Positions 1-64,000 of a stretch of 64,000 nucleotides of DNA are shown here, piece by piece. Made by a program: the position numbers and the translations under genes. This DNA comes from Oceanospirillales bacterium. GTDB taxonomy: Bacteria > Pseudomonadota > Gammaproteobacteria > Xanthomonadales > SZUA-36. Position 1 is the stretch's first letter. Each line of letters opens with the position of its first letter. Where the stretch lies: positions 1 to 64,000 of the forward strand of contig QIKV01000124.1 of the NCBI GenBank assembly GCA_003233115.1, written 5' to 3'. The notes beneath the pieces are model-generated. The model ran no database searches. It was not told the DNA's origin and saw only the letters and a program-made list of their open reading frames with translations.

Positions 1-209
1 TGTCAGATACAATCACTGGTACCGTAAAATGGTTCAATGACGAAAAAGGTTTTGGTTTTATTTCCCGTGAAGGCGAGCGTGACGTTTTTGTCCACTTCCG
101 CCAGATCGTCGGCGAAGGCCGTAAGACCCTGAAAGAAGGACAGCAGGTTGAGTTCACTGTTGGTGAAGGCCTGAAAGGACCGCAGGCAGAAAATGTAAAT
201 CCGCTGTAA
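1..209 (+). CDS. Cold-shock protein (CspA family), 5' end truncated by the window edge
   Basis: Reading from base 3: [73 protein letters not shown] and DVFVHF RNP motifs. Confidence 0.95.
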
Positions 210-230
210 TAGTTTTCGTTCTGTAAAAAA

Positions 231-258
231 ACCCGGCAGGCCTGCCGGGTTTTTTTTA
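231..258 (+). terminator. Rho-independent terminator after the cold-shock gene
   Basis: acccggcagg/cctgccgggt stem followed by tttttttt. Confidence 0.9.
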
Positions 259-275
259 TTTTGGAACGGTGGATT

Positions 276-315
276 CCTGTAGGAGGGAGCAGCAAAGCTG
301 GTCGCTCCTCGCAGG
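276..315. repeat. REP-like imperfect palindrome
   Basis: cctgtaggagggagcagc-aaa-gctggtcgctcctcgcagg; same core recurs elsewhere in the window. Confidence 0.6.
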
Positions 316-321
316 TGTATT

Positions 322-2505
322 TTAATTCAGCCCACGGCGTTCCAGCAATGGCTTGATATCCGGTTCAGCACCGGTGAAGTTCTTGAACAGGACCATGGCA
401 TCTTCAGAACCGCCGCGTGACAGCAGGCTCTCGCGGAAATAGTCGCCGTTTGCCCGGGTCATGCCACCATGGCGCTTGAACCACTCAACGGTATCGGCAT
501 CCAGTACTTCACTCCAGATATAGGCGTAGTAACCGGCCGAATAGCCACCGATAATATGTGAGAAGTATGTGCTGCGGTAACGTGGCGGCACGGTATCCAA
601 AGCAATGCCGGCTTTTTCCAGGGCGCTGGCTTCAAATGCCAGCAGGTTGTCTGCATTGGGCGCATCTGCCGGTTTCAGTTGGTGCAAAGCCTGGTCAAGC
701 AGTGCTGCTGCCAGGTATTCGGTCGTGGCATAGCCCTGGTTGAATTTCTGCGTGGCGAGGACCTTATCCAGCAGTTCCTTTGGCATGGCTTCACCGGTTT
801 TATAGTGGACGGCATAATTGGCCAGTACGGCCGGCCATATCGCCCACATCTCATTCACTTGCGATGGGTATTCTACGAAATCACGCGGTACCGATGTACC
901 TGAGAAAGAGGGATATTCCACATTGGAGAACATACCGTGCAGTGCGTGGCCGAATTCGTGGAACATCGTGGTCACTTCGTCGAAAGTCAACAAGGTTGGT
1001 TCGCCTGCGGCCGGCTTGGTAATGTTCAGGTGATTGGCTACTACCGGCTGGGTGCCCAGCAGCTTTGATTGGCTGACATAGGCACTCATCCACGCGCCGC
1101 CACGTTTGGAAGGGCGCGCATAGGGATCCATGATGAACAGCGCCAGCGGCGAGCCATCGGCATCAAATACGTCAAACACGCGGACATCTTTCTGGTAAAC
1201 CGGCAAGTCGTGCCGTTCTTTGAAGGTCAGGCCATAAACCTGGTTGGCCGCAAAGAACACGCCCTTTTTCAGCACGTTGTTGAATTCGAAGTAGGGGCGA
1301 AGCTGTGATGCGTCGAAATCATAACGTTGCTTGCGCACCTTTTCAGCGTAAAAATCCCAGTCCCAGGAGGCCAATTTGAAGTTACCACCTTCGGCATCAA
1401 TGATGGCTTGCATATCCGCAGCTTCACGTTTGGCGTTGGCAACCGCAGCCGGTGTAAGCCGGGCAAGCATCGTATTAACGGCCTCAGTGGTGCGGGCAGT
1501 CTGGTTTTCAAGGCGGTAGGAAGCGTAGTTTTCATAGCCCATCAACTGGGCACGCTCGGCACGGAGTTTGATGATTTGTGTCAGCACTTTGCGATTATCA
1601 AATTTACCACCATGGCTGCCACGGGCCAGTGAAGCCTGCATGATGCGTTCGCGTAATGCGCGGTCTTGCAGCGAAGCCAAAGGCGGTTGCTGGCTGGTGT
1701 TGAGCAGGGCGATCAGGTATTTGCCTTTCAGGCCCCTGGCGGTAGCCAGCTTGGCCGCAGCTTCAATCTGGATATCGGAAAGTCCCGCAAGCTCTTCGAG
1801 GCTGTCGACGAGCACGGCGGAGGCATTCACTTCGTTCAAAACATTCTGGCTGAAAGTAGTCTTTAAAGTAGCCAGTTCGGCGTTCATTGCCTTGAGTTTT
1901 TCCTTGTCTGCATTGGAAAGCTCTGCGCCGGCACGGATAAAGTTCTTGTAGGTTTCTACCACCAGATGGTATGACTCAGGATCCAGCTTGAGTTCATCGC
2001 GTTGTTTGTAGATGGCCTTTATGCGGGCAAAGAGCTTGCTGTTGAGCAGGATCTGGTCGCTATGCGCAGACAGCAATGGAGCCATTTCGCTACGGATTTT
2101 CTCCAGGTCATCATTGGTATTGGCACCTGTCATGGCAAAAAATACCCGCGATACCCGGTCGAGGGTCTGGCCGGAACGTTCCAGCGGGACCAGTGTATTG
2201 TCCAGCGCGGGTGCTGCGGTATTGTTGACAATCGCCTCGATCTCAGCCAGGTGTTCCTGCATGCCCCGTGCAAACGCAGGTTTGTAATCCGAGGTCTTGA
2301 TTTTATCGAATGGTGGGTAATGCATGTACAAAGGGCTTTCCTTGAAAAATGGGTTGTTCTTGTCAGACGAAGTTGCTATTGCGGTCTCCGTCTGATTATT
2401 AGTTTCAGGTGATGCAGTCGCTGCCTGTTCGTTGTCAGTTTTAGAGCAACCGGCGGCAGCCAGAAGCAGTACTGTTGTCAGCGCCAGCAGTAAATTGGAT
2501 TTCAT
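322..2505 (-). CDS. M3 family oligopeptidase / peptidyl-dipeptidase, predicted lipoprotein
   Basis: HEFGHALHGMF zinc motif; lipobox-like LLLAAAGCSK at the N-terminus. Confidence 0.93.
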   Translation of the reverse strand: MKSNLLLALTTVLLLAAAGCSKTDNEQAATASPETNNQTETAIATSSDKNNPFFKESPLYMHYPPFDKIKTSDYKPAFARGMQEHLAEIEAIVNNTAAPALDNTLVPLERSGQTLDRVSRVFFAMTGANTNDDLEKIRSEMAPLLSAHSDQILLNSKLFARIKAIYKQRDELKLDPESYHLVVETYKNFIRAGAELSNADKEKLKAMNAELATLKTTFSQNVLNEVNASAVLVDSLEELAGLSDIQIEAAAKLATARGLKGKYLIALLNTSQQPPLASLQDRALRERIMQASLARGSHGGKFDNRKVLTQIIKLRAERAQLMGYENYASYRLENQTARTTEAVNTMLARLTPAAVANAKREAADMQAIIDAEGGNFKLASWDWDFYAEKVRKQRYDFDASQLRPYFEFNNVLKKGVFFAANQVYGLTFKERHDLPVYQKDVRVFDVFDADGSPLALFIMDPYARPSKRGGAWMSAYVSQSKLLGTQPVVANHLNITKPAAGEPTLLTFDEVTTMFHEFGHALHGMFSNVEYPSFSGTSVPRDFVEYPSQVNEMWAIWPAVLANYAVHYKTGEAMPKELLDKVLATQKFNQGYATTEYLAAALLDQALHQLKPADAPNADNLLAFEASALEKAGIALDTVPPRYRSTYFSHIIGGYSAGYYAYIWSEVLDADTVEWFKRHGGMTRANGDYFRESLLSRGGSEDAMVLFKNFTGAEPDIKPLLERRGLN

Positions 2506-2756
2506 GGATATGTTTCCTCAAAAGGCTTAATAAGTAACCGGTCGATTCTACCCTAAATGTCGATTCAATGCCCCTGTCACGGCAGCGTTTATAGATTCCA
2601 GGGAGGAAGGAAATGAGACCGGGGACCGGTCGCGAAATTGGCCGGCTCCAACCGCATTACCGGTCACGATTGGTAAAAATTAGCAATTTGTTTAAACTCC
2701 CCGGCAGCGGAGTTGTCCCTCTCCCACACCATCGTTATTAAACTGGAGTCGTACAG

Positions 2757-3575
2757 GTGAATTACTGGCTGTTTGTTGGATTGGTTCTGACCGCTGTGGT
2801 GGTCGCGCTGCTGGTTCCGGTCTATCGCCTGAGAAAGGCCGTCCAGACGCCGTTCCCTGACGCATGGGTGGCGATTGTTGAGGGCAATATTGCAGTTTAC
2901 AAAAACCTGCCAACGCCCTTGCGTTTGCAACTTCGCAAGCTAATCAAACAGTTTCTGCACCAGAAGCATTTCTCCGGCGCCGGCGGACTGACAATTACCG
3001 ATGAAATACGTGTCACCATTGCAGCGGAAGCCTGCATGCTGCTGTTAAACCGCAGGACCGGTGTGTACCCGTCTCTGAAGTACATCATTGTTTATCCCAC
3101 CGCCTTTATAGTTGATCGACCCCAGGGTGGAGCAGATGGAATCGTCAGTGAGGGGCGCAAGGGTTTATTGGGTGAGTCGTGGAGCAACGGCAAGGTCATC
3201 CTGGCATGGGATAATGTTCTCCACGGGTCGACCAATTTTGTTGATGGCCAGAACGTTGTTTTGCATGAGTTCGCACATCAACTCGATAGCGAATCCGGCA
3301 ACACCAATGGCGCACCGATTCTCGTTGGTAAAAATTGCCTGCGTACGTGGGCGGGTACACTTTCAAGTGAATTTGAAGTTCTGCAGGAAGACGCCTGGCT
3401 GGGAAAAAAGTCTTTATTAGACCACTATGGGGCAACCAACCCGGCAGAGTTTTTTGCTGTGTCCACCGAGACCTTTTTCGAAAAGCCCGTGCAAATGGCT
3501 AAATATCATGCGGAGCTATTTGAAGTGCTCAAGTGCTATTACCGGGTTGACCCAAGGGCGTGGCATAAGGTGTAA
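2757..3575 (+). CDS. MtfA-family zinc-dependent peptidase
   Basis: GTG start; N-terminal TM; NVVLHEFAHQLD motif. Confidence 0.85.
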   Translation: MNYWLFVGLVLTAVVVALLVPVYRLRKAVQTPFPDAWVAIVEGNIAVYKNLPTPLRLQLRKLIKQFLHQKHFSGAGGLTITDEIRVTIAAEACMLLLNRRTGVYPSLKYIIVYPTAFIVDRPQGGADGIVSEGRKGLLGESWSNGKVILAWDNVLHGSTNFVDGQNVVLHEFAHQLDSESGNTNGAPILVGKNCLRTWAGTLSSEFEVLQEDAWLGKKSLLDHYGATNPAEFFAVSTETFFEKPVQMAKYHAELFEVLKCYYRVDPRAWHKV

Positions 3576-3609
3576 AAGCTGTAAGCGGCCCCCTCCTGCG
3601 GTAGCGCCG

Positions 3610-4092
3610 TCAATCTCTGAAATTTTTGTATTGCAGGGGGATGCCGGGGCTGGTGTCTTTTAGCAGCGTGATTACGGCTTGCAAGTCATCGCGCTTTTTC
3701 CCGCTAACCCTGAGTTGTTCACCCTGGATCGCGGTCTGTACTCTAATTTTACTTTGCTTGATCAGCTTGACCAGTTCCCTGGCAGTCGATGTATCGATCC
3801 CCACGTTGATCTTGACGGCCTGGGTGGCTGTGCGGGCCTGGATGACCGGTTCAGCTTTTTCCAGGCAGGCAATATCTATTCCACGCTTTACCAGTTTATT
3901 GCAGAGAATGTCGTACATTTGATTGAGTTGAAAATCAGATTCGGTGTGCATGGTCATGACGTTGTCTGCCAGGTCAAATTTTGAACCTGTACCTTTAAAG
4001 TCAAAGCGGGTTGTGACCTCGCGGTTAGCCTGGTCAAGGCCATTCGACAATTCGTGCTGGTTAACTTCGGAAACCACATCAAAAGAAGGCAT
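3610..4092 (-). CDS. yajQ: YajQ family nucleotide-binding protein
   Basis: MPSFDVVSEVNQHELSNGLDQANREVTTRFDFKG and GIPLQYKNFRD ending, family hallmarks. Confidence 0.95.
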   Translation of the reverse strand: MPSFDVVSEVNQHELSNGLDQANREVTTRFDFKGTGSKFDLADNVMTMHTESDFQLNQMYDILCNKLVKRGIDIACLEKAEPVIQARTATQAVKINVGIDTSTARELVKLIKQSKIRVQTAIQGEQLRVSGKKRDDLQAVITLLKDTSPGIPLQYKNFRD

Positions 4093-4210
4093 ATCGAATT
4101 CCTGTATTTTTTATAGTCGATCAGGCACTTGGCGATCAGGTACCTGGGGGCTGATATTGGGGCCTGATACGGTAGTATCAATGTTGTTGGTAGCAGTGCT
4201 GATCCTACGT

Positions 4211-4232
4211 TACAGGGTTGACACTACACTAG
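4211..4232. repeat. Possible degenerate solo terminal inverted repeat of the MITE-like family
   Basis: tacagg-gttg-acactacactag versus tacagg-acactacactag in the intact TIRs. Confidence 0.4.
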
Positions 4233-4320
4233 TTCAGCGCAGCAACACTACAAATTATCTCCGGCATGGCTGGTCCCTCCTGCGTGTTACCATGCGAAGC
4301 AAATCCTGGAGGATGTGTTT

Positions 4321-4875
4321 ATGAACGAATTATCTGAGGCGGCTAAAAAGACCTCTGGAGCTGTCACGGTGTGGGGTGTGTTGACCATTGTACTTGGCAT
4401 TTTTGCGCTCGGATCCCCGCTGATCAGCGGCCTTGCGTTGGCTGTGCTTATCGGCATTTCCATGATTGCCGCCGGCCTGGCGCAGACGGTGTACGCTTTT
4501 CAGGCTGGCTCGATTGGACGGGGTATCCTGAGGTTGCTGTTTGGCGGAATCACGGTACTCGCCGGTATTGCGATTACCGGGCAGCCGGGGATGGCACTGG
4601 CAACGCTGACACTGTTGTTGGCGATCTATTTTATTGTAGACGGGCTGTCGACCCTGTTTGCGTCCAGGGCGGTAGCCGGTGGGCAGGGTAAAGGCTGGGT
4701 GATCTTCAACGGCATAGTCACGCTGATACTGGGCCTGATGATCTGGCGGGGATGGCCAGTGAGCGGTGCCTGGGCCATTGGTATCCTGCTGGGAACCCGC
4801 CTGATCTTCTCCGGCATGACCATGTTGGCACTGGCCTCGGCCGGGCGCGCCGTTGCCGACAAGTTACCGCGCTGA
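4321..4875 (+). CDS. HdeD/DUF308-family multi-TM membrane protein
   Basis: Hydrophobic repeated TM segments; GVLTIVLGIFALGSPL; aatcctggagg SD upstream of ATG at 4321. Confidence 0.8.
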   Translation: MNELSEAAKKTSGAVTVWGVLTIVLGIFALGSPLISGLALAVLIGISMIAAGLAQTVYAFQAGSIGRGILRLLFGGITVLAGIAITGQPGMALATLTLLLAIYFIVDGLSTLFASRAVAGGQGKGWVIFNGIVTLILGLMIWRGWPVSGAWAIGILLGTRLIFSGMTMLALASAGRAVADKLPR

Positions 4876-4995
4876 ATGATCGATCTGGCCATAAATTTTT
4901 GATGAAAAATCAGGATTGTATATAGTTCGGTAAGTTTTTACGTAATATTCCTGATAAACTAACCGGTCCAGATCAAAAGGAATTGGAGTTTGAAT

Positions 4996-5568
4996 ATGTT
5001 TGAAAAACACAGAAACGGCAAGCAGGACCCAGGTAACATGCAGGCACCACAGGACAGTTTTACGGCTTCCCCAAAACCGGCGGTCAGTAGCGGCAAGGCC
5101 GCTGTCATCGGTCCGGGCATTCAGATTAAAGGTGATATAACCGGAGATGAGAACCTTATTGTTGAAGGCAAAGTTAGCGGCAAAATCAAACTTGATTCAC
5201 ACCAGGTTGACATTGGTCAGAACGGTCAGGTAAATGCTGATATTACCGCCAGGGTTATCAAGATATCCGGTAAAGTCCGCGGCGACCTTAACGGCACTGA
5301 AAAGGTTGTGATTTCCAGTAGCGGAAATGTTCACGGCAATATTGTTGCCCCGCGTATGACGCTTGAAGACGGTGCCATTTTCAAAGGCAGCATCGACATG
5401 GATCCAGGTGAACCGGCGCAGTCTGTTAGCACCAAGGTGCCGGCCAGGAAAGCCGAAAAAAAGATCGAAGACAAAAAGATTGGAGAAGCACCTAAAGTTG
5501 CGACGGGCAAAGTTACGACGGGTGAGAAGCCTAAAGAGAGTACAGGTTACTCACTCAATGGTGGTTAG
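4996..5568 (+). CDS. Bactofilin (polymer-forming cytoskeletal) family protein
   Basis: GIQIKGDITGDENLIVEGKVSGKIKLDSHQVDIGQNGQVNADITARVIKISGKVRGDL, bactofilin beta-helix pattern. Confidence 0.9.
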   Translation: MFEKHRNGKQDPGNMQAPQDSFTASPKPAVSSGKAAVIGPGIQIKGDITGDENLIVEGKVSGKIKLDSHQVDIGQNGQVNADITARVIKISGKVRGDLNGTEKVVISSSGNVHGNIVAPRMTLEDGAIFKGSIDMDPGEPAQSVSTKVPARKAEKKIEDKKIGEAPKVATGKVTTGEKPKESTGYSLNGG

Positions 5569-5646
5569 TGTTCTATTATTCGCGTCGCAGAAGCAGGCCG
5601 GATTCCGCCCTTTCAGCGGTATATTTTTTGACAGAAGATTGATGAA

Positions 5647-6297
5647 TTGAACAGAGTCTATTCAGGCACAGCGGGTGTGGGCCGACTGCCCGCAGTGCCG
5701 CCGATGCCGCCGATGCCGCGCACCCAGCAGACTCTTTTGTTTCCAAACCTGGTGAAAAAAATTGATCCGGACCGGCGTTTGTCAATACTTGAAGTCGGAC
5801 CGGCGCTACCCGAGACGGTTGAGTTTTTTTCACGATTTAAATGCCGCTTACAATTTGCATCCATGTATACCAATCCGGTGTTGCAAATGCAGTCAGGCGA
5901 GTTTTCAGAGAACGAACTGGCCGAGCATTTCACCCTGTCTTTCGATTTCCCCAGGGAGACACACTTTGATCTGTGCCTGTTCTGGGATTTTTTGAATTAT
6001 CTCGACGACAAGGCATTGCGGGCATTTAACACGGCAATAAAGCCATTTTGTCACAAAACTACCCGGGCTCACGCATTTACCGTTCGCACGCTGGATACTT
6101 CCTTTCCCAATCAGCACTATGGCATTGAACAGGCCCATATATTTCGCATCCGTCCCGTGTCTGGCAAGCAAAGACAGCGTTTCCCCAAAACCCAGGCGAC
6201 ACTGGTCAACCTGTTACCCTGTTTTGATATCGACCAGGGCATGCTACTCCCGGATGGCAGGTTGGAAGTCCTTATGTCGGCCAGTCAGTCAGGCTAA
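5647..6297 (+). CDS. Hypothetical protein, possibly degenerate SAM-methyltransferase-like
   Basis: TTG start; long ORF with LSILEVGPALPETVEFF and HFDLCLFWDFLNYLDDKAL; PPMPPMPR tract near the N-terminus. Confidence 0.6.
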   Translation: MNRVYSGTAGVGRLPAVPPMPPMPRTQQTLLFPNLVKKIDPDRRLSILEVGPALPETVEFFSRFKCRLQFASMYTNPVLQMQSGEFSENELAEHFTLSFDFPRETHFDLCLFWDFLNYLDDKALRAFNTAIKPFCHKTTRAHAFTVRTLDTSFPNQHYGIEQAHIFRIRPVSGKQRQRFPKTQATLVNLLPCFDIDQGMLLPDGRLEVLMSASQSG

Positions 6298-6938
6298 GCC
6301 AGCGCCGGGAAACTGTACCCAAAAACCTCAATATCTTCATGAAACCACCGTGCTACTATGTCCCGGGTTTCAGCATCGTAATAGGATTGGCAGGGGGTCC
6401 GTTGGGTGGCATTGAGGTGGGGTAATGCAGCATCCAGGCCGATATCACGTTTGATTTGATCAAAATCCTCACTGATGGACTCAAATTTGCCGACATAGTC
6501 TATTGAAATCTTACCGTCGTTATCTTTTAGCCAGTCAACCTGTGGCTGAAAAGACTTGGGGCTATTGTAGTAAAAAACATTTTTTTTCTCCCCATAGGTC
6601 ATTTTTACCCAGTCGGGAAATGAGATGCCCCGTGATGCGATTTTAGTTTTGTCCTTTTTCCGTCGATACTCATAGTGGGACACGACCTTATCCCACGGAT
6701 TTCTCACCAGTGTGAATTTATACGCAGCGTTCCATCTATCCATGCCGATCCGGGCAATGATTTCCTTTGCGGTCAGGTGATCCTTTACGGGCAGGCCAAT
6801 GGCTTTGCCTATGCTTGTGCCGGCAGTTTTATTGATATGAATAAATATAAACGGCCCATTGCCGCCCGGTCTCAGTGGTGAGGGCTTGATGTGAAAAAGT
6901 TTGTATATCAGCCTTTCATGGCCTGGCCTGTGAATCAT
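6294..6938 (-). CDS. Sulfotransferase family 2 protein
   Basis: 5'-PSB-like FIFIHINKTAGTSIGKA; 3'-PB-like FTLVRNPWDKVVSHYEYRR. Confidence 0.88.
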   Translation of the reverse strand: MIHRPGHERLIYKLFHIKPSPLRPGGNGPFIFIHINKTAGTSIGKAIGLPVKDHLTAKEIIARIGMDRWNAAYKFTLVRNPWDKVVSHYEYRRKKDKTKIASRGISFPDWVKMTYGEKKNVFYYNSPKSFQPQVDWLKDNDGKISIDYVGKFESISEDFDQIKRDIGLDAALPHLNATQRTPCQSYYDAETRDIVARWFHEDIEVFGYSFPALA

Positions 6939-8029
6939 TTGCGGGCCGCTGAATGTTTTTGCTGGTTAAGCTGCTGGCGCATTCTGAAATTGCGCCAATT
7001 GTTAGGCGGCTTGGTGTCTTGCCAGCCACTTTGCAGCATTTCCTCTACGGCATCCAGGATGCGTATTGAGGATTTACCATCAAGGTAGGGTGTAACGGAA
7101 CGCCCATAGGCATGGATGGCCTTGACCAGTGTGTCGTCAGGTGCCAGTGCATGACCAATGGCCGCCTCCAGTGCGTGTGCGCCGGTGATATTGATCATGC
7201 AGGCCTGAGGGTCCCGGTTTCTAAACGTCACGACCGGTTTATTGAGCAACAGGAACTCCTGCAGTATGGAGGAGTTGTCACTCACCATGACATCGGCTCT
7301 TTGCAATAAATCGATCACCTCGCCGGTGCCGTGATAGGAAAGGTTCTCACTCTCGAGCGAACGGTATCTGCCGACGGTATCTGCCGCCATTTTCGGGTGC
7401 AAGGTCACCAGCCATTGCCATTGGTCCGATTGTGACAGCCGTTCTATTTCCTGGTAAAGCGCCCTGGCACCGGACAATCGCCGGGTGAAGGTCGAGGCGT
7501 ACAGAATCTGCGGTCGGTGATAGCCGGTGTCGTCACGGGGCCTGGTCAGGATGGCATCCAGTTTCAGCCAGCCGGTTTCACAAACCCGAAAATATCCATG
7601 TTGTCTGGCAATGGGTTCGAGCATGGCGGTTCGCGATGGCCCCTCGGTGCAGTAAAGATCAAATAAGCCGCGCTCAGGGTAGATATTGCCACGCTTGTCT
7701 TCGTTGAGCCCGTGAAATACCTGCACCTTGAGGCCAGGAATAAATCCTGGCACCCTGTCCCCTGGTGCAAAAACGACATCCGGGTGATAGGCAACGGCCG
7801 CGTCAATATCGGGTGCGACTGCCTCACCCCGCTCCAACAGGCTTGCAGACGCATCTCCGAGCAGGAACCAACGTACCTGGTGGCCCCGTTTGCGGGCGGT
7901 GCTCTGCAACGGGCGCAGCATTGCAAAAGAATAATCCTGCTCAACATAAAACAGGAAACGTCTGGAGTTCTGGCTGGTGGTGATGGCTGCGTCCTTAACC
8001 GTGCATCTGGCTGTCATAAGACAGCACAT
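6935..8029 (-). CDS. CDP-glycerol glycerophosphotransferase-like / glycosyltransferase
   Basis: VFHGLNEDKRGN, ILYASTFTRRLSG, TLHPKM, DVMVSDNSSILQEFLLLNKPVV motifs; 4-bp overlap with the downstream sulfotransferase. Confidence 0.75.
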   Translation of the reverse strand: MCCLMTARCTVKDAAITTSQNSRRFLFYVEQDYSFAMLRPLQSTARKRGHQVRWFLLGDASASLLERGEAVAPDIDAAVAYHPDVVFAPGDRVPGFIPGLKVQVFHGLNEDKRGNIYPERGLFDLYCTEGPSRTAMLEPIARQHGYFRVCETGWLKLDAILTRPRDDTGYHRPQILYASTFTRRLSGARALYQEIERLSQSDQWQWLVTLHPKMAADTVGRYRSLESENLSYHGTGEVIDLLQRADVMVSDNSSILQEFLLLNKPVVTFRNRDPQACMINITGAHALEAAIGHALAPDDTLVKAIHAYGRSVTPYLDGKSSIRILDAVEEMLQSGWQDTKPPNNWRNFRMRQQLNQQKHSAARK

Positions 8030-8201
8030 TGACCTGATTCAGTTGATTAATGCTGATTGTATCACTTGTCATTGACAACCGAAGCAGGGCGGCTGTCGCA
8101 TTCCTGAATGTGGTGCCTACTGCCCCCGCGGGAGTATTTGTTCCCCCCGTATTCAGCTAAACTTCATGACTTTGTGCAGCGGAATAAACAGGCCAGTTGC
8201 T

Positions 8202-9209
8202 ATGCATATTTACTTTGGAACCGTAGCGAGAGCCGCGCCGGTGAGTGCGGGCGGAAGTCTGTTTAAGCTGGATTGGGAAAGTAAAGCCATCATTAGGGAA
8301 GTACCCAACATACCCGTCAAGCCATCGCTGTACCATGATCCGAATGCGCGTGGCAATGTGCGCGGGTGCCGGGGCATCCGTATCGTTGATGATCAGGTCA
8401 TTGCCGCTGATTATCACACGCTGAATTTTTATGACCGTGACTTGAACCTGCAGCACACGATGACACATGGCCTGATGGTTGGTTTGCATGAAACCTGCAT
8501 CTCGGGGTCATCGATTTGGGTGACATCAACCACCCTGGATGCAGCCCTGAAATACAGCCTTGGAGACGGCACACTGGAAGCCTCCCACTGGCCCAGGGAA
8601 ATGCCCGAATTCCAGCGTGCTCTCAACCTCGAACCCCTTGGCATCGACAAATCCGCCGATAATCGCCTGAACTTCCTTGCGCGACACTCTTTCCGCGGGC
8701 CATCACACCTGCATCTGAATGCCGTGTGTGAGTTTCGGGGTGAACTGTATGCCTTGTTCCACTCCAAAAGCGTTGTGGCCAATCTGAGCCGGGGGACCAT
8801 CGTTATTCGGGATGAAAAACTGAAACACGCACACAACCTGATCATGGAAGAGCCCGGCGTTGTATATATCAATGATACCCATCGTACCGTGGTGCGTCAG
8901 TACGACTTGAGCAGCGGCAAACAAATCCGCGCTATCGACATAAAACGAATGCGCGGCATTAAGCCACTACTGTTAAAAAGTGCTGCCCGGGCAATCCGGG
9001 AAATGGGTATTAATTTTTTCGGTAGCCGGCGCAAGGCGACTGCCAAACCACTATATTTGCGTGGTCTGGCTATACACGGGAACCACATTTTCGCCGGCTT
9101 TTCACCTGCGACTATTGTGTGCATCAATAAAACCAGTGGTGAACTGGTCGATTATTACTTTCATAGTACTGATATGCGCGTGTGTATCCATGGCCTGGCC
9201 TGTGCGTAA
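8202..9209 (+). CDS. Hypothetical protein, probable beta-propeller-like fold
   Basis: MHIYFGTVARAAPVSAGGSLFKLDWESKAI; repeated short blade-like strands; no catalytic motif recognised. Confidence 0.6.
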   Translation: MHIYFGTVARAAPVSAGGSLFKLDWESKAIIREVPNIPVKPSLYHDPNARGNVRGCRGIRIVDDQVIAADYHTLNFYDRDLNLQHTMTHGLMVGLHETCISGSSIWVTSTTLDAALKYSLGDGTLEASHWPREMPEFQRALNLEPLGIDKSADNRLNFLARHSFRGPSHLHLNAVCEFRGELYALFHSKSVVANLSRGTIVIRDEKLKHAHNLIMEEPGVVYINDTHRTVVRQYDLSSGKQIRAIDIKRMRGIKPLLLKSAARAIREMGINFFGSRRKATAKPLYLRGLAIHGNHIFAGFSPATIVCINKTSGELVDYYFHSTDMRVCIHGLACA

Positions 9210-9215
9210 TACCGG

Positions 9216-9854
9216 CTAGGAGCTTTCTTCGAAGGTGTATTCAAACAGTTCAATCTCCCTGGACCAGTGCCGGGCCACCAGTTGCCTGCTTTCATTGTCG
9301 TAGTAGTTCCGAAAGCGCTGGTGCTGCGTTACATTTTTACGCGGCAGAGGCTGGTGGACAAGGCCGATCCGCTCGCAAACGGTGTGCCAGTCACCCTGCA
9401 GGTTCTCCAGTTTGCCGACAAAATCCATCAACAGTTTCCCCTGCTGGTCACATAACATATTCATCTGGTAGGCATCGTTGCGTGGTACCTGCATTTGGAT
9501 GAACTGCTTGAAGCCAGCCAGCTTTTTTACACGGGCATGACGACCGTGCAGGGGCCTTTCGAGCAGGAACTCATACTCTGAAACCAGCCGCTCCCACGGG
9601 TTGCGGACAAATGCGAATTTAAAGTACCGGTCGAACCTTTTTGCCGGCATTCGTTTTTGCACCGAACGGATATCATCATGTGCCCGGAATACATATTTGT
9701 GGTAGTCCCGCTCCAGCCGGGCCCGGCTCTTTATATGTGCAAGCCGACCAGCCGGTCTTGGTATACACAGCGGTAGCAAAACGGCTTTCATGCTGGTGCT
9801 GGCCACTTTGCGTATGCGCAGGAAAATGAATTCGTGACTATCAGAAATCAGCAT
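9216..9854 (-). CDS. Sulfotransferase family 2 protein (second copy, divergent)
   Basis: FIFLRIRKVASTSMKAVLL (5'-PSB variant) and FAFVRNPWERLVSEYEFLL. Confidence 0.85.
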   Translation of the reverse strand: MLISDSHEFIFLRIRKVASTSMKAVLLPLCIPRPAGRLAHIKSRARLERDYHKYVFRAHDDIRSVQKRMPAKRFDRYFKFAFVRNPWERLVSEYEFLLERPLHGRHARVKKLAGFKQFIQMQVPRNDAYQMNMLCDQQGKLLMDFVGKLENLQGDWHTVCERIGLVHQPLPRKNVTQHQRFRNYYDNESRQLVARHWSREIELFEYTFEESS

Positions 9855-9888
9855 GCTGTCTGCGTGGAAAAGACGTACCAGGGGTCAA

Positions 9889-10578
9889 CTATTTTTCGTA
9901 GACGATGATGAGCCTGCTGTCCCTGCCGGCGGTAAAACTAAAGTCGGTTGATTCAACCAGGTCTCCCTCCCTGATAACCTGTTCATTATCCGGAGCGTCG
10001 CCCGCAGTCCCTTCGCCGGTTGTCACGTAGACGAGGCTTTTGCCCGCCTGCTCCAGTCTGTCACCCGCACCGATTTGCGCGACCTCAACGATGGTATGCG
10101 CGGCAATGGTTTCATCCTGTTCAGCAGGGCCGCCGTAGATGCGTTTGCGCTCACCGGGCCTGGATTTGAAAACCTGATAAGAGGCCGCTTCACCGGGTGT
10201 TTCAGGCAGTACCCAAAGCTGGATCATGCGGTTTTTGGCGTTATCTGGATTGATTTCGTTGTGGGTGAAGCCTTCACCACCGGCACGTTGGACCTGGATA
10301 CCATCAGCTTGTAACTCCTGGCCGTGTTCCAGTGAACCCTCATGCTGAATCCGGCCTTCTACCATCACGGAAATCACGTCGATCTCCTTATGCGGGTGCA
10401 TACGTGTTTCGCCCAGGGGCATAAAACGGGCGTCAGCCAGGTAGACAAAACGGCCAATACCGGGTGACGTGCCGGACTCCCGATGGGTTCTGAATATCCT
10501 GGGGCTCATGACCAGGCGTGTTTCACGCAAGCCGGCGAACCCACCTCTGCGCAATGAATTCCGGCGGATGATACTCAT
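9889..10578 (-). CDS. Pirin-family bicupin (YhaK/quercetinase-like)
   Basis: FRTHRESGTSPGIGRFVYLADARFMPLGETRMHPHKEIDVISVMVEGRIQHEGSLEH. Confidence 0.85.
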   Translation of the reverse strand: MSIIRRNSLRRGGFAGLRETRLVMSPRIFRTHRESGTSPGIGRFVYLADARFMPLGETRMHPHKEIDVISVMVEGRIQHEGSLEHGQELQADGIQVQRAGGEGFTHNEINPDNAKNRMIQLWVLPETPGEAASYQVFKSRPGERKRIYGGPAEQDETIAAHTIVEVAQIGAGDRLEQAGKSLVYVTTGEGTAGDAPDNEQVIREGDLVESTDFSFTAGRDSRLIIVYEK

Positions 10579-10881
10579 TAACTTACTCCATGTAACACGT
10601 TTGTGACCCTGTTAGAATCTTCGCACTCAACCCCTATTATACGTGTAGGCGGTGCTAAGATTAAGTCACTCAGAATATTGCTCGCAGGTCGCATTGGATT
10701 ACCGTTCAAATAACGGCATTGTCGCCGCTGATCAGGCGTATTTGTTGTACCCGGTGACCAGCATACCAGTTTCAGAATGACGTGCAGAAGCAATGATTTA
10801 GTCATCGCGATTCTCGCCATGATTCATATATAATACCTGTTGGGAAGAGGATAGAGCATTCGCAAACTGGAGGAGAAAATA

Positions 10882-11799
10882 ATGAAATACTTAAAATTGG
10901 GTGTGATTTCAGTCATTCTGGCATTGTTTCTCAGTGCCTGTGCATCCAGTCCAGGCAAGACCGCCTGGTACGATCAGTGGGGAGCTTGTGCTGCCGGTGG
11001 TGCAGGACTGGGCATAGCAGCAGGGGCACCGGATGATTTCAGTAAGGCGATGACCGGCGCCGCTGTTGGCTTTGCTGTTGGCGGCGCAATTTGTGCCCTG
11101 AAAGATACCGACATGGATGGCGTGAAGAATTACAAAGATGACTGTCCGGGTACGCCCGACGGCGGCATTGTCGATGACCGTGGTTGTGAAATCGACAGCG
11201 ACAGCGACGGCGTGGTTGACCGCCTGGATTCATGCCCGGGAACAACTGAGGGTGCCCGTGTCGATGATCGTGGTTGTGAGATCGACAGCGATAGTGACGG
11301 TGTGCCTGATAGCCGCGACAGTTGTGCCGGAACGCCGGCAGGCGCAGAAGTAAACGAACAGGGTTGTGAACTGGACAGTGATGGTGATGGCGTAGTCAAT
11401 AGCAAAGATAGCTGCCCAGACACCATACAGGGCGTACCGGTTGACGATACTGGCTGTGAACTGGCTGCTGCATACGAGCTTGATAACGTAAACTTTGAGT
11501 TTGATTCTGCCAAGCTGACTGCAGGTTCAACGGCAACGCTGGATGAAGCCGTCAGGATTCTGAAGCGCCATTCCGACTTGAAGGTCGAGATTGCCGGCCA
11601 TACCGATAGCCGGGGTAGCGAGCAGTATAACCAGGGTTTGTCCGAGCGTAGGGCGCAGTCTGTTGCAGATTACCTGATTGCCCACGGTGTGAGTAACCAC
11701 AGCATTACCGTAAAGGGTTATGGTGAGAGCCAGCCGATTGCAGATAATGGTACAGAGGAAGGTCGTGCTGCCAACCGCCGTGTTGAGTTGCGGCACTAG
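10882..11799 (+). CDS. OmpA-family lipoprotein with thrombospondin type-3-like calcium-binding repeats
   Basis: Lipobox LFLSACAS; four DxDxDGVxDxxDxCP repeats; C-terminal OmpA motif AGHTDSRGSEQYNQGLSERRAQSVADYL. Confidence 0.93.
   Translation: MKYLKLGVISVILALFLSACASSPGKTAWYDQWGACAAGGAGLGIAAGAPDDFSKAMTGAAVGFAVGGAICALKDTDMDGVKNYKDDCPGTPDGGIVDDRGCEIDSDSDGVVDRLDSCPGTTEGARVDDRGCEIDSDSDGVPDSRDSCAGTPAGAEVNEQGCELDSDGDGVVNSKDSCPDTIQGVPVDDTGCELAAAYELDNVNFEFDSAKLTAGSTATLDEAVRILKRHSDLKVEIAGHTDSRGSEQYNQGLSERRAQSVADYLIAHGVSNHSITVKGYGESQPIADNGTEEGRAANRRVELRH
11104..11463 (+). repeat. Four in-frame 90-bp repeats encoding TSP3-like modules
   Basis: Unit starts at 11104, 11194, 11284, 11374, each 30 codons ending in (D/N)xxGCE(I/L). 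Confidence 0.9.
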
Positions 11800-11819
11800 T
11801 GCTCAATCGCGGGCAGTGA

Positions 11820-11865
11820 AGCTGCCCCCTCCTGCAGGTTGAACGAATCTGTGGGAGGGGCAGCG
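11820..11865. repeat. REP-like inverted pair
   Basis: agctgccccctcctgcag ... ctgtgggaggggcagcg between convergent genes. Confidence 0.6.
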
Positions 11866-11878
11866 TAGCCGCCCCCCT

Positions 11879-13255
11879 CTACCGGTTCAGTTTTGATTCC
11901 AGTTTCGGGTACCAGATTGCCTGGGTGATGCCGCGCATGGCCATGAAAATCAGCACTGCCCCCCACAAGCCTGCAAGCCCCCAGCGCGTTGTCATTGGAT
12001 TGAGCAGCAATATATAGACTGAAAAAGCGATCGCCATGGTCACCATCATGGCTGCGCCTGCGGTTGCAGCAATGTAAGCGCCGTCAAATTGATAACCGGC
12101 GACAGCGATAACGGGCAGCGCGATCACCAGTGGCATCAGCGCTGCCACTGCCAGTCGGACTTCGTGTATGTCTGTCAGCAAGCCGGTAATTCCCATACCG
12201 ACCAGCCAGAATCCGATAGCGTAGACCACGCTCGCGACCAGCGCCCAGGCACTGGTCAATTTGAGCCAGTGACGAAACTCGGGGGCCTGGCCTTTGCCCC
12301 ATGCGGCACCGGCCTGGGCTTCAGTTGCATGGGCAAAGCCATCCAGGCCCAGTGATATCAGCAGCATGTATTGCATCACGACATGACTGGCGGCCATTTC
12401 CACCTCGCCCAGCCCACCCGCAATGCGCATGACCAACGAGAGCGCGGTCATTAAAAGTACCGTGCGGATAAAAATAAACCCGTTAATGGCAATCAGCTTT
12501 CTGAAACCTGATAAAAGCCATGTCTGGCCGTTTCTGAGCCCTTTCAGCAGGGCGGCCAGACCGAATATCTGGATCAGTAACCAGGCGCCGAATACAGCCG
12601 CGAGCCATTGGGCAATCAGGGTTCCCCAGGCCACGCCGGCCACGCCGAGGCCGAGGCCGACGACGAACACGATATTCAAAACCGCATTGGTCAAATTCAG
12701 GACCAGTTGCTGCACCAGAACTGCACGGGTTTTCGCCAGCCCGAAAAGCACCCCGGAAGTGGCATAAATCAGTAACGCGGCAGGGGTGGCCCAGATACGA
12801 ATGTGAAAATATTCCTGGGTCAGAGTGGCCACGAAATCCGGCGGTGCCAGCGCCTTGAGGGCTGCAATCAGGATGAGGTCCTGTAGCACAAGCAGCACTG
12901 CTCCCAGTGCCAAGGCCAGTGCAATACTGCGCCAGACTGCCGTTATCTGGCGTTCGCTGTCGTGCTTGCCTTTTGCCTGGGCGACGATGCCGGTGGTGCC
13001 CATGCGCAGGAAACCAAAAGCCCACAGGATAAAATTGAAGATCACGCTGCCAAGGCCGATTGCTGCCAGATAGGCGGGATCGGGCAGGTGGCCTATGGCC
13101 CAGGTATCGACCAGTCCGACCAGTGGTGCAGAAGAGTTTGCCAGGATGGCCGGGAATGCGATCGCAATGATGGTCCGGTGAGGCCCAGAGGCTTGGCTAT
13201 TTATCACAGTGGCTGGCGTTCCCCAAAAATGACCAAGGCTATAATACCGGTGCAT
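11879..13255 (-). CDS. MATE family efflux transporter (DinF-like)
   Basis: AIAFPAILANSSAPLVGLVDTWAIGHL; multiple TM segments; exact start uncertain (ORF open to 13294). Confidence 0.88.
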   Translation of the reverse strand: MHRYYSLGHFWGTPATVINSQASGPHRTIIAIAFPAILANSSAPLVGLVDTWAIGHLPDPAYLAAIGLGSVIFNFILWAFGFLRMGTTGIVAQAKGKHDSERQITAVWRSIALALALGAVLLVLQDLILIAALKALAPPDFVATLTQEYFHIRIWATPAALLIYATSGVLFGLAKTRAVLVQQLVLNLTNAVLNIVFVVGLGLGVAGVAWGTLIAQWLAAVFGAWLLIQIFGLAALLKGLRNGQTWLLSGFRKLIAINGFIFIRTVLLMTALSLVMRIAGGLGEVEMAASHVVMQYMLLISLGLDGFAHATEAQAGAAWGKGQAPEFRHWLKLTSAWALVASVVYAIGFWLVGMGITGLLTDIHEVRLAVAALMPLVIALPVIAVAGYQFDGAYIAATAGAAMMVTMAIAFSVYILLLNPMTTRWGLAGLWGAVLIFMAMRGITQAIWYPKLESKLNR

Positions 13256-13349
13256 TGTGTCCATTGTGCGATTTTTTGTAATGATGGCCACCACTGGCCG
13301 GTCATGGTTCAGTGTTGCCAGGATTGTTCAAAGCGGAGGTTATAAGTTT

Positions 13350-14315
13350 ATGCTGATCAAGCGCCCAAGTGATGTATCCCCTTCCGAAATCACGCGTGAA
13401 TCGGTCTATCTCAAGCGCCGGGATTTGTTGAAAATGGCCGGGATAGCGACGGCAGGCATGCTGGGCAGTCATTCGATATTTGCTTCGCAGGCTGTACCCG
13501 GCGCCAGTGGCAAGTTATTGCCATCAGCCCGCAAGAGCCCATTGAGCACGGACCAGGCGCCTAATTCATGGTCTGATGTAACCACCTACAACAACTACTA
13601 CGAGTTCGGCACCGGTAAAGAAGACCCTTCCCGCAATGCAAAGAATTTCAAGCCCCGGCCATGGACGGTCAAGGTCAGCGGAGAGTGCGACAAAACAGGT
13701 ACCTACGCCTACGAGGACTTGATACCTGCGTCTGCGCTCGAGGAGCGAATTTACCGTTTGCGCTGTGTTGAGGCCTGGTCAATGGTGATTCCATGGGTTG
13801 GAATCCCGCTGGCTACGATACTCAGGAAATTCGGTCCGAATTCGAATGCACGGTATGTCAGTTTCAAGACATTGCATGATCCGTCCCGGATGCCGGGGCA
13901 GCGACGGCGAACGCTGAACTGGCCCTATGAGGAAGGCCTGACCATTGAAGAAGCGATGCATCCGCTGAGCCTGATCGCGGTGGGCGTATATGGATATGAG
14001 TTGCCCAACCAGAATGGTGCGCCGATGCGCCTGGTGGTTCCCTGGAAGTACGGGTTCAAGAGCATCAAGGCCATTGTCGAAATTAAATTCACACGCAGAC
14101 GACCTCGCGGTAGCTGGGAGCAGGCGATTGCTGCTGAATATGGCTTCTACGCAAATGTGAATCCTGAGGTTGCGCACCCCCGCTGGAGCCAGGCGCGTGA
14201 ACGGCCAATCGGAGCAGGGTTGTTTGCCGGCAAGAAACCAACACTGATGTTCAATGGGTATGGTGCGCAGGTTGCTGCGCTGTATACCGGTCTGGATTTG
14301 CGCAAAAATTATTAA
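13350..14315 (+). CDS. msrP: Protein-methionine-sulfoxide reductase catalytic subunit MsrP
   Basis: Twin-arginine-like KRRDLLKMAG leader; YRLRCVEAWSMVIPWVGIPL molybdopterin Cys region; followed by msrQ. Confidence 0.93.
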   Translation: MLIKRPSDVSPSEITRESVYLKRRDLLKMAGIATAGMLGSHSIFASQAVPGASGKLLPSARKSPLSTDQAPNSWSDVTTYNNYYEFGTGKEDPSRNAKNFKPRPWTVKVSGECDKTGTYAYEDLIPASALEERIYRLRCVEAWSMVIPWVGIPLATILRKFGPNSNARYVSFKTLHDPSRMPGQRRRTLNWPYEEGLTIEEAMHPLSLIAVGVYGYELPNQNGAPMRLVVPWKYGFKSIKAIVEIKFTRRRPRGSWEQAIAAEYGFYANVNPEVAHPRWSQARERPIGAGLFAGKKPTLMFNGYGAQVAALYTGLDLRKNY

Positions 14316-14910
14316 ACCCGGTTCAAAGTCTTTTTTCCGGCTAACCAAGCCGGTGGTGTTTTTGCTTGGTCTTTTGCCACTCGCTATTTTGCTGTTGCGG
14401 GGGTTTGCGGTGGCAGGCTTTGGGCTGGGTGCAAACCCGATAGAAGCGTTATTGCAAGAGCTTGGCCGGTGGGGGCTGAAATTCCTGTTGCTGACGCTAG
14501 CCATCACGCCGCTGCGGCGTTGGACCGGTTGGCACTGGTTGTTAAGGTTCCGGCGCATGCTGGGGCTGTTTTCATTTTTCTATCTCTCGCTTCATTTCAC
14601 TGTGTATGCCGTACTGGACCAGGGGCTGGACGTTACAGCAATTACCGAAGACGTGGTTGAGCGCCCCTACATAACCTTAGGCGTGACGGGTCTGTTGCTG
14701 CTAATTCCGCTGGCGCTTACCTCAACCAGGGGCATGATGCGCAGGTTGGGCAAGCGCTGGCAAAAATTGCACCGACTGGTCTACGTAATAGCGATAGTCG
14801 GCGTATGGCATTTCTACTGGCAGGTCAAGCTCGATACGCTGGATGCCAGCCTGTACGCGCTGGTTCTGGCGGTATTGCTCGGCACCAGACTCCATTACCG
14901 TCGAACCTAG
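14254..14910 (+). CDS. msrQ: Protein-methionine-sulfoxide reductase heme-binding subunit MsrQ (true start likely internal)
   Basis: Ferric-reductase-like TM protein: NPIEALLQELGRWGLKFLLLTLAITPLRR; GKRWQKLHRLVYVIAIVGVWHFYW. Confidence 0.9.
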   Translation: MGMVRRLLRCIPVWICAKIIKPGSKSFFRLTKPVVFLLGLLPLAILLLRGFAVAGFGLGANPIEALLQELGRWGLKFLLLTLAITPLRRWTGWHWLLRFRRMLGLFSFFYLSLHFTVYAVLDQGLDVTAITEDVVERPYITLGVTGLLLLIPLALTSTRGMMRRLGKRWQKLHRLVYVIAIVGVWHFYWQVKLDTLDASLYALVLAVLLGTRLHYRRT

Positions 14911-15023
14911 TCGAACGCGGGAGAAAGTGGCTGTGCTGTTCACGATATATCGTATATCCTGTATCTGGATCGCGACTGGCAAAACCGGTCCTTTCGGTCG
15001 TTAAGTTTGCAGAGCAGGTAGAA

Positions 15024-17381
15024 ATGAACCAAATTAACCACATCAATAAGTACTTATATATTATTGTTATAAATATTGTTTTAGTGATGTCAGTCCAGGC
15101 CCAGCAGCTGGATTGGCCACGCGAAATGGCACTTAAATCCGGCACGTTAACGATTTACCAACCGCAGGTGGATAAACTCGAGAAAGATATTCTTACTTTT
15201 CGTGCCGCCGTTTCTTTTAAAGCCAGCGGCAGCAATGAGCCGGTATTCGGTGCCGCCTGGTTCGAGTCCCGGGTTGAAATTGACCGCGATCAGCGCATGG
15301 TTAACATGGTCAGCCTGACAATTACTGATACGCGCTTTCCTGAAGGTTCCGAGCATGTCAAAGCTGAACTTGAGCAGGCGATCAAGGCAGGCTCGACAGA
15401 TTGGAATATTAATTTTTCACTGGATGACCTATTGACTTCACTGGAGGCTTCCGAGGAGCAAGTTGCGGCCGCCAATAATCTGAAGATGAACCCGCCCGAT
15501 ATTATTTACCGGAATCACCCCGCGTTGTTGATTTTGCTCGATGGTGACCCGGTACTCCGGGAAATTGAGAACTCGCCTTACCAGGCTGTGATCAACACGC
15601 CTTATCCCATCCTCGTTGATACCAGCAAAAAGGTTTACTACCTCAATGCGGCTACAGACGTCTGGTACCAGGCGAACAAGGCCACTGGCCCTTACAGCTA
15701 CCTCGCCAGGCCACCGGCCGATATTGCAAAGATGGTTGAGCAGGCGGATGCCCAGGATGGTGATGATGTGGTAACGGCTGAAAATACTCCGGAAATTGTC
15801 GTAACCACCAAGCCGGCGGAACTGATCGTTACCGAGGGCGAAGCTGAATTTGAGCCACTGGTCGATGACTTGCTGGTCATTACCAATTCGGACTCTGATA
15901 TCTTCATGCATGTCAGTACGCAGAAGTACTACATCGTGCTCTCCGGTCGCTGGTATAAGGCTGCATCAATGCAAGGGCCGTGGACTTTTATAGAATCTGA
16001 TAAATTGCCGGCCGCATTTCAGGACATCCCAACGGATTCAAACCAGGCCGAGTCAAGGGTGTACGTCGCGGGTACTGACGAGGCCCGGGAAGCGGTCATG
16101 GATGCCCAGATTCCACAGACAGCGGCCGTAGCAAAAGGCAGGGTTGAAATTGATGTCAGCTATGATGGTGAACCGAGGTTTGCTGGAATCAAGGACACCG
16201 GTCTCGCGTACGCTGAAAACACCGGTTCAACCGTCATTCGGTCCGCCAGGCAATACTTTCTGGTCAAGGATGCGGTCTGGTACGTAAGCGCCACACCCAA
16301 AGGACCCTGGGATGTAGCAGATAGCCGCCCCGCAGGGGTGGAATCCATACCGCCGGAAAGCCCGGTTTACAATGTCAAGTACGTTTATATCTATGAGACT
16401 ACACCGGAAGTTGTATATGTGGGTTATACGCCGGGGTATACGGGTAGTTACGTCTACCATACAACCATTGTTTACGGCACAGGCTGGTACTACCAACCGT
16501 GGATCTCGCCTTATTATTATTACCCGCACCAGGCGACCTGGGGTTTTAATATTACCTATAACCCCTGGACAGGCTGGGGATTTGGGTTGAGCTGGGGCTG
16601 GGGGCCTTTCCGCATTGGCTTCTACTCTGGTGGCTACTGGCATCATGGTCGCCCCTGGCATGGCGGTGGTCATGGGGGCTGGGGTGCGGGCGGCTATCAC
16701 CCGCGGCCGGTTCATTTCGGCAACAACAATATCAACATCAATAATATCAACATCAACAATCCAAGAATAAATGTGCGGGACAAAAACCTGTACCGTGACA
16801 AAGGCCAGCTCGCCAGAGTTCGGCAAACCCGCGATACGCCGATGAACCGGGATATCCGGGATCGGGTAGCTGCTTCGGACGGCAGGCTTGATCGCAGCAA
16901 GGCCGGCAACCGGCCAGCGACCACAAATACCGCAGCTTTGCGCAATAGTGCAGCAACGATGACCCGGTCCGATAAGCAGAATAATGTGTTTGCGGATAAA
17001 CAGGGCAATGTGTACCGCAATACTGACAATGGCTGGCAGAAACGTGAGGCAGGAAGCTGGCAGAACACATCTGGCGTGGCGGGCACGGACAGAACCCGGC
17101 CTGCCAGCGCCAATTCAAGACCGGCTACCGGTGCGAGACCATCGACCAGCCCCAGGCCATCGACCGGTGCCGTGTCATCCACCGGCACGGCCTCAAGCCG
17201 CTATTCCGGCACGACCGCCCGGCAGAGCAGCGCATACAGATCTTCGGGTTCAGGCTATAACAATCCGTCCAGCCTCGACCGGCAGAATTATTCCCGCACC
17301 AGGTCTTCCAGTCGCAACCAGCAAAGAGGTGCGTACCAGGGTGGCAGAGCCAGCGCCCCGAGGGGGGGCAGGCGCCGGTAA
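15024..17381 (+). CDS. Large secreted protein, Gly/His/Asn/Arg-rich C-terminus, resembling proteins annotated 'carbohydrate-binding family V/XII'
   Basis: ATG at 15024 with signal peptide IIVINIVLVMSVQAQQ; three internal VWY..GPW-type modules; low-complexity tail. Confidence 0.75.
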   Translation: MNQINHINKYLYIIVINIVLVMSVQAQQLDWPREMALKSGTLTIYQPQVDKLEKDILTFRAAVSFKASGSNEPVFGAAWFESRVEIDRDQRMVNMVSLTITDTRFPEGSEHVKAELEQAIKAGSTDWNINFSLDDLLTSLEASEEQVAAANNLKMNPPDIIYRNHPALLILLDGDPVLREIENSPYQAVINTPYPILVDTSKKVYYLNAATDVWYQANKATGPYSYLARPPADIAKMVEQADAQDGDDVVTAENTPEIVVTTKPAELIVTEGEAEFEPLVDDLLVITNSDSDIFMHVSTQKYYIVLSGRWYKAASMQGPWTFIESDKLPAAFQDIPTDSNQAESRVYVAGTDEAREAVMDAQIPQTAAVAKGRVEIDVSYDGEPRFAGIKDTGLAYAENTGSTVIRSARQYFLVKDAVWYVSATPKGPWDVADSRPAGVESIPPESPVYNVKYVYIYETTPEVVYVGYTPGYTGSYVYHTTIVYGTGWYYQPWISPYYYYPHQATWGFNITYNPWTGWGFGLSWGWGPFRIGFYSGGYWHHGRPWHGGGHGGWGAGGYHPRPVHFGNNNININNININNPRINVRDKNLYRDKGQLARVRQTRDTPMNRDIRDRVAASDGRLDRSKAGNRPATTNTAALRNSAATMTRSDKQNNVFADKQGNVYRNTDNGWQKREAGSWQNTSGVAGTDRTRPASANSRPATGARPSTSPRPSTGAVSSTGTASSRYSGTTARQSSAYRSSGSGYNNPSSLDRQNYSRTRSSSRNQQRGAYQGGRASAPRGGRRR

Positions 17382-17445
17382 CGTCTCAGAAACATGCCGT
17401 GGAAGCTATTCGTAAATTAAGTTTTTTTTAATGGGTGAGCCGATC

Positions 17446-17501
17446 TAGTGTAGTGTCCTGTATTAAGTAGTGATCACTACTTAATACAGGACACTACACT
17501 A
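17446..17501. repeat. 56-bp perfect palindrome, TA-bounded MITE-like element (minimal form)
   Basis: tagtgtagtgtcctgtattaagtagtga|tcactacttaatacaggacactacacta, perfectly self-complementary; shares its arm with the 32540-32794 element. Confidence 0.9.
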
Positions 17502-18662
17502 ATTAAAATATATCGGCTCACCCTCCATCAGGCGTAAATTATCTGCCCGGCCCAGGCGGTTGGAACGGATCGTGTTTTGCAACGCCCTGGTATATTCCGC
17601 ACCACGTTCTGAATATGAAGTCAGGGTACCGGCCAGTTTCGCACCGTCGAGCGCAATGCGCCCCCGTCTTGCACCTCGTTGGGCGGCACGTTCTTTCCGG
17701 AAGGCCGCATAAGCGGGCTGGGTGTTCAGGTTCCAGATATAGGCACGAACTGAATCAACTGGCTGGTTGAACGACTTCATGCCGTAGTTCCCCATGCCCT
17801 TGCGTTGCTGTTGTGGTTTTATGGCATCTTTGCTCCAGTCCCATTGGCCGAATAGTGCGTTACCTGTTTGCGCAAACTGCGATGTGGCGTAACCACTTTC
17901 ATAGGCTGCCTGGGCCAGTGCGAGGGAAGGTGGAACCATATCCACCCGCACCAGTAACTCCCGCACCTGCCCCTCATTGATGGGTTCGTCAGATTCCTCT
18001 TTGCTGACCCGGTAACTATGCGCCAGGCGGTTTAGTGCATGCGTCTGGACAGCCGTCAATGCACCGTTGTTCTGCTGGGCTTCGAGCAAGTCCAGCAATT
18101 CACCCCGCTCGCGTAATACCGCCTCGTTTTCATAAAGTACCAGTGACAGGACTACCCGGTAGAAAATACTCTTCTCAAATTGCACCGTCTCACCATCGAA
18201 CCAGCCCTGTTTGATTGATACCACCAGTAACGGCGGGATGGCAATCGTCTCTCCGGAATCAATCTTTTCGCCGGTGTAACCCAACTTGTCAAAAACATAG
18301 CTCAGGTATTGTTTACTGACATTGATATAGACGTCGTAGTTATCTGTTCTGACCAATTCCGGTGCCGGGGATGGTGCATCTGACCAGTCTGTTAAGTCAC
18401 GGATTGCTTCCAGTTCGGTTTTGGTTTTGGCAGCCAGCGCCGGTGCGCCAATATCCTCGTGAATTCGAGCTACCCTGGCAAGTACATCTGAATTCCCCTG
18501 CATTGGGGTATCCCCGGTGGGCGTTTCGGTGGTGGCGGGTGCAGTAGCTTGTGATCGCTGGTTGATGATACTCAAGACGATGCCGGTCGCCACCAGGAGA
18601 ACTGCAATCAGCAGGGCGACAAGATTATTGGATGAAAATCGAGTATGCATGGGAACAGGCAA
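17499..18662 (-). CDS. Glucosaminidase domain protein (Bax-like)
   Basis: PSLALAQAAYESGYATSQFAQTGNALFGQWDW; N-terminal TM. Confidence 0.9.
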   Translation of the reverse strand: MPVPMHTRFSSNNLVALLIAVLLVATGIVLSIINQRSQATAPATTETPTGDTPMQGNSDVLARVARIHEDIGAPALAAKTKTELEAIRDLTDWSDAPSPAPELVRTDNYDVYINVSKQYLSYVFDKLGYTGEKIDSGETIAIPPLLVVSIKQGWFDGETVQFEKSIFYRVVLSLVLYENEAVLRERGELLDLLEAQQNNGALTAVQTHALNRLAHSYRVSKEESDEPINEGQVRELLVRVDMVPPSLALAQAAYESGYATSQFAQTGNALFGQWDWSKDAIKPQQQRKGMGNYGMKSFNQPVDSVRAYIWNLNTQPAYAAFRKERAAQRGARRGRIALDGAKLAGTLTSYSERGAEYTRALQNTIRSNRLGRADNLRLMEGEPIYFN

Positions 18663-18737
18663 GGTTGGGGCGACAATGCTGTTAGTATATCAGCGTGCCG
18701 AACCGATGATATGTTTTGTTATGGAAGGAATTGTCAG

Positions 18738-19397
18738 ATGGAAAAAATCCTGGTCACGGGTGCTAACAGGGGCATCGGTCTGGAACTTTGCAGGCAACTG
18801 GCTGCGCGTGGAGATGAGGTTATTGCGGCGTGTCGCAGCAGCAGTGAAGACCTGCAGAATCTGAACGTACGCGTGATTGACGGAATAGATGTCAGCGCGG
18901 CGGATTCAGTAAAAAAGTTGCAATCCCAGTTGGGCACGGAGCAACTGGACTGGCTGATCAACAATGCGGGCATTCTTTCAGTTGAATCCCTGGATGACCT
19001 TGATTTCGAGCGCATCGAGAGGCAGTTCAGGGTTAACGCGCTGGGGCCGCTGAGGGTGAGCAGCGCGCTGCTACCCAACCTGTCCACAGGCTCGAAACTC
19101 GGTATTGTTACCAGTCGTATGGGATCAATCGATGACAATACTTCCGGTGGGTATTACGGTTACCGGATATCAAAAGCGGCTGTGAACATGGCCGGTATGA
19201 GCCTGGCGCGGGATCTTCAGGATCGCGGGATTGCGGTTGCACTATTGCACCCCGGTATGGTGGCAACGGACATGACTGGCAGGCAGGGTATCGCGCCGCA
19301 ACAGGCCGCGGCCGGCTTGATTGCCCGCATGGACGAACTTGACATGGATTCAACGGGTACGTTCTGGCACGCAGAAGGCGGGTGCCTGCCCTGGTAA
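18738..19397 (+). CDS. SDR family oxidoreductase
   Basis: LVTGANRGIGLELCRQL; NNAG; YGYRISKAAVNM. Confidence 0.93.
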   Translation: MEKILVTGANRGIGLELCRQLAARGDEVIAACRSSSEDLQNLNVRVIDGIDVSAADSVKKLQSQLGTEQLDWLINNAGILSVESLDDLDFERIERQFRVNALGPLRVSSALLPNLSTGSKLGIVTSRMGSIDDNTSGGYYGYRISKAAVNMAGMSLARDLQDRGIAVALLHPGMVATDMTGRQGIAPQQAAAGLIARMDELDMDSTGTFWHAEGGCLPW

Positions 19398-19416
19398 GGG
19401 CGGCTATTCAACTGTT

Positions 19417-20658
19417 TCAGGGGATTCCTTTTGCGGGTACTATTCCGACCCGTGATAATGCTTCGGTTAGTTGCTGCCAGCGTTGTTCAAGGGTGCCGGT
19501 ATAGCCGATAGACATGCGTACCAGTCCCGGCGATATGTGCGCAGCAACCTTGTCTTCATCCGTCATTTCACTGGACGTGCTGCTGCCGGAACAGGACATC
19601 AGCGTGTCGAAGTAACCCAGGCTGACCGCCACATAACCAAAATGATATGTGTTTTGCAACAAATCCAGCAGTGCATTTGCCCGGTCTTCAGTACCCATGT
19701 CCAGGGTCAGAATTCCACCATAGCCGTAGTCCGCGCAATGCAGTTCGCTGAATAAGCGGTGGTCGGGGTAGTCCGGCAGACCCGGGTAGGTGACGGCCAT
19801 GTCCATGGCCTGCAATCTTTCTGCAATCACCTGGGTGCGGCGACCGTGCTCTGTCATGCGCAAGGGCAGGTGTGGAATACGCAGACTGATGTTAAAGGCC
19901 ACCTGCGGATCCATTGTCGGGCCAAGAATCATCAGCATGCCGGTATGCAGGTCCATCAACTGCTGGATAAACCCCCCGTCTGCACAGATTGCCCCGGCAA
20001 TGTGGTCAGATGCGCCGCTGATAAATTTGGTCATGCTGTGCACAACGATATCGGCACCGAGTTCATGGGGGTTCAGCAACAACGGACTGAAGGTATTGTC
20101 CACCACCAGTTTTATGCCGTGGCGGCGGGCAATTCTGCTCAATGCCGGTATGTTTGCAATTCGCAAAGTCGGATTGGCCACACTTTCGGTATAGATGGCA
20201 CGTGTACGATCGGTGATGGTGGCTTCCACTGCTTTAAGATCGGTGATATCGACAAGTGCCGTGCGGATGCCGGTCTTGGGAGGCAGCAGATCGTGCAGCA
20301 GTGCGTAGGTGCCGCCGTAAACAGCATTCGACGACACGATATGGTCACCCGCATCGCACAGTTGCAGCAAGGTGGCTGAAATAGCGGCCATGCCACTGGC
20401 TGTGCAGTAAGCTGCCTCGGTGCCCTCCAGCGCCGCCAGTTGCTTTCCCAGGTTATACACGGTGGGATTAAAATGGCGACCGTACAGATAGCATCCGCCT
20501 TGTTCGGGGCCTTTTTCCCCGCAAAATATTTCCGGCATCGTGTCAGGGTGCATCACGGTGAAAGTTGTACTCGCCTCCACCGACATATTGACGCCGCCGT
20601 GCTCACCAAATTCATGCCGGGTGTTGGCCATGACCTCTATCGGATTTCGATGCTTCAT
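19417..20658 (-). CDS. Cystathionine gamma-synthase family PLP enzyme
   Basis: YGRHFNPTVYNLGKQLAALEGTEAAYCTASGMAAI; SMTKFISGASDHIAGAI PLP-lysine region. Confidence 0.9.
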   Translation of the reverse strand: MKHRNPIEVMANTRHEFGEHGGVNMSVEASTTFTVMHPDTMPEIFCGEKGPEQGGCYLYGRHFNPTVYNLGKQLAALEGTEAAYCTASGMAAISATLLQLCDAGDHIVSSNAVYGGTYALLHDLLPPKTGIRTALVDITDLKAVEATITDRTRAIYTESVANPTLRIANIPALSRIARRHGIKLVVDNTFSPLLLNPHELGADIVVHSMTKFISGASDHIAGAICADGGFIQQLMDLHTGMLMILGPTMDPQVAFNISLRIPHLPLRMTEHGRRTQVIAERLQAMDMAVTYPGLPDYPDHRLFSELHCADYGYGGILTLDMGTEDRANALLDLLQNTYHFGYVAVSLGYFDTLMSCSGSSTSSEMTDEDKVAAHISPGLVRMSIGYTGTLEQRWQQLTEALSRVGIVPAKGIP

Positions 20659-21233
20659 GTAGTTGCTGCTTGATAATTCCCAGGCGGGAGGTTCCAGTAG
20701 ATTATATTCCCTGCCGGGAGACGATGCGGAAAATACCCTTGCAAGTGCTCAGAAAAGTACCGCGTGGACGGCTTGATCCTTGCTTCATTCTGCCATGTTT
20801 TGATCCGCTGCACAGTATTCCTGCAAAAAAATGGTTTATGGTTTATACTGGTTGTGCAAGGGAAAAATATTGTACAGAAATGGGAAGTTAGAAAGGGGAA
20901 ATCCTTCTTTAAACGGTATGATTTCAGCGGTGTTCAGCGAAATTATCGATTATTTTATCAATGGTTTACAATCGCACGAACCCAAATATTTACCCCCTCA
21001 GAAATAACAAGAATCGACTACAGCCATAAGGGCATGGGGCCCATTGGCTGATCGCCAATGATTGGTGAGGTTTTCGCGATATTCAATCGAGAAGGCTTAC
21101 GACACGGAAAGTGGCTAACAGTAAATCTGTTACCACAAAGTCTCCTGAAATATGGTAGGTGTTTGCCTGCATCTGCAAGCAACGACCAGGGGTATGTCTG
21201 CAACTGCAGGCTGCTGTATGAGGAGATAATAAA

Positions 21234-21488
21234 ATGCTGGTACTCGTTACATTACTTTTGGCGGCCTTGTTGGTTGCCACTGCTGTTATATGGTTGTTCC
21301 GAATTATAGTTAGCCGGAGAAATACGAATTACACATTAGGTGTGGCGCCCTCCCTGAGGTCGCAGTTGTATGCCCAGCAAGGTTATATCAAACTGGATTC
21401 CGGCTCAAAAAAGGCACTGCAGAAGCGTGCGCTGCCAGTAAAGCTACGCTCTGCCAGTGGCGAACTTAAAGCACCCTGGGGTTGGTGA
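21234..21488 (+). CDS. Small putative membrane protein (84 aa)
   Basis: gaggagataataaaATG with good SD; N-terminal TM LVTLLLAALLVATAVIWLFRIIV. Confidence 0.55.
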   Translation: MLVLVTLLLAALLVATAVIWLFRIIVSRRNTNYTLGVAPSLRSQLYAQQGYIKLDSGSKKALQKRALPVKLRSASGELKAPWGW

Positions 21489-21601
21489 TCTGCCCTTAGG
21501 GTTTACCCTCCAACCAGAGATCACATAGTACCAGCCAATGGCGTTATTTCGGTTAAGCCGGAGTAGCGTCATTGTGCATTTACACCAAAATGAAAAACTG
21601 T

Positions 21602-21658
21602 CTATAGCCAAAATGGCAAATTGGCTATAGACAGAATGGCAAATTGGCTATAGCCAAT
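21602..21658. repeat. Clustered inverted/direct repeats (23-bp period) ending in a 16-bp palindrome
   Basis: aatggcaaattggctatag at 21612 and 21635; ctatagccaa/ttggctatag arms; attggctatagccaat palindrome 21643-21658. Confidence 0.85.
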
Positions 21659-21783
21659 CTTGTTTGATGAATATACCGGTAATACAAATAGATATGAATC
21701 ATGTATTTGGTATGCCTGAGTATTTGGCAATAAAGAATTGCTGTTTTGCAAGTGAAATATTGAGCTCGAAAATGGAGAGACAA

Positions 21784-22164
21784 ATGATCGGATATATAAC
21801 AGTTGGCACCAATGATCTAAACAGGGCGGTGGCGTTTTACGATGCATTATTTGCCGATTTGGGTGCCGGACGTTTTTTAGAGCAGGATAGATTCGTTGCC
21901 TGGGCAGTGGCCCCTGATCAACCTGCATTTTCCGTCACACTACCATTTGATGGTAATGCCGCCACGGTGGGGAATGGCACCATGATTGCACTGGCTGTAG
22001 ACGCAACCGACAAGGTTGACGCGCTGTATGCGAAAGCATTGTCATTGGGCGCGACTGACGAGGGTGCACCTGGCCTGCGCATGGATGAGTTCTATGCAGC
22101 TTACTTCAGGGATCTTGATGGCAACAAGCTGAACGTATTCTGTCATCAACCCGTTGCAGCCTGA
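21784..22164 (+). CDS. VOC family (glyoxalase-like) protein
   Basis: MIGYITVGTNDLNRAVAFYDALFADLG; FYAAYFRDLDGNKLNVFCH. Confidence 0.92.
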   Translation: MIGYITVGTNDLNRAVAFYDALFADLGAGRFLEQDRFVAWAVAPDQPAFSVTLPFDGNAATVGNGTMIALAVDATDKVDALYAKALSLGATDEGAPGLRMDEFYAAYFRDLDGNKLNVFCHQPVAA

Positions 22165-22171
22165 GAGCAAT

Positions 22172-22855
22172 TCACGCACCGGGTCTGGTCGGCGCTCCCG
22201 GGCGTTTTAGGGTTGCGGGTAGCAGGGCCTCGACCCGTTCCATTACTTCCAGGCAGTCCACCATATCGTTGATGTAGTCCAGTTTATCGGTTTCCAGAAC
22301 CAACACTTCACTGAGGCGGTAGCTGCCCAGCCAGTCTTCATACAGGTGTTGCAGGCGCTTTAGATAGGCAAGCCGGATATCCTGTTCCATACGTCGGCCA
22401 CGCAGGCGGATACGTTTGCGCAGCGTTCTCATTGAACAGCGCAAATAAATCATCAGGTCGGGAGGCCGTATCGCACCAAGTATGACCTGGTAAAAACTCC
22501 AGTATGTAGCCCAGTCCCGACCCGTTAATTTGCGCATTTCATGAAGCGCCGTGGCAAAAATTTCCGCGTCTTCATAAATTGTCCGGTCCAGTACAACCAC
22601 ACCACACCGCCGCTGCAGTTGCTGGTGCATGCGGAATTTGCTGCTGAGGAAGTACACTTGAGAATGAAATGCCCAGCGGCTCATGTCCTGGTAAAAATCA
22701 GGCAGGTAGGGGTTTTCTTCGTTGGGTTCGTAAAATGGTTTGATCGCGTAGCTGCGGGTCAGAAATTCCACCAGGGAAGATTTGCCTGTACCGATGTTGC
22801 CGGCGATAGCAATGGTCTTGCCGAGCGGGCTTTTTGGTGGTGTGGCCTGGTGCAT
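22172..22855 (-). CDS. Deoxynucleoside kinase family protein
   Basis: IAIAGNIGTGKSSLVEFL P-loop; VVLDRTIYEDAEIFA; DLMIYLRCS; KRIRLRGRRMEQ. Confidence 0.88.
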   Translation of the reverse strand: MHQATPPKSPLGKTIAIAGNIGTGKSSLVEFLTRSYAIKPFYEPNEENPYLPDFYQDMSRWAFHSQVYFLSSKFRMHQQLQRRCGVVVLDRTIYEDAEIFATALHEMRKLTGRDWATYWSFYQVILGAIRPPDLMIYLRCSMRTLRKRIRLRGRRMEQDIRLAYLKRLQHLYEDWLGSYRLSEVLVLETDKLDYINDMVDCLEVMERVEALLPATLKRPGAPTRPGA

Positions 22856-22990
22856 GGAATATCCTGGTACAGGGCTGAAGCAATGTGTTGATGATATCCT
22901 CCCGGCCGGGTTTATCACAGCCATTCGTTTTAACCTGTATATTGCACGATCCCGGGATCGGTACACTGAACCTGAACATGGGTCTTTAAA

Positions 22991-24424
22991 ATGCTGAAAA
23001 AAATCGAACAACTCAGACAGGCCTCAACAGGGCTTGAACCTTCCGCTGCCGAGCGTGGCGACATGCTCAGGCAGACAGCAGTTTACGCTGAGACATTCCT
23101 GAACGAATTGGCGGAATTGAACGCCTTTGTGCCGGAGGATGGCCATAGCAACCGGCTTGTTCAGCCTTTCAGTGAAGACCCGGGCCGCTTTTCTGAACTG
23201 CTCAAGCTGCTGGCTGATGCTGTTGATCATGAAGGTATTAATGCCGCCTCCGGTGGCCAGATGGGCTATATACCCGGTGGCGGCATGTATCCTTCGGCAC
23301 TGGGTGATTTTCTGGCTGATGTGTTCAATCGTTATGCTGGTGTTGCTTTTGCGTCTCCCGGCGCGGTAAGAATGGAACAGCAACTGGTACGCTGGATGGC
23401 TGACATTGTTGGTTATCCTGACTCGTCGGGAGGGGATCTGACTTCAGGGGGCAGTATCGCCAACCTGACAGCCATCGTGACAGCGCGGGAAATAATGGAA
23501 GTCCGTGCCCGCGATGTTGAAAACAGTTGCGTTTATATCACCGCAGATACGCATCACTGTGTGGTTAAATCCCTGCGTGCAGCAGGACTGGCTGAATGCA
23601 ATATACGGCGGGTACCGATGGATAAGAAGTTCAGAATGAATGCACCCGCACTGGAGCAATTAATACTGGATGACAAGGCTGCCGGACTGCGACCCTGGCT
23701 AGTCACCGCTTCAGCCGGCACCACCGATACCGGTGCGGTTGATCCGCTCGAGCAAATCGCTGAGTTGGCAGAGCAGCATGATATATGGATGCACGTAGAC
23801 GCCGCTTATGGTGGTTTTTTTCTGCTGTGTGACGAGGGCAGACAGGTGCTGCGGGGGCTGGACAGGGCACATTCCGTTGTGTTGGACCCACACAAAGGAC
23901 TGTTTCTGCCCTATGGTTCCGGTGCCGTACTGGTCAGAGATGTAACGTGGCTGGCGCGAGCGCAGTCGTTTGAGGCCGACTACATGCAAGACGCCAGAAC
24001 GAGCGGGGGAGAATATTCGCCAGCGGAGCTGTCGCTGGAGTTAACCCGGCCTTTCAGGGGCTTGCGCTTCTGGTTACCGCTCAAGCTGTTTGGCCTGGCT
24101 CCGTTTCGAACAGCCCTGGCAGAAAAGATCTGGCTGGCGCGCTATTTTTATGCACAACTGGATAAGACACCCGGCTGGGAAATGGGACCCTTCCCGGACT
24201 TATCGGTGGTGACTTTTCGTTACCTGCCGCGCCACGGTGATGCAGATATTCTTAACCAACGCCTGGTGGAAGCTGTGCGTATGGATGGCAAAGTGTTTAT
24301 CTCCTCAACGCAGATTAACGGCAAGTTTGTACTGCGCCTGGCAGTTCTGCATTTTCGTACCCACCTCGAGCAGGTCAACTACGTGCTGGCGTTGCTAAAA
24401 CATAAGGCGCTTGAGTTGGGATAA
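22991..24424 (+). CDS. PLP-dependent group II decarboxylase (aromatic-L-amino-acid / L-2,4-diaminobutyrate type)
   Basis: SGGSIANLTAI; TADTHHCVVKSLRAAGL; HVDAAYGGF; VLDPHKGLFLPYGSG PLP-lysine motif. Confidence 0.9.
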   Translation: MLKKIEQLRQASTGLEPSAAERGDMLRQTAVYAETFLNELAELNAFVPEDGHSNRLVQPFSEDPGRFSELLKLLADAVDHEGINAASGGQMGYIPGGGMYPSALGDFLADVFNRYAGVAFASPGAVRMEQQLVRWMADIVGYPDSSGGDLTSGGSIANLTAIVTAREIMEVRARDVENSCVYITADTHHCVVKSLRAAGLAECNIRRVPMDKKFRMNAPALEQLILDDKAAGLRPWLVTASAGTTDTGAVDPLEQIAELAEQHDIWMHVDAAYGGFFLLCDEGRQVLRGLDRAHSVVLDPHKGLFLPYGSGAVLVRDVTWLARAQSFEADYMQDARTSGGEYSPAELSLELTRPFRGLRFWLPLKLFGLAPFRTALAEKIWLARYFYAQLDKTPGWEMGPFPDLSVVTFRYLPRHGDADILNQRLVEAVRMDGKVFISSTQINGKFVLRLAVLHFRTHLEQVNYVLALLKHKALELG

Positions 24425-24494
24425 ATGTATATAAATCGCTTTTCTTGTGTGTGGTTTGCTATATTTATCAGCTAAATAAGCGTACGGAAAAAGC

Positions 24495-25757
24495 ATGAAG
24501 CACCTTCGCCATCCGAATGAGATTAGCCGCGAGTCGCTCGTCAGCATCCTGGAAATCATGCACCGCCTGGCTGCGCCGGAGGCAATGCCGGAGCTTTTGA
24601 GGGAGGTTATCGAGGTTGGCAAGGTGGCCATCGTTGCAGAGACCGGCGTGTTGTGGTTGTTGGAAAGGAGTTCTCAGCAGCTTGTTATGGTGGTGCCGTC
24701 TGACACCTCTCCTGCGCGGGTGGAGCCCGGTGAATCCTGGGCCGGTAAGTGTGCCGTCGACCACGTTATCAGCAACATCCGTGATTGCCGGGAAGACGAA
24801 CTATTCCTTAAATACCCCCTGCATATTCCCGCAGGCGAAACCCGCTCACTGTTGAACGTACCGATTCTGGGTCAGGATGAGTCCCTGTTGGGTGTAATGC
24901 AATGGCTCGGGGCGGTGGTTGGGCAGTTCGATGAGCATGATGAATGGGTAGGGCCGGCACTGGCAGCACAAGCGGCGGTTGCGATACAGCACGCCTACAT
25001 GACCGATGAACTGCTCGCCAATGCGGTACTGAGCCAGGAAGTCGCTGTTGCACGTGAGATACAGATGAGTACCCTGCCGGATGCAATGCCCGAAATCCCT
25101 GGTTATGACCTGTATGGGCATTTTCAGCCGACGGAACAAACCGGTGGTGACTTATATGACCTCGCATTGTTAAATGGGCGCCTGTTCATGTTGCTGGGTG
25201 ATGCAACCGGCCATGGTTTTGGCCCCGCACTGTCAGCCACCCAAATGCAGGCCATGTTGCGGGTTTCATTCAGACTGGGTGCTGATCTTGATCATGCTTA
25301 CATGCACGTTAATAACCAACTGTCAGAAGATTTACCGGATGACCGCTTTATCACTGCATTTATGGGATTCCTGGATCCCGCTACACATCAGGTCAATTAC
25401 CATTCAGGCGGCCAGGGGCCGATACTGCACTTTCATGCGGCCCGTGAGAAATGTGACTGGTATAGCCCGACCAATTTCCCGCTTGGTATTATGGAAATCG
25501 ATGACCGGCAGGAATCCGCTGATTTAAGGCTTGAGCCGGGAGATATTCTGGCGCTGATATCTGATGGTGTTTACGAATACAACAACACGGGAGGAGAGGA
25601 GTTTGGTGAAGACCGGGTGGCCGGGGTTTTCAGGGCTCATCATCACTTGCCGATGTCCGCGTTGAGCCAGAAACTGATTCAGGCGGTCCAGGATTTTGGC
25701 GGGGGCGCACCGCAGGAAGATGACATCACCCTGGTGCTGATACGCCGCGAAGCATAA
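24495..25757 (+). CDS. GAF domain + PP2C/SpoIIE-type serine phosphatase (RsbU-like)
   Basis: GETRSLLNVPI GAF region; VAREIQMSTLPDAMP; TGGDLYDL; LLGDATGHGFGPAL; LALISDGVYEYNN. Confidence 0.92.
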   Translation: MKHLRHPNEISRESLVSILEIMHRLAAPEAMPELLREVIEVGKVAIVAETGVLWLLERSSQQLVMVVPSDTSPARVEPGESWAGKCAVDHVISNIRDCREDELFLKYPLHIPAGETRSLLNVPILGQDESLLGVMQWLGAVVGQFDEHDEWVGPALAAQAAVAIQHAYMTDELLANAVLSQEVAVAREIQMSTLPDAMPEIPGYDLYGHFQPTEQTGGDLYDLALLNGRLFMLLGDATGHGFGPALSATQMQAMLRVSFRLGADLDHAYMHVNNQLSEDLPDDRFITAFMGFLDPATHQVNYHSGGQGPILHFHAAREKCDWYSPTNFPLGIMEIDDRQESADLRLEPGDILALISDGVYEYNNTGGEEFGEDRVAGVFRAHHHLPMSALSQKLIQAVQDFGGGAPQEDDITLVLIRREA

Positions 25758-25778
25758 TCCGCAAGCGCTGGAGGAAAT

Positions 25779-26180
25779 ATGGAACAGAAATTCAAACGAA
25801 ATTTTGCTGAACTCAAGAGTATCGTCACGATGACTGAGGCGTTTTTCCGGCAGCAGGGCCTGCAGGCAGGATTGCGCAACGTGGTTGACCTTGCCACCGA
25901 AGAGTTGTTTGTCAATATGGTGACGTACAATACTGAATCTAATGAGGATATACTTATCCAAATGGTGCCGCATGAGCACGGTATCGAAGTCAGTCTGACA
26001 GACTACGATGTTGAGCGATTTGACCCGAGGAGCGCTGTCACCGTTGCTGTGGATATACCTCTGGATCAACGCACGCCAGGTGGGCTGGGTTTATATCTGG
26101 TACTGAAAATGGTCGATTCCATTCACTATGAGTACCGGAACAGAAAGAGCAGAATAACCTTTATCGTTGACAGGAAATAA
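25779..26180 (+). CDS. RsbW-type ATP-binding anti-sigma regulatory kinase
   Basis: VDLATEELFVNMVTYN (N-box like), TPGGLGLYLVLKMVDSIHYEY (G-box like). Confidence 0.9.
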   Translation: MEQKFKRNFAELKSIVTMTEAFFRQQGLQAGLRNVVDLATEELFVNMVTYNTESNEDILIQMVPHEHGIEVSLTDYDVERFDPRSAVTVAVDIPLDQRTPGGLGLYLVLKMVDSIHYEYRNRKSRITFIVDRK

Positions 26181-26183
26181 AGC

Positions 26184-26486
26184 ATGTTTGAAATTGAATT
26201 CTTCGATGGAGGTCACATTGCTGTGGCAGGGCGGCTGGATGCTGCACAGGCGGTGAAGGCACAGGCGCTTCTCGACCGGGCAGAGGGCCTGTGTGTACTG
26301 GACCTGGCCAGACTTGAATACATATCCAGTGCCGGGCTGGGCGTTTTACTCAAAACACACAAGCGTCTGATGGGTTCCGGCAACGGCATCAAGCTGATCA
26401 ATGTCAACCATCATATTCATGATATTTTCCGTTATTCCGGTTTCGACAAGTTATTTGAAATCGTGCCCGCAACCTCAGACGGTTGA
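26184..26486 (+). CDS. STAS-domain anti-sigma factor antagonist
   Basis: VLDLARLEYISSAGLGVLLKTHKRL contains the phosphorylatable-Ser STAS motif. Confidence 0.93.
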   Translation: MFEIEFFDGGHIAVAGRLDAAQAVKAQALLDRAEGLCVLDLARLEYISSAGLGVLLKTHKRLMGSGNGIKLINVNHHIHDIFRYSGFDKLFEIVPATSDG

Positions 26487-26558
26487 ATACGCTTATGCAG
26501 CGTACTGTAAAGAAAATTTTCGTATCTGCACCAACTTTTTCCGTCCCGGCCTGTAGTT

Positions 26559-27095
26559 ATGCATAAGGACAGGGATGCTGCCCTTGTAAACGACTGTCAA
26601 CGGGGTGACCGCGCGGCCATGGCCAAATTGGTCAGCCAGTACGAGCGGCCTGTTTTCAATGCGGCGTACCGGATACTGGGGAATACGGATGATGCAGCGG
26701 ATACTACACAAACCGTTTTTCTCAAGGTATTTGAACATATCGCTGATTATGACCCGAATTTCAGGTTTTTTAGCTGGGTCTACAGGATTGCAATCAATGA
26801 GTCTCTTAACCAGATTAAGAAACGCCACCACCAGGAGCCTTTGGCTGATAGCCAGGCTTCACCGTGGCGAAGCCCTGAAGAGCATATGGAATCAACAGCG
26901 CTATGCAACCGGGTCCAGGGTGCGCTGATGGAACTGAACGAGGATTACAGAACGGTGGTGGTGTTGAAACATATGTCAGGCTGCAGTTACCAGCAAATTG
27001 GCGAAATATTGCAACTACCGGAGAAAACGGTTAAATCCCGCCTGTATTCCGCCCGCCAGTTAATGAAGAAATCACTCAAAGCAACAGACCTTTGA
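26559..27095 (+). CDS. ECF-type sigma-70 family RNA polymerase sigma factor
   Basis: region 2: VFLKVFEHIADYDPNFRFFSWVYRIAINESLNQIKK; region 4: VLKHMSGCSYQQIGEILQLPEKTVKSRLYSARQLMK. Confidence 0.95.
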   Translation: MHKDRDAALVNDCQRGDRAAMAKLVSQYERPVFNAAYRILGNTDDAADTTQTVFLKVFEHIADYDPNFRFFSWVYRIAINESLNQIKKRHHQEPLADSQASPWRSPEEHMESTALCNRVQGALMELNEDYRTVVVLKHMSGCSYQQIGEILQLPEKTVKSRLYSARQLMKKSLKATDL

Positions 27096-27111
27096 CCGGG
27101 GACTGGCCACC

Positions 27112-27930
27112 ATGAATAAACATACTCCCGTTGACCCGTCCCGTGTTGAACAGCACGTGCTTGATCTGCTCAACTGCAGTATCGACGGAGCATTGAGTGC
27201 CGCCGGGCGGGCCGAGTTGGATGAACTCCTGGCTGGGTCCGCACAGGTGCGTGATTTGAAAGAAGAATTAGAGGTACTGGCGGGTATTCTGGACGGCCTG
27301 CCCGAGCAGGAGCCACCAGAGTATCTGCATCATGTGATTATCAGCCGGGCAGTGGCCGGCCAGGTGAGAGAACCCCCGGTCAGTGAAACCCGGGGGGAAA
27401 AGCCAGGACTTGCCATGAACCTGTTGTCCACCCCCTGGTTGCGTACCGGGCTTGCGGTAGCAGCAGGCCTGCTGCTGACGGTTGGCATTTACCAGACCGG
27501 TTCAGAAAATCTGTCACCTGAAGATACTTCCAGCATGGCCGGAACTGTTGTAAAAAATCCACGCGGTACGCTGCTTGACAGTACCCTGTTTGATGCCGAA
27601 GCGATGCGCGGAAAAGCGGAACTTCGTGAACAGGACGGTTTCCTGTCCCTCGATGTGCGCATCGAATCAGCAGGTTTGGCGGTTCTCAAGCTTGGTTTTC
27701 CAGAACAGGGCCTGGAGTTCGCCGGTACGAATGGACTGCAAAACCAGGCAGAAGATGTCACTGTGAAAAACGGTTTGGTCAGCGTCACCGGCAGCGGTCA
27801 GCAACATTATGCGCTGTTGTTTAAACGTACTGCTGAATTACCCCAGGACGGTCCCACGCCGCTGACTGTAGTTTTCTTTGCCGGCGATGTATTAGTTCAT
27901 GAGGCTGAATTGCGCGGGTCGCGGCGATGA
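27112..27930 (+). CDS. Putative single-pass membrane anti-sigma factor
   Basis: Directly downstream of ECF sigma; LLNCSIDGALSAAGRAELDELLAGSAQVRDLKEEL N-domain; one TM LRTGLAVAAGLLLTVGIYQT; no HxxxCxxC zinc motif. Confidence 0.7.
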   Translation: MNKHTPVDPSRVEQHVLDLLNCSIDGALSAAGRAELDELLAGSAQVRDLKEELEVLAGILDGLPEQEPPEYLHHVIISRAVAGQVREPPVSETRGEKPGLAMNLLSTPWLRTGLAVAAGLLLTVGIYQTGSENLSPEDTSSMAGTVVKNPRGTLLDSTLFDAEAMRGKAELREQDGFLSLDVRIESAGLAVLKLGFPEQGLEFAGTNGLQNQAEDVTVKNGLVSVTGSGQQHYALLFKRTAELPQDGPTPLTVVFFAGDVLVHEAELRGSRR

Positions 27931-28021
27931 TTGAGCGGATTCCGGGCGGGGCCCAGCACAATGAACCTCTGAGGGGGGGAAAGGCTGAAAGGCAATAATA
28001 AGGCCAAGAAGTCTGGAAATA

Positions 28022-28050
28022 CCGCCTGCCATCAGGCAGGCGGTTTTTTT
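28022..28050 (+). terminator. Rho-independent terminator of the sigma/anti-sigma operon
   Basis: ccgcctgcc-atca-ggcaggcgg-ttttttt. Confidence 0.92.
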
Positions 28051-28182
28051 GATGCGCCGGCCCGCAGAACACTGAAAACCACGCCCGGCAGTGAGCGGAT
28101 TTCCCTGAAGATATTGTGAAAGGACCATCAATTCGCGCAGAATACAGAACGAGCCACGTCACCCCACGGAATTCGCTGATCA

Positions 28183-29193
28183 ATGTTGACTGACTTACTA
28201 ACCAGGGCGCCTGTCGGATTGCTGCCGGTGTTAATCTTTCTTATCGTCCTGTTATATATGGATAGTTACAAGCTGGTCAGCCTGCATACCGTTTTGTGGG
28301 TCATACTGGCGGGTGCATTGTTGCCCATTGCCGGCTACTGGATAAATGGATATGCCATGACCGCACTGGGCTGGGACTTGCCGGCCTACTCCCGCTATGC
28401 AGCACCGGTTATTGAGGAGGGCCTGAAGGCTTCGGTCATGGTGTTCCTGTTCAGGACCAACCGTATAGGCTTTCTGGTCGATGCGGCAATTCTGGGTTTT
28501 GCTGTGGGTGCTGGCTTTGGCGTAGTTGAGAATTTTTATTACTTGTACATGGCATCCGACGCCCATATTGCGGTGTGGATTGTGCGTGGTTTCGGTACTG
28601 CCATCATGCATGGTGGGGCGATGGCGCTGTTCGGTATCATGGCGCAGGTATTGACCGAGCGCAGTATGAAAATCAACCCTTTGTTGTATGTCCCCGGTTT
28701 TATTGTTGCCGTCATTGTACATTCTGTGTTCAATCATTTTCCGGGTACGCCAATCCTGACAACAGTGGGCACATTGCTGCTGCTACCGCCCATTCTGCTG
28801 GTCGTTTTCCAAAAAAGTGCACGCTCCATGCACGCGTGGCTGGAACTGGATTTTGATGAGGATGCCTTGCTGCTGGAGCAGATTAATTCTGGTGAATTTG
28901 CCGGCTCAAAGATCGGCCGGTTTCTGGAGGACCTGAAGTTGAAATTCCCCGGGCCGGTGGTGGTGGATATGCTTTGCTACCTGCGTCTTTATACCGAACT
29001 GGCACTGCGGGCGAAGGGTGTATTGATGATGCGTGAAAATGGCCTGGATGCGCCAGTGGGCGAGCGCACCCGGGCCAAGTTTGAAGAAATGCACTATCTC
29101 GAGAGAAGCGTCGGTAAAACAGGTATCCTGGCGATCAGCCCATTTTTGCAAATGACACGCAAGGACCTATGGCAATTGTACGTTCTCGAGTAG
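28183..29193 (+). CDS. PrsW-family intramembrane metalloprotease with long C-terminal extension
   Basis: APVIEEGLKA (EExxK), GFAVGAGFGVVENFYYL, HGGAMALFG, VIVHSVFNHF; multiple TMs. Confidence 0.88.
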   Translation: MLTDLLTRAPVGLLPVLIFLIVLLYMDSYKLVSLHTVLWVILAGALLPIAGYWINGYAMTALGWDLPAYSRYAAPVIEEGLKASVMVFLFRTNRIGFLVDAAILGFAVGAGFGVVENFYYLYMASDAHIAVWIVRGFGTAIMHGGAMALFGIMAQVLTERSMKINPLLYVPGFIVAVIVHSVFNHFPGTPILTTVGTLLLLPPILLVVFQKSARSMHAWLELDFDEDALLLEQINSGEFAGSKIGRFLEDLKLKFPGPVVVDMLCYLRLYTELALRAKGVLMMRENGLDAPVGERTRAKFEEMHYLERSVGKTGILAISPFLQMTRKDLWQLYVLE

Positions 29194-29215
29194 GCTGGAG
29201 CTGCTCCCTCCTACA
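29193..29215. repeat. REP-like half-site
   Basis: ggctggagctgctccctcctaca. Confidence 0.5.
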
Positions 29216-32200
29216 ATGGGTTGACCTGTAGCAGAGTGATCCCGGCCGTATTGACGCTTGCGCGCAGTTCAGCAAGGTCAGTTGACATGAATGCATTGAC
29301 CTTTTCAGTGGCTTCGGACAGGGATTTCTGGGCAATTTCAAGGTAGGTTTCAGAGGCAGGAGAAGGCGCACCCTCACCTGATCCGGCATAAAATGCCGCT
29401 GTTCCCAGCTTGGAGTTGACCGTGTCTCCAGCGTAGGTAATACCCTTGGTCTTGGCCGGAATCCTGTACAGTTTCTCGAGTTCATCCAGGCCTTTTTTGA
29501 CTTCTCCGGCCTGCTTTTTCAGCGCTTGAAGGTCATCGGTTTTTGCCAGTTCCAGCCGCTTGTCGATCAGCTTGTTGATGGTGCTGACATCGTCACGTGC
29601 GGCAATGATCTGGCGCAAGGCGGTGTTGGCTGTGCTGCGCATTGCCAGTAAGGTCATGCGGGTATCAAAGTTTGCCTGCAAGTCTTCCAGCGAGTAAGGG
29701 CTGCGGGGGTCTTTAAGTATCTCCACGTCCGTGCTGGCAGTGGTGTCGCCGAGTGCAATGGTTATTTCATACTTGCCGGGCATGACCACCGGGCCGGCGG
29801 GCAGTCCGTCATCTGAGTCCTTGTGGTCCTCACTGGATACAGGCTTGATACCATCCCTTCGCATGGCCCATACCAGGCGGTTGATACCCTGCTCTACAGT
29901 GGTTTTATAAGACCGGATAACTGTACCTTCAGCATCCTTGACCGTGACCGACAGTTTGGGCGGCTTGGAATCCTTTGAGTCTTTCTCCGCAGGGCTCTTT
30001 TTCCCGGCAGCTTCTTTTCGGGAGGATTCGGCCGCTGCCTTGCGCAGGGCAATCTTGCGTGCCCTTTCAGCCTTTTTATCCGGGTTTGGCAGGTCATTGC
30101 CACTGGCTATGAAGGTCAGCATGACACCGTAGGGCTCATTGTCTGCCCGGAATTCACCGGAGCCGGTAAAACGGGTCGACGGTGTCTGGTTGGCCGTGTA
30201 TTGCTGGCCTGGTGAGACAGAAAGAATTTTCAACCGTGCTTTGAAATCTTTTGCTGACAGGTTTCGAAGGCCGCTGTAGTCATCTATGACGTAGGCTGCC
30301 CGGCCATGGGTTCCGAGCACCAGATCGTTCTCGCGCGTCTGAATGGCCATATCCATGACCGAGACCGTGGGTAACCCGGCTGTGAACTTGATCCAATTTT
30401 CCCCTGCGTCAGTGGAGATATACAAGCCGAACTCGGTACCGACGAATAACAGGTCCGGATCGACCGGGTCCTGCAGCACTGATAGTGCGTAACCTTTCAT
30501 GCTACTGGTGGAAATTCGTTTCCAACGGCTGCCGTAGCCTTCCACACGGTATACGTAGGGCTTCATATCGGAGCGCCGGTGATCATCAAATACGACAAAG
30601 GCCGTGCCGGCATCGTGCGGCGAGGGCGTTATCATCGGCACCCATGCGCCGGCGGAAACACCACGTGCTTTGCTGTCAATGCGGGTCCAGTTAGCGCCAC
30701 CATCGCGGGTAACGTGAACCCGCCCGTCATCGGAACCAACCCAGATCACGTTGCGATCCAGCTTGCTGGGCGCAATGGTTGTGATGGTCGTGTAGTTTTC
30801 CGCAGCCGTCACGTCCGATGTCAGGCCGCCGCTTTCCCTGTAGGTCTGCATTTTTTTGTCATTGGAAGTCAGGTCACCGCTGATGGTTTTCCACGACTGG
30901 CCCCGGTCATTTGAGCGGTGTACGAACTGACTGCCGTAGTACACGGTATTGGGGTCAAACGGGTCTATGGCGAGCGCTGCATTCCAGTTAAATCGCAACT
31001 CGGTATCGAGCGTGGGTGGATCAGGCATCACCAGCTTTTGTTCGCCGGTGTCGAGGTTCCAGCGGAACAAATTGCCACCCTGGTACATGGCGTAGCCACT
31101 GCGGGAGTTATCCGGATCGGGCACGGTATCGAAGCCATCGCCAAAACCGACTTCCTGCCAGTGCAGATTGCGGATACCGGCATTTTCCCAGACTTCAGCA
31201 GGCCCTCTCCAGGAACCGTTGTCCTGCAGGCCGCCGTATACGTGATAGGGCAAGTCATTATCAACGGCGATATGGTAAAACTGGGCCAGCGGCAGGTTGC
31301 GTACGAAACGGAAGGTCTCACCCCGGTCACGGGAGATGGCGAGTCCGCCGTCGTTGCCGAATATCAGGTGTTTTGAGTCGTTTGGGCTGATCCAGAAAGC
31401 GTGGTTATCAATATGAATGGTGTTACCCGCTGCACAGCAGTTGATCACCGGGTTGTAGGCAAAGGTTTTACCGCCATCAATGGATACCCGGACGCGGGTG
31501 CCGATGTTATAGACAACGTCCGCGTTTTGCGGGTCTGCGGCGATTTCAGTGTAATAGAACGGGCGGTCGGCAACGTTGTACTCCTCGTTGACCTTGCGCC
31601 AACTGTCACCGCCATCATCTGATCGGAGCAGGGCGCTTTTCTTGGCTTCAACCAGCGCGTAAACCCGTTTTGGATTGGCGGGCGACAGTGCAAATGCCAT
31701 GCGCCCCAATTCGCCTGCCGGCAGACCGTCTTCTTCAGTTTTGCGCTGCCAGCTTTTTCCGCCGTCCTGGGTAATATACAAACCGGACCCCTCACCGCCG
31801 GATTTGAAGTAGTACGGCCAGCGCCGGAATTGCCACATACCGGCAAACAGTTTGTCCGGATTTACCGTGTCGATTTTGATATCGGTGGCACCGGTCGAAT
31901 CGTTGATATACAAAATCCGCTCCCAGCTATTGCCGCCATCCGTGGTTTTGTAGACGCCGCGTTCTTCATTTGGCCCCCACAGGGTACCCATCGCGGCCAC
32001 ATAGGCAATGTCCGGGTTATTGGGGTGCAAAGCGATGCGGTTGATGCGTTCGCTGTTGGCAAGCCCCATCAGCTTCCAGCTTTTGCCGCCGTCGGTCGAT
32101 TTGAAAATTCCGCCGCCGATCGATGTGGAATTACGCACATTACCTTCACCCGTACCGACCCAGATGATGTCGGGGTTGGATTGGTTAATCGCAATCGATC

Positions 32201-32510
32201 CGATAGACGCGACTGGCTGGTCATCAAATACAGACTCCCAGGTCAGACCACCGTTGTCGGAGATCCACACGCCACCGGTCGCTGCACCGACCACAATATG
32301 GTTAGGGTCAGAGGCTACGACATCAATGGCTGCGACGCGTCCACTGATGGCTGCAGGACCGATTGAACGGGCTTTGAGCCCCTCCATCAAGCTGGCATCC
32401 AGCACTGCCCAGGTATTGAATGAGGCCAGGGTGAGTACTAAAGCGGTTACCCTGTACAGGGATTTCAGCCAGTGATTGTCGCGGCTGTTGGCAGGAATAT
32501 CTTGTTGCAT
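29211..32510 (-). CDS. Large secreted VPS10/sortilin- or BNR-repeat-like beta-propeller protein
   Basis: Many sDGGxsW repeats (SDNGGLTWESVF, STDGGKSWKLM, TTDGGNSWERI, SDDGGDSWRKV, STDAGENWIKF); signal peptide; ATG at 32510. Confidence 0.88.
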   Translation of the reverse strand: MQQDIPANSRDNHWLKSLYRVTALVLTLASFNTWAVLDASLMEGLKARSIGPAAISGRVAAIDVVASDPNHIVVGAATGGVWISDNGGLTWESVFDDQPVASIGSIAINQSNPDIIWVGTGEGNVRNSTSIGGGIFKSTDGGKSWKLMGLANSERINRIALHPNNPDIAYVAAMGTLWGPNEERGVYKTTDGGNSWERILYINDSTGATDIKIDTVNPDKLFAGMWQFRRWPYYFKSGGEGSGLYITQDGGKSWQRKTEEDGLPAGELGRMAFALSPANPKRVYALVEAKKSALLRSDDGGDSWRKVNEEYNVADRPFYYTEIAADPQNADVVYNIGTRVRVSIDGGKTFAYNPVINCCAAGNTIHIDNHAFWISPNDSKHLIFGNDGGLAISRDRGETFRFVRNLPLAQFYHIAVDNDLPYHVYGGLQDNGSWRGPAEVWENAGIRNLHWQEVGFGDGFDTVPDPDNSRSGYAMYQGGNLFRWNLDTGEQKLVMPDPPTLDTELRFNWNAALAIDPFDPNTVYYGSQFVHRSNDRGQSWKTISGDLTSNDKKMQTYRESGGLTSDVTAAENYTTITTIAPSKLDRNVIWVGSDDGRVHVTRDGGANWTRIDSKARGVSAGAWVPMITPSPHDAGTAFVVFDDHRRSDMKPYVYRVEGYGSRWKRISTSSMKGYALSVLQDPVDPDLLFVGTEFGLYISTDAGENWIKFTAGLPTVSVMDMAIQTRENDLVLGTHGRAAYVIDDYSGLRNLSAKDFKARLKILSVSPGQQYTANQTPSTRFTGSGEFRADNEPYGVMLTFIASGNDLPNPDKKAERARKIALRKAAAESSRKEAAGKKSPAEKDSKDSKPPKLSVTVKDAEGTVIRSYKTTVEQGINRLVWAMRRDGIKPVSSEDHKDSDDGLPAGPVVMPGKYEITIALGDTTASTDVEILKDPRSPYSLEDLQANFDTRMTLLAMRSTANTALRQIIAARDDVSTINKLIDKRLELAKTDDLQALKKQAGEVKKGLDELEKLYRIPAKTKGITYAGDTVNSKLGTAAFYAGSGEGAPSPASETYLEIAQKSLSEATEKVNAFMSTDLAELRASVNTAGITLLQVNPL

Positions 32511-32539
32511 TTTTTTTGTCCGGTAAGCATTCGGCTGCA

Positions 32540-32794
32540 CTAGTGTAGTGTCCTGTATTAAGTGGCTATTAAGAGCCCCACAAAAGATTCAAGTCAAGGC
32601 GCAGCCTGCAATTAATGGCTGCCCCCTTAAGCAGGATTGAGTCTTTTGTGGGGCTCCCTGCGGGCGAAACGAGAAGGTATCATCTGCTGCGTTGCGCCTC
32701 TTGTAAAGGACCAGCCATTCCCTGCGAGACGCGCCTTACAGCTAATACCTTCTCGTTTCGCTTAATCGTCACTTAATACAGGACACTACACTAG
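32540..32794. mobile_element. 255-bp MITE-like non-autonomous element with 24-bp perfect TIRs and two internal hairpins
   Basis: ctagtgtagtgtcctgtattaagt (32540-32563) vs acttaatacaggacactacactag (32771-32794); internal IRs 32573-32592/32637-32656 and 32664-32680/32745-32761; no ORF encoding a transposase. Confidence 0.85.
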
Positions 32795-32905
32795 GGTCTG
32801 CGTTGCAGCCCGCTTTGTCAAATAGGATTGAATATGGGGAAAAAGCGCAGCACCTGCCGGTGCCGCGCTTTTGCAGAAATCAACAATGTTTTACTACATT
32901 GATAA

Positions 32906-33433
32906 CTACATTGAACCTTTTATATACGCCAAAATGGTATCAGCATCGCTGATCTCAAACGGGTCCGTGGGGCAGTTATCCTGCTTGCCTGCTTCGCTGA
33001 AAATCTTCTTGATAGCACCGTCTTCCACGAGCATGGAGTAGCGCCATGAGCGCAACCCGAAGCCGACATTATCTTTCCGTACCAGCATGCCCATCAGGCG
33101 GCTGAAGTCACCACTGCCATCGGGCAGCAGCTTAACGTTCTCCACCCCCTGGTGCCTGCCCCACTGGAACATGGTAAAGGCATCGTTGACACTAAGACAG
33201 TAGACTTCGTCCACGCCGGCATCACGCAATTCCTGGTAATGTTCTTCATAGCCGGGCAGGTGAGTGCTGGAGCAGGTCGGAGTAAATGCACCGGGCAGGG
33301 CGAAGACAACGACCTTCTTGCCTGCAAAGATATCGTTGCTGGTCACGTCCTGCCAGCGGAACGGATTAGGGCCTTCCACGCTTTCATCACGCACGCGGGT
33401 TTTGAATGTAATCTGGGGTACTTGCTGGGACAT
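32906..33433 (-). CDS. Peroxiredoxin, Prx5-like
   Basis: VVVFALPGAFTPTCSSTHLPGYEEHYQEL. Confidence 0.94.
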   Translation of the reverse strand: MSQQVPQITFKTRVRDESVEGPNPFRWQDVTSNDIFAGKKVVVFALPGAFTPTCSSTHLPGYEEHYQELRDAGVDEVYCLSVNDAFTMFQWGRHQGVENVKLLPDGSGDFSRLMGMLVRKDNVGFGLRSWRYSMLVEDGAIKKIFSEAGKQDNCPTDPFEISDADTILAYIKGSM

Positions 33434-33628
33434 CGAGAAATCTCCTGTTTAAATTCACGTTGGGGTGAGTTCATCACCAGAGTTAATTTTGGGAGATTAT
33501 GAACGCTTATCAAGTATTAGTTAAATCAATTATTCTTATCGTTATGATAGGCAAAGCGAATGAATTCAACACAGGGAAACCTGTGTACAATGCACCGTCT
33601 TTAAACTTGTCTGATATATGGAAGCCCA

Positions 33629-35455
33629 ATGAAAGGAACAGTTTTCACAATTTCTCTGACTTTTCTGTTACTTGCCCCCCTCGTCAGTGCAGATTACCAG
33701 GATGAAATCAAGGCATTAACTTCCCGTGTAGAGGTGTTGGCTGATAGCAAAGCCGGCTTAAGTGACGCTGAGCGTTTCAAGGAATTGATCGATATTACGT
33801 ATGACTACACCATGCTCAGCTATCCTGAATTCGCAACTTTCCTGGGTGATCCGCGTGGACAGGATCGCTGGTCGGACCAGTCGGAAGCAGCCACACGCCA
33901 ACGTAAACAGGATGCCAAAACGCTGCTGCGTGCGCTGGAGAACATCAATCGTGAAGCACTGTCGCCCACCGGGCAGGTGAATTATGACTTGATGTACGAC
34001 AGGCAGAAACGGGATATTGAAGGCCAGCAATTCCCGGACGAGTTCATGCCGATCAACCAGATGGGGGGTGTGCAGCAGGACATTGCACGCATGATGGCGA
34101 TAGCGCAACCGGGAAACGTTGCCGACTATGCCAATATGATTGCCCGGCTGCAGAAAACCCCGCAAGTCATTGACCAGACCATTGCGTGGATGCGCAAGGG
34201 CATGGAGGCCGGCATCACACCGCCCGCAATAACCCTGCGTGATGTACCACAACAAATCCGCAACCAACTGGTCGATGAAGCGGATAAGAGCCCGCTGTTG
34301 AGCGCATTTCAAACATTCCCTGCCAGCGTGGATTCTTTGCAGCAGGCGTCTCTGAAGCAACAGGCAGCGGCGGCTTTCAGCGAAAAAGTGGCACCGGCCT
34401 TTGAGAGGTTACTGGCTTTTGTGGAGAACGAATATATACCCGTAGCGCGCAAAACGATCGCCATGCGAGACCTGCCCAATGGTGAAGCCTGGTACGCGTA
34501 TAACGTCAAACAGCGCACCACGACTGACCTTACACCGGAGCAAATTCATAAAATTGGCCTTGCCGAGGTTAAGCGTATTCGTGGAGAAATGGAGGGCGTG
34601 ATCAAGTCCAGCGGGTTTAAGGGCACATTTGATGAGTTCCTGGTGTTTCTGCGCACCGACCCGCAGTTTTATCACACGACCAAAGAAGGTCTGTTGCGCG
34701 ACTATCGCGATATCGCCAAGCGCGCCGACCCGGAACTGATGAAGCTGTTTGGTAAATTACCCAGAACCCCTTACGGGGTTGTGGCGGTGCCGGCGTATGC
34801 AGAAAAATCGCAGACCACGGCGTACTATCAGCGCGGTTCCGTCAAAGCCGGTCGTCCGGGCAACTTCTTTGCCAATACCTATGCGTTGGACACCCGTCCG
34901 CGCTGGGAAATGGAAGCATTGACCCTGCATGAAGCAGTGCCGGGCCATCATCTGCAACTGGCGTTGCAGGATGAACTGGAAGACGTGCCATGGTTCCGGC
35001 GCGTGGGCGGCTACACAGCCTTTACCGAGGGCTGGGGCCTGTACGCTGAAAGCCTGGGTAAGGAAATGGGGTTTTATACAAACCCTTACTCGAAATTCGG
35101 ACAGTTGACCTATGAGATGTGGCGCGCCATACGGTTGGTCGTGGATACCGGAATGCACCAACTGGGTTGGTCGCGTCAACAGGCCATCGACTATTTTATG
35201 AAAAACGCGGGTAAGCAGGAACACGATGTCATCGTGGAAATTGACCGGTACATCGTGTGGCCCGGTCAGGCACTGGCTTATAAAATAGGCGAGCTGAAGA
35301 TCAAGGAATTGCGCGCCTATGCCACTGACCAGTTGGGTGAAAAATTTTCTATTCGCGCGTTCCATGACGAAGTGCTCGGCAAAGGTGCATTGCCATTGAG
35401 CGTGTTGGATGCAAATATCCGGGCATGGGTGAAAGAGCAGCAACCCGGTGATTGA
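33629..35455 (+). CDS. DUF885 family protein (putative metallopeptidase), secreted
   Basis: LTLHEAVPGHHLQLALQDEL HExxH-type motif; signal peptide TISLTFLLLAPLVSA. Confidence 0.9.
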   Translation: MKGTVFTISLTFLLLAPLVSADYQDEIKALTSRVEVLADSKAGLSDAERFKELIDITYDYTMLSYPEFATFLGDPRGQDRWSDQSEAATRQRKQDAKTLLRALENINREALSPTGQVNYDLMYDRQKRDIEGQQFPDEFMPINQMGGVQQDIARMMAIAQPGNVADYANMIARLQKTPQVIDQTIAWMRKGMEAGITPPAITLRDVPQQIRNQLVDEADKSPLLSAFQTFPASVDSLQQASLKQQAAAAFSEKVAPAFERLLAFVENEYIPVARKTIAMRDLPNGEAWYAYNVKQRTTTDLTPEQIHKIGLAEVKRIRGEMEGVIKSSGFKGTFDEFLVFLRTDPQFYHTTKEGLLRDYRDIAKRADPELMKLFGKLPRTPYGVVAVPAYAEKSQTTAYYQRGSVKAGRPGNFFANTYALDTRPRWEMEALTLHEAVPGHHLQLALQDELEDVPWFRRVGGYTAFTEGWGLYAESLGKEMGFYTNPYSKFGQLTYEMWRAIRLVVDTGMHQLGWSRQQAIDYFMKNAGKQEHDVIVEIDRYIVWPGQALAYKIGELKIKELRAYATDQLGEKFSIRAFHDEVLGKGALPLSVLDANIRAWVKEQQPGD

Positions 35456-36452
35456 TCCAACCCTGCCGTTGTGTGACCTGCACCGGCATCTGGACGGCAG
35501 CATCCGCTTGCAAACGATCCTGGATATAGCGGGACAACATGGTATCCAATTGCCCGCCAATGATATTGAAGGCCTGGCGCCGCACGTGCATATTGATTCC
35601 AGCGAGCCGGGATTGATGGCATTTATCGCCCGCTTTAAATACCTGATTGAGATACTGGTAGACGCTGATGCCTGCAAACGTGTGGCCTATGAAAATATAG
35701 TTGACGCCAAACATGAGGGTATCGACTATGTCGAACTGCGTTTCAGCCCCTGGTTTATGGCGCAGCGACACGGTCTGGATCCGCTGGAAGTTGTTGAGGC
35801 CTGTCTGGACGGAATACGCACCGGCGAACGTGAAACGGGTGTGCGTGCCAACGCAATCGGTATTTTGAGCCGCACCTACGGCGTTGAGACTTGCCACCAG
35901 GAACTGGATGCAATCCTCGCCTGCCGGGACGGTATCGTTGCGGTAGATCTCGCCGGTGATGAGACCGGCTACCCCGCCAACCTGTTTGTTGAGCACTTCA
36001 AGCGGGTACGTGATGCCGGTTTGCATGTGACCATCCATGCCGGTGAAGCCGACGGATCACACAGCGTCTGGTCATCCATCAATGACCTCGGCGCGGAACG
36101 TATCGGCCACGGCTTTCGTTCGATCGAAGATCCGGTGTTGGTGGAGCACCTGATGAAACAGGGTATCGGACTGGAGTGCTGCCCGACTTCCAACCTGCAT
36201 ATCAGCGCGGTTGGAGCCTATAAAGAACATCCGATAAAATCGCTGGCTGATCACGGCGTAAAGTTTTGCCTGAACACGGACGACCCAGGCATCAGCGCGA
36301 TTGATATTGCGCATGAATACAATACTGCCGCACCTGCAATGGGTCTTAGCGCGAAACAGATTCGACAATCCCAGCTTGACGCACTGGATATGGCGTTTCT
36401 TGGCAGTGGAGATAAAATAGCGTTGCGCTCAACAGGTATAAATGAGGCGTAG
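35448..36452 (+). CDS. add: Adenosine deaminase
   Basis: PLCDLHRHLDGSIR; HAGEADGSHSVW; ERIGHGF; LNTDDPGIS; GTG start overlapping the upstream stop. Confidence 0.92.
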   Translation: MIDPTLPLCDLHRHLDGSIRLQTILDIAGQHGIQLPANDIEGLAPHVHIDSSEPGLMAFIARFKYLIEILVDADACKRVAYENIVDAKHEGIDYVELRFSPWFMAQRHGLDPLEVVEACLDGIRTGERETGVRANAIGILSRTYGVETCHQELDAILACRDGIVAVDLAGDETGYPANLFVEHFKRVRDAGLHVTIHAGEADGSHSVWSSINDLGAERIGHGFRSIEDPVLVEHLMKQGIGLECCPTSNLHISAVGAYKEHPIKSLADHGVKFCLNTDDPGISAIDIAHEYNTAAPAMGLSAKQIRQSQLDALDMAFLGSGDKIALRSTGINEA

Positions 36453-36569
36453 CCAGGAGCGGCGTATCGGGTTTCTTCTGCCACTCAATACCCGCCGGAT
36501 TGAGAGGCCGGGGCAGCGCTGCCTGTGCATATCAATTGCATTAGTTTTCGGGTAAAGTATGCCGTTCGC

Positions 36570-36914
36570 ATGTCACATACCTTGCAGAAATTGACGAAGT
36601 TATTGCTGGTGTTCATATTGGTGGCCACACCTCTGCGCGCCACCTGGGCCGACGGCGCAACCGCGGGCGAAATCATGCTGCCGAATGATGGCTCTGCTGC
36701 GCTGCAGATGCATGAGTACGAGACTTCTATGTGCTGCTGCAGTGGTGATGATTGCGCTATGCAAAGCTGTGATCAATGTGACACCTTCACTTCCGTCGTT
36801 TTGGTATTCAAAGTTCGATTTCTGCAAACCCGGCACCGCATAGTTTCCACGCCCTATCTCAAAGCGTTCGACAATCGCCAGTTACGACCTCTGCTACAAC
36901 CACCCAGGGCCTGA
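36570..36914 (+). CDS. Small secreted Cys-rich protein, putative copper-associated
   Basis: Signal-like LLLVFILVATPLRATWA; ETSMCCCSGDDCAMQSCDQCDTF; immediately upstream of copA. Confidence 0.6.
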   Translation: MSHTLQKLTKLLLVFILVATPLRATWADGATAGEIMLPNDGSAALQMHEYETSMCCCSGDDCAMQSCDQCDTFTSVVLVFKVRFLQTRHRIVSTPYLKAFDNRQLRPLLQPPRA

Positions 36915-36990
36915 GCCTGGAAGACCTTTTTCACCAGTCAGGCGCCGCTTTGGTGTCATATCAATAATTGTATTGTCAGGAAAACATTCT

Positions 36991-38871
36991 ATGAAACGAG
37001 TAAACCGTGAGATCGATGAGCAGGGATCGGGTATCAGCCGTCGTCGGTTTGTGCAGGGTATTGCTATGGGCGGGGCCATTGCAGGCTTCGGTCTGAATTC
37101 TGCTTCCGCCTGGGCGTCGACCCGAAGTATTGGTAATCCAAAGATTCTGACAGGCGACCATTTTCGCCTGTCGATCGGATACACACCGGTCAACTTTACC
37201 GGTAAAGAACGTATTGGCACTGCCATCAATGGCATGGTTCCGGCACCGATCTTACGCTGGCAGGAAGGCCGGGAGGTCACGCTGGAGGTGACCAATAACC
37301 TGGCACATGACACTTCAATTCACTGGCACGGCATTATCCTGCCCAGTGCAATGGACGGCGTCCCCTATGTCAGCGACAACTTTACCGGTATCCCCCCGGG
37401 CGATACGTTTACCTATCGGTTCAGCTTGAACCAAAGCGGTACCTACTGGTACCACAGCCATTCCGGGTTCCAGGAACAGACCGGTCTGTACGGCGCCATT
37501 ATTATAGACCCGGCGGACGCAGATCCAGTCAGTTATGACCGTGAATACGTCATCGTTCTATCCGACTGGACCGATGAAAATCCAGCACGCGTGTACGCCA
37601 AGCTGAAGAAAATGAGCGACTACTACAACTTTAGTCAGCGCACTGTCAGCGACTTGTATAATGACATCAAGCAAAAAGGTGTGGCACGTACCTGGGGCGA
37701 TCGCAAAATGTGGAATATGATGCGCATGAGCGACCGGGATATCTCAGATATCACCGGCTACTCCTACACCTTCCTGATGAATGGCCAGACGCCTGCAGAG
37801 GGTTGGAAAGGCCTGTTCAAGCGCGGCGAGAAAGTTCGCCTGCGGATTATCAACGCTTCTGCCATGACTTTTTTCGATGTCCGTATTCCCGGCCTCGACA
37901 TGAAAGTCGTTACCACCGACGGCCAGAACATGGAGCCCGTCACGGTGGAGGAAATACGCCTTGGCGTTGCCGAAACCTACGACGTGATCGTGGAGCCAAA
38001 TGATGACACAGCGTATACCATCTTTGCTCAGGCCATCGATCGTACGGGCTATGCCCGCGGTACTTTGACGCCTGACCTTGCGCTGACGGCACCGGTTCCC
38101 GCTCTCGATGGCCAGCCTATACTGAGTCATAGTGACATGGGTATGAATATGGCATCGATGGGCCACGACATGTCCTCAATGGGTAATGACATGTCCTCAA
38201 TGAAGGGCATGGGTCATGATATGTCCTCCATGAAAGGCATGGATCATGATATGTCCTCCATGAAAGGCATGGATCACAGCAAAATGTCGATGGGAGGAAA
38301 AGCCGACAATATGCCCATGGGCAGTGGTCCGGCAGGTTATGGCAGTAGCCTGCCACAGCCCCACGTTGCGACAGAGTATGGCCCGCATATAGATATGCGC
38401 GCCCCGGATGCGCAATACCGCCTGGATGACCCCGGCGTTGGTTTGCGCGATAACGGGCGCAGGGTATTGCTTTATTCGGATATCTGCAATTTGTACCCCA
38501 CCCCCGACCCACGGGAGCCCGGGCGGGAAATCAACCTGCACCTGACCGGTAACATGAGTCGTTACATGTGGTCTATGAATGGCATCAAATTTGCTGATGC
38601 AGAGCCGTTGATACTGAAGTATGGCGAGCGCGTGAGGATTAACCTGTACAACGACACCATGATGAATCACCCCATCCATCTGCATGGCATGTGGAGCGAT
38701 ATGGAAACCGGTGAACCAGAGCGGATTCCACGCAAACACGTCACTGTCGTCCAGCCGGGAGCCAAGATCAGCTATCTTGTCACTGCGGATGCCATGGGTG
38801 GCTGGGCTTACCATTGCCATCTTCTCTACCACATGCTGGGCATGTTCCGTAAAGTGGAGGTGGTGTCATGA
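36991..38871 (+). CDS. copA: Copper-resistance multicopper oxidase CopA
   Basis: Tat motif SRRRFVQG; HWHGIILP, WYHSHSGFQEQTGLYG, HPIHLHGMW, HCHLLYHMLGMF; Met/His-rich insert. Confidence 0.95.
   Translation: MKRVNREIDEQGSGISRRRFVQGIAMGGAIAGFGLNSASAWASTRSIGNPKILTGDHFRLSIGYTPVNFTGKERIGTAINGMVPAPILRWQEGREVTLEVTNNLAHDTSIHWHGIILPSAMDGVPYVSDNFTGIPPGDTFTYRFSLNQSGTYWYHSHSGFQEQTGLYGAIIIDPADADPVSYDREYVIVLSDWTDENPARVYAKLKKMSDYYNFSQRTVSDLYNDIKQKGVARTWGDRKMWNMMRMSDRDISDITGYSYTFLMNGQTPAEGWKGLFKRGEKVRLRIINASAMTFFDVRIPGLDMKVVTTDGQNMEPVTVEEIRLGVAETYDVIVEPNDDTAYTIFAQAIDRTGYARGTLTPDLALTAPVPALDGQPILSHSDMGMNMASMGHDMSSMGNDMSSMKGMGHDMSSMKGMDHDMSSMKGMDHSKMSMGGKADNMPMGSGPAGYGSSLPQPHVATEYGPHIDMRAPDAQYRLDDPGVGLRDNGRRVLLYSDICNLYPTPDPREPGREINLHLTGNMSRYMWSMNGIKFADAEPLILKYGERVRINLYNDTMMNHPIHLHGMWSDMETGEPERIPRKHVTVVQPGAKISYLVTADAMGGWAYHCHLLYHMLGMFRKVEVVS
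38191..38280 (+). repeat. 30-bp tandem repeat (3 copies) coding MSSMKGM(G/D)HD copper-binding units
   Basis: atgtcctc(a/c)atgaa(g/a)ggcatgg(g/a)tcatgat repeated at 38191, 38221, 38251. Confidence 0.9.
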
Positions 38872-39584
38872 GGCGACATAGCATTTTCGGAACATTGCTG
38901 GCGGCACTGACCCTGACGGTGGTTGCACCGCTCTATGCCGGTGAAATGGAGAGTGACCCGACGCTGTTTGCCGTGTTTGCCGACCAGCTTGAGTGGCGTA
39001 ATGCCGGGAACGATGACCTGCTGGCCTGGGACGCGCAAGGCTGGATAGGCAAGGACCTGAATAAATTCTGGTGGAAAACTGATGGTGAGATGAAAGGCGG
39101 CGATGTCGATGACGCCGAATTGCAATTTCTTTACAGTCATTCGATTGCGCCCTATTGGGAAGCCCAGGTCGGTGTGCGTACCGATATCAAGCCTGATCCG
39201 GGTCGCGACTGGGCCGTGATCGGGATCCAGGGGCTGGCACCATACTTCTTCGAGCTTGACACGTCGTTATTTATCGGCAGTTCCGGACGAACGGCAGCGC
39301 GGGTGGATGCTGAGTATTCATTCCTGTTTACGCAGAAACTGATTCTTACGCCGGAGATCGAAATCAATGCTTACGGCGAGAACGATCCGGCGATGCGAAT
39401 CGGCTCAGGACTGTCGAATATTGAACTGGGCCTGCGTTTGCGTTATGAAATCCGTCGTGAGTTTGCACCCTATATCGGCGTCAACTGGGGAAAGAAATTT
39501 GGTACGACTGCAGATTTTGCCCGGGAGGACGGACTTGACACTTCCGATACACAACTGGTGGTCGGAATTCGCGCCTGGTTCTGA
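38868..39584 (+). CDS. copB: Copper resistance protein CopB, lacking the usual Met-rich N-terminal segment
   Basis: Signal peptide, then FAVFADQLEWRNAGNDDLLAWDAQGWIGKDLNKFWWKTDGE; ATGA overlap with copA. Confidence 0.92.
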   Translation: MRRHSIFGTLLAALTLTVVAPLYAGEMESDPTLFAVFADQLEWRNAGNDDLLAWDAQGWIGKDLNKFWWKTDGEMKGGDVDDAELQFLYSHSIAPYWEAQVGVRTDIKPDPGRDWAVIGIQGLAPYFFELDTSLFIGSSGRTAARVDAEYSFLFTQKLILTPEIEINAYGENDPAMRIGSGLSNIELGLRLRYEIRREFAPYIGVNWGKKFGTTADFAREDGLDTSDTQLVVGIRAWF

Positions 39585-39690
39585 ACCTGTTTATGGCAGA
39601 ACTTAATGTTTAATTCCCGGTCAAATGACTGAATTATAATTTGGCCCTTATTTTAATTTTCCAAATAGCTCAATCATGGAGTAATCAAAA

Positions 39691-40197
39691 ATGAAAGCAC
39701 TTCTTACATTGTCGGTTGCCGCGCTGTTCGCGCTGTCCTTCAACGCCCACGCCCAGAGTGTATGGGATCCGGACCCCCCCCATACAAAGGTTGAAAAACC
39801 TTTGAAGATCTCGGTAAATCGTTCCGCACAGTGTGGTTGTTGCAAAAAATGGATAGCCCATATGGAGAAGCACAATTTCGAAATTGATGACCATGTCACC
39901 AACGAAATGGCGCAGGTCAAGAAACAACTCGGACTGCCAATGCAACTGGCCTCTTGCCACACTGCTGTCATTGACGGCTATGTTATTGAAGGCCATGTTC
40001 CAGCCCAGGACATTGAACGTCTGGTCAGAGAAAAACCTGATAATATCGCTGGCCTGGCTGTTCCCGGCATGCCGATGGGAACGCCTGGCATGGAATCGCA
40101 CCCCGGCGTGAAGATGGGGCGCAAGGATAACTTTGACGTAGTTGCGTATGACAAGGACGGTAACGTAAGCATTTATCACAGCTATAAAGATTATTGA
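39691..40197 (+). CDS. DUF411 family metal-associated secreted protein
   Basis: SAQCGCCKKWIAHMEKHNFEI; LASCHTAVIDGYVIEGHVPA; GLAVPGMPMGTPGME. Confidence 0.9.
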   Translation: MKALLTLSVAALFALSFNAHAQSVWDPDPPHTKVEKPLKISVNRSAQCGCCKKWIAHMEKHNFEIDDHVTNEMAQVKKQLGLPMQLASCHTAVIDGYVIEGHVPAQDIERLVREKPDNIAGLAVPGMPMGTPGMESHPGVKMGRKDNFDVVAYDKDGNVSIYHSYKDY

Positions 40198-40221
40198 TTA
40201 GCTGCCTATGTAGATAAATCA

Positions 40222-40272
40222 AGGAACCTCTGAATTGTTCCCGACAGGTTGGGAAATAATTCAGGGGTTCCT
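40222..40272. terminator. Large hairpin between convergent genes, possible bidirectional terminator or element relic
   Basis: aggaacctctgaatt / aattcaggggttcct (one mismatch) with inner ttccc/gggaa stem. Confidence 0.6.
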
Positions 40273-40278
40273 CACGCT

Positions 40279-41127
40279 TTAACGCGCTTTCAGTGGACGC
40301 ACTTCCACTTCCAGCGACGCATTGATGACGATCATTTCTCCGGCTGCCACGGTCTGCCAGCTATCCGCATCGGTGAGTGGTTCAGATGCCACCAGAACAG
40401 TAGGCTCGGTACAGGGTGACAAGTTTATTTCCCCTGCATGGCAGCTATAGCGGTGGCCAGTGTGGATGTGCAGCGAGTTGGGTTCTGCGTTTCCGGTGCT
40501 GTAGCGACACACGACGGCACACCTGCCATCGGTCACGACAAGATTGTAGTCACAGGTTCCCACCTGTTGGGCAGTGCGGCAAATTTCATTAATCTGTTCG
40601 AGTGTCTGGGTCAGTGCCCGGGCCATTTTATCGGCTGAGTCCGGGCCATCAATGGCAGCATAAACATCCGTATACAGAGCGAATATATGTTCGCTGTCGG
40701 TTGAACCCTGTATCCATGCGTAAGCAGCGTCTGACAGGCTGTTGCACAACTGCCGCTTGATGCTCTGGAAATTACTGATGCCGCCGTTGTGCATGAAAGA
40801 GAGGCGTCCACGGCTGAAAGGGTGGCAGTTGAACCGTGTTACAGGTAACCCGGGTGAGGCGGCCCGGACGTGCGCGAGAATACAGTGGCTACGTATCACC
40901 CGGGACAGATTCAGCAGGTTATGATTGTTCCAGGCCGGTGAGACCGCCTTGAAAATCGCAGCATCCGGGTCCCGGGCACTGTACCAGCCAACTCCGAAGC
41001 CGTCTCCATTGAGCGGTTCCTTGCGCTCCTGGCTTTTAAAGCTTTGCACGATGATTGAATGTTCAGGCTCGGTGACCAGTGAACTCATCGATATTTCCGG
41101 GCCCATATACAAGACAAATCGGCACAT
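40279..41127 (-). CDS. Class II glutamine amidotransferase (YafJ/EgtC-like)
   Basis: MCRFVLYMGPEISMSSLV (Cys2 nucleophile); NGDGFGVGWY; HVRAASPGLPVTRFNCHPF; FMHNG. Confidence 0.9.
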   Translation of the reverse strand: MCRFVLYMGPEISMSSLVTEPEHSIIVQSFKSQERKEPLNGDGFGVGWYSARDPDAAIFKAVSPAWNNHNLLNLSRVIRSHCILAHVRAASPGLPVTRFNCHPFSRGRLSFMHNGGISNFQSIKRQLCNSLSDAAYAWIQGSTDSEHIFALYTDVYAAIDGPDSADKMARALTQTLEQINEICRTAQQVGTCDYNLVVTDGRCAVVCRYSTGNAEPNSLHIHTGHRYSCHAGEINLSPCTEPTVLVASEPLTDADSWQTVAAGEMIVINASLEVEVRPLKAR

Positions 41128-41488
41128 CTATATTCTCCTTGACGCAAGCTTCGGCACGAATGTTGCCTGCTCGAGGCAGATAGTGAAGTTTACCTGAGAG
41201 CAGTGTCAACCCTGTAATACAGGATAAGATTGATGCTGTCCCAATGCAAAGAAACGCCTGGTTGTGAGTTTGACACAACCAGGCGCTGTCAGAGCGCCAT
41301 TTCGTGCCCAACCCGGGCATTTCTCCAGGGTGGACAGGAAATGATTTGTCAGGCAATGGTTCTCTTACCCTGTTTAGTGGTATAAAGACGCCAATAAGAA
41401 TTGTTCGGGGCAGAGTAACTGTTTTACTTCCATCGCAGCCCCGGGCCTGTAGCTCCGGACCAAACGGGATTCCGGCTAATAAACCAGT

Positions 41489-43777
41489 ATGAAGGGCACT
41501 TCAATGAGCAGCAACAGAGTTGTTATATATTCTAAATACAGCCTATATCTTATTATTATTACACTAATTATATTATTTTCATCAACGAATGCAGTCTATG
41601 CTCAGGATAAAGAGGATAATTCAGCAGGCGTGTTGGAAGAGGTGATAGTGACCGCTACCAAGCGCAAAGAGAGCGTGCAGGATGTCCCCATATCTATCTC
41701 GACCTTCAATAGTGAACAATTGAACCTGATGTTCTCGGGTACCGGTGAGGATATCCGGTTCCTGCGTGGCAAGGTTCCCAGCCTGAATATTGAGTCATCG
41801 TTTGGGCGCGCATTCCCACGTTTCTATATACGTGGCTGGGGTAACACCGATTTTGATATTAACGCCTCACAGCCGGTTTCACTGGTCTATGACGGCGTGG
41901 TGCAGGAGAACCCGATGTTGAAGGGTTTTCCAATATTCGACGTGCAGCAGATTGAGGTTCTGCGTGGTCCGCAGGGCACGTTATTTGGGCGCAATACGCC
42001 TGCCGGTATCGTCAAGGTGGATTCTGTCGAACCAGGTACGGGCGCCCATAATTATGCGACGATCTCCTACGGTACCGATTCCACCCAGACAGTTGAAGGT
42101 GCTTTTGGCGGTGATATTGGTGGTGGCTGGTCAGGTCGCATCTCGGCAATTTACATGTCACGTGACAACTGGGTGGACAATGCCCGGACTGACAAGAAGG
42201 GTGACCTGGGTGGCTTTTCAGAGTCCGCCGTCCGGGGTCAACTGGCATACGACAATGGCGGAGGCTTTACTGCCCTGCTGAATATGCATGCGCGTAGCCT
42301 GGAAGGCTCAGCACGAATTTTCCGTGCCAATATCATAGCGCCAGGTACCAACAATCTGGACAAGAACAATTACCGGCAGGATACCGTCTGGCAGGACGGC
42401 GCCAACAAGCAGAATCTCGATACCTGGGGCTGGATGGCCCGGTTGGCATGGGATCTGGGTACCACAACAATCACCTCTATCTCAGGTTATGAAACAATTG
42501 AGAGTTTTAGCCGGGGTGATATCGACGGTGGCTATGGCGGTATTTTTATCACCGGTGTCAGTGGTCCCGGCCTGGTGCCATTTCCTGCCGAGTCTGCCGA
42601 CGGCGTACCGAGTCACAGCCAGTTTACGCAAGAGTTGCGCTGGTCTTCCAATGACTGGGGCAAGCTGGACTGGCAGGCTGGTTTCTTCTATTTCAACGAA
42701 GACCTCACCATCGATACGTTTAACTACGCAACGCTGTTTGGTGGCTTCGTCAACGGCAAGGTGTTGCAGAAGCAGCAAACCACCGCCTGGGCGGTGTTCG
42801 GCACCGTCGACTATGATTTTACCGACACAACCTTTTTGAGAGTTGGCATGCGCTACTCGGATGACAAGAAAGATTTCAGTGCGGAACGTTTCCTGTCACC
42901 GTTATCGTTTCTGGGTGTCGGCCCGATCGGCCCGATCACCACCACTGCGAATGGTTCGGAAGTCAGTTGGGACCTCAGCCTGACCCATGCATTTAGTGAT
43001 AGCACCAATGTCTACGGTCGTGTAGCCAAGGGCTTCAGGGCTCCGAGTATCCAGGGTCGCCTGTTATTCGGTGACACTGTCTCGGTGGCCAATTCTGAAA
43101 CTTCCATTTCCTGGGAGGCAGGTGTCAAGTCCACCTTTGCCGATGGTCGGGCACGTGCCAACTTCAGCGTTTTCTATTATACCGTGAGTGATGCGCAGCT
43201 AACGGCAGTTGGCGGGAACGCCAATTTCAACCAGGTGGTGAATGCCGACAAGGTCAGAGGCAAGGGTTTTGAGCTGGATTTTAAAGCCTTGCTGACTGAC
43301 AACTTCCTGTTTACCACGGGTCTCAGCTATAACGATACCGAAATCATGGATTCCGCTCTGGCCGTTGCCCCGTGTGGTGCGCCGCTGACACCCTGTACAG
43401 TGCTTGATCCGCCGGGACCGGTGGCCGGTTCAGTATTGATTGATGGCAACCCGCTGCCGCAGGCACCGAAATGGCTGGTGTACTCCAGTGGCCGCTGGAG
43501 CATGCCGACAGCCAATGGTGAGTTCTATGTTTTCGGTGACATGTCCTACCGCGATGACGTTAACTTCTTCCTGTATGAAGCCGTCGAGTTCAGAGGTAAG
43601 TCATTGCTGGAGTTTGGTATGCGCAGCGGCTATATCTGGGGTCGTAACGAGGTGTCGGTGTTTGGCCGGAACATCACCAACGAAGAAGTCATTGTGGGTG
43701 GTATCGACTTCAATAACCTGACTGGTTTCATCAATGAGCCGGCAAGGTGGGGCGTGCAGTACCGCTTAACTTTCTGA
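41489..43777 (+). CDS. TonB-dependent receptor
   Basis: EEVIVTATKRKESVQDVPISISTF TonB box/plug; VLRGPQGTLFGRNTPAGIV; beta-barrel C-terminus ending in F. Confidence 0.94.
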   Translation: MKGTSMSSNRVVIYSKYSLYLIIITLIILFSSTNAVYAQDKEDNSAGVLEEVIVTATKRKESVQDVPISISTFNSEQLNLMFSGTGEDIRFLRGKVPSLNIESSFGRAFPRFYIRGWGNTDFDINASQPVSLVYDGVVQENPMLKGFPIFDVQQIEVLRGPQGTLFGRNTPAGIVKVDSVEPGTGAHNYATISYGTDSTQTVEGAFGGDIGGGWSGRISAIYMSRDNWVDNARTDKKGDLGGFSESAVRGQLAYDNGGGFTALLNMHARSLEGSARIFRANIIAPGTNNLDKNNYRQDTVWQDGANKQNLDTWGWMARLAWDLGTTTITSISGYETIESFSRGDIDGGYGGIFITGVSGPGLVPFPAESADGVPSHSQFTQELRWSSNDWGKLDWQAGFFYFNEDLTIDTFNYATLFGGFVNGKVLQKQQTTAWAVFGTVDYDFTDTTFLRVGMRYSDDKKDFSAERFLSPLSFLGVGPIGPITTTANGSEVSWDLSLTHAFSDSTNVYGRVAKGFRAPSIQGRLLFGDTVSVANSETSISWEAGVKSTFADGRARANFSVFYYTVSDAQLTAVGGNANFNQVVNADKVRGKGFELDFKALLTDNFLFTTGLSYNDTEIMDSALAVAPCGAPLTPCTVLDPPGPVAGSVLIDGNPLPQAPKWLVYSSGRWSMPTANGEFYVFGDMSYRDDVNFFLYEAVEFRGKSLLEFGMRSGYIWGRNEVSVFGRNITNEEVIVGGIDFNNLTGFINEPARWGVQYRLTF

Positions 43778-43794
43778 ACAGGAAGGAGCACCAG

Positions 43795-43829
43795 TGCAGG
43801 AGGGATCAGCAAAGCTGATCCCTCCTGCA
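43795..43829. repeat. REP-like perfect hairpin
   Basis: tgcaggagggatcagc-aaa-gctgatccctcctgca. Confidence 0.8.
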
Positions 43830-43857
43830 AGCGCGGCTCCTGCAAGTCGGGCTGGTT

Positions 43858-46389
43858 TCAGGTGGCCCGCAGCACACTCAGGGGCGAATGGGTAACCACC
43901 CGCCAGGTTGCCAGTAGTCCACTCAAGCCGACAAATACCGTGCCCAGCAGCGGTCCGGTTATCCACAGAACCGGACTGAAATGATATGGGAGTTGATAGA
44001 CATTGGCGGCCAGGTACCAGGCAGCGAGACTGGCACCGCTGGCGGCCAATAGCCCGGCCAGCAGGCCGATGGCAGCAAATTCTGCCGCGACGCCCGACAA
44101 TACCCGTTGCCGTGATGCACCCAATGTGCGCAGGATAGCGCTTTCAAAACTGCGCTCATCCAGACTCGATTGCACCGCCGCCCATAGCACCGCCAACCCG
44201 GCGAACAGCGTAAACAGGAAAACAGCCTGTACCGCCAGTGAGGCTTTGTCCATCACATCCCGAACCTGGGCCAGTGAGGCATCAAGATCAATGACGGTAA
44301 CGCTGGGAAACTGCCGCATCAGCGCTATGATTTCTTTATTGTCCTGCTCTTTGGCGTATAGCGCAGCAATGTAACTGGCGGGGTAACCGGCAAGCGTTGC
44401 GGGTGAGAACACCATGAAGAAATTCGGCCGGAAGGAGTCCCAGGCCACTGTCCGGAAGCTGCTTACCTTCGCACTAACCGGTTCACCGGCAATATCAAAG
44501 CTGAGGTCATCACCTATTTTGAGTCCCAGGTCGCGGCCAAAATCAACTTCAACCGAGACTTCGTGCGTGACGGTACCCGGTGGCCACCACGCACCTTCGA
44601 CCAGCTTGTTGCCTGCCTGTATGGAATCGCTGTAACTGAGGTTCGACTCACGTTTCGCCCAGCGCTCGCCCTGTGGGTCTGCAAAGGTCATCCGGTTGAC
44701 ATCCTCCCCGTTGATGGCTGTCAACCGTGCCCGTATCAGCGGTACGAATGGCGGCACCTGTAAATCATGTTCGGCCAGGAATCGTTGTATCTGTGGCACT
44801 TCGTGGGGTTGGATGTTGATCATGAACTGGTTGGGGGCATCTGCTGGCAGGCTGCTGCGCCAGTCGTCCATCAGGTCGTTTCTGACCAGTGTCAACAACA
44901 TCAGAACCATCAGGCCGAGGCCAAAAGCCACGACCTGGACAACGCTTTCCCGGCCACGACGATTCAGGTTGGCAAGCCCGTACCGCCACGCGACACCGGC
45001 CACTCCGCGAAAACGGCTGGTTACCTTGACCAGCAACCAGCCCGCTGCGCCCAGGACGGCAAAAGTTCCCGCCGCGCCAGCCGCGATGCCAAGCACGAGG
45101 GCCATATCGCCCACAATCCACTGCAATAGAGCCAGCACGGCAGCTATCCCGGCGAGGTAACTGATTCCGTAACGCAGTGGTGGTGGATCAACATCCTGGC
45201 GCAGAACCCGTAAAACCGGTGTCTTACCCATCTGGATCAGGTCAGGCAGCGCGAACCCGCACAAAATAAACAGTGCGGTGACCAACCCGAGCAGAACGGG
45301 TGATGCACCGGGTGCAGGTAATTCCTGGGCAATCAGGTCGCGCGCAAGCCACGCCAGGGCTTCCTGTGACAGAAAGCCAAGCGCAATACCGGCCCCAGCG
45401 CCCACCACGGTCAACATGATCAGTTGCAGCAGGTTCAGCCTGAGGATGAACGCCTGTTGCGAGCCGAGGCACTTCAGCAGTGCAATGCGGTCACGGTGGC
45501 GCACAGCGTAGCGCCTGGCGGCCATCGCTACCGCCACGGCGGCCAGCAATACGCTGACCAGCGAGGCCAGGTTCAGGAATCTGCCGGCCCGGTCCATGGC
45601 AGAGCGGATTTGTGGATTCGTGTCTTTAAGGTCACTTAGGCGTTCACCGGCAGCCAGCAGTTTTTCCAGTTCCGGCTTGAAACTGTTTATCGCTTTGCGT
45701 GGTCCGGAAAATAGCAGACGGTAGCTGACCCGGCTACCCGGCTGTATCAGTGCAGTGCGCGCAAGGTCACCACTGTTGATCAACAGGGTCGGGGCGAGGT
45801 CAACAAAGTGCCAGCCCTGGTCGGGGCGAAAGTTCAACACCCGGGTTACTTTGAAGCTGGCCCTGCCCACCGCTATCATCGCGCCGCTATCAACGCCAAG
45901 CCTGGCCAGCAATCGGGTTGTGGCCCATGCCTCCCCCGGGCCTGGAATATCGGGTGTTGCATGTGCGGGTGCCAATAATCCCGTGGCAGTTTTTAGCCTG
46001 CCTCTGAGCGGGTAGGCTGGATTCACAGCGCGAATGGCAGCCAGGGTGCTGCGGTCACCACCCGCTGCCGCACGGGTAAATACCACGCTGGGCATGGTTA
46101 CCACTGCTGCGGTTTGCAACCCGGCCTGCTCAGCCATTTTAATATAGCGCTCCGGCAATGGCTGGCTGGAACCGAGGCGCAAATCTGCAGCCAGCGACTC
46201 CGCCGCCCGCAATTCCACAGCATGGCTGACGCGGTCTGTCAAAAATGCAACGGCGGTCAGTGAGGTGACCGCGATAACCAGCGCAATGCCGAGTACCGTG
46301 AGTTCGCCGGACTTCCAGTCCCGTGCCAGTAAACGCCATGCCAGGGCCAACAACTTCAAACCCGGGGACTTCAAACCCTGGGACTTCAA
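43858..46389 (-). CDS. FtsX-like ABC transporter permease (YbbP-like)
   Basis: 843 aa with two FtsX-like TM blocks; RHRDRIALLKCLGSQQAFILRLNLLQL; ILRTLGASRQRVLSGVAAEF; overlaps the ATPase gene by 4 bp. Confidence 0.9.
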   Translation of the reverse strand: MKSQGLKSPGLKLLALAWRLLARDWKSGELTVLGIALVIAVTSLTAVAFLTDRVSHAVELRAAESLAADLRLGSSQPLPERYIKMAEQAGLQTAAVVTMPSVVFTRAAAGGDRSTLAAIRAVNPAYPLRGRLKTATGLLAPAHATPDIPGPGEAWATTRLLARLGVDSGAMIAVGRASFKVTRVLNFRPDQGWHFVDLAPTLLINSGDLARTALIQPGSRVSYRLLFSGPRKAINSFKPELEKLLAAGERLSDLKDTNPQIRSAMDRAGRFLNLASLVSVLLAAVAVAMAARRYAVRHRDRIALLKCLGSQQAFILRLNLLQLIMLTVVGAGAGIALGFLSQEALAWLARDLIAQELPAPGASPVLLGLVTALFILCGFALPDLIQMGKTPVLRVLRQDVDPPPLRYGISYLAGIAAVLALLQWIVGDMALVLGIAAGAAGTFAVLGAAGWLLVKVTSRFRGVAGVAWRYGLANLNRRGRESVVQVVAFGLGLMVLMLLTLVRNDLMDDWRSSLPADAPNQFMINIQPHEVPQIQRFLAEHDLQVPPFVPLIRARLTAINGEDVNRMTFADPQGERWAKRESNLSYSDSIQAGNKLVEGAWWPPGTVTHEVSVEVDFGRDLGLKIGDDLSFDIAGEPVSAKVSSFRTVAWDSFRPNFFMVFSPATLAGYPASYIAALYAKEQDNKEIIALMRQFPSVTVIDLDASLAQVRDVMDKASLAVQAVFLFTLFAGLAVLWAAVQSSLDERSFESAILRTLGASRQRVLSGVAAEFAAIGLLAGLLAASGASLAAWYLAANVYQLPYHFSPVLWITGPLLGTVFVGLSGLLATWRVVTHSPLSVLRAT

Positions 46390-47102
46390 ATTGCTGGCTC
46401 CCGCCTGATATGCCCGGCTTCCATCTGAATGATGCGGTCACAACCCTCAGCGAGGCCCAGGTCGTGGCTGACGAGCACCAGCGTAGTGCCGTATTCACGG
46501 TTCATGCGGAACAGGATATCAATGACTGTTTTACCGGTTTGGAAATCAAGGTTGCCGGTCGGTTCGTCGGCGAACAATACGGTGGGCTGGATAACATACG
46601 CGCGGGCGATGGCGACCCGTTGTTTTTCGCCGCCCGATAACTGGCGTGGGTAGTGTCCGGCTCGCTCACCCAGGCCGACACCCTGCAATGCTTGTCTGGC
46701 TGCCTCGAGCGGGTGGCCATGGCTGGCCAGTTCCAGTGGCAGCATGACATTCTCCAGTGCCGTCAGCGACGGGATCAGGTGGAACGACTGGAAGACGAAA
46801 CCAACTTCATTGGCACGCACGGCGGCGCGGCCATCTTCATCCAGTGCCGTCAGTTCATTGCCGCCAAGCCAGACCTTGCCCGAGGTTGGCAGATCCAGCC
46901 CCGCCAGCAGACCCAGCAAGGTGGATTTACCGGCGCCGGAAGCCCCGGTAATGGCAATGCGTTCACCGTGACTGACTTGCAGGCTGACCTGGTCTAGTAT
47001 GGTCAACATGCCTTCGGGGCTGGCAACGATTTTGCTGAGGTTCTCAGCTTCAAGTGCGAATGCCGTCGATGTTGCTGGTGCGGTGGAATCTGGAGTATTC
47101 AT
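46386..47102 (-). CDS. ybbA: ABC transporter ATP-binding protein (YbbA-like)
   Basis: GASGAGKSTLLGLLAGLD Walker A; QLSGGEKQRVAIARA signature; VLFADEPTGNLD. Confidence 0.94.
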   Translation of the reverse strand: MNTPDSTAPATSTAFALEAENLSKIVASPEGMLTILDQVSLQVSHGERIAITGASGAGKSTLLGLLAGLDLPTSGKVWLGGNELTALDEDGRAAVRANEVGFVFQSFHLIPSLTALENVMLPLELASHGHPLEAARQALQGVGLGERAGHYPRQLSGGEKQRVAIARAYVIQPTVLFADEPTGNLDFQTGKTVIDILFRMNREYGTTLVLVSHDLGLAEGCDRIIQMEAGHIRREPAI

Positions 47103-47754
47103 GAAGGTTATTTTAGCGCTTCTGTTGTTGGTGGTTGGCCTGGGTTGCCAGCCTGTATTTGCTGGTGGGCCGCCTGTTTTATTGATCCTCGGTGACAGCC
47201 TCAGTGCCGGCTATGGTATGGACAGTGACAAATCCTGGGTACGGCTGCTGAAGATCCGGTTAAATAACGAAGGCCATGTTTATCGAGTCCTAAATTCCAG
47301 CATTAGCGGGGACACCACACAGGGCGGCCGCGCGCGTCTTCCCCGTCTGCTTGACCGTTACCAGCCCGGGATCGTTATCATAGAACTGGGTGCCAACGAC
47401 GGGCTCAGGGGCATTGACCCGGGCATTACGCGTGCCAATATCGCCAGTATGATCCAGCTCAGCCAGGCCAGCGGCGCGCAGGTGCTGCTGGCGGGCATCA
47501 AACTTCCACCAAATTATGGCGCAACCTATATCGAGCAATTTGAATCCATATACGTGGATCTTGCACGAGAATACGATACATTGCTTGTGCCATTCTTCAT
47601 GGCAGGGGTGGTGTTCGAACCTGGCTTGTTACAGGCAGATGGAATCCATCCCAATGAAAAAGGCCAACCGGTATTGCTTGAGAATGTCTGGCGGGTACTG
47701 GCACCCGCCATGAATACTATAAGAAAAAAGTCAAAACTGCCGAAGACTTCATAA
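47101..47754 (+). CDS. tesA: SGNH/GDSL arylesterase / thioesterase I
   Basis: LLILGDSLSAGYGM; IIELGANDGLRG; DGIHPNEKGQP; signal peptide. Confidence 0.92.
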   Translation: MKVILALLLLVVGLGCQPVFAGGPPVLLILGDSLSAGYGMDSDKSWVRLLKIRLNNEGHVYRVLNSSISGDTTQGGRARLPRLLDRYQPGIVIIELGANDGLRGIDPGITRANIASMIQLSQASGAQVLLAGIKLPPNYGATYIEQFESIYVDLAREYDTLLVPFFMAGVVFEPGLLQADGIHPNEKGQPVLLENVWRVLAPAMNTIRKKSKLPKTS

Positions 47755-47777
47755 AATACTCTGCGACCAGGAGCAAA

Positions 47778-47885
47778 ATGACGGGCAGGGAATATAAGAT
47801 CCATTGCCCGGATTCCGGCACGCTGAGTTCCAGCGACTGGCTACTTGACGAATTGGCGCGCTTTCGAAAAACTTCGGAACAGTAG
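47778..47885 (+). CDS. Candidate 35-aa small ORF
   Basis: accAGGAGcaaaATG; MTGREYKIHCPDSGTLSSSDWLLDELARFRKTSEQ*; not in the supplied ORF track (below its length cutoff). Confidence 0.4.
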   Translation: MTGREYKIHCPDSGTLSSSDWLLDELARFRKTSEQ

Positions 47886-47959
47886 AACCAGGTACTTTGT
47901 ACATGCATTTGATTGCCGGTAAATTGCCGACCTGCCTTTTGTTTGGGTTATGATTTGTG

Positions 47960-48883
47960 CAAATGCTGACTACTTTTCGCTATTTCCTGCAGGGCACGTT
48001 TGTGTTGTTGGCCGTGTCTGTCAATACCATCCTTTCAACCGTGCTTATTTTTATGCTGGCGGTCGTGAAGTTGATTGCCCCGAAGGGCCCGGCCCGGAAC
48101 GCGGTGACCCATAGTCTGTCATCAGTTGGCGAGTACTGGATTTCGTTCAACAAACTCATGGCCAGGTTTCTTTACGCTATGAAGTGGGATATCCAGATAC
48201 CGGATAATCTGAACTATGAAGGCCGCTACCTGGTTTTTTGCAACCATCAGTCGTGGGTAGACATCCTGGTATTGCAGCATTGCCTGAACCGGCGTGCACC
48301 GTTTATGCGTTTCCTGTTAAAACAGGAGTTGATCTGGGTGCCGTTCCTGGGTTTCTGCTGGTGGGCGCTGGATATGGCATTTTTGCGTCGTTACAGCAGG
48401 ACGCAGTTGCTAAAGAATCCGGAACTGCGGGGCAAGGATCTCGAAAACGCCGCCCGTGCCTGTGAGAAGCTCAAGCACATTCCGGTATCAATGATGACCT
48501 TCCCGGAAGGTACGCGCTACACTGAGGCAAAACACAAACAACAGAACTCACCATTCAGACACCTGCTCAGACCCCGTTATGGCGGCATTGGACAGGTTTT
48601 GTATTCTTTTGATGAGGCGCTCGACTATCTGATAGATGTGACCATTATTTATCCGCACGGCACACCGGGTTTGTGGCAATTCATTTCCGGTCAAGTGAAA
48701 AAAATTTCTGTCAGTGTGCGTTTGTTGCCGATTGGAGCAGAGGTGCGTGGCAAGGATTTCCGCGAAGATCCTGCAGCAAAGAAAGCATTGAAAGCCTGGC
48801 TGAATGGTCTGTGGACTGAGAAAGATCAGCATATTGCCGGGAAAACCAGGCTCATAACGAAATCAGGCGCAAGTAAATCATGA
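47960..48883 (+). CDS. Lysophosphatidic acid acyltransferase family protein (YihG-like)
   Basis: LVFCNHQSWVDILVLQ (NHxxxxD); MTFPEGTRYTEAK. Confidence 0.9.
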   Translation, partial: QMLTTFRYFLQGTFVLLAVSVNTILSTVLIFMLAVVKLIAPKGPARNAVTHSLSSVGEYWISFNKLMARFLYAMKWDIQIPDNLNYEGRYLVFCNHQSWVDILVLQHCLNRRAPFMRFLLKQELIWVPFLGFCWWALDMAFLRRYSRTQLLKNPELRGKDLENAARACEKLKHIPVSMMTFPEGTRYTEAKHKQQNSPFRHLLRPRYGGIGQVLYSFDEALDYLIDVTIIYPHGTPGLWQFISGQVKKISVSVRLLPIGAEVRGKDFREDPAAKKALKAWLNGLWTEKDQHIAGKTRLITKSGASKS

Positions 48884-49656
48884 CGAACGAACCCAACCGA
48901 AGGGAGCCTATCCCCCCACAGACGCTGATCGTACCGTGCAGGGATTTGACCACCGGCGCAGCATTTCGCTGGCTGCAATCAGGCTGGAGTGACTTCAGAA
49001 ACGCACCGGGCATCAGCCTGGTTTACGGCTTTTTCGTTTTCCTGGTGAGTGTCGCGGTAGCGTGGCTGGCGTGGTTACTGGGTGGTTTCGTATTGGTAAT
49101 AAGTGCGCTTTCCGGTTTTATTTTCGTTGCGCCGATGCTTGCGTTTGCCCTCTACTCAGTGAGTCGTCAACTCTGCGAAGGCAAGCAGCCGAACCTGGGC
49201 GATACAATCCAGGCGATCCGACGCCCTTTGGGCAATGCCATGGTTTTCACCCTGGTTTTACTGGTGGTGTTTCTGTTGTGGGCCAGGGCCGGCATGCTGG
49301 TGCAGATATTTTTTCCGTATGACCATGAAGTGGCACATACTGTGACGTTTCTTCTGATAGGCTCGGTCGTCGGCTCTGTTTTTGCCGGTATCAGTTTTGC
49401 GGCCAGCGTGTTTTCACTGCCAATGCTCGCCAATCGGGATGTGGACGTGATAACCGCCGTCATATCCAGTGTTAATGCGGTGCTGCGAAACAAGCCTGCC
49501 ATGTTGATCTGGGCACTTTTGATTTGCCTGATGACGCTGGTTGGTTTCTTGACTGCCGGCCTCGGATTGATAGTCATCATACCCTGGCTGGCCTACGCTA
49601 CCTGGCATGGTTACCGGGAAGCATTGGATGTGTCCGAATGGACAAAAGTAAATTAG
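48880..49656 (+). CDS. DUF2189-type multi-TM membrane protein
   Basis: AAFRWLQSGWSDFRNAPGISLVYG; multiple TMs; ATGA overlap with the upstream gene. Confidence 0.8.
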   Translation: MTNEPNRREPIPPQTLIVPCRDLTTGAAFRWLQSGWSDFRNAPGISLVYGFFVFLVSVAVAWLAWLLGGFVLVISALSGFIFVAPMLAFALYSVSRQLCEGKQPNLGDTIQAIRRPLGNAMVFTLVLLVVFLLWARAGMLVQIFFPYDHEVAHTVTFLLIGSVVGSVFAGISFAASVFSLPMLANRDVDVITAVISSVNAVLRNKPAMLIWALLICLMTLVGFLTAGLGLIVIIPWLAYATWHGYREALDVSEWTKVN

Positions 49657-49716
49657 CCCGTTTTGTACGGATGTCCGGGATGCCGAAGCAAGCGGCAATA
49701 TACGGAGCCATTTAAA

Positions 49717-49740
49717 ACAGGCGGCCCGCAGGCCGCCTGT
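49717..49740. terminator. Hairpin acaggcggcc-cgca-ggccgcctgt, possible terminator
   Basis: 10-bp perfect arms between convergent genes; T-run visible on the minus strand. Confidence 0.6.
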
Positions 49741-49906
49741 CTGAAGCCTCATACGCAATTATACCTGCGCCACAGAAGAAGGGGGGGACTGTGTTGAGGC
49801 TACGGTACAAGCATAAGATGAAAATATTTTTTTTCAAGGAATTTTTTACTTAATTTAGAAATTCCTTAATTTGTATACCATAAGCACATCTATTTCTTGT
49901 CTTTTT

Positions 49907-50947
49907 CTACTTATCACCCTGCGGGCGGACTACGCCAAGGCGCTTGTGCATGATGGGGCTGGTGGTGGTGTACTGCAGGAACACCCGTTTGTCCGGATCA
50001 AGGTATTTCTGCACACCGAATGCAGCCAGTGCTGCCTCGTGGAAGCCGCTTAAAATAAGCTTTTTCTTACCCGGGTAGGTATTGATATCGCCCACTGCAA
50101 AGATGCCGGGTTCGCTGGTCTGAAATTGCTCTGTATCGACGCTGATTTGGCGCTTTTCAATATCGAGTCCCCACTCGGCCAACGGCCCGAGGTTTGGGGA
50201 CAGGCCCCAGAACACGTAGGTGTCATCACTTTCAATTTCATGGGTGTTGCCATCGGCATCCGCTACGCACAGGCCGCGATATTTGCCATTCGCGGATAAT
50301 ACCTCCCTGACCATGCCATGAAATTCGCGCACCAATCCCTTTTTTACAAGTGCCTTCATTTTTTTGACCGAGGCAGGCTGGGCACGATATTCAACCCGAC
50401 GGTGGATCAACGTCAGGCTGTTAACTTTATCGTGCAGTTCCAGTGTCCAGTCCAGTGCGGAGTCGCCGCCACCGAGGATAATAATATCCTTTTGCAAAAG
50501 TTCTTCGGCTTCGGTGATACGGTAGTGGATGTTCCTGTTGTTAAAATCCGCTGCCCCCGGTGCACGCACCTTGCGTGGTTCGAAAGCCCCCAATCCTGCC
50601 GCGATGATAACGGTGGCCGTATCAAATTCTGTACCGGTTGATGTTACCAGCGCAAAGCGGCCATCGTCTTTGCGTTGTAATTCTGTAACCGCCTGGCCAA
50701 GGTGGAACTGTGGCTCGAATGGTGCAATTTGTTCCATCAGGCGGTCAACAAGTTCCTGGGCACCAATCACCGGGTAGGCCGGGATGTCGTAAATTGGCTT
50801 CTCCGGATACAACTCACCGCATTGGCCGCCGATTTTCTGCAGTGAATCCACGACATGTGCATGGATGTCCAGTAAACCCAATTCGAATACCTGAAATAAT
50901 CCGGCAGGGCCGGCGCCGATTATGACTACATCTGTGGTAATGGGCAT
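49907..50947 (-). CDS. Ferredoxin/flavodoxin--NADP reductase, thioredoxin-reductase-like (FNR type 2)
   Basis: VVIIGAGPAGLFQVFELGLL; GGQCGELYPEKPIYDIPAYP; IILGGGDSALDW; GIFAVGDINTYPGKKKLILSGFHEAALAAF. Confidence 0.93.
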   Translation of the reverse strand: MPITTDVVIIGAGPAGLFQVFELGLLDIHAHVVDSLQKIGGQCGELYPEKPIYDIPAYPVIGAQELVDRLMEQIAPFEPQFHLGQAVTELQRKDDGRFALVTSTGTEFDTATVIIAAGLGAFEPRKVRAPGAADFNNRNIHYRITEAEELLQKDIIILGGGDSALDWTLELHDKVNSLTLIHRRVEYRAQPASVKKMKALVKKGLVREFHGMVREVLSANGKYRGLCVADADGNTHEIESDDTYVFWGLSPNLGPLAEWGLDIEKRQISVDTEQFQTSEPGIFAVGDINTYPGKKKLILSGFHEAALAAFGVQKYLDPDKRVFLQYTTTSPIMHKRLGVVRPQGDK

Positions 50948-51072
50948 GGGGTCTCCGACAATGTTAGTTAAGCGGGGTAAACCCACGCATTGCAGAAGTA
51001 TGCAGGAGGAGTGTATAAAATCAAGCTGGAAGGCTATGGGATTTGAATTTTTTTGGGAAAGGCAACGGTGAA

Positions 51073-51750
51073 ATGAGAACCATAAAATTACAGGAATCAT
51101 GGCTCAGCCGACTACAAGACCAGTTCGACCAGCAATACATGCTCAAGCTGCGTGAGTTCCTGCTGACCAGAAAACAACACCGGGCAGTCATTTATCCACC
51201 CGGCCCACAAATATTCAATGCACTGAATTCAACCCCGTTTGAACAGGTCCGGGTTGTGATTCTTGGCCAGGATCCGTATCACGGGCCGGGCCAGGCACAT
51301 GGGCTGTGTTTTTCTGTATTGCCCGGCGTAAGGATTCCGCCGTCACTGGCCAATATTTACCGGGAGATTCAATCCGACCTGGGGATCGTGCCACCCAGCC
51401 ACGGCAACCTGCAATCATGGGCGGACCAGGGCGTGCTGTTGCTCAACGCGGTGTTGACCGTTGAGCGTGGCCAGGCCGGCTCACATCAGGGTAAAGGCTG
51501 GGAGGTGTTCACCGATGCGGTTGTGCAGTCGCTGACTGACGGGCGGGAAGGTCTGGTGTTCATGCTGTGGGGCAGCTATGCGCAAAAGAAGGGAGCGGTC
51601 ATTGACCGCAGAAAACACCTGGTACTGAAAGCACCGCATCCATCGCCACTATCAGCGCACCGGGGTTTTTTTGGTTGCAAGCACTTTTCCAGGGCCAATG
51701 AATACCTGCGCCAGCATCAGCATGCGCCAATCGACTGGTCACTACACTAG
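51073..51750 (+). CDS. ung: Uracil-DNA glycosylase family 1
   Basis: [65 protein letters not shown]. Confidence 0.97.
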
Positions 51751-51783
51751 TGGTCCATCAATACAACCTTGTTGGACCACTAG
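51747..51783. repeat. CTAG-bounded hairpin between convergent stops of ung and the MAPEG gene
   Basis: ctagtggtcca-(15 nt)-tggaccactag. Confidence 0.75.
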
Positions 51784-52205
51784 GACTGGATAATGATCCA
51801 GCCAAGCCTCGCCCAGAGAGCGAACAGCACCACACTGCTGAACACGAACACTGAAAACCGGTGCAGTACGTGGTTGTAGGTAATATGGATAAAGCTGTGT
51901 ATGTAACGTAAGCCCACATAGGTCCAGGCCAACGCTACGATGAACCAGTCCTGAACAAGCAGTGACAGCGCGAGCAGGATGGCGATATAAAACAGAAGCG
52001 GGGTTTCAAACTGATTTTGGTAGTTATCCGAGGCAGCTTCAGCGTCCTTGAGAACCTCACGTGCATGGCTACGCAGATCAGTTTTTTGTGGATCGATCTT
52101 TTTTTTCTTGATCTCGTTGACGCGTTTCTGTTCCAGTATGTACAACACAATAAAGGTCAGTAACACCTGTGCCAGCAGTGGTAACAGCAAGGGCTTGAAG
52201 TACAT
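51780..52205 (-). CDS. MAPEG family membrane protein
   Basis: 141 aa, four TM segments; YQNQFETPLLFYIAILLAL; RYIHSFIHITYNHVLHRFSVF. Confidence 0.88.
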   Translation of the reverse strand: MYFKPLLLPLLAQVLLTFIVLYILEQKRVNEIKKKKIDPQKTDLRSHAREVLKDAEAASDNYQNQFETPLLFYIAILLALSLLVQDWFIVALAWTYVGLRYIHSFIHITYNHVLHRFSVFVFSSVVLFALWARLGWIIIQS

Positions 52206-52264
52206 TATTATCTCCGGTGTCTGCGGGTGGAAGCGGTTATTTTAGCAGACGTTGGTAACTGTGC

Positions 52265-52762
52265 TCAGTGACCAGTGCTTTCTGCCAGACGTTGCAGTGC
52301 CGCGCCGTCAAGCCGGAATTGCGTCCAGTCAGTTAACCCGCGTGCACCTAATTGCTGATAAAACTTGATGGCCGCTTCATTCCAGTCCAGGACCGACCAG
52401 TCCAACCGCCCCACGCTGCGCTCAACGGCTACCGCGGCAAGGAACGCCAGCAACGTCCTGCCAATACCCAGACCACGAAAATCCGGCAGGACAAACAGGT
52501 CCTCAAGGTAGATACCCGGCCGTGCGAGAAAAGTGGAGTAACTGGTGAAGAACAATGCGAAGCCAGCCGGCTTGCCGGCCAATTCGGCGATCAGAACTTC
52601 TGCCGAGGGCTGCTCCCCAAACAATGTGCGGCGCAGGTCCTGTTCGCTGGCAATCACCTCATGGGCAAGCTCTTCGTATTCGGCCAGTCCACGAATAAAG
52701 GACAGGATCAGCGCTGCATCGTTCTCCCTGGCGGGCCGGATGGTAATTGCATCATGAGGCAT
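52265..52762 (-). CDS. GNAT family N-acetyltransferase
   Basis: IRPARENDAALILSFIRGLAEYE; YLEDLFVLPDFRGLGIGRTLLAFLA. Confidence 0.92.
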   Translation of the reverse strand: MPHDAITIRPARENDAALILSFIRGLAEYEELAHEVIASEQDLRRTLFGEQPSAEVLIAELAGKPAGFALFFTSYSTFLARPGIYLEDLFVLPDFRGLGIGRTLLAFLAAVAVERSVGRLDWSVLDWNEAAIKFYQQLGARGLTDWTQFRLDGAALQRLAESTGH

Positions 52763-52919
52763 TCCCGTACTCCTTCATTGTGCCGTGCGTATGAAAGGGT
52801 GCCTGTTTGTTGGGCTGGAAGCAATCGTGAAATGAAAAAGAGGCGGCCTGGAGCAAATACTTCGGGCTGTGAAAATATCCACGCCGGACCGCCACTGGCA
52901 AATCAGACAGGCTCGCTGG

Positions 52920-53141
52920 CTACCAATCGTATCTCCCGCCGCGTAGCGGCGGCGTATAGATTGCGGCGTCGATAATGGACCACAGGTGGATAACCCATCC
53001 CAGCAATATAATCCAAAGCACAATCGAAGCAATGAACATGAAGCCTGCCAGCAACCAACGACCCTGCAATAACTGGCCCAGACCGGGAATGAAGAAACTG
53101 CTCAGAGCTGCAATAACATTACCTGCTGAACCACGACCCAT
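52920..53141 (-). CDS. Small TM protein (73 aa)
   Basis: FFIPGLGQLLQGRWLLAGFMFIASIVLWIILLGWVIHLWSIIDAAIYTPP, typical small TM family layout. Confidence 0.7.
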   Translation of the reverse strand: MGRGSAGNVIAALSSFFIPGLGQLLQGRWLLAGFMFIASIVLWIILLGWVIHLWSIIDAAIYTPPLRGGRYDW

Positions 53142-53412
53142 AATTTATCTCCCGTTGTATCCTGCTCAAGGGCTATATACCCAGGGGTTATATACCTCAT
53201 AGTTATGCAGGATTCATGCCACTGCGGAGAACAGGGCCTGTTTGTCAGGAACCCAATGGATTTACAGTGATGGCCTTGTTCGCCGGGGAGTGATGGCTGG
53301 TGAAATAGACCAATTATTTGCGAAAACACTCAGCCAAACAGACTGCGGTTCAACCTTTGCCGGCGTATAATATTCGGCATCTTTAAAAGACCATAAACAA
53401 GGAACAGGACCC

Positions 53413-54657
53413 ATGAGCTATCAGCACATAAAAATGCCCGCAAGCGGCGACAAGATTATCATTGAAAACAATAAACTGGTGGTGACGGACAATCCCATTC
53501 TCGGTTTCGTGGAAGGTGATGGTATCGGCCCGGATATTACCCGGGCGGCTATGCGGGTCTGGAATGCCGCGGTGGAAAAGGCTTACGGGGGCCAGCGCAG
53601 GGTTCACTGGGCTGAGTTGTATCTCGGTGAGAAGGCCGCGGGCATCTACGATGGGGATTACTTTCCCGCTGAAACACTGGCGGCCGTCAAAGAGTTGATT
53701 GTTTCCATCAAGGGTCCGCTGACGACACCTATTGGCGGCGGTTTCCGTTCGCTGAATGTGTCGCTGCGTCAGGATCTTGATTTGTATGCCTGTGTGCGTC
53801 CGGTTGATTATTTTGAAGGCGTTCCATCGCCGATGAAGCACCCCGAAGACATGCACGCCATTTTGTTCAGGGAAAACACCGAGGACGTGTACGCTGGTAT
53901 CGAATATGAGTCCGGTACACCTGCGAATGAAAAGCTGGCAAAGTTTCTGCGCGAGGAAATGGGCGCAGATTTCTTTGAGGGGGCCGGCATAGGCATCAAG
54001 CCGATCTCTGCTTTCGGTTCGAAACGACTGGTTCGTAAAGCTATTCAGTACGCCATTGACAACAACAAAGACAGTGTCACGCTGGTGCACAAGGGTAATA
54101 TCCAGAAATTCACCGAGGGCGCTTTCCGTAAGTGGGGTTACGAACTGGCTGCTGAAGAGTTCGGTGAAGAAACCATCACCGAGGCGGAGTTGTGGGATAA
54201 GTACGATGGCAAGCAACCGGCGGGCAAAATCGTCATCAAGGACCGCATCGCCGATATCATGTTCCAGTTGATGCAACTGCGACCGGCCGAATTTAGTGTC
54301 ATCGCCACGACCAATCTGAACGGTGATTACCTGTCGGATGCGATGGCCGCCGAAGTCGGTGGCATGGGTATCGCTCCGGGTGCCAATATCGCAGATCACA
54401 TCGCGGTGTTTGAAGCCACCCACGGAACGGCACCCAAGTACGCCAATCTCGATAAGGTCAACCCCAGTTCGTTGATGTTCTCCGGCTCGATGATGTTCGA
54501 TTACATTGGCTGGAAGGAAGTATCTGCCCTGATCGCAGGTGCGTTCGGTAAGACCATTCAGCAAAAAGTTGTAACGTATGATTTCGCCCGCCAGATGGAA
54601 GGGGCTACAGAAGTTTCAACTTCCGGTTTCGCCGACGCGCTGATTGCCAACCTGTAA
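53413..54657 (+). CDS. icd: NADP-dependent isocitrate dehydrogenase
   Basis: [75 protein letters not shown]. Confidence 0.97.
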
Positions 54658-54692
54658 CCAGGTTTGGCCAGGACAGGTTTGCCAAGCGCGTT

Positions 54693-55493
54693 GTGATTGC
54701 TTTTTTCAGCCACACGGCCCATTGCCTGGAACTGTCATCGGCAGAAGAGAAATGCAAGGCGGCTGGTGAATTGTGGGAGGCTGTTCAAAGCGGTGATTTC
54801 GAGTTCGACCCGCATTGGCCGGTCGTGCCGATGGGCACGGCGGGGCGCCCAGATCGCCCGCAACTCGTCCAGCCTTCAGAGGTGCCACGCCGGCGCCTGG
54901 GCAGCGAGCAGGGCCGCGCCGCGTTGCTGCATGCGATAGCACATATTGAGTTCAATGCGATAAATCTCGCACTGGATGCCGCGTACCGATTCAGGGATAT
55001 GCCACATCAGTACTACCTGGATTGGGTTTCTGTGGCCGCTGACGAAGCCCGGCACTTTACCATGTTGTCTGGACGCCTGCAGTCGCTGGGCTACAGCTAT
55101 GGGGATTTTCCTGCCCATAATGGGCTGTGGGAAATGGCCCAGCGCACGGCGGACGACTGCATGAAACGCATGGCGCTGGTGCCGAGGGTGCTGGAGGCCA
55201 GGGGACTGGATGTCACACCGGCCATGATCAAACGTTTAACGGCGGTTGGGGATCGTGAAACCGCCCGGTTGTTGGCGGTCATTCTTGATGAGGAAGTCCG
55301 CCATGTCCAGATTGGCAGCCACTGGTTTCACCTGTGTTGCGATCAACGCGGACTTGAGCCGGAGGCCACTTTCCTGCGCCTGGTAGCAGCGTATTTTAGC
55401 GGTCCCCTGCGCGGTCCGTTTAACATGCCTGCACGGATGCAGGCCGGCTTCACGCAGCGCGAGATGGATGCTTTGATGAATATGAGTGTGTAA
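54693..55493 (+). CDS. DUF455 ferritin-like domain protein
   Basis: HAIAHIEFNAINLALDAAYRF; VAADEARHFTMLSGRL; ILDEEVRHVQIGSHWF di-iron-type ExxH motifs. Confidence 0.88.
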   Translation: MIAFFSHTAHCLELSSAEEKCKAAGELWEAVQSGDFEFDPHWPVVPMGTAGRPDRPQLVQPSEVPRRRLGSEQGRAALLHAIAHIEFNAINLALDAAYRFRDMPHQYYLDWVSVAADEARHFTMLSGRLQSLGYSYGDFPAHNGLWEMAQRTADDCMKRMALVPRVLEARGLDVTPAMIKRLTAVGDRETARLLAVILDEEVRHVQIGSHWFHLCCDQRGLEPEATFLRLVAAYFSGPLRGPFNMPARMQAGFTQREMDALMNMSV

Positions 55494-55570
55494 CAGGCAG
55501 CGCTGCTATCGGGAGCCGTGTGGAACTTCAATTCTAATGGGCTGGCGCGCCGTCCTGCCCGTCATTGGTA

Positions 55571-56299
55571 TCAATCAAATTGTCGGGGCGAGACTCGCAA
55601 TACACTGGATTGTGTGTACCAGTCGCCCAGCACAATGCGTTGGGCCGGTTTACCGTTCGCTTGCAGAGCATGGCTGGCCGGGCGGTGGGTATGGCCGTGA
55701 ATCATCTTTTGTACACCGTGACGTGCAAATGCCGCGCCAACTTCCGTTGTATTGACATCCATGATTTCCATGCCGATATTGCCTTTGTGTGAGGCGCTGG
55801 CGTCGCGGGCCTGCATCGCGACCTGCAGCCGTTCTGACGGGGACTTATTAAGAAAGTCATCCTGCCAGGCCGGATCCCGCACCAGGGTGCGGAATTGCTG
55901 GTACGGGATATCATCTGTACACAGGCTGTCCCCGTGCATCAGTAAAACCGGCTCGCCGTACAGGTCTGCCACGTGCTCTTCCAGCAGTAAAATCATGCCG
56001 GCCTGTTTTGCGTAGTTCTTACGTAGCAGGAAATCACGGTTACCGTGCAAGAAGTAGCAGGGGACACCCCTATCCGTCAGTGATGCCAGTGCGGTAGCTA
56101 CCTGTACTGCGCATTTGGATGGCACATCATCACCCAGCCAGTACTCAAACAGGTCGCCCAGGATATAGAGGGCATCGGCGTTGCCGGTCTCGTGCTGCAG
56201 AAACCGCAGAAACAGGGCGGTGGTCTCCGGCCTGCGGTCATCAAGGTGCAGATCGGATATGAACAGTGTGGTCATGTGAACTGGAACAGGGTCAGTCAA
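55571..56299 (-). CDS. lpxH: UDP-2,3-diacylglucosamine diphosphatase LpxH
   Basis: TLFISDLHLDDRRPETT; YILGDLFEYWLGDD; FLHGNRDFLL; MHGDSLCTDD; IHGHTHRPA. Confidence 0.96.
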   Translation of the reverse strand: MTDPVPVHMTTLFISDLHLDDRRPETTALFLRFLQHETGNADALYILGDLFEYWLGDDVPSKCAVQVATALASLTDRGVPCYFLHGNRDFLLRKNYAKQAGMILLLEEHVADLYGEPVLLMHGDSLCTDDIPYQQFRTLVRDPAWQDDFLNKSPSERLQVAMQARDASASHKGNIGMEIMDVNTTEVGAAFARHGVQKMIHGHTHRPASHALQANGKPAQRIVLGDWYTQSSVLRVSPRQFD

Positions 56300-56891
56300 C
56301 CTCGATGGATTTAATCAACACCACTTCGGTCGGAACATCGTTCTTGCCGGTCGGCACGAAGCGAATGTCATCGACCACGTCCATGCCGTCAATGACCCGG
56401 CCAAAAACGGTATAGCCCCACTCGCGGGAATTGGCCTTGCCCTTGTGGTCAAGCGCGCCGTTGAGTTCAACATTGATAAAAAACTGTGAGGTTGCAGAGT
56501 TAACGTCATTGGTGCGTGCCATGGCGACAGTGCCGCGGGTGTTTTTCAAACCGTTGTCTGCCTCGTTGGGGATCGGGTCACGGGTTGGCTTTTTCTTCAT
56601 ATCAGGCGTCATTCCGCCGCCCTGGATCATGAAGTAGCTGATGACGCGATGAAATATTGTACCGCTATAAAAACCGTCGTTGACGTATTGCAGGAAATTC
56701 TCGACAGTTTTAGGCGCCGCTTGCGGGAACAGTTCCAAGCGGATGTCGCCACGGTTGGTATGGATCGTAACCTGCGGGTTTTTCGCTCCTGATGGTGTGT
56801 CGGTTTGTGCGTCTGTTTGTACGTCAGTCTGTGCGTGAGCAGCAGGCAGGCTAATCATCAGTACAGCAAAAAAAGAAAGCAGCCACTTCAT
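56292..56891 (-). CDS. Cyclophilin-type peptidyl-prolyl isomerase, periplasmic
   Basis: Signal peptide; NFLQYVNDGFYSGTIFHRVISYFMIQGGG; VFGRVIDGMDVVDDI. Confidence 0.95.
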   Translation of the reverse strand: MKWLLSFFAVLMISLPAAHAQTDVQTDAQTDTPSGAKNPQVTIHTNRGDIRLELFPQAAPKTVENFLQYVNDGFYSGTIFHRVISYFMIQGGGMTPDMKKKPTRDPIPNEADNGLKNTRGTVAMARTNDVNSATSQFFINVELNGALDHKGKANSREWGYTVFGRVIDGMDVVDDIRFVPTGKNDVPTEVVLIKSIEVD

Positions 56892-57156
56892 GGTGTGATT
56901 CTCCAATTTAAGGATTCAGGTTGCCAATGATACTGGGGTGTTGGACAAGCATAAAGGGTTGATAATTCCCTGCCATTTCGGCGGCTGGATTCTCGCTCCT
57001 CAAAGGTGCCGCCAGAGCCCCACTTCACAGCCGCTTTATGGTAGAATATCCTGCTTGCACATAGAACAAAGACAATCATTTCCAAATCACCTTAGTGCGA
57101 CTTTTAAATCGCTATATATCAATCAGATATAACATATTTCGGAGAATATACATTTA

Positions 57157-59721
57157 ATGCCTGAGCTCGCCAGAGAAGTCCTGCAGGTCAACCTGGAAGA
57201 CGAGATGCGCCAGTCCTATATGGACTATGCGATGAGCGTCATCGTAGGCCGGGCATTGCCGGATGTGCGGGACGGCCTGAAACCCGTGCACCGGCGCGTA
57301 CTGTACGCCATGAGCGTGTTAGGTAACGACTGGAATAAAGCCTATAAAAAGTCTGCCCGTGTAGTAGGTGATGTGATTGGTAAATATCATCCGCACGGTG
57401 ATTCCGCTGTCTACGACACCATCGTGCGCATGGCTCAGCCATTTGCGATGCGCTATATGTTGGTGGACGGGCAGGGTAACTTTGGCTCGGTCGATGGTGA
57501 TGCGGCGGCAGCCATGCGTTACACCGAGGTCCGCATGTCGAGGCTGGCGCATGAACTGCTGGCTGACCTGGATAAGGAAACCGTAGAGTTCGGGCCGAAC
57601 TATGACGAGTCTGAGCACGAACCATTGGTTTTGCCTACGCGTGTGCCAGGATTGTTGATCAATGGGTCAGCCGGTATCGCAGTGGGTATGGCCACCAATA
57701 TCCCGCCACACAACCTGATTGAGGTGATCAATGCGACCATTGCACTGATTGAAAATCCGGCGTTGGACATCGACGGCATCATGGAGCATCTGCCAGGCCC
57801 GGATTTCCCCACGGCCGGCATGATTAACGGTGCGCAGGGTATTTACGATGCTTATCATACTGGCCGTGGCCGCATTTACATGCGGGCAAAATCCCACGTG
57901 GAAACCAATGAGCGCAATGGCAAAGATTCGCTGATTGTTACTGAATTACCCTACCAGGTGAACAAGGCCCGCCTGCTGGAAAAGATAGCTGAACTGGTTA
58001 AGGGTAAAAAGATTGACGGCATTACTGAATTGCGCGATGAGTCCGATAAGGACGGCATGCGTGTTGTCATCGAGTTGCGTCGCGGTGAGGTGCCCGAGGT
58101 TATCCTGAATAATCTCTATAAACAGACCGTGATGCAGAACGTGTTCGGTATCAACATGGTTGCGCTGGTCAATGGCCAGCCACGGGTTCTGAATCTGAAG
58201 GAAATCCTGCAGGCTTTTATTGGCCATCGCCGGGAGGTTGTTACCCGGCGTACGCTTTTTGATTTGCGCAAGGCGCGCAACCGCGCCCACGTGCTGGAAG
58301 GCCTGACCGTTGCGTTAGCGAACCTTGATGAATTGATCAATCTGGTAAAGAGTTCACCGTCACCGGCAGAGGCCAGGGAGCGCCTGTTGGCCAGGCGCTG
58401 GAATCCGGGCCTGGTAGGCGCCATGCTGGGGCAGGGCGGCGCCGAGACTTCACGGCCTGAGAACCTCGATTTGAAATTTGGTCTACAGGATGACGGCTAC
58501 CGGCTGTCGCCGGTCCAGGCCCAGGAAATCCTCAATATGCGCTTGCACAGGCTGACGGGTCTGGAGCAGGAGAAATTAACCAAAGAGTATGAGGAAATCC
58601 TCGCAGGAGTCAGGGCTTTGCTGGAAATTCTTTCTGACCCGACCCGCCTGATGATGGTTATTCGGGAAGAACTCGAAGATGTGCGGGAACAGTATGGCGA
58701 TGAGCGGCGCACCGTCATACTCGAGAAGAAGCTCGATCTGAGCCTCGAAGACCTGATCACCGAGGAAGACGTGGTGGTTACCATATCCCATGCCGGGTAT
58801 GCCAAGTCTCAAACGCTGGATCGCTACCAGGCTCAGCGCCGTGGCGGTAAAGGTAAATCTGCGACCAAGGTCAAAGAAGAGGATTTTATCGACGAAATTT
58901 TTGTGGCCAATACGCACGATACACTCTTATGTTTTACCTCGCGTGGCAAAATTTACTGGCTCAAAGTTTACCAATTACCGCAAGCCAGCCACATGAGTCG
59001 CGGCAAGCCGATAGTCAACCTGTTGCCGCTGGAGAAAGACGAACGGGTCAACGCGGTTTTGCCGGTACGGGAGTACTCACAAGACAAGTTTGTGTTTTTT
59101 GCAACCCGTAAGGGTATCGTCAAAAAAACCCCGTTGCCGGCTTATGGAAATCAGCGCGTTAATGGTATCTGGGCAATTAACCTGGATGACGATGACGAGC
59201 TGGTCAACGTCGAAATTACCGCAGGTAGCAGCGAAGTGATGCTGTTCGCCGACTCCGGCAAATGTATTCGCTTCGCAGAAAGCAATGTCACTTCAGTCGG
59301 GCGCACCGCGCGGGGGGTTATCGGCATTCGCCTCAAACAGGGTCAGCGTGTGGTTTCTATGCTGGTGCTTGGAGAGGGCGATATCCTGACGGTGACCGAA
59401 CGTGGCTTTGGCAAGCGCTCACATCCCGATGAACATTCCTGTCAGGGCCGGGGTGGCCAGGGCGTTATCGGTATTCAGACATCGGCACGCAATGGCGCAC
59501 TCATCGCGGCACTGCAGGTGACTGACGAGGATGACATCATGTTGATTTCTGATGGTGGTACGCTGGTCAGGACCCACGCAGATGAAATTTCAACCCTGGG
59601 CCGCAATACCCAGGGCGTGACACTGATCCGCCTGCGGGATGACGAAAACCTGGTCGGCCTGGCACGGATTCAGTCCGAGGACGAAGAAGAAGAAGAGCAG
59701 GAAGGCCCCGAAGAACTGTAG
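57157..59721 (+). CDS. gyrA: DNA gyrase subunit A
   Basis: [60 protein letters not shown]; GyrA box QRRGGKGK; acidic tail. Confidence 0.99.
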
Positions 59722-60068
59722 GAAGAACCAGGCGGGGCCGGGAACCGGTATCGTTGTTCGAGCAATGGTGCGCCAACATCCCGGTTGGTGGCGGTCGCAC
59801 ACCGGCGCTACCCGTATCCCGCTGGACGCAAATCCAGAGATTTCCTTATCCTCCATCATTTTCAGGAACTTTGAACAGGTGCGCATGGTCAATTCCTTCG
59901 GTAACTGTCAGGTAGTGAAAAAAGATTGACGGGAAGTTGATCTAACGCAAGAAAGCACGATTAAAACTGTGACAGAATCCCGCCATATTCCACAGCGATT
60001 CATTCTATAGGGTCGCTTTTTAATATTGGGCTTTACGATTTATACAGAAAACCGGAGAACCTGTATCC

Positions 60069-62051
60069 ATGATTCCTGAACTTGGCCATTTTGCCCTGAT
60101 TTTGGCATTAGTCATTGTATTGATGCAGGCAGCGTTGCCGCTGGCGGGTGCTGCCAGAAACAATGTCCAGTGGATGCAACTGGCCCGGCCGCTGGCCTAT
60201 GCCCAATCCCTTTTTCTGCTGCTGGCCCTGGCCAGCCTGACCTGGTCCTTTGTTGTTTCTGACTTTTCGGTCAGGTATGTGGCGATGAATTCAAATTTGG
60301 CGTTGCCGATTGCCTACCGGATATCAGCGGTTTGGGGTGGGCATGAAGGGTCTCTGCTTTTTTGGGCGTTTGTCATGGGACTGTGGTCAACAGCGGTGGC
60401 GTTGTTCAGCCGCAAGCTCCCACTCGATACCGTTGCCCGCGTGCTCGGGATCATGGGGATTATCAGTATCGGATTCCTGCTTTTCATGCTGATGACATCG
60501 AATCCTTTTGCAAGACTGATTCCAGCGGCTATGGATGGGCGCGATCTGAACCCCTTGCTGCAAGACCCTGGCCTTGCACTTCATCCGCCCTTTTTATATA
60601 TGGGTTATGTGGGCTTTTCCGTCGCTTTCAGTTTTGCCGCCGCCGCATTGCTGAGTGGTCGCCTGGACGCAGCCTGGGCGCGCTGGTCCCGGCCCTGGAC
60701 GACGGTGGCCTGGGCATTCCTGACGTTGGGTAATGCCTTGGGAAGCTGGTGGGCTTATTACGAACTTGGCTGGGGCGGATGGTGGTTCTGGGATCCGGTT
60801 GAAAACTCCTCGTTCATGCCCTGGCTGGTGGGCACGGCGCTGATACACTCTTTGGCCGTTACTGAAAAACGTGGAACCTTCAAGACCTGGACCGTGCTGC
60901 TGGCCTTGCTGACGTTCTCGCTCAGCTTGCTGGGGACCTTTCTGGTTCGTTCCGGTGTACTTACTTCCGTTCACGCTTTTACCACTGACCCGGCCCGCGG
61001 TATGTTTGTGCTGGCCTTCCTCGGCGTTGTTATTGGTGGTTCACTGGCACTGTATGCCTGGCGCGGACCGCAAATACGCAGTACAGGGAAATTCCATGTT
61101 TTTTCCCGCGAGTCCTTCCTGCTCGTCAACAACGTTTTACTGGTGGTTGCGGCCGGCGCAGTATTGATTGGCACCCTGTATCCATTGATCATTGATGCAT
61201 TGGGCCTGGGAAAAATCTCGGTAGGCCCACCCTATTTTAACCGCGTATTCATTCCCATCATGATTCCTGTGCTCTTCCTGATGGGAATAGGCCCTATGAT
61301 GCGCTGGAAGAAAGACGACCCTGTTGCACTGGCACGGCATCTGCGCCTGGTATTTCTATCCAGTCTTGTCATTGCGGCACTTTTCGTATTTTTTGTTACC
61401 AGTGAACTTTCCCCTGGTGTATTTCTCAGTGTTGCGGTATCAATCTGGATTATAGGGGGTGCGTTGCTTACCTTCTGGAGGCGGGTCAAACTGAAAGATG
61501 ATCTGGTTACCGGGTTCAGAAAAATACCCCTGTCTTTCTATGGCATGACGCTCGCACATATCGGAATTGCCGTGCTGGTCATTGGCATCACCTTCGTTTC
61601 GACCAACAGCATTGAAAAAGTTGTCCGCATGGACCTGGGCCAAAGCCTGGATATCGGTGAGTATACGTTCAAATTTGAAGGTATCAAGGACGTAACGGGG
61701 GTAAATTATCAGGCCAGCGAAGGTACCATAACCGTGACCCGCGCAGGTCAAGCAGTTACCACGTTGAGACCTCAAAAGCGCTATTACCCGAGACAGCAGA
61801 AACCCATGACTGAGGCCGCAATTGAAGCAGGTTTTTCGCGTGATTTGTATGTTGCCCTGGGCGATCAATTGGATTCCGGTGCCTGGAGCGTCCGCATCCA
61901 GTACAAGCCCTATCTGAGATGGATATGGGTGGGTGCGCTATTCATGGCTCTGGGAGGATTCCTGGCCGTCGGTGACAGGCGCTACCGGCGTATTACCAGG
62001 AAACAGGAAGAACTGGACGGAATGATTAACGTAGCACCGAGCTTCTCATGA
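60069..62051 (+). CDS. ccmF: Cytochrome c biogenesis heme lyase CcmF
   Basis: WGGHEGSLLFWAFVMG; WWAYYELGWGGWWFWDPVENSSFMPWL; VLTSVHAFTTDPARGMF. Confidence 0.97.
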   Translation: MIPELGHFALILALVIVLMQAALPLAGAARNNVQWMQLARPLAYAQSLFLLLALASLTWSFVVSDFSVRYVAMNSNLALPIAYRISAVWGGHEGSLLFWAFVMGLWSTAVALFSRKLPLDTVARVLGIMGIISIGFLLFMLMTSNPFARLIPAAMDGRDLNPLLQDPGLALHPPFLYMGYVGFSVAFSFAAAALLSGRLDAAWARWSRPWTTVAWAFLTLGNALGSWWAYYELGWGGWWFWDPVENSSFMPWLVGTALIHSLAVTEKRGTFKTWTVLLALLTFSLSLLGTFLVRSGVLTSVHAFTTDPARGMFVLAFLGVVIGGSLALYAWRGPQIRSTGKFHVFSRESFLLVNNVLLVVAAGAVLIGTLYPLIIDALGLGKISVGPPYFNRVFIPIMIPVLFLMGIGPMMRWKKDDPVALARHLRLVFLSSLVIAALFVFFVTSELSPGVFLSVAVSIWIIGGALLTFWRRVKLKDDLVTGFRKIPLSFYGMTLAHIGIAVLVIGITFVSTNSIEKVVRMDLGQSLDIGEYTFKFEGIKDVTGVNYQASEGTITVTRAGQAVTTLRPQKRYYPRQQKPMTEAAIEAGFSRDLYVALGDQLDSGAWSVRIQYKPYLRWIWVGALFMALGGFLAVGDRRYRRITRKQEELDGMINVAPSFS

Positions 62052-62533
62052 TTAACGCTGGCATCAAATTGCTGTTGGTCCTGGTGGCGATCACATTGAG
62101 CCAGGGCCTGTTGGCCGGAGAAATCCTGTCCGCGCCGCCGGACCCCATCGTATTCGCGGATACCGCTCAGGAAGCGCGTTATGAAAATTTGATCAAGCAA
62201 TTTCGCTGCCTGGTATGCCAGAACCAGACGATTGCTGATTCCAATGCCGAGTTGGCACAGGACCTGCGCATTGAAATTTCCGGCATGATTAAGGACGGCA
62301 AGACTGACCAGCAGGTCATCGACTTTCTGGTAGCCCGTTATGGTGAATTTATACTCTACCTTCCGCGCCTTAATACGACCACCTTCCTGCTTTGGTTCCT
62401 GCCCGGCATTCTTCTGATACTGGGCCTGTTGATTGTTTTGGGGGTTATTAAAAGAAGAAGTAACCAAAAGCAGGAACTTGCGCTGGATAAAAATGCCGAA
62501 AAGCGGCTCAACAAACTACTTGGAACAGATTGA
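62048..62533 (+). CDS. ccmH: Cytochrome c-type biogenesis protein CcmH
   Basis: FRCLVCQNQTIADSNAELAQDLR. Confidence 0.96.
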   Translation: MINAGIKLLLVLVAITLSQGLLAGEILSAPPDPIVFADTAQEARYENLIKQFRCLVCQNQTIADSNAELAQDLRIEISGMIKDGKTDQQVIDFLVARYGEFILYLPRLNTTTFLLWFLPGILLILGLLIVLGVIKRRSNQKQELALDKNAEKRLNKLLGTD

Positions 62534-62550
62534 CAGGATACCTGACCCGT

Positions 62551-63465
62551 ATGATTTTTTGGCTCATTGTTACCGTTTTTATTATTATTGCCCTGTTGGT
62601 AGTACTGAAGCCCTATTGGCGCAAAACTGCTAAACCTTCACCGGATAATAGCGATCTTAACGTCCGTCTTTACAAGCTCCGCCTGGCGGAACTTGAAGCT
62701 GACCTTAACAACGAAGCACTGGATGAAGAGCAGTACAACCAGGCAGTATCCGAGCTGAAACTGCAACTCCTGAGCGATGTCCCTGCAGAACCAGAGAGCA
62801 GGAAAAATGCACCCCGGCGGTCAAAGCAGACGGTTATTGCCATGGTGCTTTTAGTGCCGGCGGTATCGATTGGCCTGTATGCCCTGCTCGGCAATATGGA
62901 TATTGCTACCGGTAAGGTCGATATAACTGCCAGGCCAGGGGAACAGGAAATTCAAAATATCATATCGTCATTTGCCGAAAAGCTGGAGTCCCAGCCTGAC
63001 GATGTGAATGGCTGGGTGCTACTGGGCCGTTCATATGTCGTCATCGATCAGATTGACAATGCAATTTCTGCTTATGGAAGAGCCTATGCACTGGCGCCGA
63101 AGAATATCGACGTGCTCACCGGTCTTGCCGAAGCACTGGCTCTCGCAAATAACAATCAAATCCAGGGCCGATCTATGGAATTGCTGCAAGAGGCACTCGA
63201 AATCGATCAGAGTAATCCCCGCGTGCTGTGGCTGGCCGGCTATGCCCAGGCACAGCTTGGCAATAATAAGCAAGCAGTCAAGTATTGGAAAACGCTCCTT
63301 TCACTCTTGCCTCCGGATGATAAGGAGGTACAGATGATACGTCAGTTTATAACCCAGATCGGCGGACAAATAGACGATGTGGAGGAATCCCCCGTGGCAG
63401 AGGGCACGCAAGACAGTATCAACCCCGGCGTGCAGGGGTCGGGCGACAGCGACGGAATCAGATAG
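62551..63465 (+). CDS. ccmI: Cytochrome c biogenesis TPR protein CcmI
   Basis: LRLAELEADLNNEALDEEQYNQAVSELKLQLL; TPR WVLLGRSYVVIDQIDNAISAYGRAYALAP. Confidence 0.92.
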   Translation: MIFWLIVTVFIIIALLVVLKPYWRKTAKPSPDNSDLNVRLYKLRLAELEADLNNEALDEEQYNQAVSELKLQLLSDVPAEPESRKNAPRRSKQTVIAMVLLVPAVSIGLYALLGNMDIATGKVDITARPGEQEIQNIISSFAEKLESQPDDVNGWVLLGRSYVVIDQIDNAISAYGRAYALAPKNIDVLTGLAEALALANNNQIQGRSMELLQEALEIDQSNPRVLWLAGYAQAQLGNNKQAVKYWKTLLSLLPPDDKEVQMIRQFITQIGGQIDDVEESPVAEGTQDSINPGVQGSGDSDGIR

Positions 63466-63627
63466 GGCTTTACAGCCAATGAGCGCATGCCCGTTTAATC
63501 CGGTAATGCCGACGGCGCTGATCAGGGTTACCAGCGTCAGCCCACACGATGCTGTGCGGAGCTGGATTTTCTGCCGCCAACCGAACCCAGTAACAAACAT
63601 ACTCTATTGACAAGCAGGTATTGAACG

Positions 63628-64000
63628 ATGACGCAGCAGATCGCCACCAAAGCCGGTAATAAGGGCTCCATAGGAGCTTACTTGCCTTTATTGATATTCG
63701 TGACAATCGGCATCTTTCTGGGCGTTGGATTGTTCCTGAATCCGCACCTGATCCCGTCACCGCTTATCGGCAGACCCGTTCCTGAGTTCAACCTGCCACC
63801 CGTCAAAGGCCGCGAACTGGGGCTTTCAAGTGCCGATTTCAAAACCGGTGAAGTATCAATACTTAATGTCTTTGCCTCCTGGTGTACTGCCTGTCTTGAA
63901 GAGCACCCCTTCATGATGAGTCTTTCCGAGTCAGGCCTGGTGCAGTTTTATGGACTTAATTACAAGGACAGTCCGGATGCCGCGTCCGAGTGGCTGGACA
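63628..64000 (+). CDS. DsbE/CcmG family thiol:disulfide oxidoreductase, 3' truncated
   Basis: MTQQIATKAGNKGSIGAYLPLLIFVTIGIFLGVGLFLNP; PLIGRPVPEFNLP; NVFASWCTACLEEHPFM. Confidence 0.93.
   Translation, partial: MTQQIATKAGNKGSIGAYLPLLIFVTIGIFLGVGLFLNPHLIPSPLIGRPVPEFNLPPVKGRELGLSSADFKTGEVSILNVFASWCTACLEEHPFMMSLSESGLVQFYGLNYKDSPDAASEWLD

Follow-up and report, generated by a model that had tools for sequence, protein, structure and literature searches.

A SigW/RsiW/PrsW-like locus of a Gram-negative bacterium linked to a SpoIIE/RsbW/STAS module: candidate two-input control of one ECF sigma factor

Regulated proteolysis of an anti-sigma factor and phosphorylation-driven partner switching are modes of sigma-factor release that have so far been studied separately. 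Genes for both lie together in the 64,000-nucleotide stretch of DNA analyzed here (the window), which raises the question of whether the two modes control one and the same ECF sigma factor. The reading that we favor, with a probability of about 0.6, is a SigW/RsiW/PrsW-type regulated-proteolysis circuit of Gram-negatives with a SpoIIE/RsbW/STAS partner-switching layer bound on. The joined, conserved locus would then be a naturally occurring example of one ECF under two inputs, and would place the SigW/RsiW/PrsW circuit in Gram-negatives. A literature search, for which many subscription journals were outside reach, returned no paper on a PrsW/SpoIIE/STAS locus; within the same limits, the few papers containing both "PrsW" and "partner switching" all concerned Bacillus and Clostridioides.

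Gene order and conservation of the locus

The locus comprises six intact open reading frames on the same strand (Table 1). The first five are separated by 21, 3, 72 and 16 nt, so the co-directional genes described in the initial annotation, coordinates included, were recovered exactly. Five of the six proposed families were matched in Pfam; the exception is the anti-sigma factor, which had no match in the Pfam search and was recognized through a profile of its own family (see below). In a search of the host's own genome, SpoIIE, the stand-alone RsbW (the only stand-alone HATPase_c_2 protein) and PrsW were each found as single copies, all at this locus.

Table 1. Features of the locus, in positions of the window
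Feature	Coordinates	Strand	Basis
GAF-SpoIIE (PP2C-type) phosphatase, 420 aa	24495..25757	+	Pfam GAF_2 + SpoIIE (143 bits)
RsbW-type ATP-binding protein, predicted serine kinase, 133 aa	25779..26180	+	Pfam HATPase_c_2 (59 bits)
STAS antagonist, 100 aa	26184..26486	+	Pfam STAS_2/STAS (46/38 bits); TIGR00377 above cut-off
Predicted ECF promoter CCAACTTTTTCCGTCCCGGCCTGTA	26531..26555	+	Just 5' of the ECF gene; sole exact match genome-wide
ECF sigma factor, 178 aa	26559..27095	+	Pfam Sigma70_r2 + r4_2 (56/53 bits)
Single-TM anti-sigma factor, 272 aa	27112..27930	+	RsiW profile match; AlphaFold; alignment
Scar 1: tail and terminator of deleted REP gene	27947..28050	+	G027 alignment
Scar 2: end of deleted OMP gene and OMP-prsW spacer	28087..28180	+	G030, G027 alignments
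PrsW-family glutamic intramembrane protease, 336 aa, with conserved C-terminal domain	28183..29193	+	Pfam

In relatives, the order is SpoIIE-RsbW-STAS-ECF-antisigma-REP-OMP-PrsW, where REP is a membrane-anchored nonapeptide-repeat protein and OMP a protein of ~990 aa with HExxH, propeller and barrel parts. The same arrangement, reading frames included, is found in over 20 genomes and extends beyond the family. The six genes thus keep their order in relatives, with REP and OMP normally interposed before prsW. PrsW is the final gene in every contig that spans the locus, so its proximity to the operon is no peculiarity of the window. Among 39 genomes of the family, PrsW is present in 21 of the 22 that carry the anti-sigma gene versus none of the 17 that do not (Fisher p=3.5e-10, with the 39 genomes taken as independent and kinship ignored). 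One genome (G025) keeps the decarboxylase neighbor and has prsW reduced to its last ~30 codons, a pattern that fits loss of the whole locus in one piece.

The host is a marine-sediment bacterium, and the relatives with the locus are mostly Lysobacterales sediment MAGs.

The SpoIIE/RsbW/STAS trio lies directly 5' of the ECF gene in all spanning Lysobacterales loci, and likewise in a locus of another family (L262). A distant locus (L263) reads ECF-antisigma-REP'-OMP-PrsW and lacks the trio; the partner switch is therefore a separable layer, and the ECF can work without it. Such natural reduced versions (without REP and OMP, or without the partner switch) allow a direct test of every part. Judged by gene order, the ECF, membrane anti-sigma factor, PrsW and phosphorylation switch are inherited as one unit in the host and its relatives.

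A SigW-like sigma factor, its anti-sigma factor and PrsW

The best PDB match of the ECF is SigW (5wuq_A, E 8.6e-28). SigW is also its best NCBIfam match, at 131.5 bits and under the equivalog cut-off of 209, so that by this standard the ECF is a SigW relative and not an orthologue. The family profile of the anti-sigma factor matches RsiW (PDB 5wuq_C) over residues 4-78 (E 4.5e-6). Its AlphaFold (AF2) model has four N-terminal helices, one transmembrane segment (108-130) and a periplasmic beta domain, and a juxtamembrane GT (144-145) is invariant in the alignment. The CHCC zinc motif of RsiW (ZAS family; ligands taken from PMC5358783) is absent, the ligand positions being neither Cys nor His in the aligned proteins. 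The anti-sigma gene is the fastest-evolving gene of the locus, and a Foldseek search with the model returned cohesin/Ig-like beta domains with low TM-scores, of no functional use. By these matches, the two proteins are homologues of Bacillus SigW and RsiW; the membrane protein probably holds back the ECF.

The protease scores 57.5 bits against the Pfam PrsW-protease model (cut-off 23.5) and 26 bits against the NCBIfam equivalog, under its cut-off of 225. The catalytic residues E78/E79, H143, H180 and H185 are invariant in 18 homologues, and a pN/pS of 0.10-0.12 indicates strong purifying selection on prsW where measured. A homologue of RseP, a site-2 protease, is encoded in the same genome. 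In B. subtilis, PrsW cuts RsiW at site 1 (PMC3498285, PMC5358783); by analogy, the PrsW of this locus probably cuts the anti-sigma factor. This regulated-proteolysis half of the proposal is strengthened by the homology of the ECF and anti-sigma factor to SigW and RsiW.

The locus therefore resembles the B. subtilis SigW-RsiW-PrsW-RasP system in several respects: an ECF and an anti-sigma factor whose nearest solved relatives are SigW and RsiW, a PrsW with the E-E and H motifs, an RseP homologue in the genome, a single-TM anti-sigma factor with a four-helix sigma-binding domain, and an AAC-type -35 element. It differs in its Gram-negative host, in having prsW within the same locus, in an anti-sigma factor that lacks zinc ligands and carries a large beta-rich periplasmic domain, in the attached trio, REP and OMP, and in having rpoS among the predicted targets.

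The partner-switch trio

A phosphatase, a HATPase_c_2 kinase and a STAS protein are encoded together, with catalytic and phospho-acceptor residues intact. The SpoIIE metal-site residues (D219/D222, GDATGHG, SDG, DD409-410) are invariant in 14 orthologues, as is the STAS phospho-acceptor site SSAG (S48/S49) in its alignment. RsbW orthologues conserve the EELF.NM N-box and the GGLGL G2 box; their G1 box is atypical, mostly DxDVERFD, without the usual glycine, and phmmer found no PDB match for RsbW. The fixed linkage, the intact active-site residues and the fact that SpoIIE and the stand-alone RsbW are the only ones in the genome support the partner-switch half of the proposal.

As in SigB-type RsbU/RsbW/RsbV systems, a SpoIIE phosphatase, an RsbW-like protein and a STAS protein with a conserved phospho-acceptor Ser share an operon with a sigma factor. 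Unlike in those systems, the G1 box is unusual, and the linked sigma factor is a group 4 ECF with its own membrane anti-sigma factor, not of the SigB/SigF type. Bordetella BtrS/BtrU-BtrW-BtrV is a similar set: genes for a SpoIIE phosphatase, a serine kinase and a STAS protein accompany that of an ECF, which also has an anti-sigma factor, and secretion requires each of the three Btr switch proteins (PMC7498569). BtrA is a secreted anti-sigma factor, and PrsW is not mentioned in the descriptions consulted, whereas here the anti-sigma factor has one transmembrane segment, PrsW is present, and the named locus genes include none for a secretion apparatus.

A predicted promoter shared by the ECF gene, REP and rpoS

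The motif CCAACTTT-N14-GTA lies before ECF and REP. About five genomes, that of the window among them, also have it before rpoS, and it is very rare elsewhere in the scanned sequence. The regulon scans consisted of pattern searches and the sequences of selected loci. Exact sites number 56 in the 22 genomes with the locus (17 for a reversed-pattern control) and 5 in the 17 genomes without it (control, 7). When 1.25 million positions were scanned with a matrix, 45 matches reached at least 15 bits; only one did not lie before ECF, REP or rpoS, and the matches include loci outside the training set. The AAC and T-run of the motif agree with the -35 elements of SigW and SigE (PMC6713349). At the ECF gene, the -10 element lies almost against the start codon. 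Within the window, the motif was not seen ahead of either prsW or spoIIE.

In the window genome, the rpoS site lies between nlpD and rpoS. Of the 18 rpoS upstream regions that could be read in locus-bearing genomes, 4 have the site, and in one further genome (G023) it was found by position; we therefore rejected it as a feature of all locus-bearing genomes. Through this predicted promoter, the ECF appears to feed into RpoS, the general stress regulator.

Proposed control of the ECF and the target of the switch

At rest, the membrane anti-sigma factor would hold the ECF. An envelope signal would lead PrsW to make the first cut in the periplasmic part of the anti-sigma factor, after which the RseP homologue and cytoplasmic proteases would release the ECF. 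On the other side, the GAF domain would read a cytoplasmic signal, the SpoIIE phosphatase would dephosphorylate STAS, and dephosphorylated STAS would capture RsbW; otherwise RsbW would restrain the ECF, or the ECF/anti-sigma complex, as a second brake. Free ECF would recognize CCAACTTT-N14-GTA, re-activate its own gene, drive REP in relatives and activate rpoS in the window genome and some relatives; through rpoS, the output would be an envelope/general stress response. In this scheme, the genes, their homology, linkage and co-loss, the scars, and the motif with its distribution are observed; binding, cleavage, phosphorylation, promoter use and the signals are given here as we infer them.

The initial annotation had proposed that two release logics may converge on one ECF; REP, OMP, the scars, the promoter and the link to rpoS are additions to it. 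The linkage, the SigW/RsiW homology and the intact active sites speak for it, and at the level of genomes the convergence is well supported; action of both controls on the ECF protein itself is what we infer. Instead, the target of the RsbW-type kinase could be the anti-sigma factor or RpoS. A reading in which proteolysis alone controls the ECF and the co-transcribed trio acts elsewhere, most likely on RpoS, is unlikely, though it draws on several observations. Gammaproteobacterial partner switches on RpoS are on record (PMC6482189; a Shewanella paper cited in PMC8256260), L263 holds the ECF core without the trio, and rpoS is a predicted ECF target, so that the kinase could act one step further down. 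However, the trio is fixed directly 5' of the ECF in all spanning loci but L263, across families, while almost every genome has rpoS, also where the locus is missing; the trio thus tracks the ECF and not rpoS.

Further stress systems invite comparison with the favored two-input control. The Shewanella and Pseudomonas (HsbR-HsbA) switches likewise tie Gammaproteobacterial partner switching to the general stress sigma factor, but they act on RpoS after its synthesis, whereas here a predicted ECF promoter precedes rpoS. In alphaproteobacterial EcfG/NepR/PhyR, an ECF with a general stress output is also under a partner switch; that switch uses a sigma-mimicking response regulator and a soluble anti-sigma factor in place of SpoIIE/RsbW/STAS and a membrane anti-sigma factor, and PrsW is not mentioned in the accounts consulted.

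Deletion of REP and OMP in the window, and the substrate of PrsW

In the window, prsW lies ~250 nt beyond the operon, behind a terminator, and may be transcribed separately. The REP and OMP genes that normally separate the anti-sigma gene from prsW have left remnants here, by which the 252-nt gap is identified as a double deletion scar of both. Scar 1 aligns with the REP tail and terminator of G027 (local alignment score 58, shuffles <=21). Scar 2 holds ATTTCCCTGAAGATATTGTGA, which encodes ISLKIL-stop, the end of the OMP gene, and aligns with G030 (score 36, shuffles <=20) and G027 (30.5, shuffles <=23.5). The strong terminator described earlier at 28022-28050 is present (28021-28050, a 10-bp stem followed by a T-run) but belongs to the deleted REP gene; we rejected it as the system's own boundary.

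REP and OMP are undescribed surface proteins and likely the original output of the locus; a Foldseek search with the REP model found nothing. PrsW might accordingly process membrane-anchored REP as part of a REP/OMP surface system, and not the anti-sigma factor, its link to the ECF then reflecting no more than that the ECF drives REP. PrsW adjoins OMP in distant genomes, REP carries an invariant GT beside its membrane anchor, and for other bacteria a role of PrsW domains in toxin release has been suggested (PMC3482391). We nevertheless consider this rather improbable: eight genomes without REP and OMP still keep prsW beside the anti-sigma gene, under strong purifying selection where measured, no genome of the family has a close PrsW without the anti-sigma gene, and the classical PrsW substrate is RsiW.

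A more elaborate scheme, which we hold to be doubtful, adds a feedback to the two independent releases (PrsW for envelope signals, partner switching for cytoplasmic ones): REP of the ancestral locus, driven by the sigma factor and with the same juxtamembrane GT, would compete with the anti-sigma factor for PrsW as a product-sensing gauge, and in the window genome a natural loss of REP and OMP would have left the switch alone, now directed at rpoS. A general juxtamembrane match between REP and the anti-sigma factor is statistically weak, and we retain it as a hypothesis. With an HMM of the REP juxtamembrane segment, anti-sigma ORFs came out marginally ahead of the rest (p=0.02) and no single ORF was significant, and hhalign paired the invariant GTs in register (E 0.0014, 17.8% probability, inflated by transmembrane composition).

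Finally, the terminator and ~250 nt that part PrsW from the operon could suggest a loose cluster of unrelated regulators, but we rejected such chance clustering as very improbable, given an order kept across genera and families, a G025 remnant that fits block loss, and a promoter common to ECF, REP and rpoS.

A conserved locus with two predicted sigma-control systems

The initial annotation described six genes on the forward strand, encoding a GAF-SpoIIE phosphatase, an RsbW-type kinase, a STAS antagonist, an ECF sigma factor, an anti-sigma-like protein (the 27112 product) and a PrsW protease, and an ORF check agreed exactly on the ORFs, their strands and the four intergenic gaps. The family assignments were likewise borne out by Pfam, which recognised GAF_2 with SpoIIE, HATPase_c_2, STAS, regions 2 and 4 of an ECF sigma, and PrsW, but no family for the 27112 product. 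PrsW is present as a single copy in the window genome, which also encodes an RseP-type site-2 protease.

Across 39 family genomes, 22 have the anti-sigma gene. A PrsW orthologue (at least 60% identical, counting a partial copy in genome G003) was found in 21 of these 22 and in none of the other 17 (Fisher p=3.5e-10, ignoring the kinship of the genomes, though the pattern is mixed within each of the genera g1, g2, g6 and g10). The sole genome with the anti-sigma gene and without PrsW, G022, is an assembly that is 65% complete. In G025, the neighbouring decarboxylase gene adjoins only the final ~30 codons of prsW, a remnant that fits loss of the locus as one block. Relatives bearing names are mostly Lysobacterales/Gammaproteobacteria MAGs.

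All six genes, PrsW included, recur in relatives, most often in the order SpoIIE-RsbW-STAS-ECF-antisigma-REP-OMP-PrsW, with two more genes, REP and OMP, between the anti-sigma gene and prsW. In eight genomes, including that of the window, REP and OMP are absent, the others are kept and PrsW lies directly 3' of the anti-sigma gene. At loci L060 and L068 the ECF match was probably removed by the overlap filter, since a promoter match sits at that position. L262, from another family, has all eight genes and both promoters, and L263 has ECF-antisigma-REP'-OMP-PrsW and the promoter without the partner switch (SpoIIE, RsbW and STAS). The proteolytic core is thus separable, and the phospho-switch is a conserved layer added to it. 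A second PrsW clade, ~50% identical, occurs in other gene contexts (L074, L076, L077, L081), and G042 carries an additional STAS-PrsW-REP-like trio separate from its full locus.

Each half, proteolysis and partner switching, is already known. Bordetella encodes ECF factors together with SpoIIE, RsbW and STAS, as here, and partner switches act on RpoS in Shewanella and Pseudomonas. Our literature search found no description of a conserved locus that unites PrsW with an ECF/RsiW-type pair and a partner switch.

The sigma/anti-sigma pair

Among all PDB sequences, SigW was the top match of the ECF factor (5wuq_A, E 8.6e-28), and RsiW was the first match of an anti-sigma profile built from 18 orthologues (5wuq_C, residues 4-78, E 4.5e-6). 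By homology, then, the pair is SigW/RsiW-like. For the anti-sigma, AlphaFold predicts four confident N-terminal helices and one TM helix (108-130), followed by a disordered linker and a periplasmic domain rich in beta structure. The zinc ligands of RsiW are not conserved, so it does not belong to the zinc anti-sigmas. In B. subtilis, PrsW makes the site 1 cut in RsiW and RasP cuts next (PMC3498285, PMC5358783, PMC8844934); homology and linkage support a corresponding predicted proteolytic half here.

REP, OMP and the gap before prsW

REP and OMP are two undescribed proteins associated with the locus. REP (~350-460 aa) is membrane-anchored and consists nearly entirely of nonapeptide repeats (SDAFRSAMA, DANFRSALN), modelled with moderate confidence as a superhelix with one short helix per repeat; it has no convincing Pfam or NCBIfam family, and its model has no PDB fold match. 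Its repeats number in the dozens, and a near-invariant GTxxPAER motif lies at its N-terminus. REP' of L263 is a short predicted lipoprotein in which a GTIM motif is all that remains of REP. A GT motif ~11-15 residues outside the membrane is common to REP and the anti-sigma, which suggests, on weak sequence statistics, a shared recognition site. OMP (~990 aa) is secreted, with an HExxH motif and weak matches to a PD40 propeller and an Omp85 barrel. Its C-terminus is a near-constant SLKIL, and PrsW adjoins OMP in distant Gammaproteobacteria too.

Two stretches of the 252-nt gap region align with genes of relatives: one with the REP 3' end and terminator of the closest relative (score 58; shuffles <=21), the other with the last OMP codons (ISLKIL-stop) and the OMP-prsW spacer (score 36; shuffles <=20). 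These alignments make two deletions the best explanation of the gap. The strong terminator noted initially is present as a hairpin, but the alignment assigns it to REP. Despite the deletions PrsW is under strong constraint (pN/pS 0.10-0.12).

Coordinates of features in the window and in relatives
Feature	Location	Remark
PWGW protein	window 21234-21488	
Predicted ECF promoter, CCAACTTTT-N13-GTA (exact pattern)	window 26531-26555	sole occurrence in window genome
Predicted -10 element and ECF start codon	window 26553-26561	also in orthologues
REP-aligned stretch	window 27947-28049	
Terminator hairpin	window 28021-28050	
OMP-aligned stretch	window 28048-28180	
Sortilin/BNR-repeat gene	window 29211-32540	
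Further matrix match	window 31747-31782 (+)	antisense within sortilin/BNR-repeat gene
REP	L051:6778-7824, L063:9787-11169, L059:9976-11271	not in window
OMP	L051:3663-6650 and orthologues	not in window
STAS-PrsW-REP-like trio	L151:1-1898	G042

Predicted promoter and targets

Almost all loci have the motif CCAACTTT-N14-GTA upstream of the ECF gene, and many have it upstream of REP; its AAC followed by a T-run agrees with the SigW and SigE -35 elements (PMC6713349). Exact sites number 56 in genomes with the locus (17 for a reversed-pattern control) and 5 in genomes without it (control 7). Training a matrix on 30 ECF/REP sites and running it over 1.25 million positions of retrieved sequence yielded 45 matches of >=15 bits, all but one upstream of ECF, REP or rpoS, untrained loci included. 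The rpoS site of the window genome (20.1 bits) lies between nlpD and rpoS. It is also present in G030, G016 and G021. Of the 10 rpoS upstream regions that could be read in genomes lacking the locus, none has it; in G023 a site lies at the end of a contig, flanked by similar sequence. One further match, the second-best (19.6 bits), lies antisense within the sortilin/BNR-repeat gene of the window and is probably due to chance.

In five relatives (L200, L201, L203, L205, L206), a conserved ECF-type promoter precedes a small ORF together with an MsbA-related ABC transporter. Several small single-TM proteins ending in PWGW lie just 3' of such a promoter in relatives (L191, L199), unlike the PWGW protein of the window. 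At most a few nt separate the predicted -10 element from the ECF start codon. Transcripts initiated at the gene's own promoter would therefore either lack a leader or begin within the gene, and this position might favour anti-sigma over ECF synthesis.

The partner-switch layer

Residues at the metal site of SpoIIE, the serine of the STAS SSAG motif and the RsbW N- and G2-boxes are conserved; the RsbW G1 box is without the usual glycine. The only SpoIIE domain and the only stand-alone HATPase_c_2 protein of the window genome are both in the locus, so the genome holds no rival partner-switch set. Linkage and uniqueness support the predicted function of the phospho half. In L063, L066 and L070 (genus g6 and G002), the N-terminal GAF half of the phosphatase is exchanged or strongly diverged and the rest of the locus is retained, the pattern that a change of input signal would predict.
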